A stretch of DNA of 47,440 bases from positions 1 through 47,440 of the forward strand of contig DASVWD010000023.1 in the NCBI GenBank assembly GCA_036389795.1. The letters are read 5' to 3'. Below are positions 1-47,440 of the stretch, piece after piece (the stretch's first letter is position 1; each line of letters starts with the position of its first letter). A program made the position numbers and the translations under genes. Origin of the DNA: Longimicrobium sp. (GTDB lineage Bacteria; Gemmatimonadota; Gemmatimonadetes; Longimicrobiales; Longimicrobiaceae). The notes under the pieces are model-generated. The model was not told the DNA's origin. It did no database searches and saw nothing but the letters and a program-made list of their open reading frames with translations.

Positions 1-10
1 TGAAAAGGTC

Positions 11-90
11 TCACACGGAGGGCACAGAGAACACAGAGGAACAGCGGAGAGATTGAAGTTCTCTCCGTGTCCTCCGTGTCCTCTGTGTGA
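11..90. repeat. Hyphenated palindrome, variant of repeat family A
   Basis: The left arm (11-39) is built from CACGGAGG/CACAGAG-type words and the right arm (61-90) from their complements, CTCCGTGTCC and CTCTGTGTGA, with about 20 bases between. It lies in the 294-base gap downstream of the ATPase gene that ends at 295. The rest of that gap (91-198) shows nothing convincing. A transcript could form a long hairpin here, but no U-tract follows. Confidence 0.75.
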
Positions 91-198
91 TGCCAATCTG
101 TTTCTCGCGAACCAGAACAATGCTCGGAAACGTGGTATCACGCGGGTCTCGCCGCGCGAGGCAGGCATCGCCCTCATACGCGACCAAAAACTACAGGC

Positions 199-264
199 CT
201 CACGCAGAGTCAGCAGAGTCGACGGAGGAGAACCCTCTGCTGACTCTGCTGACTCTGCGTGAGA
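199..264. repeat. Hyphenated palindrome, repeat family A
   Basis: The outer words are CTCACGCAGAGTCAGCAGAG on the left and CTCTGCTGACTCTGCGTGAG on the right. The right arm carries an extra GACTCTGCT unit. The element lies 30 bases beyond the stop of the minus-strand ATPase gene, so it could act as its transcript-end hairpin. Similar elements occur at 7921, 10641, 15889, 18997, 42066 and 44679. Confidence 0.85.
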
Positions 265-294
265 CAGTCTTTTGCCAGGCTCAGGATCCGCCGC

Positions 295-2925
295 TCAGGC
301 TGCGACCACCTCGATCCCTGCCTGGGCGGGCTCCTCCAGCACCTCCTTCACCACCTGCTCCAGCGGCAGCGCGCTGCCGCGGATCACCGCCGCGTGCAGC
401 GCCGCGGGGGGCAGGCCCGCCTCCGCCTCGTCCGCGATCCCGGCGGCGATCACGCGGGTGGAGCTGTCCGTGGCGGGGTGCTCGCGCACCAGGGACACCA
501 GCTCCAGCGCGCGCCCCGCGTCGCCCCCGCGCAGGCGGAGCCGCGCCAGCGTGGTGAGCGACTCCAGCACCACCGGCGTCTCCTCCATGCGCGCGGCCGT
601 GGCCAGCGCCTCGCGCGCCAGGGCGTCGGCCCCGGCGTCGTCGTCCCGGGCCAGCGCCACGTGGGCCAGGCCGTTCAGCGCGAACGCCACCAGCCGGTCG
701 TACCCCATCTCGCGCGAGATCTCCGCGCACTCGCGCAGGTACGGCTCGGCCCGGGCCGGGTCGCCCGCGTCGGTGGCGGCCACGCCCAGGTTCAGCAGCA
801 GGTTGGCCTCGCCGCCCCGGTTGCCGGCCTCGCGCGCCACCGCCAGCCCCTCGGCGTAGAAGCCGTCGGCCACCGCGAAGTCGCCCCGCATCGACGCGAT
901 CACCCCCAGGTTGCAGAGCGGCGAGTAGGTGCCGCCGCGGTCGCCCGCCTCGCGCAGCGCGGCCAGCCCCTGGCGGAAGAGCCGCTCCGCCTCGCCGTAG
1001 TCGCCCAGCGCCGAGGCCACGTTCCCCAGGTGCGTGAGCACCTCGCCCTCGCCCCGGCGGTCGCCCGCCGCGCGGTACCCCGCCAGCGCCTCGTGGTGGA
1101 GGCGGCGCGCCTCGGAGTACTCGCCCTGGCTCTGGGCCACCACCCCCAGCTGGTCCAGCGCGAGCGCCAGCTCCGGTGCCGGCCCCGCCCGGCGGAAGTG
1201 GGCGGCCGCCGCCTCGAGCAGCTCGCGCGCCTGGGCGTACGCCCCCAGCCGCGCGCAGAACGCTCCCCGCCGCGCCCGGAGCCGCGCCAGCACGCCGGCG
1301 TGGGCGTCCTCGCCCTCCAGCGCCGCCGCGGCCGCCGCGAGCGCCGCCTCTCCCTCGCGCGCCCACCCGCGGGAGTGGTAGAAGAGGAAGAGCCCGTCCA
1401 GCGCCCGGTCCAGCTCGCCGGCCGCGCGCGCCTCCACCATCGCCTCCCACGCCCGGCGCACGTTCTCCAGGTCGGCCGCCACCGCCGCCAGCGCCTCGTC
1501 CTCGCCCCCGCCCGCCGCCGCGGCCGCCGCGTCCCGCAGCAGGCCGGCGTAGAAGGCCCGGTGCCGGGCCTCCGCGCGCCGGCGCTCCCCGTCGTCCAGC
1601 CGCAGCTTCTCCTCGGCGTAGCGGCGCAGCGCCTCGGGCACCTCGAAGCGCCCGGCGCCCGCGCGGCGCAGGAGCGAGCGGTCGTGCAGCGCGCCTAACA
1701 GCGGGAGCGCCGCGCCGGCCACGGCCTCCGCCGCCTCGCGGGTGAAGCCGCCCCGGAACACCGACGTCCCGAGCAGCGCCGCCCGCTCCGCCTCGGGAAG
1801 GAGCCGCCAGGAGCCCTCGAACACGGCGCGCAGGCTGCGGTGCCGCTCCGGGCGGTCGGCGGCCGGGCCCGCCAGGAAGTCGCGGTCGCCCTCGATCTCC
1901 CGCGCGATCTCGGCGCACGAGAGGAGCCGCACCCACGCCGAGGCCAGCTCCAGCGCCAGCGGCGAGCCCTCCACCAGCCGGCAGATGTGCGCCAGGTGGG
2001 GCCGGTCGTCCGCCGCCGGCCGCCAGCCGGGGCAGGCGCGCCGGGCCCCGGCCGCGAAGAGGCGCGCCGCGTCCGAGCGCTCCAGCGCGGCCGCCCCGTC
2101 GCCCTCCGGGGGCGAGAGCCCCTCCAGGGGGAGCACGGTCTCGGCGGAGAGCCCCAGCCGCTCGCGCGAGGTGGCCAGGAGCCTCACCCCGGGGGCGCCC
2201 TCCAGCACCGCCGCCAGCAGCCCGCCCGCGCCGGCCGTCACCTCCTCCAGGTTGTCCAGCACCAGCAGGAGCTCCTTGCCGCGCAGGTAGTCCAGCAGCC
2301 GCGCCCGCGGGTCCTCGCGCCCCGACACCCGCACCCCCAGCGCCTCGGCCAGCGCCGGGGCCAGCCGCTCGGGCGAGGCGACCCCCGCCAGCGCGGCGAA
2401 GCGCACCCCGTCGCGGAAGCGGCCGGCCGCCCCTCGCGCCGCCTCCAGCGCCAGCCGCGTCTTCCCGATCCCCCCGGGCCCGGTGACGGTGAGCAGGCGG
2501 CACCCGGGCGCGGCCAGGAGCCGGCCGGCCTCCTCCAGCTCGGCCGCGCGCCCCACGAACTCGGTGGCGTGGTGGGGGAGGAGCGCGGCGGCGGGGGGGA
2601 CGGCCTCGTCCTCCCCGGCCGCCGCGGCGCCCACGCCGGCCGCCCCCTCGCGCCGGAGCGCGAAGGCCCACGACAGGACGAGCACCAGCGGCAGCCCGGC
2701 CAGCGCGACGTACAGGACCAGGGTGACGGTGTCCTTCGGCAGCTCCAGCGCGCCCGCCACCACGTCGGCGAGCTGGATGGCGCCCGCCGCGGCCACCGCG
2801 TACGCGGTGGCGGTGGCGTAGACGCGGCGCCGCTTGAGCTCGGAGTGCAGCGCGCGCAGCCTGCGGGGGAGGGGCCCCCGGGAGAGGGCCGCCGGCCGGA
2901 CTGCGAGATCGGCGGAATCGGCCAT
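295..2925 (-). CDS. Membrane-anchored STAND/AfsR-like ATPase with TPR repeats
   Basis: 876-residue protein. Residues about 36-58 and 66-90 form two hydrophobic segments inside an N-terminal module (ELKRRRVYATATAYA...) that also heads other membrane-tethered TPR proteins. A P-loop ATPase follows: FVGR at about 123, Walker A GPGGIGKT at 149-156, Walker B LLLVLDN at 219-225. This is the pattern of LuxR/AfsR-type predicted ATPases (COG3903-like). The C-terminal half, about 400-820, is Ala-rich helical repeats of TPR type (for example LGNVASALGDYGEAERLF). No DNA-binding or kinase domain was seen, so the output is unknown. A role as membrane-bound signal-sensing NTPase is inferred. The ATG at 2925 directly precedes the conserved module. 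Confidence 0.85.
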   Translation of the reverse strand: MADSADLAVRPAALSRGPLPRRLRALHSELKRRRVYATATAYAVAAAGAIQLADVVAGALELPKDTVTLVLYVALAGLPLVLVLSWAFALRREGAAGVGAAAAGEDEAVPPAAALLPHHATEFVGRAAELEEAGRLLAAPGCRLLTVTGPGGIGKTRLALEAARGAAGRFRDGVRFAALAGVASPERLAPALAEALGVRVSGREDPRARLLDYLRGKELLLVLDNLEEVTAGAGGLLAAVLEGAPGVRLLATSRERLGLSAETVLPLEGLSPPEGDGAAALERSDAARLFAAGARRACPGWRPAADDRPHLAHICRLVEGSPLALELASAWVRLLSCAEIAREIEGDRDFLAGPAADRPERHRSLRAVFEGSWRLLPEAERAALLGTSVFRGGFTREAAEAVAGAALPLLGALHDRSLLRRAGAGRFEVPEALRRYAEEKLRLDDGERRRAEARHRAFYAGLLRDAAAAAAGGGEDEALAAVAADLENVRRAWEAMVEARAAGELDRALDGLFLFYHSRGWAREGEAALAAAAAALEGEDAHAGVLARLRARRGAFCARLGAYAQARELLEAAAAHFRRAGPAPELALALDQLGVVAQSQGEYSEARRLHHEALAGYRAAGDRRGEGEVLTHLGNVASALGDYGEAERLFRQGLAALREAGDRGGTYSPLCNLGVIASMRGDFAVADGFYAEGLAVAREAGNRGGEANLLLNLGVAATDAGDPARAEPYLRECAEISREMGYDRLVAFALNGLAHVALARDDDAGADALAREALATAARMEETPVVLESLTTLARLRLRGGDAGRALELVSLVREHPATDSSTRVIAAGIADEAEAGLPPAALHAAVIRGSALPLEQVVKEVLEEPAQAGIEVVAA

Positions 2926-3010
2926 GGTCGTGCGCGCGCGGATCGGGTTGTGTGGGAGGCGGGGCGGTCCCGCCTTCCCGGTTCGGAGTGCTACCGGCGG
3001 GTGAGCGGCC

Positions 3011-3607
3011 TCACCCCTGCGCCAGCGCGTAGCGGCTCAGCTCGGTGAGCGAGGCCCGGAACGTGACTCCGCCGGGGTCGTGGGTGCCGCCCACGTCGGT
3101 GCCCGGGCTCCCCATGCGCAGCCGGACCACGCGGCGCGACCTCCCCGGCGCGGGCGCGCTGCACCCGGTGGTGTTGAAGGTGATCGTCACCGGCGGGGCG
3201 AACGGCTCGGGAGCGCCGCCGCCGGAAACCTCCAGCACCAGGTGCGCGGAGTCCGCCGCCTGGGCCAGGCCGAAGACGTAGCGCTCTCCCTCCTTGAGCG
3301 TGTTGCGCGGAACGTGGAGGGAGTGCCCCGAGGGCAGGGTCACCGTTCCGCCGCCGGGACCGACGATCGTGTCCCGCGCCTCCTCGCGCGCCCTCGCTCC
3401 GCAGTGCGCGAGGTGCAGGGTCGCCAGCTCCACCGTCTCCACCGGGTGGTGGTAGCGGGCGCCGAGGGCCGCGAACACCAGGATGCTGTCGCCCCCCGTC
3501 AGGGCGGGCGGCGGGGGTGGCGCCGGGGGTGGCGACCCCGCGCAGGCGGGTGCCAGGAGCGTGGCCGCCGCGCAGAGCAGGACGGTGCACATCCGGGAGG
3601 TGGTCAT
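3011..3607 (-). CDS. Putative lipoprotein, unknown function
   Basis: 198 residues from the ATG at 3605-3607, which begins a lipoprotein signal (MTTSRMCTVLLCAAATLLAP then ACAG, Cys near residue 22). The open frame extends upstream to 3835 but that extension is Arg-rich and lacks a signal, so I reject it. After a Pro-rich linker the mature part is beta-rich with VGPGGGTVTLPSGHSLHVPR, which resembles the ZU5-like sheets of exported bacterial proteins, and VTITFNTTGC. Two further Cys could pair. It lies upstream of, and in the same direction as, the ATPase gene (85-base gap), so they may be co-transcribed. Function is not recognised. Confidence 0.7.
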   Translation of the reverse strand: MTTSRMCTVLLCAAATLLAPACAGSPPPAPPPPPALTGGDSILVFAALGARYHHPVETVELATLHLAHCGARAREEARDTIVGPGGGTVTLPSGHSLHVPRNTLKEGERYVFGLAQAADSAHLVLEVSGGGAPEPFAPPVTITFNTTGCSAPAPGRSRRVVRLRMGSPGTDVGGTHDPGGVTFRASLTELSRYALAQG

Positions 3608-4370
3608 CGGGGCCTCATGAACGGGTGAGGGGATCATGAACCGGCCGGGGGCGACCGCGGGGGTGGAGAGTGGCGGCAGGCGAACCTGCCGCCGCGCAAA
3701 ACGAAAGGAATACCGCCTCAGGAAGCGTGCCGGGCGGCCCCACCCGGGGTAGTCCCCGGGACGGCTGCCCCGCGCTCCATCCAACGTGCTTCGGCACAGC
3801 CACTTGCGGCGTCTCCGCCGGCTGGCTCGCCGCATTCGGGTGGGTCGTGGAGCGGTCGGAGCACGAGGGAAGTGGGGCGGACCTGCCGCACTATCGATCC
3901 ATGGATGTCCCGGTGGATCGGTTTTCGTACTTCATTAACACGGCTACGGTTACGCTACTTCTGCACCCTCTGGACACAAGAGGCTCCTCGCATGGGCCGA
4001 AAGTGAGCTGAAGGTCGGCCGCTCCCCGCAACTTTTCGGAAATATCAACAATCGCCCGCCGACCACGATGGGAGGCAGTCCTGCAGCGGACAGGGACTCA
4101 CACGGAGTCGACGGGGCCGACCGAGAAGATCCCTCGGGCGTGGAAGTCTGGTGCGCCGATCCCGGCTCGGCTGCGGTTGCAGAGGACGACGGCGGGCGGC
4201 GTTCGAGGAGGCCGTGCCGAGCGCGATGAAGTTTCTCCGTCGACTCCGTTTACTCCGTGTGAGGCATGCAGTTACGGAGTTCGTTCCCGAACAATCCTCC
4301 GCAATTTTCACGATCCGCGGGAGGCCGGCGGAGACCGCCCCGATCTGGTGCGTCCGGTGCGTGCGATTCC
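3608..4370. other. Long gap with a degenerate family A repeat
   Basis: No gene is supported in this 760-base stretch. The 113-codon frame at 3670-4011 has no family resemblance and no ribosome-binding site. The segment around 3900-3975 is more AT-rich than its surroundings and may hold the promoter of the minus-strand lipoprotein gene starting at 3607, but no clear -35/-10 pair was found. A pair of inverted words lies at 4098-4114 (TCACACGGAGTCGACGG) and 4237-4263, about 120 bases apart: a family A element with a long spacer. Confidence 0.6.
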
Positions 4371-4413
4371 ACAAAAAGCGGCAGGCCCGGGACATCGGTC
4401 CCGGGCCTGCCGC
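4371..4413 (-). terminator. Rho-independent terminator of the 4447-4716 gene
   Basis: A perfect 16-base stem (GCGGCAGGCCCGGGAC, 4378-4393, with its complement at 4398-4413) closes on a 4-base loop. Read on the minus strand it is followed by TTTTTG. It lies 33 bases past the stop of the small lipoprotein gene. Confidence 0.9.
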
Positions 4414-4446
4414 GAAGGCAGCATGATCGGCGATCTGGCGGCGGGC

Positions 4447-4716
4447 TCAGTTCCCCCCGGTGCCGAGACCGCCCCGCGACGTGGTGTCGCTCTCGATGAT
4501 GATCGTGCTGTCGCTGCCGAAGCCGGTGGTCGTCGACGTGGTCGTCGGGCCGCCGCCGCTGCCGCCCGTGTAGTTGCCGCCGGTGCCCAGCCCGCCTTCC
4601 ATCCGCGGGCCGGACGGCCCGAGCGGCGCCACCGGGTTGCCCCCCGAATCCTGCCCGCAAGCCGCCAGAACGAGACCGACCGCCAGCGCCGGGATGAAAC
4701 GCGTCCACCGGGTCAT
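4447..4716 (-). CDS. Small lipoprotein with Gly-rich tail
   Basis: 89 residues. The ATG at 4714-4716 is preceded by AAGGAAGGG, a good ribosome-binding site, and begins a lipoprotein signal MTRWTRFIPALAVGLVLAAC. The mature part has low complexity: Gly, Thr and Ser runs and a repeated GGLGTGGN motif at about residue 40 and again at the C-terminus. It has its own intrinsic terminator (4371-4413). It lies downstream of the histidine kinase-TPR pair on the same strand, 156 bases away. An imperfect hairpin at 4734-4756 (CTTGGGT/ACCCAAG) separates them. Function is unknown. Another small lipoprotein ending in a Gly tail (8562-8741) also lies next to a TPR gene. Confidence 0.75.
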   Translation of the reverse strand: MTRWTRFIPALAVGLVLAACGQDSGGNPVAPLGPSGPRMEGGLGTGGNYTGGSGGGPTTTSTTTGFGSDSTIIIESDTTSRGGLGTGGN

Positions 4717-4872
4717 GCTGCCCTTCCTTCTGCTTGGGTTCCCGCGGGACCCAAGGGCGGGGGCAACAAGCATGCCGCGTCCGGCGCAGTCGGGAACAGA
4801 CGAGGGGGCGGCGGCGGAGAGTCCCGAACCCGCCACGGCACGCACGGGTCCGGTGAAGAAACCTGCGCGCGC

Positions 4873-5914
4873 CTACGACCTCTGCGCCTCCAGCCCGTCG
4901 AGCCGCTCGCGGGCCCCGCGCGCCTCGGCCTCGGCGCCCCGGCCTTCCAGCACGCGGGCCGCCTCGCGCAGGCACTCGAGCGCCTCGGCGCGGCGGCGCT
5001 GGGCCAGGCGCAGCTCCGCCAGCTCGCGCAGGGCCGCCCCCCGCTCGCGGGCCAGCTCGGGGGCCGCCGCGATCTCCAGCGCGCGGGCCAGGTGCGCGTC
5101 CGCCGCCGCCAGGTCGCCCTCCAGCCGGGCCATCATCCCCCGGAAGCGCGCCGCGTCGGCCAGCGACACCCGGTCGCCCACCTGGCCGGCGGCCGCCTCG
5201 GCCAGGTCCAGCGCGCGCCGGGCCCGCTCGAGCTCGCCCACCTGGATCAGCGGCCCCGCCAGGTTGCCGTAGAGCATCCCCGCCGACGGCGCGTGCCCCA
5301 GCCGCTCGGCGATCTCCAGCCCGCGGGTGAAGTACACCTCGGCCTCCATCCACTCGTGCAGGTCGGCCGAGGCCTGCCCCAGGTTGTTGTAGGCCAGCAT
5401 GGCGTTGGCCGTGCTCCCCGAGCGCACGAACGAGCCGATCCCCTCCAGGTAGCGGGCGCGCGCCTCGCGGTAGTCGCCGCGGACGTGGGCCGCCACGCCC
5501 AGGTTCTGGCAGGCGAGGCCCACCAGCTCGTCGTCGCCCAGGTCCAGCGCCAGCTCCAGGGCCCGCCCGTACAGCGCCGCCGCCTGGCCCAGGTCGCCCT
5601 CCCAGTGGAAGCGCACCAGCCCCAGCACGTTCAGCCCCCGCGCCACCGCGTACGGCAGGCCGTAGCGCTCGGCCAGCTCCACCGCCAGCTCGGCCAGCTC
5701 CTGCGCCTCCTCGAAGCGGCGCTGCGACAGGCGCATGCGGGCCTGCCCCCGGAGCGCGTCCACCGAGCGCTCGGCCAGCCCCTCGCGCAGCGCCGAGCGG
5801 AAGGTGGCCGCGTAGAGGTCGGCCGCGGCGTCCCAGTTCCCCGCGCGCTCCTCGGCGGTGGCCCGGCGCGCCACGTCCTCGGCCGCCCCGCCCACCGCGC
5901 CGGGGACGCTCGGC

Positions 5915-5931
<17 letters not shown>
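4873..5931 (-). CDS. TPR-repeat protein coupled to the histidine kinase
   Basis: 352 residues, almost entirely helical TPR-type repeats (for example ALELALDLGDDELVGLACQN and AMLAYNNLGQASADLHEWMEAEVYF), with no signal peptide and no membrane segment, so probably cytosolic. Its ATG (5929-5931) lies inside the end of the kinase gene, whose stop is at 5915-5917. The 17-base overlap indicates translational coupling. TPR stacks bind protein or peptide partners. Given the overlap and the lack of a response regulator here, a partner or output role for the kinase is an inference. The final residues (LDGLEAQRS) are helical with no added domain. Confidence 0.85.
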
Positions 5932-7585
<1,654 letters not shown>

Positions 7586-7667
7586 GGCCGGGGCAGGGGA
7601 GGAGGGCGGCGCGGGAGGAGCCGCGCGCCTGGGCGTCTGCGAATCGGGTTGGAAAGTGATCCGAGGG

Positions 7668-7696
7668 AAGGTAGCACGCCGCCGCGCCGGGAACAA
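7668..7696 (-). promoter_or_regulatory. Candidate sigma70-type promoter for the kinase-TPR operon
   Basis: On the minus strand TTGTTC (7691-7696) and TACCTT (7668-7673) are 17 bases apart, about 80 bases upstream of the chosen ATG at 7585. The hexamers are only partial matches to consensus. Confidence 0.45.
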
Positions 7697-7920
7697 TTGT
7701 CCTGGCGCCTTTGTGCGGCTGTGTGTCACGGCACGAGCTGCAGCGGAGTGGCTCGGGCATGTCCCTCCGCTGCGCTCCGGGCCGGGCTGCGCGCGCCGTA
7801 GGGCACGATACCGCCGTGCCCACCGCCGCCGGGCCACCGCCGCGACGATACCCCGTGTCGCGGCGGCGTCCCGGCCCTGCCGGGCGCGCATTCCTCATGC
7901 GAACCGCGAGGGACGAGGCC

Positions 7921-7990
7921 TCACGCGCAGTCAGCCAGTCAGCCGATCGGTTCTCTGCTGACTCTGCTGACTCTGCTGACTCTGCGTGAG
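7921..7990. repeat. Hyphenated palindrome, repeat family A (three tandem units)
   Basis: The left arm begins TCACGCGCAGTCAGCCAGTC, slightly degenerate. The right arm carries three GACTCTGCT units and ends TGCGTGAG. It sits 12 bases from the truncated end of the receptor remnant at 8003-8218. The rest of the 7697-7920 gap holds nothing I can support. Confidence 0.85.
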
Positions 7991-8002
7991 AAAAAAAATC
8001 TG

Positions 8003-8218
8003 TTACCGGATCCGTGGGATCATCAGCCGGTACCGCCCGTCGGCGCCCGTGGTGGCGCCGGCGCGGAGCGCCTCGATGCGGACGAGCACGCCGGCTCTTC
8101 GGGAGCACCCGACGCGCCGGTCGCGCGCCCGGTGACCACGGCTGGCTCCTGCGCGGGCGCCGCGGCGGCGAGCGCCGGCAGCAGGGCCGGGAGCGTGCCG
8201 GACGAGGGTTCGTCTCAT
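8003..8218 (-). pseudogene. Decayed N-terminus of a TonB-dependent (SusC/carboxypeptidase-regulatory-like) receptor
   Basis: Read in one frame this is a meaningless 71-residue Arg-rich peptide that ends convincingly in RIEALRAGATTGADGRYRLMI. Reading the middle in the next frame gives LPALLPALAAAAPAQEP (the end of a signal peptide and its cleavage site) and then VVTGRATGASGAPE. Joining the frames (start MRRTLVRH, middle, then AGVLVRIEAL) rebuilds a signal peptide plus the start of the carboxypeptidase-regulatory-like domain that heads many Bacteroidota and Gemmatimonadota outer-membrane receptors. Two small indels (+1 and +2) account for the shifts. The frame then stops after IPRIR and no barrel follows. 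It is therefore a remnant, not a working gene. Confidence 0.72.
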
Positions 8219-8355
8219 GGCTTCCTCCGGCTACCGGGTTGCCGGAATCTTTTCGGACAGATCAGGAGCCGGGAGGCATCCTCCTTTCCGGAATGGCGTG
8301 AGAGGGCGCGACCGGCGCGCTACGCACCGGCCTCGGGATTCGCGTGCGCGGACGC

Positions 8356-8378
8356 CGTTATCCCTCCCCCGGATAACG
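8356..8378. promoter_or_regulatory. Inverted repeat upstream of the 8562 promoter, possible operator
   Basis: Perfect 8-base arms CGTTATCC (8356-8363) and GGATAACG (8371-8378) with a 7-base spacer. The site ends 14 bases before the candidate -35 at 8393, a place where an activator or repressor dimer could bind. The remainder of 8219-8355 shows nothing else. Confidence 0.4.
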
Positions 8379-8392
8379 ATTTACGACTGAGT

Positions 8393-8421
8393 TTGTGGAC
8401 AGGGGGCCAGAGAGGTACTAG
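8393..8421 (+). promoter_or_regulatory. Candidate promoter for the small lipoprotein
   Basis: TTGTGG (8393-8398) and TACTAG (8416-8421) with 17-base spacing. Transcription would start near 8428, giving a leader of about 130 bases before the ATG at 8562. Confidence 0.4.
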
Positions 8422-8561
8422 AATGGTGCAGAGGAGCCAACCAGGCGGGAAACGTGTGATTTATGGTGGATTGGATAGGACGCGGGCCCCCACAATCGGG
8501 GTACTTTCCGCCCGGAACGTGGACACCCCGCGTTCACATCCTGAATTTTACCGAGGCATCC

Positions 8562-8741
8562 ATGAAGATCCGCTACGTCTTCGTCGCGATCGTGCTCGCG
8601 ACTGCCGTCGCCGCCTGCAGCTCGTCCCCGACGTCTCCCGAACCCGCCCGCTCCAGCGAAAACCTCCCGGTCCTGCGCGACAACATCCCTGCCGACAGCA
8701 CCGCCAACCGCGGCGGAGGTTGGGCCGGCAGCGGCGGCTGA
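8562..8741 (+). CDS. 59-residue lipoprotein with Gly-rich tail
   Basis: The ATG at 8562 begins a clear lipoprotein signal, MKIRYVFVAIVLATAVAAC, with the Cys at residue 19. The 40-residue mature part (SSSPTSPEPARSSENLPV...) is polar and disordered and ends NRGGGWAGSGG. The frame could start earlier, but only this start gives an export signal. It is convergent with the TPR gene at 8753-10075, with 11 bases between the stops. Not a family I can name. The size, lipobox and Gly-rich C-terminus resemble the product of 4447-4716. Confidence 0.75.
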   Translation: MKIRYVFVAIVLATAVAACSSSPTSPEPARSSENLPVLRDNIPADSTANRGGGWAGSGG

Positions 8742-8752
8742 CGTCCCCCGGG

Positions 8753-10075
8753 TCAGCCGACCGCCGCGGGCTGTCGCGCGGCCAGCGCCTCGACGAACTG
8801 GTCGGCCAGTTCCGCCGCGGCGTCGAGCTCCGGGGCGGGCCGGGAGCCGATCGGCTGCGCAGGCGCCAGCCGGCCGACGCGCCGCTTCGCGGAGTCGAGC
8901 GCCGCCTCGGCCTCGAGCGCGACGCGGCCTTCCCGGTGCTCCGTAGCCAGCCATAGCGCCCGCTCCGCCCACTCGCAGGCACGCTCCCACTCGCCCAGGC
9001 TCATCGCCCCGTAGGTCAGACCGAGGAGCGTGGGCGCGGTCATCTCCTGCGCGACGCCCTGCTCGATCAACACCTGCGCGTCGGCGGCCGCCGTCTCGAA
9101 CGCCCGCGGGTCGCCCGCGCCGCCGGCCGCGCGGGCCACGAGCGCCTGGAGCAGGGCGCGCATGGCCAGGTCTTCCACGTGCGGCACGAGCGAGGTGGCC
9201 ACGCCAAGTGCGCCGGAGAAGTAGCCCTGGAGCGTCCAGTGGTACGCCACGTCGTACGCGAGGCGCAGCACCCCGGGGTGGCCGGCGCCATAGGCCCGGA
9301 ACGCCTTCGCCGCGAAGTGATCCGCTTCGAAGCCGCCGCCCATCGCGGCCGTGACCACGAAGAGGTCGTGGTACGCCATCCCCAGCAGCTCCGGGTGGCC
9401 GTGGCGGCCGGCGGCGCGCAGGGCGCGCACGTGCGAGCGGCGGGCGGCGGGGTAGTTGCCGCGCTGCATGTGCAGGTTGCCCATGCCGGTGAAGCCCTGC
9501 GCGTACGCCCGCCAGTCCTTGGTCTGCCGCCCCTGGATGATGGCGCGGGTGTACCAGCTCTCGGCGCGGTCGAACTCGGAGTGGCGGCGGGCCAGGCGGC
9601 CCACGGCGTAGGCGAGCGCGGCCGAGTCGGGGACCACCAGGGCGGCGGCCTGGGCGAACTCGAGCGCGGTGGCCAGCGCGCCGCGCTGCTCGGCCCAGAG
9701 CGCCACCCGGCGGCAGGCGTTCACCACGCGCAGCACGTCGGCGGTGGCGGGCCGCTCCAGGAGGGAGACGATCACCGAGAGGGGAGCCAGCAGCTCGGGG
9801 TCGGGCCCGGCGCCCGCCAGCTCGTCGCGGCGCACCTGGGCGGCGCCGCCGGAGAAGAGGCCGCCGCGGCGCTCGGCCGGCGTCTCGGCCCACAGGCGCA
9901 CGTTGCGGGCGGAGCGCCAGAGCACCAGCCCCAGCTCGCCGCCGACCTCGTCCAGGATGCCGAGGCCGTCCAGGCGGTCGGGGCCGCGCGTGAGCGCCGG
10001 CGGAACTCGCTGGCGACGGGACTTCCGCTTGCCGGTACGGGGAGGGCGCATCTCGGATATGGGCGGGAGCGGCAT
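8753..10075 (-). CDS. TPR-repeat protein, possibly regulatory
   Basis: 440 residues from the ATG at 10073-10075, with AGAGGAA as ribosome-binding site. A second in-frame ATG lies at 10051. The first about 25 residues are basic (GKRKSRRQR). A conserved-looking globular helical region follows (about 35-170), then TPR-type repeats (GFTGMGNLHMQRGNYPAARR, GLTYGAMSLGEWERACEWAE). There is no signal peptide, so it is cytosolic, and no recognisable helix-turn-helix. TPR regulators in other phyla (RRNPP type) bind exported peptides. The neighbouring 59-residue lipoprotein makes such a pairing possible, but this is only an inference. Confidence 0.85.
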   Translation of the reverse strand: MPLPPISEMRPPRTGKRKSRRQRVPPALTRGPDRLDGLGILDEVGGELGLVLWRSARNVRLWAETPAERRGGLFSGGAAQVRRDELAGAGPDPELLAPLSVIVSLLERPATADVLRVVNACRRVALWAEQRGALATALEFAQAAALVVPDSAALAYAVGRLARRHSEFDRAESWYTRAIIQGRQTKDWRAYAQGFTGMGNLHMQRGNYPAARRSHVRALRAAGRHGHPELLGMAYHDLFVVTAAMGGGFEADHFAAKAFRAYGAGHPGVLRLAYDVAYHWTLQGYFSGALGVATSLVPHVEDLAMRALLQALVARAAGGAGDPRAFETAAADAQVLIEQGVAQEMTAPTLLGLTYGAMSLGEWERACEWAERALWLATEHREGRVALEAEAALDSAKRRVGRLAPAQPIGSRPAPELDAAAELADQFVEALAARQPAAVG

Positions 10076-10317
10076 GCGGTGCGGGTTCCTCTGCGGAAAA
10101 AGGTCGGCGCATGTAAACGGCGTCGCCGTAAAAGTTCCTATGAGACGCGCGTTTGCGCCAGGGGTATGTTCCGTGGCGTGCCCGGGCAGGAGAAAGTCCG
10201 GTTCGGACCGGGCCCGCTGCGCGTGCACAAAGTCTGCCTCAGCATGGGCCGTCCGCGGCGCCACGGCGCCGGGGCCGCCCTCCACGCCGGTTCCACCCCG
10301 CACCCCGGGTGACGCGC

Positions 10318-10599
10318 ATGCCTGGCCAGAATCGCACATGGGTGGTCGACTCGATCGAGGAGGGGGTCGCCGCGCTGGAGGAGGACGGCGCGCGGCTGGT
10401 GCGCCTTCCCGCCTGGCTCCTTCCCGACGGCGCGCGCGAGGGCGACGTGCTGGCGGTGTCGCGCGCCGCCGAAGGTGACGGCGCCGCCACGCTGCGGGTC
10501 ACCATCGACCGCGCCGCCACCGAGGCCGCGCTCCGCCGCTCGCGCGAGCAGCTCGGGCGGATGGCGGGGCGCGACCCCGGCGGGGACGTCGTGCTGTAG
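10318..10599 (+). CDS. DUF3006 family protein
   Basis: 93 residues. The start at 10318 (MPGQNRTWVVDSIEEGVAAL) gives the typical compact DUF3006 layout: WVVDSIEEGVAALEEDG, then LPAWLLPDGAREGDVL, then a charged helix. It is a small cytosolic beta-rich fold of unknown activity. In many bacteria DUF3006 genes lie next to metallo-beta-lactamase proteins of the ComEC type. Here the neighbour at 10698-13232 (convergent) indeed carries such a domain. Confidence 0.85.
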   Translation: MPGQNRTWVVDSIEEGVAALEEDGARLVRLPAWLLPDGAREGDVLAVSRAAEGDGAATLRVTIDRAATEAALRRSREQLGRMAGRDPGGDVVL

Positions 10600-10603
10600 G
10601 CGC

Positions 10604-10634
10604 CCGGCCGGGAATGCCGGGCAGACCCGGCCGG
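10604..10634. terminator. Hairpin between the convergent DUF3006 and metallo-beta-lactamase genes
   Basis: A perfect 9-base stem (CCGGCCGGG / CCCGGCCGG) with a 13-base loop starts a few bases after the DUF3006 stop. No U-tract follows, so its strength as a terminator is doubtful. Confidence 0.4.
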
Positions 10635-10640
10635 ATCGCC

Positions 10641-10693
10641 TCACGCGGAGTCGACGGGATCTTCTCCATGATCTCCGCCGACTCCGTGCGAGA
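10641..10693. repeat. Hyphenated palindrome, repeat family A variant
   Basis: Arms TCACGCGGAGTCGACGG and CCGCCGACTCCGTGCGAGA, about 15 bases apart. It ends 4 bases before the minus-strand stop at 10698. This variant uses GGAGTCGAC in place of AGAGTCAGC. Confidence 0.75.
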
Positions 10694-10697
10694 CTCG

Positions 10698-13232
10698 TCA
10701 CGGCAGCGGGTTGCAGGCGGCCTGGGTGGAGGCGCGGTCCGCCGGGCCCGACAGGCTGGACCCGCCCCGTCCGGGGGTGATGGTGTAGCCGCCGCCCGGC
10801 GTGCCCGGCGTGCGGATGGTGACGGTGCCGTTCTGGTCGGTGCGGAACCAGGGCCTGCCGTACTGGTTGAACAGGTCCTTCGTCTGCTGGTGCACGTGGC
10901 CGTAGTCGTTCGCCGCCTCCAGCGAGAAGGTCACCCAGTCGGGCGAGGTGAGCTGCACGAAGCGGCTGCGGACCCCGTTGCAGCTGCCGTGGTGGTTGCC
11001 CTTCAGCACGTTCACGCGCATCCCCGGGAACACGTTGTAGTCGGCGCCGGTGTCGAACCAGTCCTGCGCCTCGTGCTCGGCGTCGCCCGAGAACCACATG
11101 GTGAACGAGGCCGAGTCGGGGCCCACCAGCTTCACCGGCGTGGAGCGGTCGTTGGGCGAGCTCCCGCTCGGGTTCGGCCGCATGACGTGCAGCTTCGCCC
11201 CGCCGTTCAGGGTGATAGTGCAGAGGGCCGAGCCGTTGCCGCAGGGGTCGTCGGTGTCGCGGTAGACGAGCTGGCCGCGGGCCGCGCGGGCGTTGACGGA
11301 GTCGCGCAGCTGCGCCAGCGCGCCGTTGCTGTAGACGTCCTTGTTCTCGAAGAAGTACCGCACGGTGATGCCGCGCGAGGCGCGGAACAGCTCGCGCAGC
11401 CCGGCGTGGTGGTCGAAGTGCTGGTGCGAGAGGATCACCACGTCGATGGTGGCGCCGTTCAGCCCCAGCGAGTCGAGCAGCACGCCCATCCGCAGCGAGT
11501 CGGGCCCGCCGTCGATCATCACCCGGCTGGTGCCGTTGGTGATCAGGTTCGCGTCGCCCTGCCCGATGTCGAGCACGCGCACGACGAGCTCCGAGGCCGT
11601 CCCGCCGCCCCCGCTCGTCACCGTCAGCGCGGCCTCGCCGAAGACGCCGCCCTCCGCCGTGGCCCGGATCGTCGCCGTCCCCGCGGCCACGCCGGTGGCC
11701 AGCCCGCTCGCGCCCACGGTGGCGACCGACGGGTTCGAGCTGCTCCAGGTGAAGGCCGTGGCGACCACGCTGCCGCCCGCGTCGCGCGCGGTGGCGGCGA
11801 ACTGCCGGGTGCCGCCGACGGCGACGCTCTCGGAGACGGGCGAGACGGTGACGCTCGCCACCTCGCCGGTGCCGCCGCCGGAGGGCGGGACGTAGCCGTC
11901 GTTCCGGGCGCCGGGCGTCCCCCTGTCTCCCGCGCCGAAGACGGTGGTCTGCGTGAGCCAGTTGGTCCCCGCCTGGTCCGCGTTGTCGGCGGACGGGTTC
12001 TTCACCCCCTTCGACGCGCCGGTGGGGACCGTCGACCAGGCGACCGAGTCCACCGTGGCGCCCGAGGGGTCGCGCAGCGCCACCCAGTCGGCGCTGTTGG
12101 CCAGGTTGAGCGAGGTGCCGTAGGCGTAGGCCGCGCTCACGCCGCCGTTCTGGGCGCTGCCGCCGTTGCGCGCCAGCACCGCGTAGCCGCCCGCGGGGAC
12201 CACGACCGAGGAGGCGACGACGTGCCCGGCGTCGTTGTTGGAGGCGAGGGTCCAGCCCTGGAGGTCGGCGTCCGCCGTCCCCCAGTTGTGCACCTCGATC
12301 CACTCGCCGACGTCGTCCAGCACCGCGCTGGGGTTCTGCATCACCTCGTTGATCACCAGGCGGGCCACGGGCGGCTCCGCGGCGACGGTGAGCGCCGCCT
12401 CGCCGAAGGCGCCGCTGGCGGCGGTGGCGCGGACCTGCACCGTCCCCGCGGCCACCCCGGTCGCCAGCCCGCCCGCGCTCACGGTGGCGACCGCCGCGCT
12501 GGAGCTGCTCCAGGTAAACGTCGTCGATACGGGATCGCCCCAGGCGTCCACCGCGCTGGCGGTGAACTGCACGGTGCCGCCCACGCCCGTCGCGGCCGCC
12601 GCGGGCGAGACGGTGACGCCGGCGGCAGGGGCGACCGGGGCGACCCAGCCGTTGTTCTGCGCGCCGGGCGTCCCCCGGTCTCCCGAGCCGAAGACGGTGG
12701 TGGACGTCTGCCAGTTGGCGCCGCCCAGGTCGGCGTTGTCGGCCGCGGCGTCGCGCACGCCGCGGGTGGCGCCGGCGGGGACGGACGACCAGGCGACGGA
12801 GTCGACCGTGACGCCGGACGCGTTGCGCAGCGCCAGCCAGTCGGCGGTGTTGGCCAGGTTCATCCCCGTGCCGTACTGGTACTGGGCCGTCACGCCGCCG
12901 TTGGTCTTGCGCGTGCCGTTGCGGGCCAGCACCGCGTAGCCGCCCGCGGCCACGGGGACGCTGGTGGAGATGGTGAGCGGGGCGTCGTTGTTGGAGGCGA
13001 TGGTCCACCCCTGGAGGTTCACCGCGGTGCTTCCCCAGTTGTAGACCTCGAACCACTCGCCGCGGTCGTCGGTGACCGCGGAGGGGTCGGCCATGACCTC
13101 GTTGATGACCAGCTTGGGGGTGGAGAGCGGCTGGAAGACGGCGAGGGGGTGGTCGCCGGGCGCCAGCGGGGCGCGCTCGGCGCACCCGGCCAGCAGCACC
13201 GCGCCCAGCAGGGCCAGTCCGCGGATCCGCAT
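10698..13232 (-). CDS. Modular lipoprotein: lamin-tail and Ig-like domains (two each) plus metallo-beta-lactamase domain
   Basis: 844 residues. The ATG at 13230-13232, with GAGGAGCTGAG before it, starts a lipoprotein signal MRIRGLALLGAVLLAGC. Domain order: lamin-tail domain (about 40-190, LVINEVMADPSAV, GEWFEVYNWG), Big2-like Ig domain (about 195-285, FTWSSSSAAVATV), second lamin-tail (about 290-450, LVINEVMQNPSAV), second Big2 (about 455-545), then a metallo-beta-lactamase fold (about 550-790) with the metal motif SHQHFDHH near 602, MIDGG, and FSGDAEHEA. The MBL part resembles the detached ComEC C-terminal hydrolase. The protein is probably surface-anchored and hydrolytic; substrate unknown. 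The two lamin-tail/Big2 units are an internal duplication, with near-identical phrases such as TVFGSGDRGTPGA and TVFGAGDRGTPGA. Confidence 0.88.
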   Translation of the reverse strand: MRIRGLALLGAVLLAGCAERAPLAPGDHPLAVFQPLSTPKLVINEVMADPSAVTDDRGEWFEVYNWGSTAVNLQGWTIASNNDAPLTISTSVPVAAGGYAVLARNGTRKTNGGVTAQYQYGTGMNLANTADWLALRNASGVTVDSVAWSSVPAGATRGVRDAAADNADLGGANWQTSTTVFGSGDRGTPGAQNNGWVAPVAPAAGVTVSPAAAATGVGGTVQFTASAVDAWGDPVSTTFTWSSSSAAVATVSAGGLATGVAAGTVQVRATAASGAFGEAALTVAAEPPVARLVINEVMQNPSAVLDDVGEWIEVHNWGTADADLQGWTLASNNDAGHVVASSVVVPAGGYAVLARNGGSAQNGGVSAAYAYGTSLNLANSADWVALRDPSGATVDSVAWSTVPTGASKGVKNPSADNADQAGTNWLTQTTVFGAGDRGTPGARNDGYVPPSGGGTGEVASVTVSPVSESVAVGGTRQFAATARDAGGSVVATAFTWSSSNPSVATVGASGLATGVAAGTATIRATAEGGVFGEAALTVTSGGGGTASELVVRVLDIGQGDANLITNGTSRVMIDGGPDSLRMGVLLDSLGLNGATIDVVILSHQHFDHHAGLRELFRASRGITVRYFFENKDVYSNGALAQLRDSVNARAARGQLVYRDTDDPCGNGSALCTITLNGGAKLHVMRPNPSGSSPNDRSTPVKLVGPDSASFTMWFSGDAEHEAQDWFDTGADYNVFPGMRVNVLKGNHHGSCNGVRSRFVQLTSPDWVTFSLEAANDYGHVHQQTKDLFNQYGRPWFRTDQNGTVTIRTPGTPGGGYTITPGRGGSSLSGPADRASTQAACNPLP

Positions 13233-13430
13233 CTCAGCTCCTCGGTCACTCGGAAACGGCAAAAGCCCGCGGGCGGCGGGCGGGGCGATCGGGCGCGCGT
13301 GCGGCAACCGCCACGCCAGGCGGGAAGCGTGCAACGGCGCGGAAGGGGTTGAAAACAAAGGAGGTTACGCACTGTTCTGGTGCGGCGCCCCGCACCACCC
13401 TGGCGCGTCCCGAATGGGAGGGAACGTTGG

Positions 13431-13545
13431 GGAAAGTGCGAAAGTGCGAAAGTGAGGTGTGGAGCAGGAAATCCGAGATGTTCGTCACTGCGGCCTTCGT
13501 GGGCCCATACTCTCGCACTCTCGCACTTTCGCACTCTCGCACTCG
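13431..13545. repeat. Hyphenated palindrome, repeat family C (GTGCGAAA units)
   Basis: The left arm (13431-13454) has tandem GTGCGAAA units. The right arm (13511-13544) has tandem TCGCACTC/TCGCACTTT units, the complement. About 55 bases lie between. It sits in the 417-base divergent gap between the MBL lipoprotein and the blaI-like gene. The sequence 13233-13430 shows nothing further. Confidence 0.8.
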
Positions 13546-13563
13546 CGGTTTGGAACAAGATGC

Positions 13564-13616
13564 TTGACACCACCCCTCCCCCGGCCCCACATTCGACTCT
13601 GCTAAACAATTAGCAG
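13564..13616 (+). promoter_or_regulatory. Promoter and likely BlaI-type operator
   Basis: A consensus -35 TTGACA is at 13564-13569, with only a weak -10 (CACATT, 13588-13593). Next comes the perfect palindrome CTGCTAA-ACAA-TTAGCAG (13599-13616), covering the expected transcription start, 34 bases before the blaI-like ATG. A dyad in this position fits autorepression by a BlaI/MecI dimer. Confidence 0.65.
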
Positions 13617-13649
13617 CCGGATTGCCGGCTGCCCACCCGGAGCCCGGTC

Positions 13650-14042
13650 ATGCCCAAGTCCCCCAATCTGGCGAACCTCAGCCGCCGCGAGCGGCAGATC
13701 ATGGACGTGGTGTACCGCCTGGGGCAGGCGTCGGTGGGCGACGTGCTGGAGCGCCTCCCCGACCCGCCCAGCTACTCGGCGGTGCGCGCGCTGATGCGCA
13801 TCCTGGAAGAGAAGGGGCACCTGAAACACGAGCAGGACGGGCCCCGTTACGTGTACCTCCCGACGGTGCCGGCCGACGCCGCACAGCAGTCGGCGCTCTC
13901 GCACCTGGTGCGCACCTTCTTCGGCGGGAGCACCGAGGCCGCGGTGGCGGCGCTGCTGGAGCTGCCGGAGCACGGCATGTCGGGCGACGAGCTGGAGCGC
14001 CTGTCGCGCCTGATCGAGGACGCCCGCAAACAGGGACGGTAA
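13650..14042 (+). CDS. blaI: BlaI/MecI/CopY-family transcriptional repressor
   Basis: 130 residues. A winged helix at about 8-75 (LSRRERQIMDVVYRLGQASV, then YSAVRALMRILEEKGHLKHE, then YVYLPTV) and a C-terminal dimerisation helix region (HLVRTFFGGSTEAAVAALLE) match the family along the full length. It should repress its own operon by binding a dyad such as the one at 13599-13616, and be inactivated by the membrane metallopeptidase in the next gene, which starts 3 bases after its stop. No beta-lactamase is nearby, so the regulated function is unknown. Confidence 0.93.
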   Translation: MPKSPNLANLSRRERQIMDVVYRLGQASVGDVLERLPDPPSYSAVRALMRILEEKGHLKHEQDGPRYVYLPTVPADAAQQSALSHLVRTFFGGSTEAAVAALLELPEHGMSGDELERLSRLIEDARKQGR

Positions 14043-14045
14043 GCC

Positions 14046-15797
14046 ATGTCGACGGCCCTGGCCGCCGGCGCCGCGGACCCCATGCTCGGCGCCGCCGCCC
14101 TCCTCGTCCTGAAGTCCACGCTCCTCCTGGGCGCCGCGGCGCTGGGCGCACGGGCGCTCCGCCGCGCCTCCGCGGCCGGCCGGCACCTGCTCTGGACGCT
14201 GGCCCTGGGCGCGCTCCTGGCGCTCCCCGCCCTCGCCCTCGCGGGCCCCCGCTGGCGCCCCGGCTTCCTCGCCTTCCGCGCGCCGGCCGTCTCCGCCCCC
14301 GCCGCTCCTGCCACCTACGTCTTCGACCGGCCCGTCCGCTTCGCCTCGAACGGGCCCGTGACGATGCCGGCCGCGTCGCCCGCGCCCGCCGCGGAGCCGG
14401 AAGACGGGCGCGGCTTCCCGCTCGCCGCGCTGCTCCTGGCCGCCTGGGCCGCGGGGGCGCTGGCCGTGCTGGGGCGCCTGGGCGTGGGGATCCTGCGCGT
14501 GCGGCGGCTGGCGCGCGGCGCGGAGCCGGTGGCCGACTACGCGTGGACCTGGCTCGCGGCGCGGCTGGGGCCCATGGTCGGCGTCCGCCGCCCCGTCCGC
14601 CTGCTGCGCAGCCCCTCGGCCGCCATGCCGATGACCTGGGGGACGCTCCGCCCCGCCGTGCTCCTCCCCGCCGACGCGGACGGGTGGACGCCCGAGCGGC
14701 GGCGCGTGGTCCTGCTGCACGAGCTGGCGCACGTGGCGCGCGGCGACTGCCTGACGCAGGTGCTGGCCGAGGTGTGCTGCGCGCTCTGGTGGTTCCACCC
14801 CGGCGCGTGGTGGGCCGCGCGGCGGATGCGGCTGGAGCGCGAGCAGGCGTGCGACGACCGCGTGCTGCAGGCCGGCGCCCGCGCCTCGGACTACGCCGCG
14901 CACCTGCTGGAGGTGGCCCGCGCCTACGCGCCCACCCCCGCGGTGGCGCTGGCGATGGCGCGCCCGTCGCACCTGGAGGGCCGCGTGCGCGCCGTGCTCG
15001 ACGCCGAGCGCGACCGCGCGGCGGTGACGGCCAGAACGGGGGCGATCTGCGCCGGGGCCGTGCTCCTGGCCGCGCTCCCGCTCGCCGCCGTCTCCCCCTC
15101 CACGCGCGCCGCGGACGACGAGGAGCGCACCCCGAAGCGCGTCTCGCTCACCGTCCCCGTGCGCGGCCAGGTGGACGCGTCGGGGCGGGTGACCGGGCGC
15201 GGCTCGGCGAACGCGCGGGTCGACGGCGTGGACATGCAGTTCGACGTCAACGTGCAGATGACGCTCGACCCGCAGGCGCGTCCCGAGGTGGACGACGCCG
15301 GGCGGCTGCCCCCCTTCGCCGACCCGCGCCCCGAGCCGGACCCGCACCCCGCCTTCGCCTCGGCGGACGAGGGAGACGGCGCGGCGCCGGACGAGAGGGC
15401 GGTGCTGGAGGTGGAGGGGTTCCGGATGGTGCTCAGGCCGAACGCGGTGCTGGAGATCTCCGACGAGTCGGCCGGCGCGTCCCCGCTGCGGGTGGACCTC
15501 CGCCGCTACCTGGACCCGGACTCCCGCGCCGGCGTGGTGGACCAGATCGCCCGCTTCGCCGCCGCGTGGCAGGTCCGTCCCGCCGGCAAGGACGCCGCCG
15601 ACGCGGACGAATGTCCCGAGGCCCGCAAGGCGCGGCAGGCCAGGGAGCTGGTGGGGAAGATGGCCACCGCCAAGCGCGGCGAGGCGGGGCGGATCGTGGC
15701 GCAGCTCGTCTCGGAGCTCGGCGGCGGCCTGGTGGACGACCTGGCCGACGCGGTGAGCGAGATCGAGTCGTCGTACGACCCCGACGGCGGCGCGTAA
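14046..15797 (+). CDS. BlaR1-type M56 membrane metallopeptidase
   Basis: 583 residues. Membrane segments are at about 15-35, 47-67 and 125-150, with another near 331-350. The zinc site HELAH is at 225-229, and EREQACDD downstream supplies the third ligand, as in M56 peptidases. In BlaR1/MecR1 the C-terminus is a penicillin-binding sensor. Here residues 355-583 are instead an acidic Pro/Asp-rich stretch and a helical part with no resemblance to that domain. It probably cleaves or triggers loss of the BlaI-like repressor after an unknown envelope signal. It is followed by an intrinsic terminator, so the two genes form one unit. Confidence 0.9.
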   Translation: MSTALAAGAADPMLGAAALLVLKSTLLLGAAALGARALRRASAAGRHLLWTLALGALLALPALALAGPRWRPGFLAFRAPAVSAPAAPATYVFDRPVRFASNGPVTMPAASPAPAAEPEDGRGFPLAALLLAAWAAGALAVLGRLGVGILRVRRLARGAEPVADYAWTWLAARLGPMVGVRRPVRLLRSPSAAMPMTWGTLRPAVLLPADADGWTPERRRVVLLHELAHVARGDCLTQVLAEVCCALWWFHPGAWWAARRMRLEREQACDDRVLQAGARASDYAAHLLEVARAYAPTPAVALAMARPSHLEGRVRAVLDAERDRAAVTARTGAICAGAVLLAALPLAAVSPSTRAADDEERTPKRVSLTVPVRGQVDASGRVTGRGSANARVDGVDMQFDVNVQMTLDPQARPEVDDAGRLPPFADPRPEPDPHPAFASADEGDGAAPDERAVLEVEGFRMVLRPNAVLEISDESAGASPLRVDLRRYLDPDSRAGVVDQIARFAAAWQVRPAGKDAADADECPEARKARQARELVGKMATAKRGEAGRIVAQLVSELGGGLVDDLADAVSEIESSYDPDGGA

Positions 15798-15821
15798 GCC
15801 CTCCGTCCGGGTCGGCGGAAG

Positions 15822-15854
15822 ACCGCCGGCGTCGCCGATGCCGGCGGTTTTCCC
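15822..15854 (+). terminator. Rho-independent terminator of the blaI-M56 unit
   Basis: 9-base stem ACCGCCGGC (15822-15830) / GCCGGCGGT (15840-15848), 9-base loop, followed by TTTTCCC. It lies 25 bases after the stop. Confidence 0.85.
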
Positions 15855-15888
15855 GGGCGATGGGTGCTAAAAATTTAACTGCAAGGAC

Positions 15889-15970
15889 CACGCAGAGTCA
15901 GCAGAGTCAGCAGAGGGAAAACACGTCAGGCGGTGAGTTCTCTGCTAACTCTGCTGACTCTGCGTGAGAC
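15889..15970. repeat. Hyphenated palindrome, repeat family A
   Basis: The left arm is CCACGCAGAGTCAGCAGAG plus one further CAGCAGAG unit. The right arm is CTCTGCTAACTCTGCTGACT continuing to TGCGTGAGAC. The spacer is about 30 bases. Beyond it, 15971-16262 holds no other feature I can support apart from the ribosome-binding site at its end. Confidence 0.85.
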
Positions 15971-16262
15971 AGGCAGTTGCAGTTCAGCGACGGCGGACGG
16001 CGGGTCTGGAGCGGGGAGGCGGGGGGTTGCAACGTTTCCCCGGACGGTGCCGTCCAAACGCGCGTTCCGGGCCGGGCGCGGGGGCTCTCCCCGTCCGCGG
16101 CCCGCAGGAGGTCCCGACAGGCCGCAGCGGATACGGAACGTTTCGTCCCCCGCACGTCCCGGCTCGTCCCCGGGCAGGGGCGCGGTGCGCGGGCAGGTTG
16201 CTAACTTTCCAGCAGGCGCGCGGAATGGGCGCGCCTCCACCCTCCCTCCGGAGAATCCACCG

Positions 16263-18890
16263 ATGTACAGACGCCTCCTGCCGCTCGCGCTCCTCATCGC
16301 GGGTGCGGCCGCGGCCTCCCCGGCGGCGGCGCAGGTGCAGAACCAGTCGCAGACGGCCGCCGCGCCGGCGCAGGCCTCGCGCACCTCGTCGGGCGAGCCG
16401 GCGCGCGTGCTGCGCGCGGCCCCCGGCGCCGAGATCAAGGTCGACGGCCGGCTCGACGAGGCGGCGTGGGCCACGGCCCCCGCGGCCACCGACTTCGTGC
16501 AGCAGAGCCCCAACGCCGGGCAGCCGGCCACCGAGCGCACCGAGGCGCGGGTGCTCTTCACCGCCGACGCCATCTACGTGGGGATGCGGATGTACGACAG
16601 CCGCCCCGACTCGATCCTGGGGCAGCTCACCCGCCGCGACCAGGGCTCCACCTCGGACGGGGCGCGCGTCTTCATCGACAGCTACAACGACAAGCGCACC
16701 GCCTTCGTCTTCGGGCTCAACCCCAAGGGGGTGAAGGACGACTTCCTGCGCTTCGACGACGGCAGCGGGATCGACTTCGGGTGGGACGCGGTGTGGGACG
16801 GCGCGGCGCAGACGGACTCGGCGGGGTGGGTGGCCGAGTTCCGCATCCCGCTCTCGCAGCTGCGCTTCAACGCCTCCACGGTGAACGGGGGCGGGCGCTG
16901 GGGCGTCAACTTCCGCCGCTACATCGCCCGCCGCGCCGAGACGGCGTTCTGGAGCCCGGTCCCGCCCAACGCCAGCGGCTTCGTCTCGCTCTTCGGCGAG
17001 CTGGAGGGGCTCACGGGGCTGCGCCAGAGCGGGCGGCTGGAGATCCTCCCCTACACCAGCGCCCGGGTCTCGCACCCGCTCCCGGCGCCGGGGAACCCGT
17101 TCGTGGAGAGCAACGATTTCGTGGGCTCGGCGGGCGCCGACCTCAAGGCGGGGCTCCCGGGCGGGCTCACGCTCTCTGCCACCATCAACCCCGACTTCGG
17201 CCAGGTGGAGGCGGACCCGGCGGTGGTGAACCTGTCGGCGTTCGAGAGCTTCTTCGAGGAGCGGCGGCCGTTCTTCGTGGAGGGGTCCGACATCTTCCAG
17301 TTCGGGCAGCTCAACTCCTTCAACACCTACGGCTTCACGCAGTTCTTCTACTCGCGCCGCGTGGGGCGGCAGCCGCAGGGCGGGGTGGGGGTCGACGGGG
17401 TGCTCTTCGCCGACGCCCCCGACGCCACCACCATCCTGGGCGCCGCCAAGGTGAGCGGGAAGGCGGGCCCCTGGTCGATCGGGGTGATGGACGCGCTCAC
17501 CCAGCGCGAGGAGGCGCGCTACCTCGCCGAGGGCGACCTGCGCGGCGAGTTCCCGGTGGAGCCGCTCACCAACTACGTGGTGGGGCGGGTGCGGCGCGAC
17601 TTCGGCCGCGGCGCCACGGTGGTGGGCGCGCTCTTCACCGGCGTCAACCGCGACATGGCCGGCGGCGAGTTCGACCCCTTCCTCCGCTCCAGCGCCTACG
17701 CGCTGGGGGTGGACGGGCAGCACGCGTGGCACAACCGCGAGTGGGCGCTCTCCGGCTACTACGCGCGCAGCCTGGTGAACGGCTCGGCCGCGGCGATCAC
17801 CCGCGCGCAGAACTCCAGCGCGCGCTACTTCGCCCGCCCCGACGCCGACCACGTGGAGCTCGACCCCGCGCGCACGTCGCTCGGCGGGCACGTGGCGGGG
17901 GCGGCCCTCAGCCACACGGGGTCGTGGGACGGCTCGGTGGCGTGGCAGGAGGTGGGCCCCGGCTTCGAGACCAACGACATCGGCTTCATGACGCGGGCCG
18001 ACTACCGGGCGCTCAGCACCTTCGCGGGGCGGCGGATGAACAGGCCCGGCAGGCTCTTCCGCAGCTACTCGTTCTACGGGTACACCAACCACACCTGGAA
18101 CTTCGACGGCGACCCGATCTACGCCAGCTACAATGCGGGCGCCAACGCCACGCTCAAGAGCCTGTGGGGCTTCGGCCTGGGCGGCGGCTACAGCCCCGAG
18201 TACGTCAACGACCGGCTGACGCGCGGCGGTCCGCTGGGGATGGTGCCCTCGCAGTGGCGGATCAACGCGAACGCCTTCACCGACTCGCGCAAGCCGGTGT
18301 CGCTCTCGCTGAACCTGGGCTACCGCGAGGACACCTCGGGCGAGTTCGACCGGTCGGTGTTCCTGGGCGTGAGCTACCGCCCCAGCAGCTCGGTGCAGGT
18401 GAGCCTGGAGCCGAGCTTCGTGCGGCAGCGCGACACCGACCAGTGGATCGCCACCACCGACGACCCGGCGGCCACCGCCACCTTCGGGCGGCGCTACACC
18501 TTCGCCAGCGTCGACAACACCGAGTTCGCGGTGGGCACGCGGGTGGACTGGACCTTCTCGCCCACGCTGTCGCTGCAGATGTTCGCGCAGCCGTTCGTCT
18601 CCGACAACGACTTCTTCGGGTACAAGACGCTCCGCCGCGCGCGCAGCTTCGAGTTCGACCCGGCCGCGGTGGCGCAGGAAGACGACTTCAAGTTCCTCTC
18701 CCTGCGCGGCAGCGCGGTGCTGCGCTGGGAGTACCGCCCGGGCTCCACGCTCTTCTTCGTGTGGCAGCAGGACCGGAGCGGCGTGGACGACGAGGTGGGC
18801 TTCAGCTTCCGCGACGACCTGGACGGCGTCTTCGGCCAGCGCGCCAGCAACGTATTCCTGATCAAGGCCACCTACTGGCTGAACCGCTAG
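16263..18890 (+). CDS. DUF5916 exported protein (CBM9-like domain plus predicted outer-membrane barrel)
   Basis: 875 residues. GGAGAA precedes the ATG at 16263, which starts a Sec signal peptide ending PAAAQ (about residue 24). Residues about 60-220 match the carbohydrate-binding family-9-like domain (IKVDGRLDEAAWATAPA, ARVFIDSYNDKRTAFVF, GWVAEFRIPLSQLRF). The rest (about 230-875) is DUF5916: aromatic, alternating strands typical of a membrane beta-barrel (FFEERRPFFVEGSDIF is a hallmark). The protein ends in a strand closing ...LIKATYWLNR. Probably outer membrane; substrate and function unknown. An intrinsic terminator follows immediately, so it is monocistronic. Confidence 0.92.
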   Translation: MYRRLLPLALLIAGAAAASPAAAQVQNQSQTAAAPAQASRTSSGEPARVLRAAPGAEIKVDGRLDEAAWATAPAATDFVQQSPNAGQPATERTEARVLFTADAIYVGMRMYDSRPDSILGQLTRRDQGSTSDGARVFIDSYNDKRTAFVFGLNPKGVKDDFLRFDDGSGIDFGWDAVWDGAAQTDSAGWVAEFRIPLSQLRFNASTVNGGGRWGVNFRRYIARRAETAFWSPVPPNASGFVSLFGELEGLTGLRQSGRLEILPYTSARVSHPLPAPGNPFVESNDFVGSAGADLKAGLPGGLTLSATINPDFGQVEADPAVVNLSAFESFFEERRPFFVEGSDIFQFGQLNSFNTYGFTQFFYSRRVGRQPQGGVGVDGVLFADAPDATTILGAAKVSGKAGPWSIGVMDALTQREEARYLAEGDLRGEFPVEPLTNYVVGRVRRDFGRGATVVGALFTGVNRDMAGGEFDPFLRSSAYALGVDGQHAWHNREWALSGYYARSLVNGSAAAITRAQNSSARYFARPDADHVELDPARTSLGGHVAGAALSHTGSWDGSVAWQEVGPGFETNDIGFMTRADYRALSTFAGRRMNRPGRLFRSYSFYGYTNHTWNFDGDPIYASYNAGANATLKSLWGFGLGGGYSPEYVNDRLTRGGPLGMVPSQWRINANAFTDSRKPVSLSLNLGYREDTSGEFDRSVFLGVSYRPSSSVQVSLEPSFVRQRDTDQWIATTDDPAATATFGRRYTFASVDNTEFAVGTRVDWTFSPTLSLQMFAQPFVSDNDFFGYKTLRRARSFEFDPAAVAQEDDFKFLSLRGSAVLRWEYRPGSTLFFVWQQDRSGVDDEVGFSFRDDLDGVFGQRASNVFLIKATYWLNR

Positions 18891-18925
18891 CGCCTCGCCC
18901 GCCCCTCTCCGCACCTCGGCGAGAC

Positions 18926-18967
18926 CGCCGCCCCCGCGATCCCTGCGTCGCGGGGGCGGCGTCGTTT
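18926..18967 (+). terminator. Rho-independent terminator of the DUF5916 gene
   Basis: 14-base stem (18926-18939 and 18948-18961, core GCCGCCCCCGCGA) with an 8-base loop, followed by TCGTTTTGA, 35 bases after the stop. Confidence 0.88.
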
Positions 18968-18996
18968 TGAAGACGCGTCCATTCAACAGCAATGCC

Positions 18997-19065
18997 TCAC
19001 GCAGAGCAGCAGAGTCAGCAGAGGAACCCCCGCGGTTCTCTGCTGACTCTGCTCCTCTGCGTGAG
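18997..19065. repeat. Hyphenated palindrome, repeat family A
   Basis: Arms TCACGCAGAGCAGCAGAG plus TCAGCAGAGG and CTCTGCTGACTCTGCTCCTC to GCGTGAG. The left and right arms carry matching 6-base losses (AGAGCAGCAGAG against CTCTGCTCCTCTGCG). This suggests that one arm changed along with the other, or that the whole element was copied. Confidence 0.85.
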
Positions 19066-19154
19066 AAAAAGCAGTTGTCGTTCGATCTTCCAAACGATCG
19101 GAGCCCGGCCGGTGTAGACAGCCGGTGCACCTTTCCCACGGAGGATCACGTCCG

Positions 19155-20102
19155 ATGCCGACGTTTCGAATTCTGGCCGCGCTGACCGTCCTGGCTGTCC
19201 CCGCCCCCGCGCTCGCGCAGCACTCGCACGACCACGCGCATCCGGGCCCGGCGGCGGGCGGCGACTCGCCGGAGCTGCGGGCGCAGATCGAGGCGGTGCG
19301 GCGCGCGACGGAGCGCTACCGCGACCACGCCAACGCCGTGCGCGACGGCTATCGGCTCTTCGGGATGGAGGGGCCGCTGATGGGCGAGCACTGGTACCGC
19401 GCCGACCTGGTAAAGCAGCCGCTGGATCTCTCCCGTCCCTCGACGCTCCAGTACGCCACCATCGGCGGGCGGAAGGTGCTGGTGGGCGTGGCGTACACGC
19501 TCTACCGCCGCCCCGACGAGCCGTTGCCGGAGGGGTTCGCGGGAGACTCGGACCACTGGCACACGCACGACGTGGCGCGGCTGGCTAGGGCCGTCGTGGC
19601 CGACCGGCCGCTCCTGCGCGGGATCGTGAACCGCCGCATCGAGAGGGGGAAGGTGGGCGCGGGCGAGGGGCGCACCCTGCTCACCATGGTCCACGCCTGG
19701 ATCTGGTCCGACAACCCGGACGGCACCTTCGCCCAGGAGCACCGCGCGCTCCCCTACCTGCGCGCCGGCCTCCCCGCCGAATGGGCCGCGGGCGCGGGGA
19801 AGGACGCCCCGCAGGGCGTCGCGCTGCTGGCGCCGGGCGCCTGCGCCGACGAGGTGAAGCGCACCGACCGCCTGGCGGGGCTCGGCGGCGCCCAGGAGCG
19901 CGACCTCGCCGTGGCGTGCGAGCGCGGCTCGGCGGCCGTGCGCGCGGCGCTGAACCGCGAACGGAGCGAGGCGAACGTCAACGCAGCCGCGGAAGCCGCG
20001 TGGCGGGCGTTCGAGGCCGCCCGCGCGCGCACCCTCACCCGCGAGCAGCTCGCGCGCATCGAGCGCGTGATGGGCGCCGCCTTGGAGCCGCACGTGATGT
20101 AG
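19155..20102 (+). CDS. Exported His-rich protein of unknown function
   Basis: 315 residues. GGAGG precedes the ATG at 19155, which begins a Sec signal peptide (MPTFRILAALTVLAVPAPAL, cleavage after LAQ). A His-rich head follows (HSHDHAHPG). Two notable segments are MEGPLMGEHWYRADLV near 77-92 and DHWHTHDVARL near 137, suggesting metal binding. The remainder is mixed helical (MVHAWIWSDNPDGTFAQEHR). Cys are few (two). I do not recognise the family with confidence. A periplasmic metal-binding role is an inference from the His motifs. A strong hairpin follows. Confidence 0.8.
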   Translation: MPTFRILAALTVLAVPAPALAQHSHDHAHPGPAAGGDSPELRAQIEAVRRATERYRDHANAVRDGYRLFGMEGPLMGEHWYRADLVKQPLDLSRPSTLQYATIGGRKVLVGVAYTLYRRPDEPLPEGFAGDSDHWHTHDVARLARAVVADRPLLRGIVNRRIERGKVGAGEGRTLLTMVHAWIWSDNPDGTFAQEHRALPYLRAGLPAEWAAGAGKDAPQGVALLAPGACADEVKRTDRLAGLGGAQERDLAVACERGSAAVRAALNRERSEANVNAAAEAAWRAFEAARARTLTREQLARIERVMGAALEPHVM

Positions 20103-20125
20103 GCGAAGCGCCGGACCCACGTCGG

Positions 20126-20178
20126 CGCACAGACAAAGCCCTCCGCCGGGACACCGTGCGGAGGGCTTTGTCTGTGCG
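20126..20178. terminator. Large hairpin, probably bidirectional terminator
   Basis: A perfect 21-base stem (20126-20146 and 20158-20178, core CAGACAAAGCCCTCCGC) with an 11-base loop lies between the plus-strand 19155 gene and the minus-strand RND gene. AAAG and CTTTG runs lie inside the arms rather than a U-tract after them. It could serve both converging transcripts. Confidence 0.6.
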
Positions 20179-20239
20179 GTTGAAGCCTCGCGGGGTTTGC
20201 GAGGCTTTCTGCCGTTGTTGCTGCGATTTCAATCGCCCG
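20179..20239 (-). repeat. Repeat family B, copy at the 3' side of the RND gene
   Basis: Contains GCCTCGCGGGGTTTGCGAGG, itself a hairpin, then CTTTCTGCCGTTGTTGCTGC. The complement of the whole matches 23471-23533 at most positions. It runs a few bases into the end of the RND coding region (stop at 20229-20231), so the pump's last codons come from or abut the repeat. Confidence 0.75.
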
Positions 20240-23200
20240 CAGCCCCCAGCGCCGGCACCGGCACCGTCTTCCGCTCCGCCTCCGCGGCGGCGGCGAGCTT
20301 CGCCAGGCGGCGCTTCTCGGGGCCGCGCTCGAAGAGGAGGTAGAGGGCGGGGGTGACGGTGAGCACCAGCACGGTGGAGCTGGCCAGGCCGCCCAGCAGC
20401 GAGTAGCCCAGCGCGTTCCAGATGTTGGCGTCGGCCGCCTCGCTGAAGAGCACCAGCGGGAGCAGGCCGATGATGGTGACCGCGCTGGTCATCAGGATCG
20501 GGCGCACGCGCTCCAGCGTCCCCCGCAGGATCGCCCCCTGGAGCGGCTCGCCCTCGCGGCGGCGCAGCTGGTTCACGTGGTCCACCAGGAGCGTGGCGTT
20601 GTTCACCACCACGCCGCCCATCATGATCACCCCGATGAACGCCTCGCGGCTGAACGAGGCCCCGGTGAAGAAGAAGGTGAGGAAGACGCCGATCATGGCC
20701 ATCGGCACCGTGAGCAGCACGCACAGCGGCTGGCGCAGGCTCTCGAAGAGCGCCGCCGTCACCATGAACACCAGCACCAGCGAGAAGGCCAGCACGCCGT
20801 AGATCTGCGTGCGCTCCTCGTCGCTCCACTTCCACTCCTCCTTGCCGATCACCTGGTAGCCGGCCGGCAGCTGGGTGTTCCTGACCACCGCCTCGTGCAC
20901 CCGGTCGCCCAGCTTGGCGGGGCCGCGGAACTCGTAGGTCACCAGGCGCTGGTACTGCTGGTCTTCGCGCAGGATGCGCGAGAGCACCTCGCGCTCGGCC
21001 ACCTCGGCCACGTCGGCGAGGCGCACCGCCTGGCCGCCGGGGGCGGGGATCAGGAGCTCCTGCAGCTGGTGCAGGTCCAGCCGCTCGGAGCCGGAGAGGC
21101 GCACCGCCACCGCCATCTCCTCGTCGCCCACGCGCAGCCAGCTGCGCCGGCGGTCGCGCCCCACCGCCGCGCTCACCCGCGCCACCACGTCGCGCGCCGC
21201 CAGGCCGTGCATCGCCAGGCGGCGGCGGTCGATCCGGAGCACCACCTCGGTGGCCTTGTCGCGCTCGAACCACTGCCCGCTGGCGTTGGTGTCCACGTCC
21301 TGGATGCGCGAGTAGCGCAGCAGCCGCCCGCCCAGGTCCTCGGCGATGGCGCGCACCGTCTCGTAGTTGTAGCCCAGCACGCGGATGCTGTAGTTGGGCG
21401 GGCTGGACCCCCCGCCGTAGAACGAGGGCCCGTATCCGTAGACGCGCACCTCCGACCCGCCGAAGAGGTGGCTGTACGCCTCGATCTGCTCCTTGACGGC
21501 CACCGGGACCGAGGTGTCCTGCAGCGAGTCGGGGAACTCCACCCGCACCTGCGCCGCCTGCGGGTACACGTTGGTGGTGAAGCGCGCCACCTCGGGCATC
21601 TCCTTCAGCTTCGCCTCGAAGTAGCGCACCAGCTCGTCGGTGTGGGCGAGCTCCTCGCCGCGCGGCTGGTCCACCTGGATGTTGATGTACGACTCCTGGT
21701 CGAACCAGGGCCGCCAGAGGGTGCCGCGGGTGACGTACTTCTGGAACAGGTACCCCGAGCCCCCCAGCATGACGAGCGCGGCGGCCACCACCACCCAGGG
21801 GTGGCGGAGCGTGAACCCCACCAGGCCGGCGTAGAGGCGGACGTAGGCGGGCGCTCGCTCCTCGGCCGCGCGGGCCGCGCGCAGGGGGCGCGCCCTGAGG
21901 AGCCGGGCGGCCAGCGCCGGGGTGAACGAGAAGGTGACGAAGAGCGAGGCCAGGTTGGTGAAGCCCACCACGATGGCCAGCGGCACGTAGAAGAGCCGCA
22001 CCTCGCCCTGCAGGTAGACGAAGGGGACGAAGACGATGATGGTGGTGAGCGTGGCCGCCAGCACCGCCAGCACCATCTCGCCCGCGCCCCGCTCGGCGGC
22101 GGCGGCCGGGTCTTCTCCCGGCCTCGCCCTGCGGTAGATGTTCTCCAGCACCACCACGGCGTTGTCGATCACCAGCCCGAAGCCCATCGCCAGCCCCATC
22201 AGCGTGAGCAGGTTGAGCGTGAGCCCGCCGAAGTACACCAGGTTGAGCGTGAGCAGCACCGAGAAGCCGATGCTGGCGAAGACCACGGCCGCCGAGCGCA
22301 GCGAGCGCAGGAAGACGAAGAGGACGGCGAAGACCACCAGCGCCGACGAGAGCGCCCGCCAGCGCAGGTCGGTGAGCTGGGTGCGCACCGCCTCGCTCTC
22401 GTCGTCGTCCAGCAGGATGCGGGTGCCGCGGGGGCCGCGCGCCGCCTGCTCGCCCACGCGCGCCTTCACCCGGTCGGCCACCTCCACCACGTTGGTGCCG
22501 ATCTCCTTGAACACCTGGAAGCTGACGGCGCTCTGGCCGTCGATGCGGTAGAAGGAGGCGGCCTCCTCGTAGGTGTCGCGCACCACCGCCACGTCTTCCA
22601 GCCGCACCAGCCGGCCGCGGTCGGTGAGCAGCGGCAGGCGGCGCACCTCGGCCGCGCTCCCGGCGCGCTCGCGGATGGCCACCGTGTAGCGCAGCCCGCC
22701 CTGCCACACGGCGCCCGCCTCGCGCACGAACTCCAGCTCGGTGACCAGGCGCCGGACCGTCTCGGGGTCGAGCCCCAGCCCCAGCACCTTCTGCTCGTCG
22801 AGCTCGATCTCCAGCAGGCGCTCGCGCCCGCCCCAGGCGCGCACCTCGGCCACGCCGTCGAGCTGGCGGAGGTCGGGGGCCACCACCTCTTCCACGTGCT
22901 GGCGCAGCGCCTCCGGGGTGTAGGGGCCGGTGATGGTGTAGCGGAGGAAGGGGCGGTTCTGCTGCGCGAACTCGGCGGGGACGTACTGCTCCACGCGGGG
23001 GTAGCCGGCGCCGTCGGGGAGCTGCTCCTCGAGCGCGGCCAGGCGCTCCGACAGCTCCAGGCGGGCGAAGTCCATGTCCACCCCGCGCCCGAACTCCACG
23101 TCGATGGCGGCCTGGCCCGCGCCGCCGCGCTCCTCGGAAGTCGAGGAGACCTTCTCGACCCCGCGCACCTGCTGCACCGCCGCCTCGATCGGCGAGGTGA

Positions 23201-23381
23201 GGAACGCCTCGGTGGTCTCGGGGCCCGCGCCGCGCCAGCTGGCCGTCACCCGGAGCCGCGGCAGCTCGGTGTCGGGGAGGAGCTCCACGGGGAGCTTGAC
23301 CCACGAGGCCACGCCCAGGAGCGCCAGGGCCAGGTAGCCCATGGCGACGGCGACGGGGCGGCGGATGGAGAAGCGGATCAC
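20229..23381 (-). CDS. RND efflux transporter, HAE1/AcrB type, orphan
   Basis: 1050 residues, full length for the family. It starts at GTG 23379-23381 (MIRFSIRRPVAVAMGYLALA). Twelve membrane segments are expected: TM1 at about 8-28, the TM2-6 cluster with GLVIDNAVVVLENIYRRARP, a second periplasmic loop, and the final cluster with GVIMMGGVVVNNATLLVDHVNQLRRREG. Proton-relay Asp/Asn residues in the central helices look conserved (LVIDNAVVV). It should export small molecules by proton antiport through a tripartite complex. No adaptor or outer-membrane channel gene is adjacent, unlike the second pump at 27004. The gene is bracketed by inverted copies of a repeat (20179-20239 and 23471-23533). Confidence 0.93.
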   Translation of the reverse strand: MIRFSIRRPVAVAMGYLALALLGVASWVKLPVELLPDTELPRLRVTASWRGAGPETTEAFLTSPIEAAVQQVRGVEKVSSTSEERGGAGQAAIDVEFGRGVDMDFARLELSERLAALEEQLPDGAGYPRVEQYVPAEFAQQNRPFLRYTITGPYTPEALRQHVEEVVAPDLRQLDGVAEVRAWGGRERLLEIELDEQKVLGLGLDPETVRRLVTELEFVREAGAVWQGGLRYTVAIRERAGSAAEVRRLPLLTDRGRLVRLEDVAVVRDTYEEAASFYRIDGQSAVSFQVFKEIGTNVVEVADRVKARVGEQAARGPRGTRILLDDDESEAVRTQLTDLRWRALSSALVVFAVLFVFLRSLRSAAVVFASIGFSVLLTLNLVYFGGLTLNLLTLMGLAMGFGLVIDNAVVVLENIYRRARPGEDPAAAAERGAGEMVLAVLAATLTTIIVFVPFVYLQGEVRLFYVPLAIVVGFTNLASLFVTFSFTPALAARLLRARPLRAARAAEERAPAYVRLYAGLVGFTLRHPWVVVAAALVMLGGSGYLFQKYVTRGTLWRPWFDQESYINIQVDQPRGEELAHTDELVRYFEAKLKEMPEVARFTTNVYPQAAQVRVEFPDSLQDTSVPVAVKEQIEAYSHLFGGSEVRVYGYGPSFYGGGSSPPNYSIRVLGYNYETVRAIAEDLGGRLLRYSRIQDVDTNASGQWFERDKATEVVLRIDRRRLAMHGLAARDVVARVSAAVGRDRRRSWLRVGDEEMAVAVRLSGSERLDLHQLQELLIPAPGGQAVRLADVAEVAEREVLSRILREDQQYQRLVTYEFRGPAKLGDRVHEAVVRNTQLPAGYQVIGKEEWKWSDEERTQIYGVLAFSLVLVFMVTAALFESLRQPLCVLLTVPMAMIGVFLTFFFTGASFSREAFIGVIMMGGVVVNNATLLVDHVNQLRRREGEPLQGAILRGTLERVRPILMTSAVTIIGLLPLVLFSEAADANIWNALGYSLLGGLASSTVLVLTVTPALYLLFERGPEKRRLAKLAAAAEAERKTVPVPALGAAGD

Positions 23382-23470
23382 GAGTCTCGGGTCGTCTACG
23401 ATCAGGGTGTCGCGCCGGCAGGGGAACGGGCGCCGGAGACACGGTCCAGGGGTCTACGATGCCCGAATGC

Positions 23471-23533
23471 GCCCGGGCGGCTGAAGCCGCGGCTACAACT
23501 ACAGAAAGCCTCGCAAACCCCGCGAGGCTTCGA
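23471..23533 (+). repeat. Repeat family B, copy upstream of the RND gene
   Basis: Reads GGGCGGCTGAAGCCGCGGCT, then ACAACTACAGAAAGCCTCGC, then AAACCCCGCGAGGCTTCGAC, and is the inverted counterpart of 20179-20239. It contains two small hairpins (GGCTGAAGCC and GCCTCGC/GCGAGGC). It lies in the 312-base gap between the RND gene and the beta-propeller gene. The rest of the gap (23534-23693) holds nothing else supported. Confidence 0.75.
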
Positions 23534-23693
23534 CTGCATCCCCCACTCGGTTTGTCGCCCGATGCGCCGAGGTGGTTGCCCTCATCCCTCAAGTTCGAGA
23601 GGGGAGCGCGCCCTTGATCGGCGAGGAACGAGCGGACCAGGGGCGCGCGGGGGAGAGGTCTCCAGCGGCAGGGCCGCCGGGGACCCCCTCAGC

Positions 23694-24860
23694 TCATCCG
23701 CCCGACGACCCCGCCCCGCGCGCCCGGGCCGCGTCGCGGGCGGCGGACAGCGCGTTGGAGGGCAGGTGCAGGCGGTAGGCGACCAGCGTCACCGCACCGT
23801 TCTCGCCCTCCTCCAGCGCGAAGAGCGTCGAGCGCGCGAAGCCCACGTCGGCCCAGGGGCGCCCGAAGCGCACCGTGGCCAGGTAGACGCCCTCCTCCGA
23901 GAAGAGGTCCACCCACGCGCCGCCCGCGGGGAGCTGCCCCCAGAGCGCGAACAGCTTCGACGCCGGGTCGTGGCGGGCGCCGCGCGTCACCCTGGCGGGT
24001 CCGCCCGCCGCCAGCAGCCGCGCCAGCACGCTGTCGTCCGGCTCGCCTGCCATGAGCTGCTGCTGCAGCTCGCCCAGCGCCGAGTCCGAGAGGGCCGGCG
24101 CGGCGGGGGCGGCGGCCGCGGGGCGGTCGACCCCCACCTGGCGCACCAGCTTCCCGGCCTCGTCGAACACGCGGAACGAGGGCGACGCGCAGTCCGCCTG
24201 CAGGATCCAGCGGCCGCCCGACACGCTGGCGCAGTACGCCGACTCGCCCCAGCGCGGCAGCTCCAGCATGGTGGTGTCGCGGCGGGGGCCCCAGGCGCGC
24301 CACTGGTGGGTGAGCCCGGCGTACGGGTTGGCGAAGAAGCCGCCCGACGCCAGCCCGTGCACCGCCGGGCGGTCCAGCCCGCGCACCGGCTCGCGGGTGA
24401 GCCCGTCGTCGCGCATCATCAGGATGCCGAGCCGCCCCTGGTCGCCCACCGCGATCGTGCCGTCCGACCAGGCGATGCTCACCGGCTCGCTGAACCCGGC
24501 GGCGTCGCCGATGTCGTCCTGCTCCTCGCCCTGCTGCGTCACCACGTGCACGAGCCCGGCGGGCGGGTCCAGCAGGAACACGTTCTCGCCGCCGAGCGCC
24601 AGCGCCGTGGGGCGCTGCCAGGCGCCGGCCTGCGACACGCGCCAGGCGGTGTCCACGCGCACGCTCCCGTCGGGCAGCAGCGGGCGGTCGGGGTTGCGGA
24701 CGTTCTGCGCCCCCTCCGACGTGGCGACCGAGCCCTGCCACGCCTGGATGGCGGCGGCGGGGAGGTCGGCGCCCGGCGCGTCGCCGCCGCCGCAGGCGCC
24801 GAGCGGGGAAAGCAGGAAAAGGAGCGGGAGCGCGCGGGAGATGCACTGCGGACGCGGCAT
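23694..24860 (-). CDS. Beta-propeller-like lipoprotein
   Basis: 388 residues from the ATG at 24858-24860, with GTGAGGTTGCC before it. The frame extends upstream, but only this start gives the lipoprotein signal (MPRPQCISRALPLLFLLSPL then GAC). The mature part is repeated beta-strands of the six-bladed propeller type (ALGGENVFLLDPPAGLVHVV, IAWSDGTIAVGDQGRLGILM, FRVFDEAGKLVRQVG). It is probably anchored in the periplasm or on the outer membrane. Function unknown. It is less similar in layout to the propellers at 25805 and 44768 but of the same general type. It has its own candidate promoter. Confidence 0.75.
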   Translation of the reverse strand: MPRPQCISRALPLLFLLSPLGACGGGDAPGADLPAAAIQAWQGSVATSEGAQNVRNPDRPLLPDGSVRVDTAWRVSQAGAWQRPTALALGGENVFLLDPPAGLVHVVTQQGEEQDDIGDAAGFSEPVSIAWSDGTIAVGDQGRLGILMMRDDGLTREPVRGLDRPAVHGLASGGFFANPYAGLTHQWRAWGPRRDTTMLELPRWGESAYCASVSGGRWILQADCASPSFRVFDEAGKLVRQVGVDRPAAAAPAAPALSDSALGELQQQLMAGEPDDSVLARLLAAGGPARVTRGARHDPASKLFALWGQLPAGGAWVDLFSEEGVYLATVRFGRPWADVGFARSTLFALEEGENGAVTLVAYRLHLPSNALSAARDAARARGAGSSGG

Positions 24861-24931
24861 GGCAACCTCACGGAGGCGGGTTTCCAGCACCGGCACGGGA
24901 GAGCTTTTCAGGAGGGGGGAGCCCACCCCGT

Positions 24932-24960
24932 AAGATGCTCTCCTTGCAGCCGCATAGCAA
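24932..24960 (-). promoter_or_regulatory. Weak candidate promoter of the 23694-24860 gene
   Basis: On the minus strand TTGCTA (24955-24960) and CATCTT (24932-24937) are 17 bases apart, about 65 bases before the lipoprotein start. Partial consensus only. Confidence 0.3.
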
Positions 24961-24978
24961 TCTTTTCGTGCGCCAAAT

Positions 24979-25025
24979 GGCGGGGGCGGTGAACGAGCCA
25001 GGCTCGCCGCTCCCGCGCCCCCGCC
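24979..25025 (-). terminator. Hairpin after the propeller-redoxin-peptide operon
   Basis: Outer arms GGCGGGGGCG (24979-24988) and CGCCCCCGCC (25016-25025), inner arms CGAGCC/GGCTCG. It lies about 50 bases past the stop of the small peptide gene. The following minus-strand sequence is ATTTGGCG, not a strong U-tract. Confidence 0.5.
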
Positions 25026-25071
25026 CTGAGACCGAAGGAGGGAACGGAAGGCCTCTCCTTACGGATTCGGC

Positions 25072-25281
25072 TCAGCCCTGCGGAGCCGGCTTCAGGATGA
25101 TCTGGCAGCAGTAGGGTCCCTGGATGCAGTCGCCGGTGCAGATGTCGTTCAGGATGAGCCTGTAGTACTGCAGGTACTTCTCTTCCGCGTGCAGCGCGCC
25201 CGGGTTCCCGGGCAGCCGGTCCGCCGTGGGCGCGAGGAGCGTGAGGGTCAGCGCGGCGAGCACGATTCTGGATCGCTTCAT
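25072..25281 (-). CDS. 69-residue exported Cys-rich peptide
   Basis: The ATG at 25279-25281 has GGAG 7 bases upstream and begins a Sec-type signal (MKRSRIVLAALTLTLLAPTA). The mature peptide, about 45 residues, has four Cys at 48, 52, 58 and 59 (ICTGDC, PYCCQ) and ends KPAPQG. The spacing suggests two disulfides or a metal site. It is the last gene of an apparent operon after a thioredoxin-like lipoprotein, 47 bases downstream of it. No family recognised. In Bacteroidota, NVEALA-type small Cys peptides lie beside six-bladed propeller lipoproteins, a similar arrangement. Homology is not shown by sequence. Confidence 0.65.
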   Translation of the reverse strand: MKRSRIVLAALTLTLLAPTADRLPGNPGALHAEEKYLQYYRLILNDICTGDCIQGPYCCQIILKPAPQG

Positions 25282-25328
25282 GATGGTCTCCAGCGTTGAA
25301 TGGAATGGAATCAGGCCTCCGTCCCCGC

Positions 25329-25838
25329 TCACGTTCGCAGCAGCCTGTCCAGCACGTCCCCGACCGTCTCGCCGGGAGCCTCTCCGGCCAGCCGCGCGTT
25401 CGCCGAGTAGCTCCACACCTTCGCGACCCGCCCGCGCCTCACCAGCACGAGCGCCGGGACCGGGGTGCGGCGGAACTGCTCGCGGTAGGTGTCCCGGTCC
25501 ATCTGCAGCAGCGAGGCATCGAGGCGCTCCCGGCGGATCACCCCTTCGATCAGCCCGTCGCTGTCTCCGACCACCACGACCGTCAGCTGCATCCGCGCTC
25601 CCAGGCGGGACTTGAGCGCACGCAGCTCTCTCGCCGGGGCGGCGCACGCCAGGCCGTCCTCCACTCCGATCAGCCACACCAGCTGGGTCTCAGCGCGGGG
25701 AAGCGCGCCCGGCGCGGGCTCGCCCGCCCTCAACGCGCCGGCCTCGCCGCCGCGGTGGCACCCGCACGCGGGGAGCAGCGCCGCCGCGGCGACGGCGAAG
25801 CGGATCAGGACCCGGCGCGGAAGCGCGCGATTCTCCAT
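25329..25838 (-). CDS. Thioredoxin-fold lipoprotein with a single active-site Cys
   Basis: 169 residues from the ATG at 25836-25838, which lies inside the 3' end of the upstream gene (34-base overlap). Lipoprotein signal MENRALPRRVLIRFAVAAAA then LLPAC (Cys25). The mature part follows the thioredoxin/AhpC-TSA layout: strand TQLVWLIG, active-site loop DGLACAAPARELRAL (Cys65 in CAAP, not CxxC), LTVVVVGDSDGLI, then a cis-Pro-like TPVPALVLVRRGRVAKVW. Lacking the second Cys it cannot do standard dithiol exchange. A peroxidase-like, mixed-disulfide or chaperone role toward the neighbouring Cys peptide is possible but unproven. Confidence 0.75.
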   Translation of the reverse strand: MENRALPRRVLIRFAVAAAALLPACGCHRGGEAGALRAGEPAPGALPRAETQLVWLIGVEDGLACAAPARELRALKSRLGARMQLTVVVVGDSDGLIEGVIRRERLDASLLQMDRDTYREQFRRTPVPALVLVRRGRVAKVWSYSANARLAGEAPGETVGDVLDRLLRT

Positions 25839-26869
25839 CGGCTGGGCACCTCGGAGCGGGGATCGACGAAGAACAGGGAGTCTCCCCGCACGGCGACCAG
25901 GCGGGGAGTCCGGTCCATCTCGAACAGGCGGCGCCCGTCGGCGGACATGCGCAGGAGCCCCCACTCGTTCTCGGCGCCGCGGACGCGCGCGTACTGGAGC
26001 AGCCACGAGCCGTCCGGGAGCCGGAACACGTCGGAGACCCGGATGATCTTCTCCATCCACCGGATCTGGCGCCTCCGGTCCGTCCGGGCCGCGGCGGGCG
26101 GCGTGGTGACCACGGGGAAGCCGGCGAACGGGATGCGCACGCGCGACCGGGGGCTCCCCCCCGTGCCGAAGACGTACAGGGTGTCGACCAGCCCGAACAC
26201 GGCCGCGACGGTGTCGCCCGCCAGGGCGAACGCCGCCCACCCGAGGGTCGGGGCGAGCTCGCGGACGACGCTCCCGCCGGGCGTGGGGAAGAAGCTCCGC
26301 TCCGCCCGCCCGGAGCGCAGGTTCCACACGTGCAGGAGCGGAGACGCCGGAGCGCTCGGCGCGTGCGCGGCAAGCAGCACGGTGGAGTCGGAGAGCTGGG
26401 CCGCCCCGTAGACCGGGAAGAGGGGGGTCTGGGACGTGCCGAGGACCGCGGCGCCGTCGCCGTCGAAGATGGTGAGCCGCCCCTCCGCCGCGTCCGCCAC
26501 CAGCACGGCTCCGGAGGCCATCCGCAGCACGGCCACGGGCGACTGGAACTCGCCCGGTCCCCTTCCGCTGTGCCCGAAGGTGCGGAGGAGCCTTCCCCGG
26601 GGGTCGTAGCTGCGCGCCTGCCCCTCCTTCGCGTCCGCGACGAGGAAGCCTCCCGCGGGATCGACCGCCACGATCGGCGCGACGTTGATCACGCCGGCGC
26701 TCTCTTCGAGCGCGACCGAGCCCATGGAGTCGAACGCCGCGGCGAACGCGGGATTGACCGCTCCGGAGCCGTCACGCTCGCTTGCGGGCTCCATATCGCG
26801 GCCGCGGCAACCGGCGCCGAGCAGCAGGAGTACGAGGGCGGCCGCGGTGCGAGGAAGGCGATGTGGCAA
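25805..26869 (-). CDS. Six-bladed beta-propeller lipoprotein
   Basis: 354 residues if started at TTG 26867-26869, which has GGAG 6 bases upstream and directly gives a lipoprotein signal (MPHRLPRTAAALVLLLLGAG, Cys21). The frame opens at a TTG at 26923, but that lies at the likely promoter. The mature part has NHL/6-bladed-propeller blades: VDPAGGFLVADAKEGQARSY, GHSGRGPGEFQSPVAVLRMA, VLVADAAEGRLTIFD. The GRGPGEF phrase is typical of this family. First gene of an operon with the thioredoxin-like lipoprotein (overlapping) and the Cys-rich peptide. Function unknown; probably a binding scaffold at the cell surface or periplasm. Confidence 0.82.
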   Translation of the reverse strand: MPHRLPRTAAALVLLLLGAGCRGRDMEPASERDGSGAVNPAFAAAFDSMGSVALEESAGVINVAPIVAVDPAGGFLVADAKEGQARSYDPRGRLLRTFGHSGRGPGEFQSPVAVLRMASGAVLVADAAEGRLTIFDGDGAAVLGTSQTPLFPVYGAAQLSDSTVLLAAHAPSAPASPLLHVWNLRSGRAERSFFPTPGGSVVRELAPTLGWAAFALAGDTVAAVFGLVDTLYVFGTGGSPRSRVRIPFAGFPVVTTPPAAARTDRRRQIRWMEKIIRVSDVFRLPDGSWLLQYARVRGAENEWGLLRMSADGRRLFEMDRTPRLVAVRGDSLFFVDPRSEVPSRWRIARFRAGS

Positions 26870-26924
26870 CAGGCACTCCAGATCGAATGACGCTGCACCA
26901 CCAAAGGTCGGCGGGGGTGTCAAT

Positions 26925-26954
26925 AAATTGCGTGTTCGGTGCGCAATAAGTCAA
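26925..26954 (-). promoter_or_regulatory. Candidate promoter of the propeller-redoxin-peptide operon
   Basis: On the minus strand TTGACT (26949-26954) and CAATTT (26925-26930) are 18 bases apart in a small AT-rich island. The predicted start near 26917 would exclude the upstream TTG at 26923 and supports the start at 26869. Confidence 0.4.
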
Positions 26955-27003
26955 GCTAAATCTGTCCGCTTGCGGTGAGGGGCAGCCATGAGGGTACTCC
27001 CGA

Positions 27004-30000
27004 TCAGTCCCCCGCCACCAGCCCCGGCGCGGCGGCTCCCTCGGGCTTCGCCGCGGCCGCGCGATCACGGGCGGGGCGGCCGAGGACGGCGCGGATCCGC
27101 TCCTCCAGCTCCTCCAGCAGGTCGTAGGCGACCGGGATCACCACCAGGGTGAGCGCCGTGGCCGAGAGCAGCCCGCCGAAGACGGCGATGGCGAGCGGCG
27201 CCTGCAGCTCGGCGCCGGGGCCGATCCCCAGCGCCATCGGGAGCAGGCCCAGCATCGCGGTGATCGTGTTCATCACGATCGGGCGCAGCCGCGCGTGGCC
27301 GGCGGCGCGGATCGCCTCGTGGCGGCTCATCCCCTGGCGGCGCATCTGGTTGATGAAGTCGACCTTCACCACCGCGTCGTTGTCCACGATCCCCACCAGG
27401 ATCACCATCCCGATCAGGCTCATGGTGTTGATCCCCGCCCCCGCCACCCAGAGCGCCACCGTGGCGCCCACCGCCGCCAGCGGCACCGCCAGCAGGATGA
27501 TGAAGGGGTGCAGCAGCGACTCGAACTCGGCGGCCAGGAGCATGTAGACCAGGAGCAGCGCCAGGCCGAAGGCGAGCGCCAGGTCGCGGAAGCCTTTGCG
27601 CATCTCCTCGTTCTCGCCGCCGATCTCGGCGCGCAGGCCGTGCGGCGCGGGGACGGGGGCGAGCGCCGCCCGCACGTCCGCCACCGCGTCGTCCACGCCC
27701 CCGCGCGCCACGTCGGCGTGCACGACGACCACCCGCCCCTGGTCCACCCGGCGGATCTCGGCGGGGCCCGAGGCCTCGCGCACCCGCACCAGCTCGCGCA
27801 GCGGCACCCCGTCCACCAGCAGCGTCTCCAGCGTGGCCGCCGAGCGCCGGTCGGCCTCGGGGAGGCGCACCACCACGGGCACCCGGCGGTCGAAGTCCAC
27901 CAGCCGGGTGGCCTCCTTCCCGCGCATGTACGCCTCCACCGTCTCGGCCACCCGGCGCGGGTCGATCCCGTAGGCGGCGGCGCGCTCGCGGTCGATCTCC
28001 ACCCGGATCTCGGGCTGCCCCAGCTCGGTCCCCACCCGCACGTTGGCGACCGACGGCACCGCCGCGAGCCGCCGCTCTACCCGGGCGGCGTAGGCGAGCG
28101 CCGCGTCCAGGTCCTCGCCCCGGATGCGCACCGCCAGGTCGCTCTCGCCGCCGCCCAGCAGCTTCCCCAGTGCCGTGGCCTGCCCGGTCTCCACCGCCAC
28201 CGTCCCGGCCGGGTAGCCGGCCAGCGCCGGGCGCAGCCGCTCCAGCGCCCCGGCCGTGGAGCGGCCCTCCTTCAGCCGCACCTCCAGCAGCGCCGTGTGC
28301 AGCCCGCTCTCGCGGTCGTCCATCCCCGCCACCGCCACCTGCTGGCCGATGCGCGAGAAGACCGCCTCCACGGCCGGGTCGGCGCGCACGGCCCGCTCCA
28401 GCCGGGCGGCCTCCCCGGTGGTGCGCTCCAGCGGGGTGCCGCGCGGCAGCTCCAGGCGCAGGCGGAAGGCGCCCTGGTCCACCTCGGGCAGTACGCTCCG
28501 CTCCAGCGAGAGGCCGACGGCCACCCCGACGCCCAGCAGGACGAAAGCGGCCGCGATCACCCGCCCGCGGCGGCGCATCCCCGCCTCCAGCAGCCGCTCG
28601 TACCAGCCGGTGAAGCGCGCGAAGCCGCGGTCGAAGGCGTCCAGCGGCCGGGAGACGGCCCGTCCCAGCGATCCCCGTGCCTTCGGCGCATCAGTCGCGG
28701 CCGACGGGGCCCGGTCCCACCGCGCCGCCATCGTCGGCAGCAGGGTGATGGCGACGGCGATGGAGGCCAGGAGACTGAACGCCACGCTCATGGCCAGCGC
28801 GCCCAGCAGCTCGCCGGCCACGCCCTCGACGTAGACGATGGGGCCGAAGACGGCGATGGTGGTCAGCGTCGAGGCGGTGATGGCGCGCTGCACCTCCTCG
28901 GCGCCGAGCGCGGCGGCCAGGGCGGCGCGCGCGCCCAGCTCGCGGTGCCGGAAGATGTTCTCCAGCACCACGATGGAGTTGTCCATCAGGAGCCCCACCC
29001 CCAGCGCCATCCCGCCCAGGCTCATGATGTTGAGCGTGACGCCCGCGGCCTGCAGCAGCGCGAAGGTGGCGACCAGGGAGATCGGGATCGCCAGCGCCAC
29101 GGCGACGGGGTAGCGCACCTCGCGCAGGAAGAGGAAGAGCACCAGGAAGGCCAGGATGCCGCCCAGGACCACCTCCTGGACCACGTTGGCCAGCGCGTCG
29201 GCGATGAAGCCGGCCTGGCTCATGGCCACCTCGAGCTGCACCCCCGGGTACTCGCGGCGCAGCTGGGCCAGCACCCGCTCCACCTCGCGGGCCACGCGCA
29301 CGGTGTTGGCGTCGGCGTTCTTGAACACCAGGAGCCCCACCGACTCGCGCCCGTTGTAGCGCGCCACCGACTCGCGCTCGCGGAAGCCGTCGTCGATGGC
29401 GGCCACGTCGCGCAGCAGGACCTCGGCGGGGAGCGCCGGGGCCGCGCCGGATCCCGGTGCGGACCCTGGGTTCGCCGCCGACGCGGCGGCGCCCGCGCGC
29501 ACCGGCACCTCGCCCACGTCGGCCACCCCCTGCAGCTCGCCGAGGGTACGCAGGGAGTAGCGGTAGCGGCCGCGGCGGATGGTGCCGCCCGGGGCGCTGG
29601 CGTTGGCGCGGTCGAGCGCGGCCGCCACGTCGTCGATGGTGAGCCCGAGCGCCTCCAGCCGGCGCGGGTCCACGTCCACGTGCACCTCGCGCTCCACCCC
29701 GCCCGTCACCGCCGCCTGCGCCACCCCGTCGATCTGCTCCAGCCGCCGCTTGAAGACCGCCTCGGAGAGCTCCTTGAGCTGCGGCAGGTCGCGCGGGCCC
29801 GCCACCGCCAGCGCCATGATCGGCTCGCTGCGGGGGTCGGTGCGCAGCACCACGGGGCGGGTGGCGAGCTCGGGGAGCTGGTCGCGGATGTTGTCGAGCT
29901 TCTCGCGCGTGTTGAGCGCGGCGAAGTCCATGTCGGTGCCCCACGCGAAGCGGGCCGTCACCAGCGAGTACCCCTCGCGGGTGACGCTCTCCACCCGCTG

Positions 30001-30231
30001 CACGCCGGGGACGGTGGAGACCGCCTGCTCCACCGGCTCGGTGACGAAGCGCTCCACCTCGGGCGGGGCGGCGCTGGGGTTCTCGGTGTAGACGACCAGC
30101 CGCGGGTAGGCGACGTCGGGGAGGAGGTCGATGGGGAGGCGCAGGAAGGAGAGCACCCCCAGGAAGACCACGCCCAGGAAGAACATGGCGACCGCGACGG
30201 GCCGCGCGATGGCGATGCGGGGAAGGGACAT
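27004..30231 (-). CDS. RND efflux transporter, HAE1/AcrB type
   Basis: 1075 residues from the ATG at 30229-30231 (MSLPRIAIARPVAVAMFFLG). Full-length RND layout: TM1, a first periplasmic loop with TEPVEQAVSTVPGVQRVES, the TM cluster with GVGLLMDNSIVVLENIFRHR, a second loop, and the final cluster with GMVILVGIVDNDAVVKVDFINQMR. A Gly/Ala-rich insert near 250-265 is unusual. The DNDAVVKVDF relay region is intact. It works with the adaptor encoded just upstream (30444-31625) as an inner-membrane proton-driven exporter. No outer-membrane channel gene is present, so one must be supplied from elsewhere. The other pump at 20229 shares the architecture but is clearly diverged. Confidence 0.95.
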   Translation of the reverse strand: MSLPRIAIARPVAVAMFFLGVVFLGVLSFLRLPIDLLPDVAYPRLVVYTENPSAAPPEVERFVTEPVEQAVSTVPGVQRVESVTREGYSLVTARFAWGTDMDFAALNTREKLDNIRDQLPELATRPVVLRTDPRSEPIMALAVAGPRDLPQLKELSEAVFKRRLEQIDGVAQAAVTGGVEREVHVDVDPRRLEALGLTIDDVAAALDRANASAPGGTIRRGRYRYSLRTLGELQGVADVGEVPVRAGAAASAANPGSAPGSGAAPALPAEVLLRDVAAIDDGFRERESVARYNGRESVGLLVFKNADANTVRVAREVERVLAQLRREYPGVQLEVAMSQAGFIADALANVVQEVVLGGILAFLVLFLFLREVRYPVAVALAIPISLVATFALLQAAGVTLNIMSLGGMALGVGLLMDNSIVVLENIFRHRELGARAALAAALGAEEVQRAITASTLTTIAVFGPIVYVEGVAGELLGALAMSVAFSLLASIAVAITLLPTMAARWDRAPSAATDAPKARGSLGRAVSRPLDAFDRGFARFTGWYERLLEAGMRRRGRVIAAAFVLLGVGVAVGLSLERSVLPEVDQGAFRLRLELPRGTPLERTTGEAARLERAVRADPAVEAVFSRIGQQVAVAGMDDRESGLHTALLEVRLKEGRSTAGALERLRPALAGYPAGTVAVETGQATALGKLLGGGESDLAVRIRGEDLDAALAYAARVERRLAAVPSVANVRVGTELGQPEIRVEIDRERAAAYGIDPRRVAETVEAYMRGKEATRLVDFDRRVPVVVRLPEADRRSAATLETLLVDGVPLRELVRVREASGPAEIRRVDQGRVVVVHADVARGGVDDAVADVRAALAPVPAPHGLRAEIGGENEEMRKGFRDLALAFGLALLLVYMLLAAEFESLLHPFIILLAVPLAAVGATVALWVAGAGINTMSLIGMVILVGIVDNDAVVKVDFINQMRRQGMSRHEAIRAAGHARLRPIVMNTITAMLGLLPMALGIGPGAELQAPLAIAVFGGLLSATALTLVVIPVAYDLLEELEERIRAVLGRPARDRAAAAKPEGAAAPGLVAGD

Positions 30232-30240
30232 CTAACCGCG

Positions 30241-30432
30241 AGGGGACAGGGAACAGGAGACAGGGGACAGCCAGCCCGGAGACGGGTGGCGTCCGCCTTC
30301 GCCGCGCGTCCGGGGCTGCGGGAGGAAGCACGGGGCTCCGCGAGGCGCGCCGCGGAGCCCCGCCGCCCGCGCGGGCGCCCGCCCCGGCGCCGTACCCGCG
30401 GGCCGTCCCCTGTTCCCTGTCCCCCGTTCCCT
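30241..30432. repeat. Hyphenated palindrome, repeat family D, inside the efflux operon
   Basis: The left arm (30241-30270) starts AGGGGACAGGGAACAGGAGA. The right arm (30405-30432) starts GTCCCCTGTTCCCTGTCCCC. They are separated by about 135 bases. It fills the 212-base gap between the adaptor and pump genes. A folded transcript could limit pump expression relative to the adaptor. Confidence 0.8.
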
Positions 30433-30443
30433 GGGGTTCATCG

Positions 30444-31625
30444 TCACTGCGGCCGTCCCCCCGCGTCCTTCACGTCGTCCACCAGGCGGACGCGCGCGTC
30501 GTGGATGAGCGTGAGGTGGCCGGCGGTGAGCACCCGCTCGCCGGGGCGCACGCTGTCGGTGTCCTCGCTGGGGAGGATCTCCACCAGGGAGTCGTTCTGC
30601 CGCCCCGGGGTCACGTAGCGCCACTTGGCGAGCCCCCGGTCGCCCTCGCCCTCGAAGACGAAGAGCATGGGGCGGCCGTCGCGCTCCAGCAGCGCCGAGC
30701 GGGGGACCAGCACGCGGTCGGCGAAGCGCTGCGCCTCGAGCGAGACGCGGGCGTACATCCCGGGGAGGATGCGCCCGCCGGGGTTGGGGATGGTGACGGT
30801 GACGCGCGCCGTGCGGGTGCCGCTCTCCACCACCGGGTTGATGGTCTGCACGGTGCCGGTGAAGGCCTCGGGGAAGGCGGCGAAGCGCACCTGGGCGCGC
30901 CGGCCGGGCGCCAGGAGCCCCACCTCGCTCTCCAGCACCTGCACCTCAACCTTGATCGGGTCGAGCGCCACGACGGTCATCAGCTCGTCGCCGGCGCGCA
31001 CCCACTGGCCGGGGACCACCTTGAGCGAGGCCACCCGCCCGGAGAACGGCGCGCCCACACGGGTGCGGGAGAGGTCGAGGCGCGCCTTGCGCAGCCGCAC
31101 CTCGGCCGCGTCCAGCCCGCTCTTGGAGCGCGCGAACGCCTCGCGGTCGCGCCGCACCCGCTCGTCGGGGATCTCCTCGTTGAGCAGCGTCCCCTCGCGG
31201 TAGAGGGCCTGCGCCTGCCGCACCGCGGCCTCGGCCTCCTCCACCGCCAGCCCGTACTCGGCGGCGTCGAGCGCCATCACGAGCTGCCCGCTCCCCACCG
31301 CCTGGTTCTCGCGCACGGGGAGGCTGGCGATGCGGCCGGTGACCTGCGCCACCACCACCGCCTTCTTCCACCCCTCGGCCTGCCCCGCGGCGGAGACGGC
31401 CAGCACCAGGGTGTCGCGCACGGCGGCCGCGCCTTCGACGGGGATCGCCACGTCGGTGGAGAAGCCCTCGGAGGCCGAGGTGGCCGGGCGCGGGCCCTTC
31501 GACTCGCCGCCGGCGCCGTCCGCGTCCGACCCGGTGCGGATACGCGCGTAGATGCCGGCGGCCGCGGCGAGGACCAGCGCCAGCGCGGCGGCGGCGATGA
31601 CGAGGGTGCGGCGGGAGGGCTGCAT
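30444..31625 (-). CDS. RND efflux periplasmic adaptor (membrane fusion protein)
   Basis: 393 residues from the ATG at 31623-31625. A single N-terminal anchor (about 8-28, LVIAAAALALVLAAAAGIYA). Typical MFP order: barrel-sandwich/lipoyl halves (VVAQVTGRIASLPVRENQAV and RVGAPFSGRVASLKVVPGQW), a helical hairpin between (about 130-185, rich in Ala/Glu/Arg), a beta-barrel (VEVQVLESEVGLLAPGRRAQ) and a membrane-proximal domain (VLVPRSALLERDGRPMLFVF). It links the inner-membrane pump encoded next (27004-30231) to an outer-membrane channel. Separation from the pump gene by a repeat element is odd, but the order and direction fit one operon. Confidence 0.93.
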   Translation of the reverse strand: MQPSRRTLVIAAAALALVLAAAAGIYARIRTGSDADGAGGESKGPRPATSASEGFSTDVAIPVEGAAAVRDTLVLAVSAAGQAEGWKKAVVVAQVTGRIASLPVRENQAVGSGQLVMALDAAEYGLAVEEAEAAVRQAQALYREGTLLNEEIPDERVRRDREAFARSKSGLDAAEVRLRKARLDLSRTRVGAPFSGRVASLKVVPGQWVRAGDELMTVVALDPIKVEVQVLESEVGLLAPGRRAQVRFAAFPEAFTGTVQTINPVVESGTRTARVTVTIPNPGGRILPGMYARVSLEAQRFADRVLVPRSALLERDGRPMLFVFEGEGDRGLAKWRYVTPGRQNDSLVEILPSEDTDSVRPGERVLTAGHLTLIHDARVRLVDDVKDAGGRPQ

Positions 31626-32057
31626 GGGTCCGAGACGCGCTCCTGGGAGACCTGCGGGAAACAGCCGAGCCGGACGGGCGAGGGAGAACGAAACTTAGTC
31701 CAACGCAACGGCTTCGACAAGTTGGGCGCCAAATGTCCGGCCCGCCCGTCCCGCCGAAAGCCGCGGGGTGCACCGTCGCGGTCTGGTGTGACGCCGGGCC
31801 GCGGCGGAGCGTTGCCCGCAGGGCGGCCGGGCGGGGCTTCGCTGCCGCATTCTGTCCCTTGCGCGCCGCAGAGCCGCAGCGGCGGAAGGCGAGGCCCCCT
31901 CGCGCGCCGGGACACGTAACAGATTGCGAGACAGGCCGATCCGTGTTCCCGCGCGGGCCGGCCGCCCCCGAAAGAGCCGGCGGAACGGCGCCTGCTCCAG
32001 CCATGGCCGCGGGCAGGCTGCACTCCTTTTCATTTCATTTCATTTCTGGAGGTGTTC
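31626..32057. other. Divergent promoter region, 432 bases
   Basis: Lies between the minus-strand adaptor gene and the plus-strand amine-oxidase genes. It holds the candidate minus-strand promoter (31692-31720) and, at its right end, three tandem CATTT units (32031-32045) followed by GGAGG (32048-32052), the ribosome-binding site of the ATG at 32058. No open frame here is supported. Confidence 0.6.
31692..31720 (-). promoter_or_regulatory. Candidate promoter of the adaptor-pump operon
   Basis: On the minus strand TTGTCG (31715-31720) and TAAGTT (31692-31697) are 17 bases apart, about 65 bases before the adaptor start. Confidence 0.42.
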
Positions 32058-32792
32058 ATGTCCCTTCCCCTTTCCTCCCGGCGCGCCCTGCTCCGCGGCG
32101 CGCTGGCCGCGCTCGGGCTCCTGGCCGCCTGCGCGGGGCGAGTCGCCGGCCCCGGAGAGCCGTCCCGCCCGCCGCCGGACGGCACGGCCCCTCCCGGACA
32201 GGTGCGCCCCCTCGACCCGCTGACCGCGGCCGAGCGCACGGCCGCCGTGCGCCTGGTCACCGAAGACCAGCGCTTCCGGCAGATCGTGGCCGGCCGCGCG
32301 TTCGACGTGCCCTACGTGGAGCTGCTCGCGGTCAAGCCGATCAGGACGGGTGCCGAGGACCCGCTGCGGCCCGCCGCCGTGGGTCGCGTGGCCGAGGTAC
32401 TGGCGAGCGTCTACGAGCGCCGCTTCGTGGGCGTGCGCGCGCTGGTGGACCTGGAGCGGGGCCGGGTGATGGAGGTCACCTCGTTCACCCCGGAGGAGGA
32501 GCGGGAGCCGCGCGAGGCCGGTGCGCCGCGCTTCTCGGTGCCGTTCTCGGACGCCGAGCAGGCGCTCGCCCGCGACCTGGCGCTGCGCGACACCCAGGTG
32601 CGCGGGCTGCTGCGGGGCGACCCCGCGGACTGGGTGGTCGAGGGGCTGCCGATCAGCACGCGCATCCCCGGGGTCTGCCCCTCGGGGCGCTGCCTGGACC
32701 TGATCTTCCGCCGCGGCGACACCTACCTCACCAGCCGTGTGGTGGTGGACATCCCCAACCGTACCGTCCTCGTCCGGAGGGCCCGCCCATGA
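32058..32792 (+). CDS. Copper amine oxidase N-terminal (N2/N3-like) domains, lipoprotein
   Basis: 244 residues from the ATG at 32058 (GGAGG 5 bases before). Twin-Arg-like start SRRALLRGALAALGLLAAC with lipobox Cys near 25. Residues about 50-150 match the amine oxidase N2/N3 pattern: PLDPLTAAERTAAVRLVTED, VPYVELLAVKP, then RFVGVRALVDLERGRVMEV. A second alpha/beta unit follows (DAEQALARDLALRDTQVRGL, VCPSGRCLDLIFRRGDTYLT). In normal copper amine oxidases these domains precede the catalytic domain on one chain. Here the chain stops and the catalytic domain is a separate gene overlapping by 4 bases (ATGA). The two products presumably assemble outside the cytoplasm. Confidence 0.8.
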   Translation: MSLPLSSRRALLRGALAALGLLAACAGRVAGPGEPSRPPPDGTAPPGQVRPLDPLTAAERTAAVRLVTEDQRFRQIVAGRAFDVPYVELLAVKPIRTGAEDPLRPAAVGRVAEVLASVYERRFVGVRALVDLERGRVMEVTSFTPEEEREPREAGAPRFSVPFSDAEQALARDLALRDTQVRGLLRGDPADWVVEGLPISTRIPGVCPSGRCLDLIFRRGDTYLTSRVVVDIPNRTVLVRRARP

Positions 32793-33895
32793 GAGCGCCG
32801 ACCATCTGCCGCGCCGCGGGCGCGGCCGTCCTGCTGGCCCTGGGCTCGGCCCGCGCCGCCGCGGCCCAGCCCTGCTCCACCCCGTACCTGGTGCAGCACA
32901 CCTTCACCGGCGGGGGGAAGCAAACCGAGTGGATGCTCTGCTGGCAGACCCCCACCTCGTGGGGACTGGTCATCACGGCCGCGTTCTTCCGCCCCGCCCC
33001 CACCCGGCCGTGGATCCGGGTGTTCTGGGATGCGCGCGTCTCCGAGATCTTCGTCCCGTACCACAACGGGGTTCGCTTCTACGACCTCACCGACTACATC
33101 AAGGGCCCCGAGACCCTGGGCGCCGGCGACTGCCCCGCGGCGGCCGGAGGCACCCTCCTGGCGGGGGTGGTCTGCAAGGAGGTGCACGACCGGGGGATCG
33201 CCTGGAAGAGCCACACCGCCGTCCGCCGCGGCCAGGAGCTGGTGCTCTGGGGCTCGTTCAAGGCCGTCAACTACCGCTACCTCATCCGCTGGACCTTCCG
33301 CGACGACGGGGTGGTGCTGGGGGAGATGGCCGCCACGGGGTCCAATCTCCCCTGGAACTGGCCGGTGTCGCACACGCACGACGCCATGTGGCGGCTGGAC
33401 ATCGACCTGAACGGGTGGGCGGGCGACAACGTGCACCGCACCGTGCACGCCGAGGTGGGGACGGGCGCCAGCGACACGGCGGTGCCGGTGGCCTCCGAGC
33501 AGCCGCTGGACTGGAGCGCCACCGAGTTCACGCACCTGCACGTCTTCGACGGCGGCCTGAAGAACGGGCGGGGGAGTGTCACAGGCTACATGCTGATGCC
33601 CGTGCGCACGGGGAGCTCGCGGCACGACGAGGCGTGGACCGGGCACGATGCCTGGGTGACGCGGTACGACCCGTCGGAGATGCGGCCCCGGTTCCTCCCC
33701 CACTACGTCGCCCCCGCGCAGTCGACGGCGTCCACCGACGTGGTGGTGTGGTACTGGGGCCCCCTGCACCACATGTACCGCGACGAGGACGGCAACGCGG
33801 ACGGCGGGGAGTTCGAGGGGGTGGCGCAGACGATGTGGACCGGCTTCATCCTGAAGCCGCAGAACCTGTTCGACGGCCCGCCGTTCTACCCGTGA
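32789..33895 (+). CDS. Copper amine oxidase catalytic-domain protein
   Basis: 368 residues, starting at the ATG overlapping the previous stop. Sec signal peptide ending RAAAAQ (about 27). The body follows the C-terminal catalytic domain of copper amine oxidases: SEIFVPY, FYDLTDY (position of the catalytic-base Asp), CPAA...VVCKEVHDRGIAWKS, SFKAVNYRYLIRWTFRDDG where Tyr162 is the expected topaquinone precursor, copper ligands HTH at 195-197, DAWVTRY, and a distal His in GPLHHMYRDED, ending GFILKPQNLFDGPPFYP. The cofactor motif is NYRY rather than the usual NY(D/E)(Y/N), so activity should be tested. Predicted to oxidise primary amines, with the partner domains supplied by the preceding gene. 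Confidence 0.85.
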   Translation: MRAPTICRAAGAAVLLALGSARAAAAQPCSTPYLVQHTFTGGGKQTEWMLCWQTPTSWGLVITAAFFRPAPTRPWIRVFWDARVSEIFVPYHNGVRFYDLTDYIKGPETLGAGDCPAAAGGTLLAGVVCKEVHDRGIAWKSHTAVRRGQELVLWGSFKAVNYRYLIRWTFRDDGVVLGEMAATGSNLPWNWPVSHTHDAMWRLDIDLNGWAGDNVHRTVHAEVGTGASDTAVPVASEQPLDWSATEFTHLHVFDGGLKNGRGSVTGYMLMPVRTGSSRHDEAWTGHDAWVTRYDPSEMRPRFLPHYVAPAQSTASTDVVVWYWGPLHHMYRDEDGNADGGEFEGVAQTMWTGFILKPQNLFDGPPFYP

Positions 33896-33924
33896 GGGCG
33901 CGCGCCGCGCCGCGGCCGCGCTAA

Positions 33925-33958
33925 GGCCCGCCTCCCGTACGCCGGGGGCGGGCCCTTT
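33925..33958 (+). terminator. Terminator after the amine oxidase genes
   Basis: 8-base stem GGCCCGCC (33925-33932) / GGCGGGCC (33947-33954) followed by CTTT, 29 bases after the stop. Confidence 0.7.
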
Positions 33959-34084
33959 CGTTCGGCCTCGCCGGATGCTCCCCGGCTTCCCGAACCCGAC
34001 CGGAGTCCGTAACTTCCCTGGCATCCCGCCAGGCCGCCGTTCCAGCGTCACGATCCCGATCCGGCTACCACCCGAAGCCCGCCC

Positions 34085-36169
34085 ATGCCCAAGCCGTTGC
34101 CGAAGCCGCTCCAGCACGTGGTCTGGGCCGCCGTCGCCGTCCTCGGGGCGGTGGCGCTCGGCCTGATCGCCCTGCACCGCGGCGAGACGATCAACGCCGC
34201 CTGGCTGGTGATCGCCGCCGTGTGCACCTACGCGGTCGCCTACCGCTTCTATGCGAAGTTCCTCGCCCGGCGCGTGCTGGAGCTCGACGACCGCCGCGCC
34301 ACCCCGGCCGAGCGGCTCGACAACCACGTCGACTTCGTGCCGACCCACCGGTACGTGCTCTTCGGCCACCACTTCGCGGCCATCGCCGGGGCCGGCCCGC
34401 TCGTCGGACCGGTCCTCGCCGCGCAGTTCGGCTACCTGCCGGGGACGCTCTGGCTGATCATCGGCGTGGTGCTGGCGGGGGCGGTGCAGGACTTCGTGAT
34501 TCTCTTCGCCTCGATGCGGCGCGACGGCAAGAGCCTGGGGCAGATGGCGCGCGAGGAGATCAACCACGTGGCCGGCTTCACCGCCATGGTGGCCGTGCTC
34601 GCCATCATGGGGATCCTGCTGGCGGTGCTCGCGCTCATCGTGGTGAACGCGCTCCGCCACTCGCCCTGGGGCCTCTTCACCATCGCCTGCACCATCCCGA
34701 TCGCGCTGCTGATGGGCGCGTGGATGCACCGGATCCGGCCCGGGAAGGTGGGCGAGGCGTCGGCGATCGGCGTGGTGCTCGTGCTGATCGCGACGGTGGC
34801 GGGGCGCTGGGTGGCCGAGTCGCCGGCGCTGGCGGGCCTGTTCACGGTGGAGGGGACCACGCTGGTGTGGCTGATGATGGCCTACGGCTTCGTGGCCTCG
34901 GTGCTCCCGGTGTGGGTGCTCCTCTGCCCGCGCGACTACCTGTCGACGTTCCTGAAGATCGGCACCATCGTGCTGCTGGCCGCGGCGATCCTGGTGGCGC
35001 TGCCGGAGATCCGCATGCCGGCGCTCACGCGCTTCGTGGACGGCACCGGGCCGGTGTTCGCGGGCAAGCTCTTCCCCTTCGCCTTCATCACGGTGGCGTG
35101 CGGCGCCATCAGCGGCTTCCACGCGCTGGTGGCCTCGGGGACCACGCCCAAGATGCTCACCCGCGAGAGCGACGCGCGGATGGTGGGCTACGGCGGGATG
35201 CTGATGGAGAGCTTCGTGGGGGTGATGGCGATGGTGGCGGCCGGCATCCTGGACCCCGGCGTCTACTTCGCCATCAACGCGCCGGCCGGGGTGGTGGGCC
35301 CCACGCTCGACCAGGCGGTCCGCACCATCGCCACCTGGGGCTTCGTGGTCTCGCCCGAGCAGATGCAGGCGCTGGCCGCCTCGGTGGGCGAGCAGACGCT
35401 CCTGGCGCGCACGGGCGGGGCGCCGTCGCTGGCGGTGGGGATGTCGCAGATCTTCTCGGGGGTCTTCGGCGGGAGCGCGCTGGCGGCGGTGTGGTACCAC
35501 TTCGCCATCATGTTCGAGGCGCTCTTCATCCTGACCACGATCGACACGGGCACGCGCGTCGGCCGCTTCATGCTGCAGGAGATCCTGGGGCACGTCTGGA
35601 AGCCGCTGGGGCGCACCAGCTGGTACCCGTCGATCGTGGCCTCCAGCGCGCTGATCGTGGCGTTCTGGGGGTACTTCCTCTACCAGGGCGTGGTGGACCC
35701 GCTGGGCGGGATCAACTCGCTCTGGCCGCTCTTCGGCATCTCCAACCAGCTGCTGGCGGCCGTCGCCCTCTGCGTGGGGACGACGGTGATCATCAAGATG
35801 GGGAAGGCGCGCTTCGCCTGGGTGACGCTGCTGCCGCTCGTCTGGCTGGGCGCGGTGACCTTCACGGCCGGGTGGCAGAAGGTGTTCTCGCCCGAGCCCA
35901 GGCTGGGCTTCCTGGCCCACGCGCGGATGATCGAGGAGCGCCTCGCCGCGGGCGCGCTCCCCGCGGGGGCGAAGACGATCGCCGACGCGCAGCGGATGCT
36001 CTTCAACGACCGGCTGGACGCGGGCGTGGCGCTCGTCTTCATGGCGGTGGTGGTGCTGGTGCTGGCCGTCTCGGTCCGCGAGTGGGTGATGATCCTCTCG
36101 CGCCGCAAGCCGGCGGTGATGCGCGAGGCGCCCTTCGTCCCCAGCGCGCTGGGGATCGCGGGGGACTGA
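34085..36169 (+). CDS. cstA: CstA-family carbon starvation protein / peptide transporter
   Basis: 694 residues with about 16-18 hydrophobic segments throughout, full length for the family. Diagnostic stretches: NHVDFVPTHRYVLFGHHFAA IAGAGPLVGPVLAAQFGYLP near the N-terminus, GFHALVASGTTPKMLTRESD, and GINSLWPLFGISNQLLAAVA near the C-terminus. CstA proteins are inner-membrane importers of peptides or pyruvate induced on carbon limitation. No BtsS/BtsR or other regulator lies next to it. It is followed after one base by a small zinc-ribbon membrane protein gene, probably co-transcribed. A terminator at 33925-33958 separates it from the amine oxidase genes. Confidence 0.95.
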   Translation: MPKPLPKPLQHVVWAAVAVLGAVALGLIALHRGETINAAWLVIAAVCTYAVAYRFYAKFLARRVLELDDRRATPAERLDNHVDFVPTHRYVLFGHHFAAIAGAGPLVGPVLAAQFGYLPGTLWLIIGVVLAGAVQDFVILFASMRRDGKSLGQMAREEINHVAGFTAMVAVLAIMGILLAVLALIVVNALRHSPWGLFTIACTIPIALLMGAWMHRIRPGKVGEASAIGVVLVLIATVAGRWVAESPALAGLFTVEGTTLVWLMMAYGFVASVLPVWVLLCPRDYLSTFLKIGTIVLLAAAILVALPEIRMPALTRFVDGTGPVFAGKLFPFAFITVACGAISGFHALVASGTTPKMLTRESDARMVGYGGMLMESFVGVMAMVAAGILDPGVYFAINAPAGVVGPTLDQAVRTIATWGFVVSPEQMQALAASVGEQTLLARTGGAPSLAVGMSQIFSGVFGGSALAAVWYHFAIMFEALFILTTIDTGTRVGRFMLQEILGHVWKPLGRTSWYPSIVASSALIVAFWGYFLYQGVVDPLGGINSLWPLFGISNQLLAAVALCVGTTVIIKMGKARFAWVTLLPLVWLGAVTFTAGWQKVFSPEPRLGFLAHARMIEERLAAGALPAGAKTIADAQRMLFNDRLDAGVALVFMAVVVLVLAVSVREWVMILSRRKPAVMREAPFVPSALGIAGD

Positions 36170-36170
36170 C

Positions 36171-36842
36171 GTGCACCCCGCCGCTCCTCCGGGAAGGGAG
36201 GCGCCGGCCGCGGGCGTCGTCCGGGTGTGGCGCTGGGGGCGCTTCCGCTATCAGGTGGCGACCCCCGGGATGGGGAGGGCCGTGGTGCCCGCCGGGCGCT
36301 GCTGCGCGTGCGGCCGCCCGCCCGGCCCCGGCGTGTACTGGACGGGGGGGAAGCTGCACCTCCCCTTCATGCAGCCCCGGGGGACGCGGCTGCCGGAGTA
36401 CGACTTCCCGCTCTGCGACGACTGCGCCCGCGCCAAGTCGCTGCGCGACGTCTTCCTCTGGGGCGGCGCGGCGCTCGCGTTCCTGGCCGTGCTGGCGCTC
36501 GGCGCCGCGGCGTGGCGGAGCGGCCCGCCGTCCGGGTGGCTGCGGCCGCTGCTCCAGCTCGTCGTGCTCGCGACGGGCGTGGGCTTCGTCGTGGGATGGC
36601 TGGCGGCGCGGCTGGTGGGGCTCGTGTACCCGCGCGTGCGCCGGGGGAACCGCGTCGCGGGCGCGGTGGACTACGCGTTCGAATCGTACCGGGCCGGGTA
36701 CCGCCCCCAGGACTACCGCTGCTTCTTCCGCTTCACCAGCGAGGCGTACGCGCGCGACTTCGCCGCGGCGAACGGCGCCCGCGGCCGCGCGGGTGAAGCG
36801 GCGGTGCCGGCACCGGATCCCGGCGTCGTGAGCCGCTCCTGA
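36171..36842 (+). CDS. Small zinc-ribbon membrane protein, unknown function
   Basis: 223 residues from GTG 36171, one base after the cstA stop, so translationally coupled. Cys pairs CCAC (about 44-47) and CDDC (about 82-85) form a likely zinc ribbon. Two hydrophobic segments follow (about 96-115, 124-150). The soluble C-terminus contains YRCFFRFTSEAYARDFAAAN. Zinc ribbons of this layout are found in many small inner-membrane proteins without a known role. The only context is cstA. The last third of the gene is repeated as a fragment at 44478-44590. Confidence 0.75.
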   Translation: MHPAAPPGREAPAAGVVRVWRWGRFRYQVATPGMGRAVVPAGRCCACGRPPGPGVYWTGGKLHLPFMQPRGTRLPEYDFPLCDDCARAKSLRDVFLWGGAALAFLAVLALGAAAWRSGPPSGWLRPLLQLVVLATGVGFVVGWLAARLVGLVYPRVRRGNRVAGAVDYAFESYRAGYRPQDYRCFFRFTSEAYARDFAAANGARGRAGEAAVPAPDPGVVSRS

Positions 36843-36937
36843 AAATCCCACGGTCCCGAATCTTCTCGCGGCGCCGGGCCGTATCCTCCGGCCGTCCGAT
36901 CGCAGCCCGTCCCCTCCGACCGCCGCAGAACCTTTCG

Positions 36938-38737
36938 ATGGAAGCCCCGGCCCTCCCGCTTTCTCCCGCTTCCCGCGGCCCCGCCCTCCCCCGCGCGTCC
37001 GCGGCCCCGCACTCGCGCGCGGGCGCGCTCGCCTTCCGCGCGAAGGCGGCGCTCTTCCAGCTCCGCCGGGCGGCGGGCGACCTGCGGGCGGGGCCCAGGC
37101 GCCATCCGCGCTCCGCCGCCCTGGAGGACGCGCCCGTGCTGGCCGAGTCGGTGGCCCCGCTCTGGACGGAGGACGACGCGGCGGAGCTGCCGCTGGTGGC
37201 GGGGAAGGTGCACAACCTCCGCCTGGCGCTGCGCCGGCTCGACGGCGTGGAGGTGCCGGCGGGCGCGGTGTTCGGCTTCTGGGCGCAGGTGGGCCGGGCC
37301 ACGCGGCTGCGGGGCTTCGTGGCGGGGCGCGAGCTGCGCGAGGGGTGCCTGGTCCCCTCGGTGGGCGGCGGGCTCTGCCAGCTCTCGGGCGCGCTGTACG
37401 ACGCCGCGCTCCAGGCCGGGTGCGAGATCGTGGAGCGGCACGCGCACAGCCGCGCGGTCCCCGGCTCGTGGGCGGAGCTCGGGCGCGACGCCACCGTCTT
37501 CTGGAACTACGTGGACCTGCGCTTCCGCGCGCCGCACCCCTTCCGCGTGGAGGCGCGCATGGACGCGGGCACGCTCACGGTGCGCCTGCGCGGCCCGCGC
37601 CCCGCCGGGCGGGCGGCCCCGGCCGGGGCGCCCGGGCGGGCGCGCGCGCTGCGGGTGCTGGGCGCGGGGCCGCGCAGCTGCGCCAGTTGCGGCGAGGACG
37701 GGTGCTTCCGCCACCTGGAGGCGCCGCCGGAGCCGGTGGGGCGCGCGGCGCACCTGGTGGACGAGTGGTGGCCGGAGCTCGACGGCTGGCTGGCGGACGT
37801 GCGCCGCCCGGGCGACGTGCTGGGGGTCCCGCTCGACGGGCGGCGGCTGGGGAAGCCGGCGTACGCCTGGACGACGGACGGCGCCGCGCGCGTGCGGCAG
37901 GGCTGGCGGGTGGCGCTCGCGCGCGCATGGCGGTCGCGGCGGCTGGCGGCGCAGGGGGCGGCGCGGCAGCGCGCGCTCCTGGCCGCGGCGGCGGCGCTGG
38001 CGGAGAGCTACGCGCCGCTCCTGCGCCACGACGTGACGCACGTGGTGGCGGCGCAGGGTCTCCTCCCCTTCCTGTGGCGCGCCGGGCACCTGGGCGGGCG
38101 CACCTTCGACGTGCTGATGACGGCGCCGCCGCTGGGCGAGCTGCACGCCCGGCTGGACGCGGCGGCCCGGCTGCACCCCGGGAGCCCCACCCTGGCCGAC
38201 TTCCGCGCCGACGCTGCCCTGGTGCGCGACGAGGCCGAGGCGCTGGCCCACGCGCGGCGGATCGTCACGCCGCACCGCGACGTCGCCGCGCTCTTCCCCG
38301 GCCGGGCCGAGGTGCTGGAGTGGGCGCGCCCGGCCGCCTTCGCGCCCCGGCCGAACCCGGGCCCGCGCCCGCGGATCGTCTTCCCCGGCCCCACGGCGGG
38401 GCGCAAAGGGGCATACGAGCTGCGCTCGGCGCTGGCCGGTGTGGACGCGGAGCTGGTGGCGATGGGGTCGCGGCTGGAGGGGCCCGGCTTCTGGGACGGC
38501 GTGCGCCTGGCCGCGCCGGAGGGGCACTGGCTCGACGGGGCGGACCTGGTGGTGCTCCCCGCGTTCGTGGAGAACCGGCCGCGCCGGCTGCTCGAGGCGC
38601 TCGCGGGCGGCGTCCCCGTGGTCGCCACGCCTGCCTGCGGCCTGGGCCCGGCGGAGGGGCTCACCCTCGTCCCCGCCGGCAACGCCGACGCCCTCCGCGA
38701 CGCGATCGCGGCCGTGCTCGCCGCGCGCGGCGTGTGA
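36938..38737 (+). CDS. VanW-glycosyltransferase fusion protein
   Basis: 599 residues. The VanW domain occupies about 85-215, with NLRLALRRLDGVEVPAGAVF, VGGGLCQLSGALYDAALQAG and GRDATVFWNYVDLRF. A Cys cluster CASCGEDGCFRHL follows near 245-257. Residues about 280-599 look like a GT-B glycosyltransferase-type domain: VTHVVAAQGLLPFLWRAGHL, IVFPGPTAGRKGAYELRSAL, and a donor-binding-like end VVLPAFVENRPRRLLEALAG. VanW domains occur in cell-envelope proteins, some in glycopeptide resistance clusters, with unproven activity. A cytosolic enzyme for an envelope glycan is inferred. The final 324 bases are repeated at 40639-40961 behind an inserted gene. Confidence 0.82.
   Translation: MEAPALPLSPASRGPALPRASAAPHSRAGALAFRAKAALFQLRRAAGDLRAGPRRHPRSAALEDAPVLAESVAPLWTEDDAAELPLVAGKVHNLRLALRRLDGVEVPAGAVFGFWAQVGRATRLRGFVAGRELREGCLVPSVGGGLCQLSGALYDAALQAGCEIVERHAHSRAVPGSWAELGRDATVFWNYVDLRFRAPHPFRVEARMDAGTLTVRLRGPRPAGRAAPAGAPGRARALRVLGAGPRSCASCGEDGCFRHLEAPPEPVGRAAHLVDEWWPELDGWLADVRRPGDVLGVPLDGRRLGKPAYAWTTDGAARVRQGWRVALARAWRSRRLAAQGAARQRALLAAAAALAESYAPLLRHDVTHVVAAQGLLPFLWRAGHLGGRTFDVLMTAPPLGELHARLDAAARLHPGSPTLADFRADAALVRDEAEALAHARRIVTPHRDVAALFPGRAEVLEWARPAAFAPRPNPGPRPRIVFPGPTAGRKGAYELRSALAGVDAELVAMGSRLEGPGFWDGVRLAAPEGHWLDGADLVVLPAFVENRPRRLLEALAGGVPVVATPACGLGPAEGLTLVPAGNADALRDAIAAVLAARGV
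38414..38737 (+). repeat. Direct duplication, left copy (3' end of the VanW-GT gene)
   Basis: From TACGAGCTGCGCTCGG (38414) to the stop this copy matches 40639-40961 base for base for about the first 115 bases, then with scattered differences that increase in the last 60 bases. The repeat interval is 2225 bases. The copy here is in frame. Confidence 0.92.
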
Positions 38738-38754
38738 GGCTAGGGTGTATTCGG

Positions 38755-38783
38755 AAGAAAGATCTGCGAGTTTCTATCGCAGA
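38755..38783 (-). terminator. Terminator of the phosphofructokinase gene
   Basis: On the minus strand the stem TCTGCGA/TCGCAGA (38763-38783, 7-base loop) is followed by TCTTTCTTCC. It lies 28 bases past the kinase stop and only 26 bases from the end of the VanW-GT gene. Confidence 0.65.
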
Positions 38784-38810
38784 CCAGCATTTTCAACTCC
38801 CACGCTGTCC

Positions 38811-40274
38811 TCACCGCTTGGCTTGGCGCCTGTTTTTCCCATCGTCTTCTACGTCAAGAGGCCTGGTACGCTCGGCAGGTGAGAGCGGCTGTCCTGTGCT
38901 GCTCACCACCTGCTTCCAGAACATCCCTGGGATTGGGATTTTCTTCTTTCCCTCTCCCACCAGGCTCAGCGGGACGAGGACGAACTCGGCCAGCCACTGC
39001 GAGATCATGAAGTCGGTGTAGCCGCCCAAGGCGTTGTCGACGGCCAGCGCACCCAGCCGCTCGCAATAGATCTGGTCGTGTGCATTGGCTGGCACGGCCC
39101 GGATGTGGTGGCGCGGCTGGTTCGTGAACACCTCGATCTCCTTGTCCCGCGCGTCGTGCACGCGCTTCTTCAGCTCATCCCTGAGGTAATCGCAGAAGTC
39201 CGCCTTCTTCACCTCCCTGTCCTTGAGCTTGGCCTTCTTGCCTTCGAGCACGGCTCCCGCCCCTTCCGCCATGACCACCACCGCATGAGGCGTGTGGTCC
39301 CTCTCCTGCACCCTTTCTTCTACGTGGCGGATCACGTCGTCCAGGTACTGCCTCGCTTGGTCGACGCTGAGGGCGTCGAACACCTCGGGAATCAGCACTA
39401 GGTCGACGTGCCCGCTCGCTAGCGCCGCGTTCGCCGCCACGAATCCGGCCTCGGCGCCGAACAACTCAATCACGCAGATCCGCCGGGTCGACTCGGCCTC
39501 GCTACGCAGGATGTTGATGACGCGGGTTGCCCGTTCTACCGCTGTGTTGAAGCCGAACGACTGCCAAACCCACAGCAGGTCGTTATCCATCGTCTTGGGG
39601 ATGCCGACGATGCTGCGGGTGGGGTTTGCCAGCGCGAGTTCGTGGGCGACCTTCAGCGAGCCGTCACCGCCTATGACGTACAGGATGTTGATCTTGTGCC
39701 GGGTGAGATTCCCGGTGATGTCGCGTACCAGCAGTTCGAGTTCGTTGTCGTCCTTCTGTCCCCCTCGGACGTTACCCAGCTTCGAACCTCCGTCGTAAAG
39801 CCATTCCTCGGTCATCTTGGGTGTGAGCGGGACCTTGTTGTCGGTCAGGTTGCGGAGCCCTTCGAAGCTGTTGTAGACGCCGAGTACCTTTCCTTTGTTG
39901 TCGTAGAGGTCGTGGCGCTTGACGATGCTGTGCACTACCCGGTGCAGCCCCGGCGCCAGCCCTCCGGTGGTCACGATGGCCACGTTCACCTTGTGGGGGT
40001 CGTGGTGCAGGTCCTCACGTGGGCCAGCCTCCAAGAAAGAAGGCACCTCAAGCCCGGCCGCCTGGAATTGCTTCAGTAGCCAGTTGTCCGCGATTACCGC
40101 CTTCCTATGTTCATGCGTGCGAAATAGTCCCAAAATGTCCTGGCCTAGGTGGTTCTTGTGCGGTTGAGGATCCAATTGCTTGACCGCTGTGTCAAAATTG
40201 CGACCCTCGGCTACATGTTGCAGCAGGATCTCACGTTCGCTGGTCATCCGTCTAAGGTCGGGAATTCTGGCCAT
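38811..40274 (-). CDS. 6-phosphofructokinase family protein, inserted gene
   Basis: 487 residues from the ATG at 40272-40274 (GGAG 8 bases before). A family-X/plant-like PFK layout with an N-terminal extension of about 95 residues: TTGGLAPGLHRVV (102-114), GGDGS (202-206, Gly as in ATP-using enzymes rather than the Asp common in PPi-using ones), PKTMDND (226-232, catalytic Asp), FGFNTAVERA, VMAEGAG. It should phosphorylate fructose-6-phosphate in glycolysis; the phosphate donor is uncertain. The reading frame is visibly poorer in GC at third positions than every neighbour (AAG, GAT, TTG, AAT are frequent). It lies between two copies of the neighbouring gene's 3' end. Both facts point to recent acquisition. 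Confidence 0.9.
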   Translation of the reverse strand: MARIPDLRRMTSEREILLQHVAEGRNFDTAVKQLDPQPHKNHLGQDILGLFRTHEHRKAVIADNWLLKQFQAAGLEVPSFLEAGPREDLHHDPHKVNVAIVTTGGLAPGLHRVVHSIVKRHDLYDNKGKVLGVYNSFEGLRNLTDNKVPLTPKMTEEWLYDGGSKLGNVRGGQKDDNELELLVRDITGNLTRHKINILYVIGGDGSLKVAHELALANPTRSIVGIPKTMDNDLLWVWQSFGFNTAVERATRVINILRSEAESTRRICVIELFGAEAGFVAANAALASGHVDLVLIPEVFDALSVDQARQYLDDVIRHVEERVQERDHTPHAVVVMAEGAGAVLEGKKAKLKDREVKKADFCDYLRDELKKRVHDARDKEIEVFTNQPRHHIRAVPANAHDQIYCERLGALAVDNALGGYTDFMISQWLAEFVLVPLSLVGEGKKKIPIPGMFWKQVVSSTGQPLSPAERTRPLDVEDDGKNRRQAKR

Positions 40275-40638
40275 GGCAGTTCTCCACTTATGTAGTGCGA
40301 AGGGGCGGTCCGTGCCGCCTCCAACTCGTCATTTCTCCGGTAATTTGCCGCCGGGAGCGGGGAAACGTCAGGAATCATTGTTGCGCCGACGACAGCTGAA
40401 AATTGATCTGAAGGCCGTCGTCGCCGCCAGTATACGTGGCGCTCTCTCCGCCAGCAATGACGATGTGTGCCCGACGATGCGACCTGCTCGCGTGCTCCAG
40501 CAGAGATGCTGTTGGGCCTTTCTACAACGGCGGCGCTCCCACGGCGAACGGTTGGGCGTACCGCGCCCAAGTGTTTTTGCGTCTGCCTAAACGGGGCATA
40601 TCTTCTCCCTTCCATCGCTCACCCGCACCCCGCTGACG
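40275..40638. other. Right part of the inserted segment, no gene
   Basis: Upstream region of the phosphofructokinase gene, less GC-rich than the rest of the window. TACATA (minus strand, near 40290) could be a -10 box but no matching -35 was found. The 123-codon minus frame at 40244-40615 overlaps the kinase start and resembles nothing. No integrase, transposase or tRNA was seen. Confidence 0.55.
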
Positions 40639-40961
40639 TACGAGCTGCGCTCGGCGCTGGCCGGTGTGGACGCGGAGCTGGTGGCGATGGGGTCGCGGCT
40701 GGAGGGGCCCGGCTTCTGGGACGGCGTGCGCCTGGCCGCGCCGGAGGGGCACTGGCTCGACGGGGCGACCTGGTGGTGCTCCCCGCGTTCGTGGAGAACC
40801 GGCCGCGCCAGCTGCTCGAGGCGCTCGCGGGCGGCGTCCCCGTGGTCGCCACGCCTGCCTGCGGCCTGGGCCCGGCGGAGGGGCTCACCCTCGTTCCCGC
40901 CGGCGACGCCGCCGCCCTCCGCGAGGCGGTCGAGGGCGTGCTGGCCGCGCGCGCCGGATGA
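40639..40961 (+). pseudogene. Displaced, frameshifted copy of the VanW-GT 3' end
   Basis: Duplicate of 38414-38737. One G is missing where the first copy reads GGGGCGGACCTGG, so the two halves lie in different frames (TYELRSAL... then ENRPRQLLEALAGGVPVVAT). There is no start or promoter. The last 60 bases differ at a dozen or so positions from the left copy. The sequence after it may be the original downstream flank. Confidence 0.88.
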
Positions 40962-41075
40962 CCGTGTTGCCGACGCAGGCGCCTGCTCCTGCCGTTCAAC
41001 GATTGATGGAAGCGACCGGGACCGCTCACGGCGTGGGGGCCGAAGAGCGATTCTGGTCTGGGTGGCCGATTCGCG

Positions 41076-41807
41076 TCAGGCCGGCCGTCGCGCCTCGATC
41101 GGCTTCGCGGTCATCATTCCGCGCAGATTCTGTTTCAGACGGACTCGCCACATCCAGAAAAGCAGCACCACGAGCGGGCTGACGGCCAGGACGACGAGCA
41201 GCGGGACGATGCGGATCGGCTCGGGAATGAACTTCATCTGGCCAAGGAGGAACGAGCCGGACGCGATGAACAGCCCGAAGGACATCCGCCAGAGATGGCG
41301 CGCCAGCCGTCGCGTTCCCTGAATGCCGCCGGCCCGGATCATCCTGAGATCGCCGATGGCGGCGAGCAGGATGACCGTGGCCATGAAGAACATCATCCCG
41401 GCAGGCACACCATCGATCTGGTTTCCCGGCCTGCCGAGCGCGGTGAATGCGCGAGTGTATTCCCCCGCGGCGAGTGTGAATGCCAGCACCATGAGGGCCA
41501 TGCCCACCCGCCGGCCTGCTCCAGGCAGCGGCTTGACGGCGGTGTAGGCGGTGAACACGAGGTAGACGATGAGCACTCCGCCACCGATGGACTTGCCCTC
41601 GTATGCGGAGATGATCGCTACCGCAATCGCAGTGGCGATCATCGCGTACACGAAGACCAGGCCGCTGCGGCGATGCCACGTCCCTCCTTTGCGAACCGCG
41701 ATGGCCATGAATCCCGCCGCGAGGGCCACCAGCCCCGTCGCGAGGTGAAACGCGAGGACCAGAAAGAGCAGCCCGGTCGACGTCGCGAGTGTCACACGCT
41801 CGCTCAC
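41076..41807 (-). CDS. Multi-pass membrane protein (DUF2306-like)
   Basis: 243 residues from GTG 41805-41807, with GGAGGAG directly upstream. A second GTG at 41793-41795 is also possible. About seven hydrophobic segments: LATSTGLLFLVLAFHLATGL, then HRRSGLVFVYAMIATAIAVA, GGVLIVYLVFTAYTAVKPLP, VGMALMVLAFTLAAGEY, AGMMFFMATVILLAAIGDL, LWRMSFGLFIASGSFLLGQM, IVPLLVVLAVSPLVVLLFWM. The His-Arg-Arg-Ser-Gly motif after the second helix and the His near LARHLWRMS recall DUF2306/cytochrome-like membrane proteins. Function unknown. A perfect palindrome lies 40 bases upstream. Base use is less extreme than in the surrounding genes. Confidence 0.78.
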   Translation of the reverse strand: MSERVTLATSTGLLFLVLAFHLATGLVALAAGFMAIAVRKGGTWHRRSGLVFVYAMIATAIAVAIISAYEGKSIGGGVLIVYLVFTAYTAVKPLPGAGRRVGMALMVLAFTLAAGEYTRAFTALGRPGNQIDGVPAGMMFFMATVILLAAIGDLRMIRAGGIQGTRRLARHLWRMSFGLFIASGSFLLGQMKFIPEPIRIVPLLVVLAVSPLVVLLFWMWRVRLKQNLRGMMTAKPIEARRPA

Positions 41808-41846
41808 AGCTCCTCCTCCGCGAAGGCTCGTGTTCAGAACCGGCCA

Positions 41847-41865
41847 CGTATGGGTTTCCCATACG
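41847..41865. promoter_or_regulatory. 19-base perfect palindrome, likely operator
   Basis: CGTATGGG-TTT-CCCATACG, 40 bases upstream of the membrane protein start at 41807. Its size and symmetry fit a dimeric repressor site; no regulator gene is adjacent. Confidence 0.5.
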
Positions 41866-42065
41866 AAACGCTGGAGCATTGGTTTCAGACTCATCGCCGC
41901 ACGCCGCGAGCTCCCCGGATGAGCCGCCCGCGGCGGGCACCGAGCGCCGTGAGTTCGGCCAGCTCGTTGCGGTGCACGAGGCGGGAGAAGCTGCTGCACG
42001 TAGTCAGGAAGGGCGCAGTTCAGGAGGCTCGGGGGTCGGCACTGGCAGGAAAACGCCCGTGCTGG

Positions 42066-42127
42066 CACGGAGTCAACGGAGTCAACCGGGACAGCGGGAT
42101 CCGGTGTTCCCCGTCGACTCCGTGTGA
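42066..42127. repeat. Hyphenated palindrome, repeat family A variant
   Basis: The left arm is CACGGAGTCAACGGAGTCAA. The right arm is CCCCGTCGACTCCGTGTG. Same GGAGTC word as at 4098 and 10641. Located in the 627-base gap 41808-42434, which has no gene. Confidence 0.75.
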
Positions 42128-42154
42128 TCCCGTTTCTTGAGATCAACTGCGCAT

Positions 42155-42340
42155 TGTCGTTCCGAGGGAGCCATGCCCCAGAGCCGCGGAGTGACGGAAG
42201 GACAGGCGGCCGAGGAATCTGCCCAGCGCGGCTGGGTGTCTGAATCCCGGTCGGGGTCTTCCCGCCGGATGCCAAATCCTGATCCTACAGACCTCGAGCG
42301 GGGTCAAGTAGATTCCTCGTCGTTCCTCCTCGGAATGACA
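42155..42340. repeat. Repeat family E, two inverted copies
   Basis: The plus copy (42155-42220) begins TGTCGTTCCGAGGGAG and ends GGCCGAGGAATCT. The second copy (42310-42340), read on the minus strand, is TGTCATTCCGAGGAGGAACG then ACGAGGAATCT. They face each other about 90 bases apart. Repeats built from TCATTCCGAGG...GAGGAATCT are common in dispersed bacterial repeats. Confidence 0.7.
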
Positions 42341-42434
42341 CCAATCGTGGAAATCGGTATGAGGCCTTTCCCTCCTCTCGAAGCCCGGAAAACCACCCGG
42401 GCGCCATACCGGCTATCGTTCCAGGCACCGGCGA

Positions 42435-44186
42435 TCACCGCCCCTGCCGGATCAGCTCGAGCACGGTGTCCAGCACCGGGTCGCGGTTGGCGCGGTAGTC
42501 GTCGGCGGTGAGCGCCACGGGGACGTCCGGGGCGATCCAGCGCCGCGCGTCGCGCGGGGAGGTGAGGCTCCACTCCACCGTGGAGAGGTAGAGGGGAAGG
42601 CCGCTGTAGGGGAGCACCAGGACCGCCGGGTCGCCGTGCTGGCGGGGCTGGGCGCCGGTGGGCTCGCCCACGAACACCGCGTTGGTCAGGCGGTCCAGCT
42701 CCACCACGAAGTTCATGGCCGCCGAGCCGGTGTTCCTCCCCACCAGCACGAAGAGCCGCGCTCCCTCGCGCGCGTCGTGGGCGATCAGGGTGCGCAGCAG
42801 CTCGGGATAAAGGTAGGTGTTGCCGCCGGTGTTGCGCCGCACGTCCACCACCACGCCGCGCGTGCCGGGGTGCTCGGCCAGCCACCGCCGCAGCCGCAGC
42901 CCGAACTCGGCGAGGTTCTCCCTCCCCTCCTGCGGGAAGGTGCGGCTGAAGTTCACGTACACGGCCGAGTCCGCCGCCAGCGGCTCGAACCAGTACCACT
43001 CGCCCGGGCGGCTCATGGACAGCGGCGGCGGAGTGGGGGCGCCCGGCGGGGGAAGGAGGGTGCGCGCGACGGGGGCCTCCGACGACGCCACCTCCACCTC
43101 GCGCGCCCGGCCGGCGGCGTCCTCCACCCCGAGCCGCACGCGGCCGGGCTCGCGCGCGATCCCCAGCGCGTGCAGCACGTGCGGCGTGCGCAGCACCTCC
43201 GGGGCGTTCAGGCGAAAGGACTCGCCCTCGTCGGACTGCACCAGGGGCTCGATCGCGCGCAGCACCCGCTCCACCGGGACGCCGTCCACCGCCACCACGC
43301 GCGCGCCCACCAGCGCCCGGTGCGCGCTGTCGGCGTTCACCACCAGCACGCCCTCGGGGAAGAGGTGGAAGACCAGGGGCAGGCCGCCCGTGCGCCCCAG
43401 CCGCGCGGGGAGGTCGCCCCGGAAGCCGACGCCGGTGTGGCCGCGGCCCAGCAGGGAGACGAGCTTCTGCAGCTCCACCGCCACCTGCGCGTCGGTGAGC
43501 GCGCCGACGCGCTCCTTCACCCGCGCGGCGGCGCGCAGGATCGAGTCCGGGAGCGGCCGGCCGCCGGCGTACTCGGGGCGGAAGCGGCGGATGGAGGCCA
43601 GGAGGTAGTCCACGTCCGCCCTCCACCCGCTCTCGCGCGGGGCGGTGGAGTCGGCGGGGGGCGGCATGAGCGCCTGGAAGCGCGGGTGCCCCCGGAGCGC
43701 GTGGAAGGCGCTGTCCTGCAGCAGCTCGCCCACCCACTCCAGGCGGTGGACCAGCACCGCGCGCTCCAGCCAGGCGAGCGCGCTGTCGGGCTGGCCCGAG
43801 CGCGCGTACGACTCGGCGGCGAGCGCGGCGTTGGTGGTGGGATACGGCGACACCCCCAGCGCGTCCGCCCGGGCGAAGGCGGGGGCGGCGCCGCGGAAGT
43901 CGCCCGCGCGGTAGCGGGCCGTGCCAAGGCGCCGCCAGGTCTCGCCGTCCCAGGGATACGCCGCGGTGAGCCGCGCGTACGCCTCGGCCGCCAGCTCCCA
44001 CTCCTCGCGCTCCAGGCGCTCCCCCGCCTCGCGCGCGAGCGCCGCGTACTGCAGCGGCGTGATCCCGCGCGGCCCCGGCACCAGCGCCGTTCCCAGCGAC
44101 TGGGCGCCGAGCGCGCCCCCCGCGGGCCCGGTAGATAGGAGGACGGCGAGCGTGGAGAGCACGAGCAGGGGGAGGCGGCGTCGCAT
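42435..44186 (-). CDS. Exported TPR and S41-type peptidase-like protein
   Basis: 583 residues from the ATG at 44184-44186. Signal peptide at about 1-28 (MRRRLPLLVLSTLAVLLSTG). TPR-like helices at about 43-150 (WELAAEAYARLTAAYPWDGE, ESYARSGQPDSALAWLERAV). A PDZ-like stretch is at about 280-320 (VVNADSAHRALVGARVVAVDG). The S41 peptidase fold runs from about 400: VVVDVRRNTGGN (446-456), then the nucleophile Ser488 in GRNTGSAAMNFV and VFVGEPTGAQ. The typical C-terminal-processing Lys is not obvious. Probably periplasmic or secreted; substrate unknown. It resembles other S41 family proteins with N-terminal TPRs. No operon partner. Confidence 0.85.
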   Translation of the reverse strand: MRRRLPLLVLSTLAVLLSTGPAGGALGAQSLGTALVPGPRGITPLQYAALAREAGERLEREEWELAAEAYARLTAAYPWDGETWRRLGTARYRAGDFRGAAPAFARADALGVSPYPTTNAALAAESYARSGQPDSALAWLERAVLVHRLEWVGELLQDSAFHALRGHPRFQALMPPPADSTAPRESGWRADVDYLLASIRRFRPEYAGGRPLPDSILRAAARVKERVGALTDAQVAVELQKLVSLLGRGHTGVGFRGDLPARLGRTGGLPLVFHLFPEGVLVVNADSAHRALVGARVVAVDGVPVERVLRAIEPLVQSDEGESFRLNAPEVLRTPHVLHALGIAREPGRVRLGVEDAAGRAREVEVASSEAPVARTLLPPPGAPTPPPLSMSRPGEWYWFEPLAADSAVYVNFSRTFPQEGRENLAEFGLRLRRWLAEHPGTRGVVVDVRRNTGGNTYLYPELLRTLIAHDAREGARLFVLVGRNTGSAAMNFVVELDRLTNAVFVGEPTGAQPRQHGDPAVLVLPYSGLPLYLSTVEWSLTSPRDARRWIAPDVPVALTADDYRANRDPVLDTVLELIRQGR

Positions 44187-44477
44187 CGGGGTTCGTCCGG
44201 TCGCGGGGGAAACAGGTGTCTCGGCACCGCGATGTGACGTGGGACGGAGCGCCAGGGTTGGTCGCGTCCGGTCGCACTTTGGGATCGGCGGCGCCCGCCC
44301 TCCTCCACGTCGGCACCGTGGCGGCGCCGGGAGCCGGCGGCGGAAGGACGCCCCGGCTGCTCTTTCGACCTGCCCTGCAGTGAGCGCGAGGGACTGAACC
44401 GGGCATCGCGCGGGTTCGACCCGGAGGACGCCGCTCGCGGGCAACTCCCTCCCGAACCTTCCCGCGGAGATTTTTAT
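44187..44477. other. Gap upstream of the S41 gene
   Basis: 291 bases between the S41 gene start and the duplicated fragment. I find no gene, no repeat arm and no convincing promoter. Confidence 0.5.
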
Positions 44478-44590
44478 GGGCGGTGGACTGCGCGCTCGAG
44501 CCGTACCGGGCGGGACGCCGCCCCCGGGACGACCGCTGCTTCTTCCGCTTCTCCAGCGAGGCGTACGCGCGCGACTTCGCCGCGGCCCGA
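44478..44590 (+). pseudogene. Fragment duplicated from the zinc-ribbon membrane protein gene
   Basis: Translates as VDCALEPYRAGRRPRDDRC then FFRFSSEAYARDFAAA. This matches the C-terminal 35 residues of the 36171-36842 product (VDYAFESYRAGYRPQDYRC, FFRFTSEAYARDFAAA). About 110 bases are alike at DNA level (36664-36774). There is no start site, and the zinc ribbon and membrane segments are missing. It is either a relic of a second gene copy or a transposed piece. Confidence 0.78.
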
Positions 44591-44616
44591 CGGCGGCGGC
44601 GGGAGGGCCGGAGACG

Positions 44617-44650
44617 CGGAGGAGGACCGGTGACTGCCGGTCCTCCTCCG
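44617..44650. terminator. Perfect hairpin downstream of the pseudogene fragment
   Basis: 14-base stem CGGAGGAGGACCGG / CCGGTCCTCCTCCG with 6-base loop. No U-tract follows. It may be the surviving terminator of the lost gene. Confidence 0.5.
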
Positions 44651-44678
44651 TTCATATGGATTCCGGTGAAGCCCTTTC

Positions 44679-44722
44679 TCACCCGGACAGCAGAGAAACA
44701 CCCTCTGCCGACTCTGCGTGAG
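44679..44722. repeat. Partial repeat family A element
   Basis: The right arm CTCTGCCGACTCTGCGTGAG is good. The left arm (CTCACCCGGACAGCAGAG) is degenerate. It lies 46 bases past the stop of the minus-strand propeller gene. Confidence 0.65.
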
Positions 44723-44767
44723 GCCTGCCGTTTTCCCGGTTCGGTATCAGCCGGGGAACGGCCTCGT

Positions 44768-45805
44768 TCAGGTGGGTGGCAGGCGGACCGAGAGCAGGGC
44801 GGCGCTGGAGGGCACGCTGAGGTAGAGCCGGCCGCGCGCCTCGTCCACGGCCAGGTCGCGCGCGCCGAAAACGCCGGGGAGGATGTACCGCCGCGCCAGC
44901 TTCCCGCCCCCTTCCAGCACCAGCACCACGGACGGCTCCTCCTCGGGCGTGTTCACCAGGAGCCACAGTTCCTCCCCCACCGCCGCCGCGTCGGCGAAGT
45001 AGGCCAGGGGGTAGAACGAGTACGGGCTCTTCTCCGCCCGGTTGAGGGAGAAGAAGCGCTCGCGGATCGCGCGCACCTCCGGCGTGCGCACCGGCCGCGA
45101 CCACACCTCGCGTCCCCCGGCGTCGTAGCGCCGCACCGCCCCCTCGGCCGCCAGCACCAGCCACGCCCCACCCCCCTCGCCGAACACCGGGATCGCCGCG
45201 TTGCGCAGGACGGCGGGGATCCGGCCTCGGCGGACGTCGGCCTTCATGGCGGTGAAGTTCAGGATCCGCACTGGCGGGGCCAACAGCGCCCCCAGCGTCC
45301 CGCGCGGCTCTCCTGCGGCGTCCAGGCGCACGGCCAGCCCGGCCGCCGAGAGGCCGGAGGTGGCCACGGCCGCCTCGCCGCGCGCCCCGAACGCCAGCGC
45401 CCCCGGCGAGCGCGGCGGGAGGGGGAAGCTGCGCACGGGGGCGCCGTCCGCGGCCAGTACCAGCGCGCGCCCGTTCCCCCGGTCGTCCACGCGGATCGAG
45501 TCGCCGTCCACGCGCAGCGCGAGCGGCCCCTCCATTTCGCCCGGGCCCCCGCCCCGCCGCCCCAGCACGGTCGGGCGGGCTCCGTCCTCCAGCCGCACGA
45601 TTCGCCCCAGGGCGTTGTCGAGCACGTACACGCGCCCGCTCCCGTCCACCGCCAGGTCCACGGGCACTCCCAGGAGCTCGCTCTCGGGCGCGACCACGGT
45701 GTCGGCCTCCGCGAGCACGGCGGGCGCCGCGGCGGGCTCGCCGCGGCAGGCGGCCGCCAGCGCGGCGGCGAGCGCCGCCCGCGCGGCGCGGCGGGCGCGC
45801 CTCAC
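44768..45805 (-). CDS. Six-bladed beta-propeller lipoprotein
   Basis: 345 residues. The start is GTG 45803-45805, which overlaps the TGA of the preceding gene (GTGA) and directly yields a lipoprotein signal (MRRARRAARAALAAALAAAC). Propeller blades: VPVDLAVDGSGRVYVLDNAL, VLGRRGGGPGEMEGPLALRV, GARDLAVDEARGRLYLSVPS. The GGGPGEM phrase parallels GRGPGEF in the 25805 protein. Last gene of an operon with the thioredoxin-like gene and another propeller (4-base overlaps throughout). Probably envelope-anchored; role unknown. Confidence 0.82.
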   Translation of the reverse strand: MRRARRAARAALAAALAAACRGEPAAAPAVLAEADTVVAPESELLGVPVDLAVDGSGRVYVLDNALGRIVRLEDGARPTVLGRRGGGPGEMEGPLALRVDGDSIRVDDRGNGRALVLAADGAPVRSFPLPPRSPGALAFGARGEAAVATSGLSAAGLAVRLDAAGEPRGTLGALLAPPVRILNFTAMKADVRRGRIPAVLRNAAIPVFGEGGGAWLVLAAEGAVRRYDAGGREVWSRPVRTPEVRAIRERFFSLNRAEKSPYSFYPLAYFADAAAVGEELWLLVNTPEEEPSVVLVLEGGGKLARRYILPGVFGARDLAVDEARGRLYLSVPSSAALLSVRLPPT

Positions 45806-46347
45806 GGCACCAGCCGGGCGCGCACCCGGCCCAGGTCCAGGCGCTGCCCGCGCACCTCGGTCCGCGAGGGCCAGGTCTCGATCACCCTCCCCTGGCGGTC
45901 CACCAGCACCTTCATGGGCCGGTTGAAGCGCTCGGGGCGTGGATTCCGCACGTGCCTCTCCAGCCGCGCGGGGTCCAGGTACAGCGGGTAGGTGATCTGC
46001 GACGCCACGGCGAAGGCGCGCGCCTCGGCGGCGTCCATCCCGTAGGCCACCCCCACCAGGTTCAGGCGCCCGCGCGGCACGGCGCGGTAGAGCTCCTCCA
46101 GCACGGCCATGTCGTACAGCGACCCGGCGCAGTCGGTGGCCGAGAAGAAGACGAACAGGGTGTGCGGCGCCTCGGGCCACACGCACGCCCCCTCGCCCAG
46201 GCAGACCGAGCGGGCGGGGTCGGCCGCCACCAGGCGGAGCGCCCCGTCCAGCTCCTCGCGCGCGGGAGTGCGGGCCAGCGCGAAGCTCGCCGAGAACACC
46301 ACCAGCGCCAGGGCCGCTCCCGCGGCGAGCTCCCGTTTCCGGATCAT
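45802..46347 (-). CDS. Thioredoxin-fold exported protein with CxxS active site
   Basis: 181 residues from the ATG at 46345-46347, which overlaps the preceding stop (ATGA). The N-terminal hydrophobic segment (about 8-25) lacks a lipobox, so it is a signal or membrane anchor. Thioredoxin-like core: THTLFVFFSATDCAGSLYDM style loop with Cys73 in CAGS (second Cys replaced by Ser), LNLVGVAYGMDAAEA, then PMKVLVDRQGRVIETW near the end. Two more Cys (49, 55) lie in the segment before the fold. Same operon logic and fold as the 25329 product, whose motif is CAAP. Possible disulfide or peroxide role is inference. Confidence 0.75.
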   Translation of the reverse strand: MIRKRELAAGAALALVVFSASFALARTPAREELDGALRLVAADPARSVCLGEGACVWPEAPHTLFVFFSATDCAGSLYDMAVLEELYRAVPRGRLNLVGVAYGMDAAEARAFAVASQITYPLYLDPARLERHVRNPRPERFNRPMKVLVDRQGRVIETWPSRTEVRGQRLDLGRVRARLVP

Positions 46348-47440
46348 ACGCCCTCGCCGGGTTGAGGGGAGCGGCGCCGGGCCGCCGCCGCGCGGCCCGG
46401 CGCCGGCTCCCTGTAGCGCCAGCGCGTGACCTCCACCTCTTCGGGGTTCCCCATCGACACCAGCACCAGCTCCTCGCCGCGGCCGCAGAGCGGGCGGCTG
46501 TCGTGGCGCAGGCCGGTGTCCACCCGCGACCCGTCGGGGCCGTAGACCTCCAGGCGGTACACCATCCGCCCCCCGCGCCACGTCCCGAAGCCGGCGAAGA
46601 CGAAGCGCCCGCCCCGGTGCAGGAACCGCAAGGGATCCATGCTGCGCCTCCATGTCTCCGTGCGCTCGAAGTCGAAGGTCGCGTCGGTGAGCGCCGCGGG
46701 GCGCCGGTACCCGTCGTAGGTGGCCTCGAAGCGCTGCAGCACCTCGCCGCGGGTGCTCATCCGCAGGATGGTGGGGGCGCCGGGCTGGGCCGCCAGGAAC
46801 GTCTCTCCCCCGGCGGGCGCCAGGAGCACCGGGGGCGCCAGGCGCACCTTGCTGCGGGCCATCGCCGGCTCCATGTCCAGGAACGCCGCCCGGTGCCGCC
46901 CCTGGGAGTCGTGCACGGAAACCAGCGTCGTCCGCTCCGCGTCTTCGGCCCGCACTCCCCCGGCGACCACCGTCCCGCCGTCGGTGAGGGCGATGGCGAA
47001 GGTCGCCTGCCCCGCGTTCAGCGTCGCGAAGCCGAGCAGGCGTCCGTCGGGAGCGTACCGGCGCACCTGGTGCCGGGCGCCGTCCAGCACGTGGAGCACG
47101 CCCTCGCGCTCGTCCCAGAACAGCGCCGTGGCGAAGCGGGGGGCTTCCGCCGGCGCGGCCGGCAGCGCCCGCAGGCGCGCGCCGCCGGCCGGCCAGACGT
47201 AGACCCGGTCGGACTCGTCGCCCAGGTAGAGGTCGCCCGACGAGGTGAGGGCGCAGGCGGTGGGCCGGCGGGCCAGGCCGCCGGCCGGGCGCGCGGCGCC
47301 CCTGGCGACGGGCACGCGCAGCGAGGCCATCCGGACGAAGCGGGCGGCGAACTCCGGCGAGGCACGGTCGGCGTACCGGGGAGCGGACGCGGCGCGCTTC
47401 TCCTGCTCGGCGTTGAAGCGCATCGCGGTGGAAACGGCTT
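46344..47440 (-). CDS. Beta-propeller protein, 5' end outside the window
   Basis: The frame stays open to the window edge. The ATG at 47421-47423 gives 359 residues but no signal peptide, unlike its siblings, so the true start is probably beyond 47440 or this form is cytosolic. Propeller-type strands: GDLYLGDESDRVYVWPAGGA, LFWDEREGVLHVLDGARHQV, RRYAPDGRLLGFATLNAGQA. It ends in a basic tail (PGRAAAARRRSPQPGEGV). First visible gene of the operon leading to 44768. Stop overlaps the next start. Confidence 0.72.
   Translation of the reverse strand, partial: AVSTAMRFNAEQEKRAASAPRYADRASPEFAARFVRMASLRVPVARGAARPAGGLARRPTACALTSSGDLYLGDESDRVYVWPAGGARLRALPAAPAEAPRFATALFWDEREGVLHVLDGARHQVRRYAPDGRLLGFATLNAGQATFAIALTDGGTVVAGGVRAEDAERTTLVSVHDSQGRHRAAFLDMEPAMARSKVRLAPPVLLAPAGGETFLAAQPGAPTILRMSTRGEVLQRFEATYDGYRRPAALTDATFDFERTETWRRSMDPLRFLHRGGRFVFAGFGTWRGGRMVYRLEVYGPDGSRVDTGLRHDSRPLCGRGEELVLVSMGNPEEVEVTRWRYREPAPGRAAAARRRSPQPGEGV

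Follow-up and report, generated by a model that had tools for sequence, protein, structure and literature searches.

How did a foreign gene come to lie between two copies of the 3' end of a resident gene, at a locus where no recombinase was identified? The question is raised by the window, the whole analysed stretch of 47,440 nucleotides of contig DASVWD010000023.1 from Longimicrobium sp. The resident gene codes for a protein with VanW and glycosyltransferase domains (VanW-GT), and its last 324 bases recur in direct orientation on the other side of 1901 nt of DNA. An earlier note, made from the sequence alone, had described this repeat, and its observation is confirmed: both copies are found exactly at the positions listed in Table 1, the left one completes the 599-aa reading frame and the right one is a frameshifted orphan without the upstream part of the gene. 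The copies are 96% identical. Their first 129 nt match exactly, followed by a 1-nt deletion in the right copy and one substitution, and the remaining 11 differences all lie within the final 67 nt. Homology between the two does not extend past the stop codon in either copy. Elsewhere in the 7.5 Mb genome, nothing matches the repeat better than 43 nt at 86%. What brackets the inserted DNA is a partial duplication of the resident gene.

The bracketed 1.9 kb had been described as containing one gene of less GC-rich codon use, and this holds. In 1.9-kb windows across the sampled genome GC is 71.9% ± 4.1%, and only 2.1% of these windows fall as low as the insert (60.3%). The sole gene recognised within it, coding for an ATP-dependent 6-phosphofructokinase (PFK), has a GC3 of 0.79, while VanW-GT and CstA have 0.98-0.99. 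With PFK the only recognised gene, the reported absence of an integrase also stands. No further copies of the insert were found in the genome, and no tRNA or Rfam family was found in the window. The PFK protein has the PF00365 domain together with the nucleotide-site motif GGDGS. Its best PDB match is 2hig, an ATP-dependent 6-phosphofructokinase (5.6e-41), and the closest NCBIfam model, NF005301, scores 318 bits, under the model cut-off of 400. Since both GGDGS and PKTMDND are retained, the enzyme is probably functional. The best match among 99 relatives reaches 36%, and the best matches across the phylum (395 genomes) reach 38-41% and belong to other families. Judged by composition and similarity, PFK is an import that is alien to the genus and nearly so to the phylum, as the earlier note had proposed in seeing it as acquired from outside. 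A plasmid or phage origin is not indicated: near-full-length relatives in plasmid records are at about 33% or less, and a pattern scan of sampled IMG/VR contigs and GTDB contigs found no relative.

Table 1. Features of the VanW-GT/PFK locus and of further repeated gene ends in the same genome. Positions without a prefix are those of the window, except in the last row, which refers to the contig of carB; a prefix names another contig.
Feature	Position	Strand	Description and evidence
CstA gene	34085..36169	+	Syntenic anchor left of VanW-GT in G002 and G008; Pfam CstA 1.3e-253
VanW-GT gene	36938..38737	+	599 aa, complete; Pfam VanW 3.8e-34, Glyco_trans_1_4 2.8e-9
Left repeat copy	38414..38737	+	324 nt, in frame, stop codon at end; VanW-GT 3' end
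Approximate recombination breakpoint	38670		2 differences/257 nt before, 11/67 after
Bracketed insert	38738..40638		1901 nt, GC 60.3%, single copy in genome
PFK gene	38811..40274	-	ATP-dependent 6-phosphofructokinase, 487 aa, intact; GGDGS and PKTMDND motifs; Pfam PFK (PF00365) 2.2e-55
Right repeat copy	40639..40961	+	323 nt, orphan VanW-GT 3' end, 1-nt deletion, 5' part absent
DUF2306-like membrane protein gene (weak)	41076..41810	-	Right of orphan; Pfam DUF2306 E 0.0012, below cut-off
groEL (intact target gene)	C53:43228-44862
bshA (intact target gene)	C53:108731-110134
Prolyl oligopeptidase (intact target gene)	C115:45285-47549	-
Thioredoxin reductase (intact target gene)	C140:26199-28052	-	Cyclic-nucleotide-binding-like N-terminus
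Sulfite-oxidase-like gene (intact target gene)	C14:11359-12069
Further intact target gene	C4:43692-46637
carB 5'-end copies	53077-53330, 56108-56458, 59451-59711, 63920-64133		Loci L238, L239

The differences between the VanW-GT copies are not spread evenly. Along the repeat they number 2/257 and then 11/67 (permutation p=0.0002), and the breakpoint falls inside the homologous stretch. Between the VanW-GT orthologues of two congeners, G002 and G008, the same two stretches differ at 48/257 and 23/61 positions, a contrast that is about twofold, not twentyfold. As far as about 38670 the copies represent a single allele; beyond it they are two, at ~40% of the distance between species of the genus. 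Recombination between a resident gene and a related incoming one leaves a mosaic of this kind. The greater divergence of the last ~60 nt had been taken as a sign that the incoming end came from a related strain, and the counts indeed indicate an allele of VanW-GT that is related but not the same.

Orphan gene ends of this type number at least seven in the genome, the right copy included. A search for direct repeats at the ends of genes covered 1.54 Mb (one fifth of the genome), on contigs that are not a random draw and with a simple ORF rule for calling genes. In this sample, six intact genes other than VanW-GT have their 3' end repeated 0.8-3.5 kb downstream (Table 1; the names of these six targets are our reading of the translations). 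The copies cover 69-226 nt within the coding part and are 89-97% identical. In all seven cases the orphan lies downstream and in the same orientation as the target gene. In 6/7 scars homology stops no more than about 3 nt from the stop codon, and in the sulfite-oxidase-like scar it runs about 20 nt past it. Divergent sequence marks the start of several orphans, and frameshifts and stops are present in orphans. The copies of bshA diverge in the same order as those of VanW-GT (2/84, then 12/39, the divergent part with synonymous changes). In groEL, the oligopeptidase and the thioredoxin reductase the divergent part is instead at the inner side, significantly so only in the thioredoxin reductase. 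The cargos are unrelated and include a short putative lanthipeptide precursor, a methyltransferase, a TPR protein, an RCC1-repeat lipoprotein and a PEP-utiliser-domain protein.

Several other observations were made during this search. The putative precursor in the groEL insert (L225 5239-5520) has a leader that by eye resembles that of class I lanthipeptide precursors (MKKLSLSLDELRVDSF...), with no Pfam match. Internal gene segments are likewise duplicated in this genome. At carB (C115:49981-53214, minus strand) a mirror image was found, with the 5' end repeated several times upstream over about 11 kb at a spacing of 2.8-4.3 kb; these repeats are possibly serial insertions. A pair on C74 (L256 4496-4781 and 8665-8953) was rejected as a gene end. 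The two are copies, 96.5% identical, of a dispersed 289-nt element that has short inverted ends (ATACCG...CGGTAT) and looks like a MITE. Candidate repeats in G022, G009 and L119 also turned out to be dispersed intergenic repeats.

As a control, 1.93 Mb were searched, made up of G009, G022 and 80 GTDB loci. One comparable case was found, in an alphaproteobacterial MAG (L145), where 142 nt at 9771-9912 recur about 3 kb downstream at 12962-13103. This repeat consists of the last 63 nt of another VanW-GT gene and the 79 nt that follow. Seven cases in 1.54 Mb versus one in 1.93 Mb give a p of about 0.02 by our binomial estimate, or 0.03 when VanW-GT is left out. The excess of gene-end scars over the control is suggestive, not proof.

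A complete gene, an insert and an orphaned 3' end are also what a site-specific integrative element leaves when it targets gene ends, an example being prophage e14 in E. coli icd. At VanW-GT, as with e14, a new 3' end is supplied and the original end is orphaned. The earlier note had considered the repeat too long for this kind of target restoration; that objection is countered by e14 itself, which leaves a 163-bp duplication of the icd 3' end (PMC6379469). The locus might in this case be the remnant of such an element after loss of its integrase part, and the sharp end of homology at the stop codon in 6/7 cases agrees with this. However, e14 is a 15-kb prophage with site-specific integration, none of which was identified at VanW-GT, and the VanW-GT insert contains no recombinase. 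Across the genome there are seven different targets with inserts of 0.8-3.5 kb and unrelated cargo. No recombinase is found among the annotated cargo genes of the scars, and the seven junctions share neither a conserved crossover core nor any motif beyond what shuffled ends give. The uneven divergence along the repeat in VanW-GT and bshA also argues against an e14-like remnant, which we consider improbable.

Orthologues of VanW-GT (79-80%) occur in only 2/99 relatives, G002 and G008, and the gene is uninterrupted in both, with different genes coming after it in each. The order in G002 is CstA, VanW-GT, a 2-kb block and an SSF symporter; in G008 the same 2-kb block precedes VanW-GT. VanW-GT and the block are thus interchanged between CstA and the symporter in these two congeners (loci L069, L070). 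Neither PFK nor the right flank of the window was found beside VanW-GT in G002 or G008. An uninterrupted VanW-GT joined to the sequence after 40961, which had been suggested as a check, was looked for in relatives and not found; no empty site for the insertion was found in congeners, and no donor sequence for VanW-GT/PFK was found. The VanW-GT locus alone does not show which side is native. When the sites that differ between the copies are compared with G002 and G008, they split about evenly between right and left as native. The right flank from 40962 to about 42430 is also of sub-average GC (64-68%), and the peptidase gene at 42435-44444 has relatives at 30-39%. A dispersed repeat of ~62 nt (window 42066-42128) matches both strands at well over ten other places in the genome.

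The shift of VanW-GT relative to the neighbouring block between G002 and G008 would also suit an old tandem duplication of VanW-GT around PFK, after which decay would have left only the 3' end of the second gene, partly homogenised by gene conversion. Orphan ends at varied stages of decay fit such a history, and the repeat itself would need no special route of entry. Against it, there is no homology outside the coding sequence beside either copy, and PFK must still have been imported separately. In addition, all seven orphans are short (69-324 nt), while decay should leave longer and more varied remnants. An origin by tandem duplication is therefore unlikely.

The uniform shortness of the orphans could also be produced in assembly, if two strain haplotypes of a locus were joined in series, and the draft does consist of 285 contigs with an estimated contamination of 3.75%. 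But no N is present at the joins in the sequence read, and an overlap join would need exact overlap, while several orphans begin in divergent sequence. The frameshifts and stops in the orphans and the similar anatomy in the alphaproteobacterial MAG also make an artefact very unlikely.

The earlier note had also named an unknown gene-cassette mechanism as an option. The structure does recur in the genome, but no shared cargo or junction motif lends this option support. A dedicated, undescribed mechanism of this kind would place single cargo genes behind stop codons and copy the target 3' end. Seven cases in one fifth of the genome versus one in the control agree with it, as do the sharp end of homology at the stop codon in most cases and the downstream orphan in the same orientation throughout. 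No motif, cargo, size or enzyme common to the cases was found, however. An end of homology at the stop codon is also expected between species whose intergenic DNA cannot be aligned, and the carB repeats are located at a 5' end. A dedicated cassette mechanism is accordingly highly improbable. That the genome uses or meets a gene-end-directed process which drops single cargo genes behind stop codons genome-wide, copying the target 3' end each time, is quite doubtful too; it would correspond to about 30 scars if the sample is representative.

The bshA locus shows where DNA was added. In six congeners (G003, G004, G005, G006, G008, G009) no more than a few hundred bases separate bshA from a QRPTase gene behind it, and in G008 the two reading frames touch. 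The order here is bshA, an ICMT-like gene, the orphan bshA end, a DUF4145 gene, an SH3-like gene and QRPTase. As the genes are adjacent in relatives and separated here, DNA was added between them, and it lies both to the left and to the right of the orphan. An indel and synonymous changes separate the two bshA ends; both are thus likely to derive from working genes of different lineages. The DUF4145 gene (L228, about 11109-11900), which lies between the orphan and the native QRPTase side, is in DNA of 45-53% GC.

With slightly better than even confidence, we read the VanW-GT/PFK locus as the scar of a homology-anchored insertion that needed no integrase. The locus itself presents a mosaic duplication, an intact left gene, a decayed right copy and a foreign PFK, and at least six similar scars accompany it in the genome. 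From these we infer where the DNA came from, which event followed which and what enzymes acted. The incoming DNA would be a fragment from a related organism, bearing that organism's VanW-GT end and, behind it, the PFK gene. It would have recombined with the resident VanW-GT near 38670, so that the resident 5' part was retained and the last codons and stop of the donor were adopted. The other end of the fragment would have been joined without long homology inside the resident gene, at the start of the right copy (40639), and the resident 3' end would thereby have been orphaned. RecA-type recombination plus end joining could supply the enzymes.

Two routes to the second junction can be envisaged: an illegitimate re-entry into the resident gene upstream of the switch point, or a single crossover of the circularised fragment with gene conversion afterwards. 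A switch to the donor allele, followed by the donor stop and cargo and by illegitimate re-entry, would leave an identical inner part and a divergent end, as in VanW-GT and bshA. The circular route needs the later conversion because the identical part is otherwise unexplained. This also counts against the simplest form of homology-anchored insertion: a plain single crossover predicts donor/recipient differences on both sides, and the first 257 nt show none such, so one of the two, illegitimate re-entry or later conversion, has to be invoked as well. Two further points oppose a homology-anchored route: neither a donor nor an empty site was found for VanW-GT, and in groEL, the oligopeptidase and the thioredoxin reductase the divergence is on the inner side. 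In its favour, the six other brackets in the 1.54 Mb have different target genes and different cargos, the seven junctions have no motif in common, PFK is foreign, and DNA was added at bshA. The preference for gene ends would be one of survival: nowhere else does an insertion leave the target gene whole, and a fragment internal to the gene would disrupt it.

Parts of this route are known from other systems. In homology-facilitated illegitimate recombination (S. pneumoniae, A. baylyi, P. stutzeri), as proposed here, one junction is homologous and one illegitimate, and foreign inserts are of ~1 kb; in its classical form a comparable length of the recipient is deleted, whereas recipient sequence is duplicated at VanW-GT. 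In the minimal mobile elements of Neisseria, single cargo genes are swapped between conserved genes via homologous recombination in them. The scars share with these elements the single cargo genes and the homologous recombination in conserved genes, but the Neisseria elements replace cargo between two conserved flanks and do not duplicate a gene end. The closest parallel to the circular route is experimental. Linear DNA homologous to the lacZ 3' end circularises in E. coli and enters the chromosomal copy by single crossover (Amarir-Bouhram et al. 2011; PMC3240628). Partial duplications of the lacZ end were found in 56/60 aberrant clones and measured 109-950 bp in the 14 that were sequenced, and the events were RecA-dependent and involved no integrase (PMC3240628). 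As at VanW-GT, foreign DNA ends up in the 3' region of a gene whose end is partly duplicated. The lacZ system is a laboratory construct with identical homology, whereas the VanW-GT locus would represent a natural event with a divergent incoming allele. The earlier suggestion that circular DNA was integrated by homologous recombination thus has a direct laboratory precedent (PMC3240628), and that interpretation as a whole is supported in part.

The laboratory outcome is already known (PMC3240628), and what is new is that it apparently occurs repeatedly in nature, at the ends of genes. What deserves to be followed is that the scars recur within a single genome. Gene gain is usually ascribed to phages, transposons, integrons, or allelic replacement between conserved flanks. 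Many short orphan ends behind intact genes would record a third route, in which capture is anchored by homology and involves no integrase; such a record would allow the rate, the donors and the cargo of capture to be measured directly from sequence.
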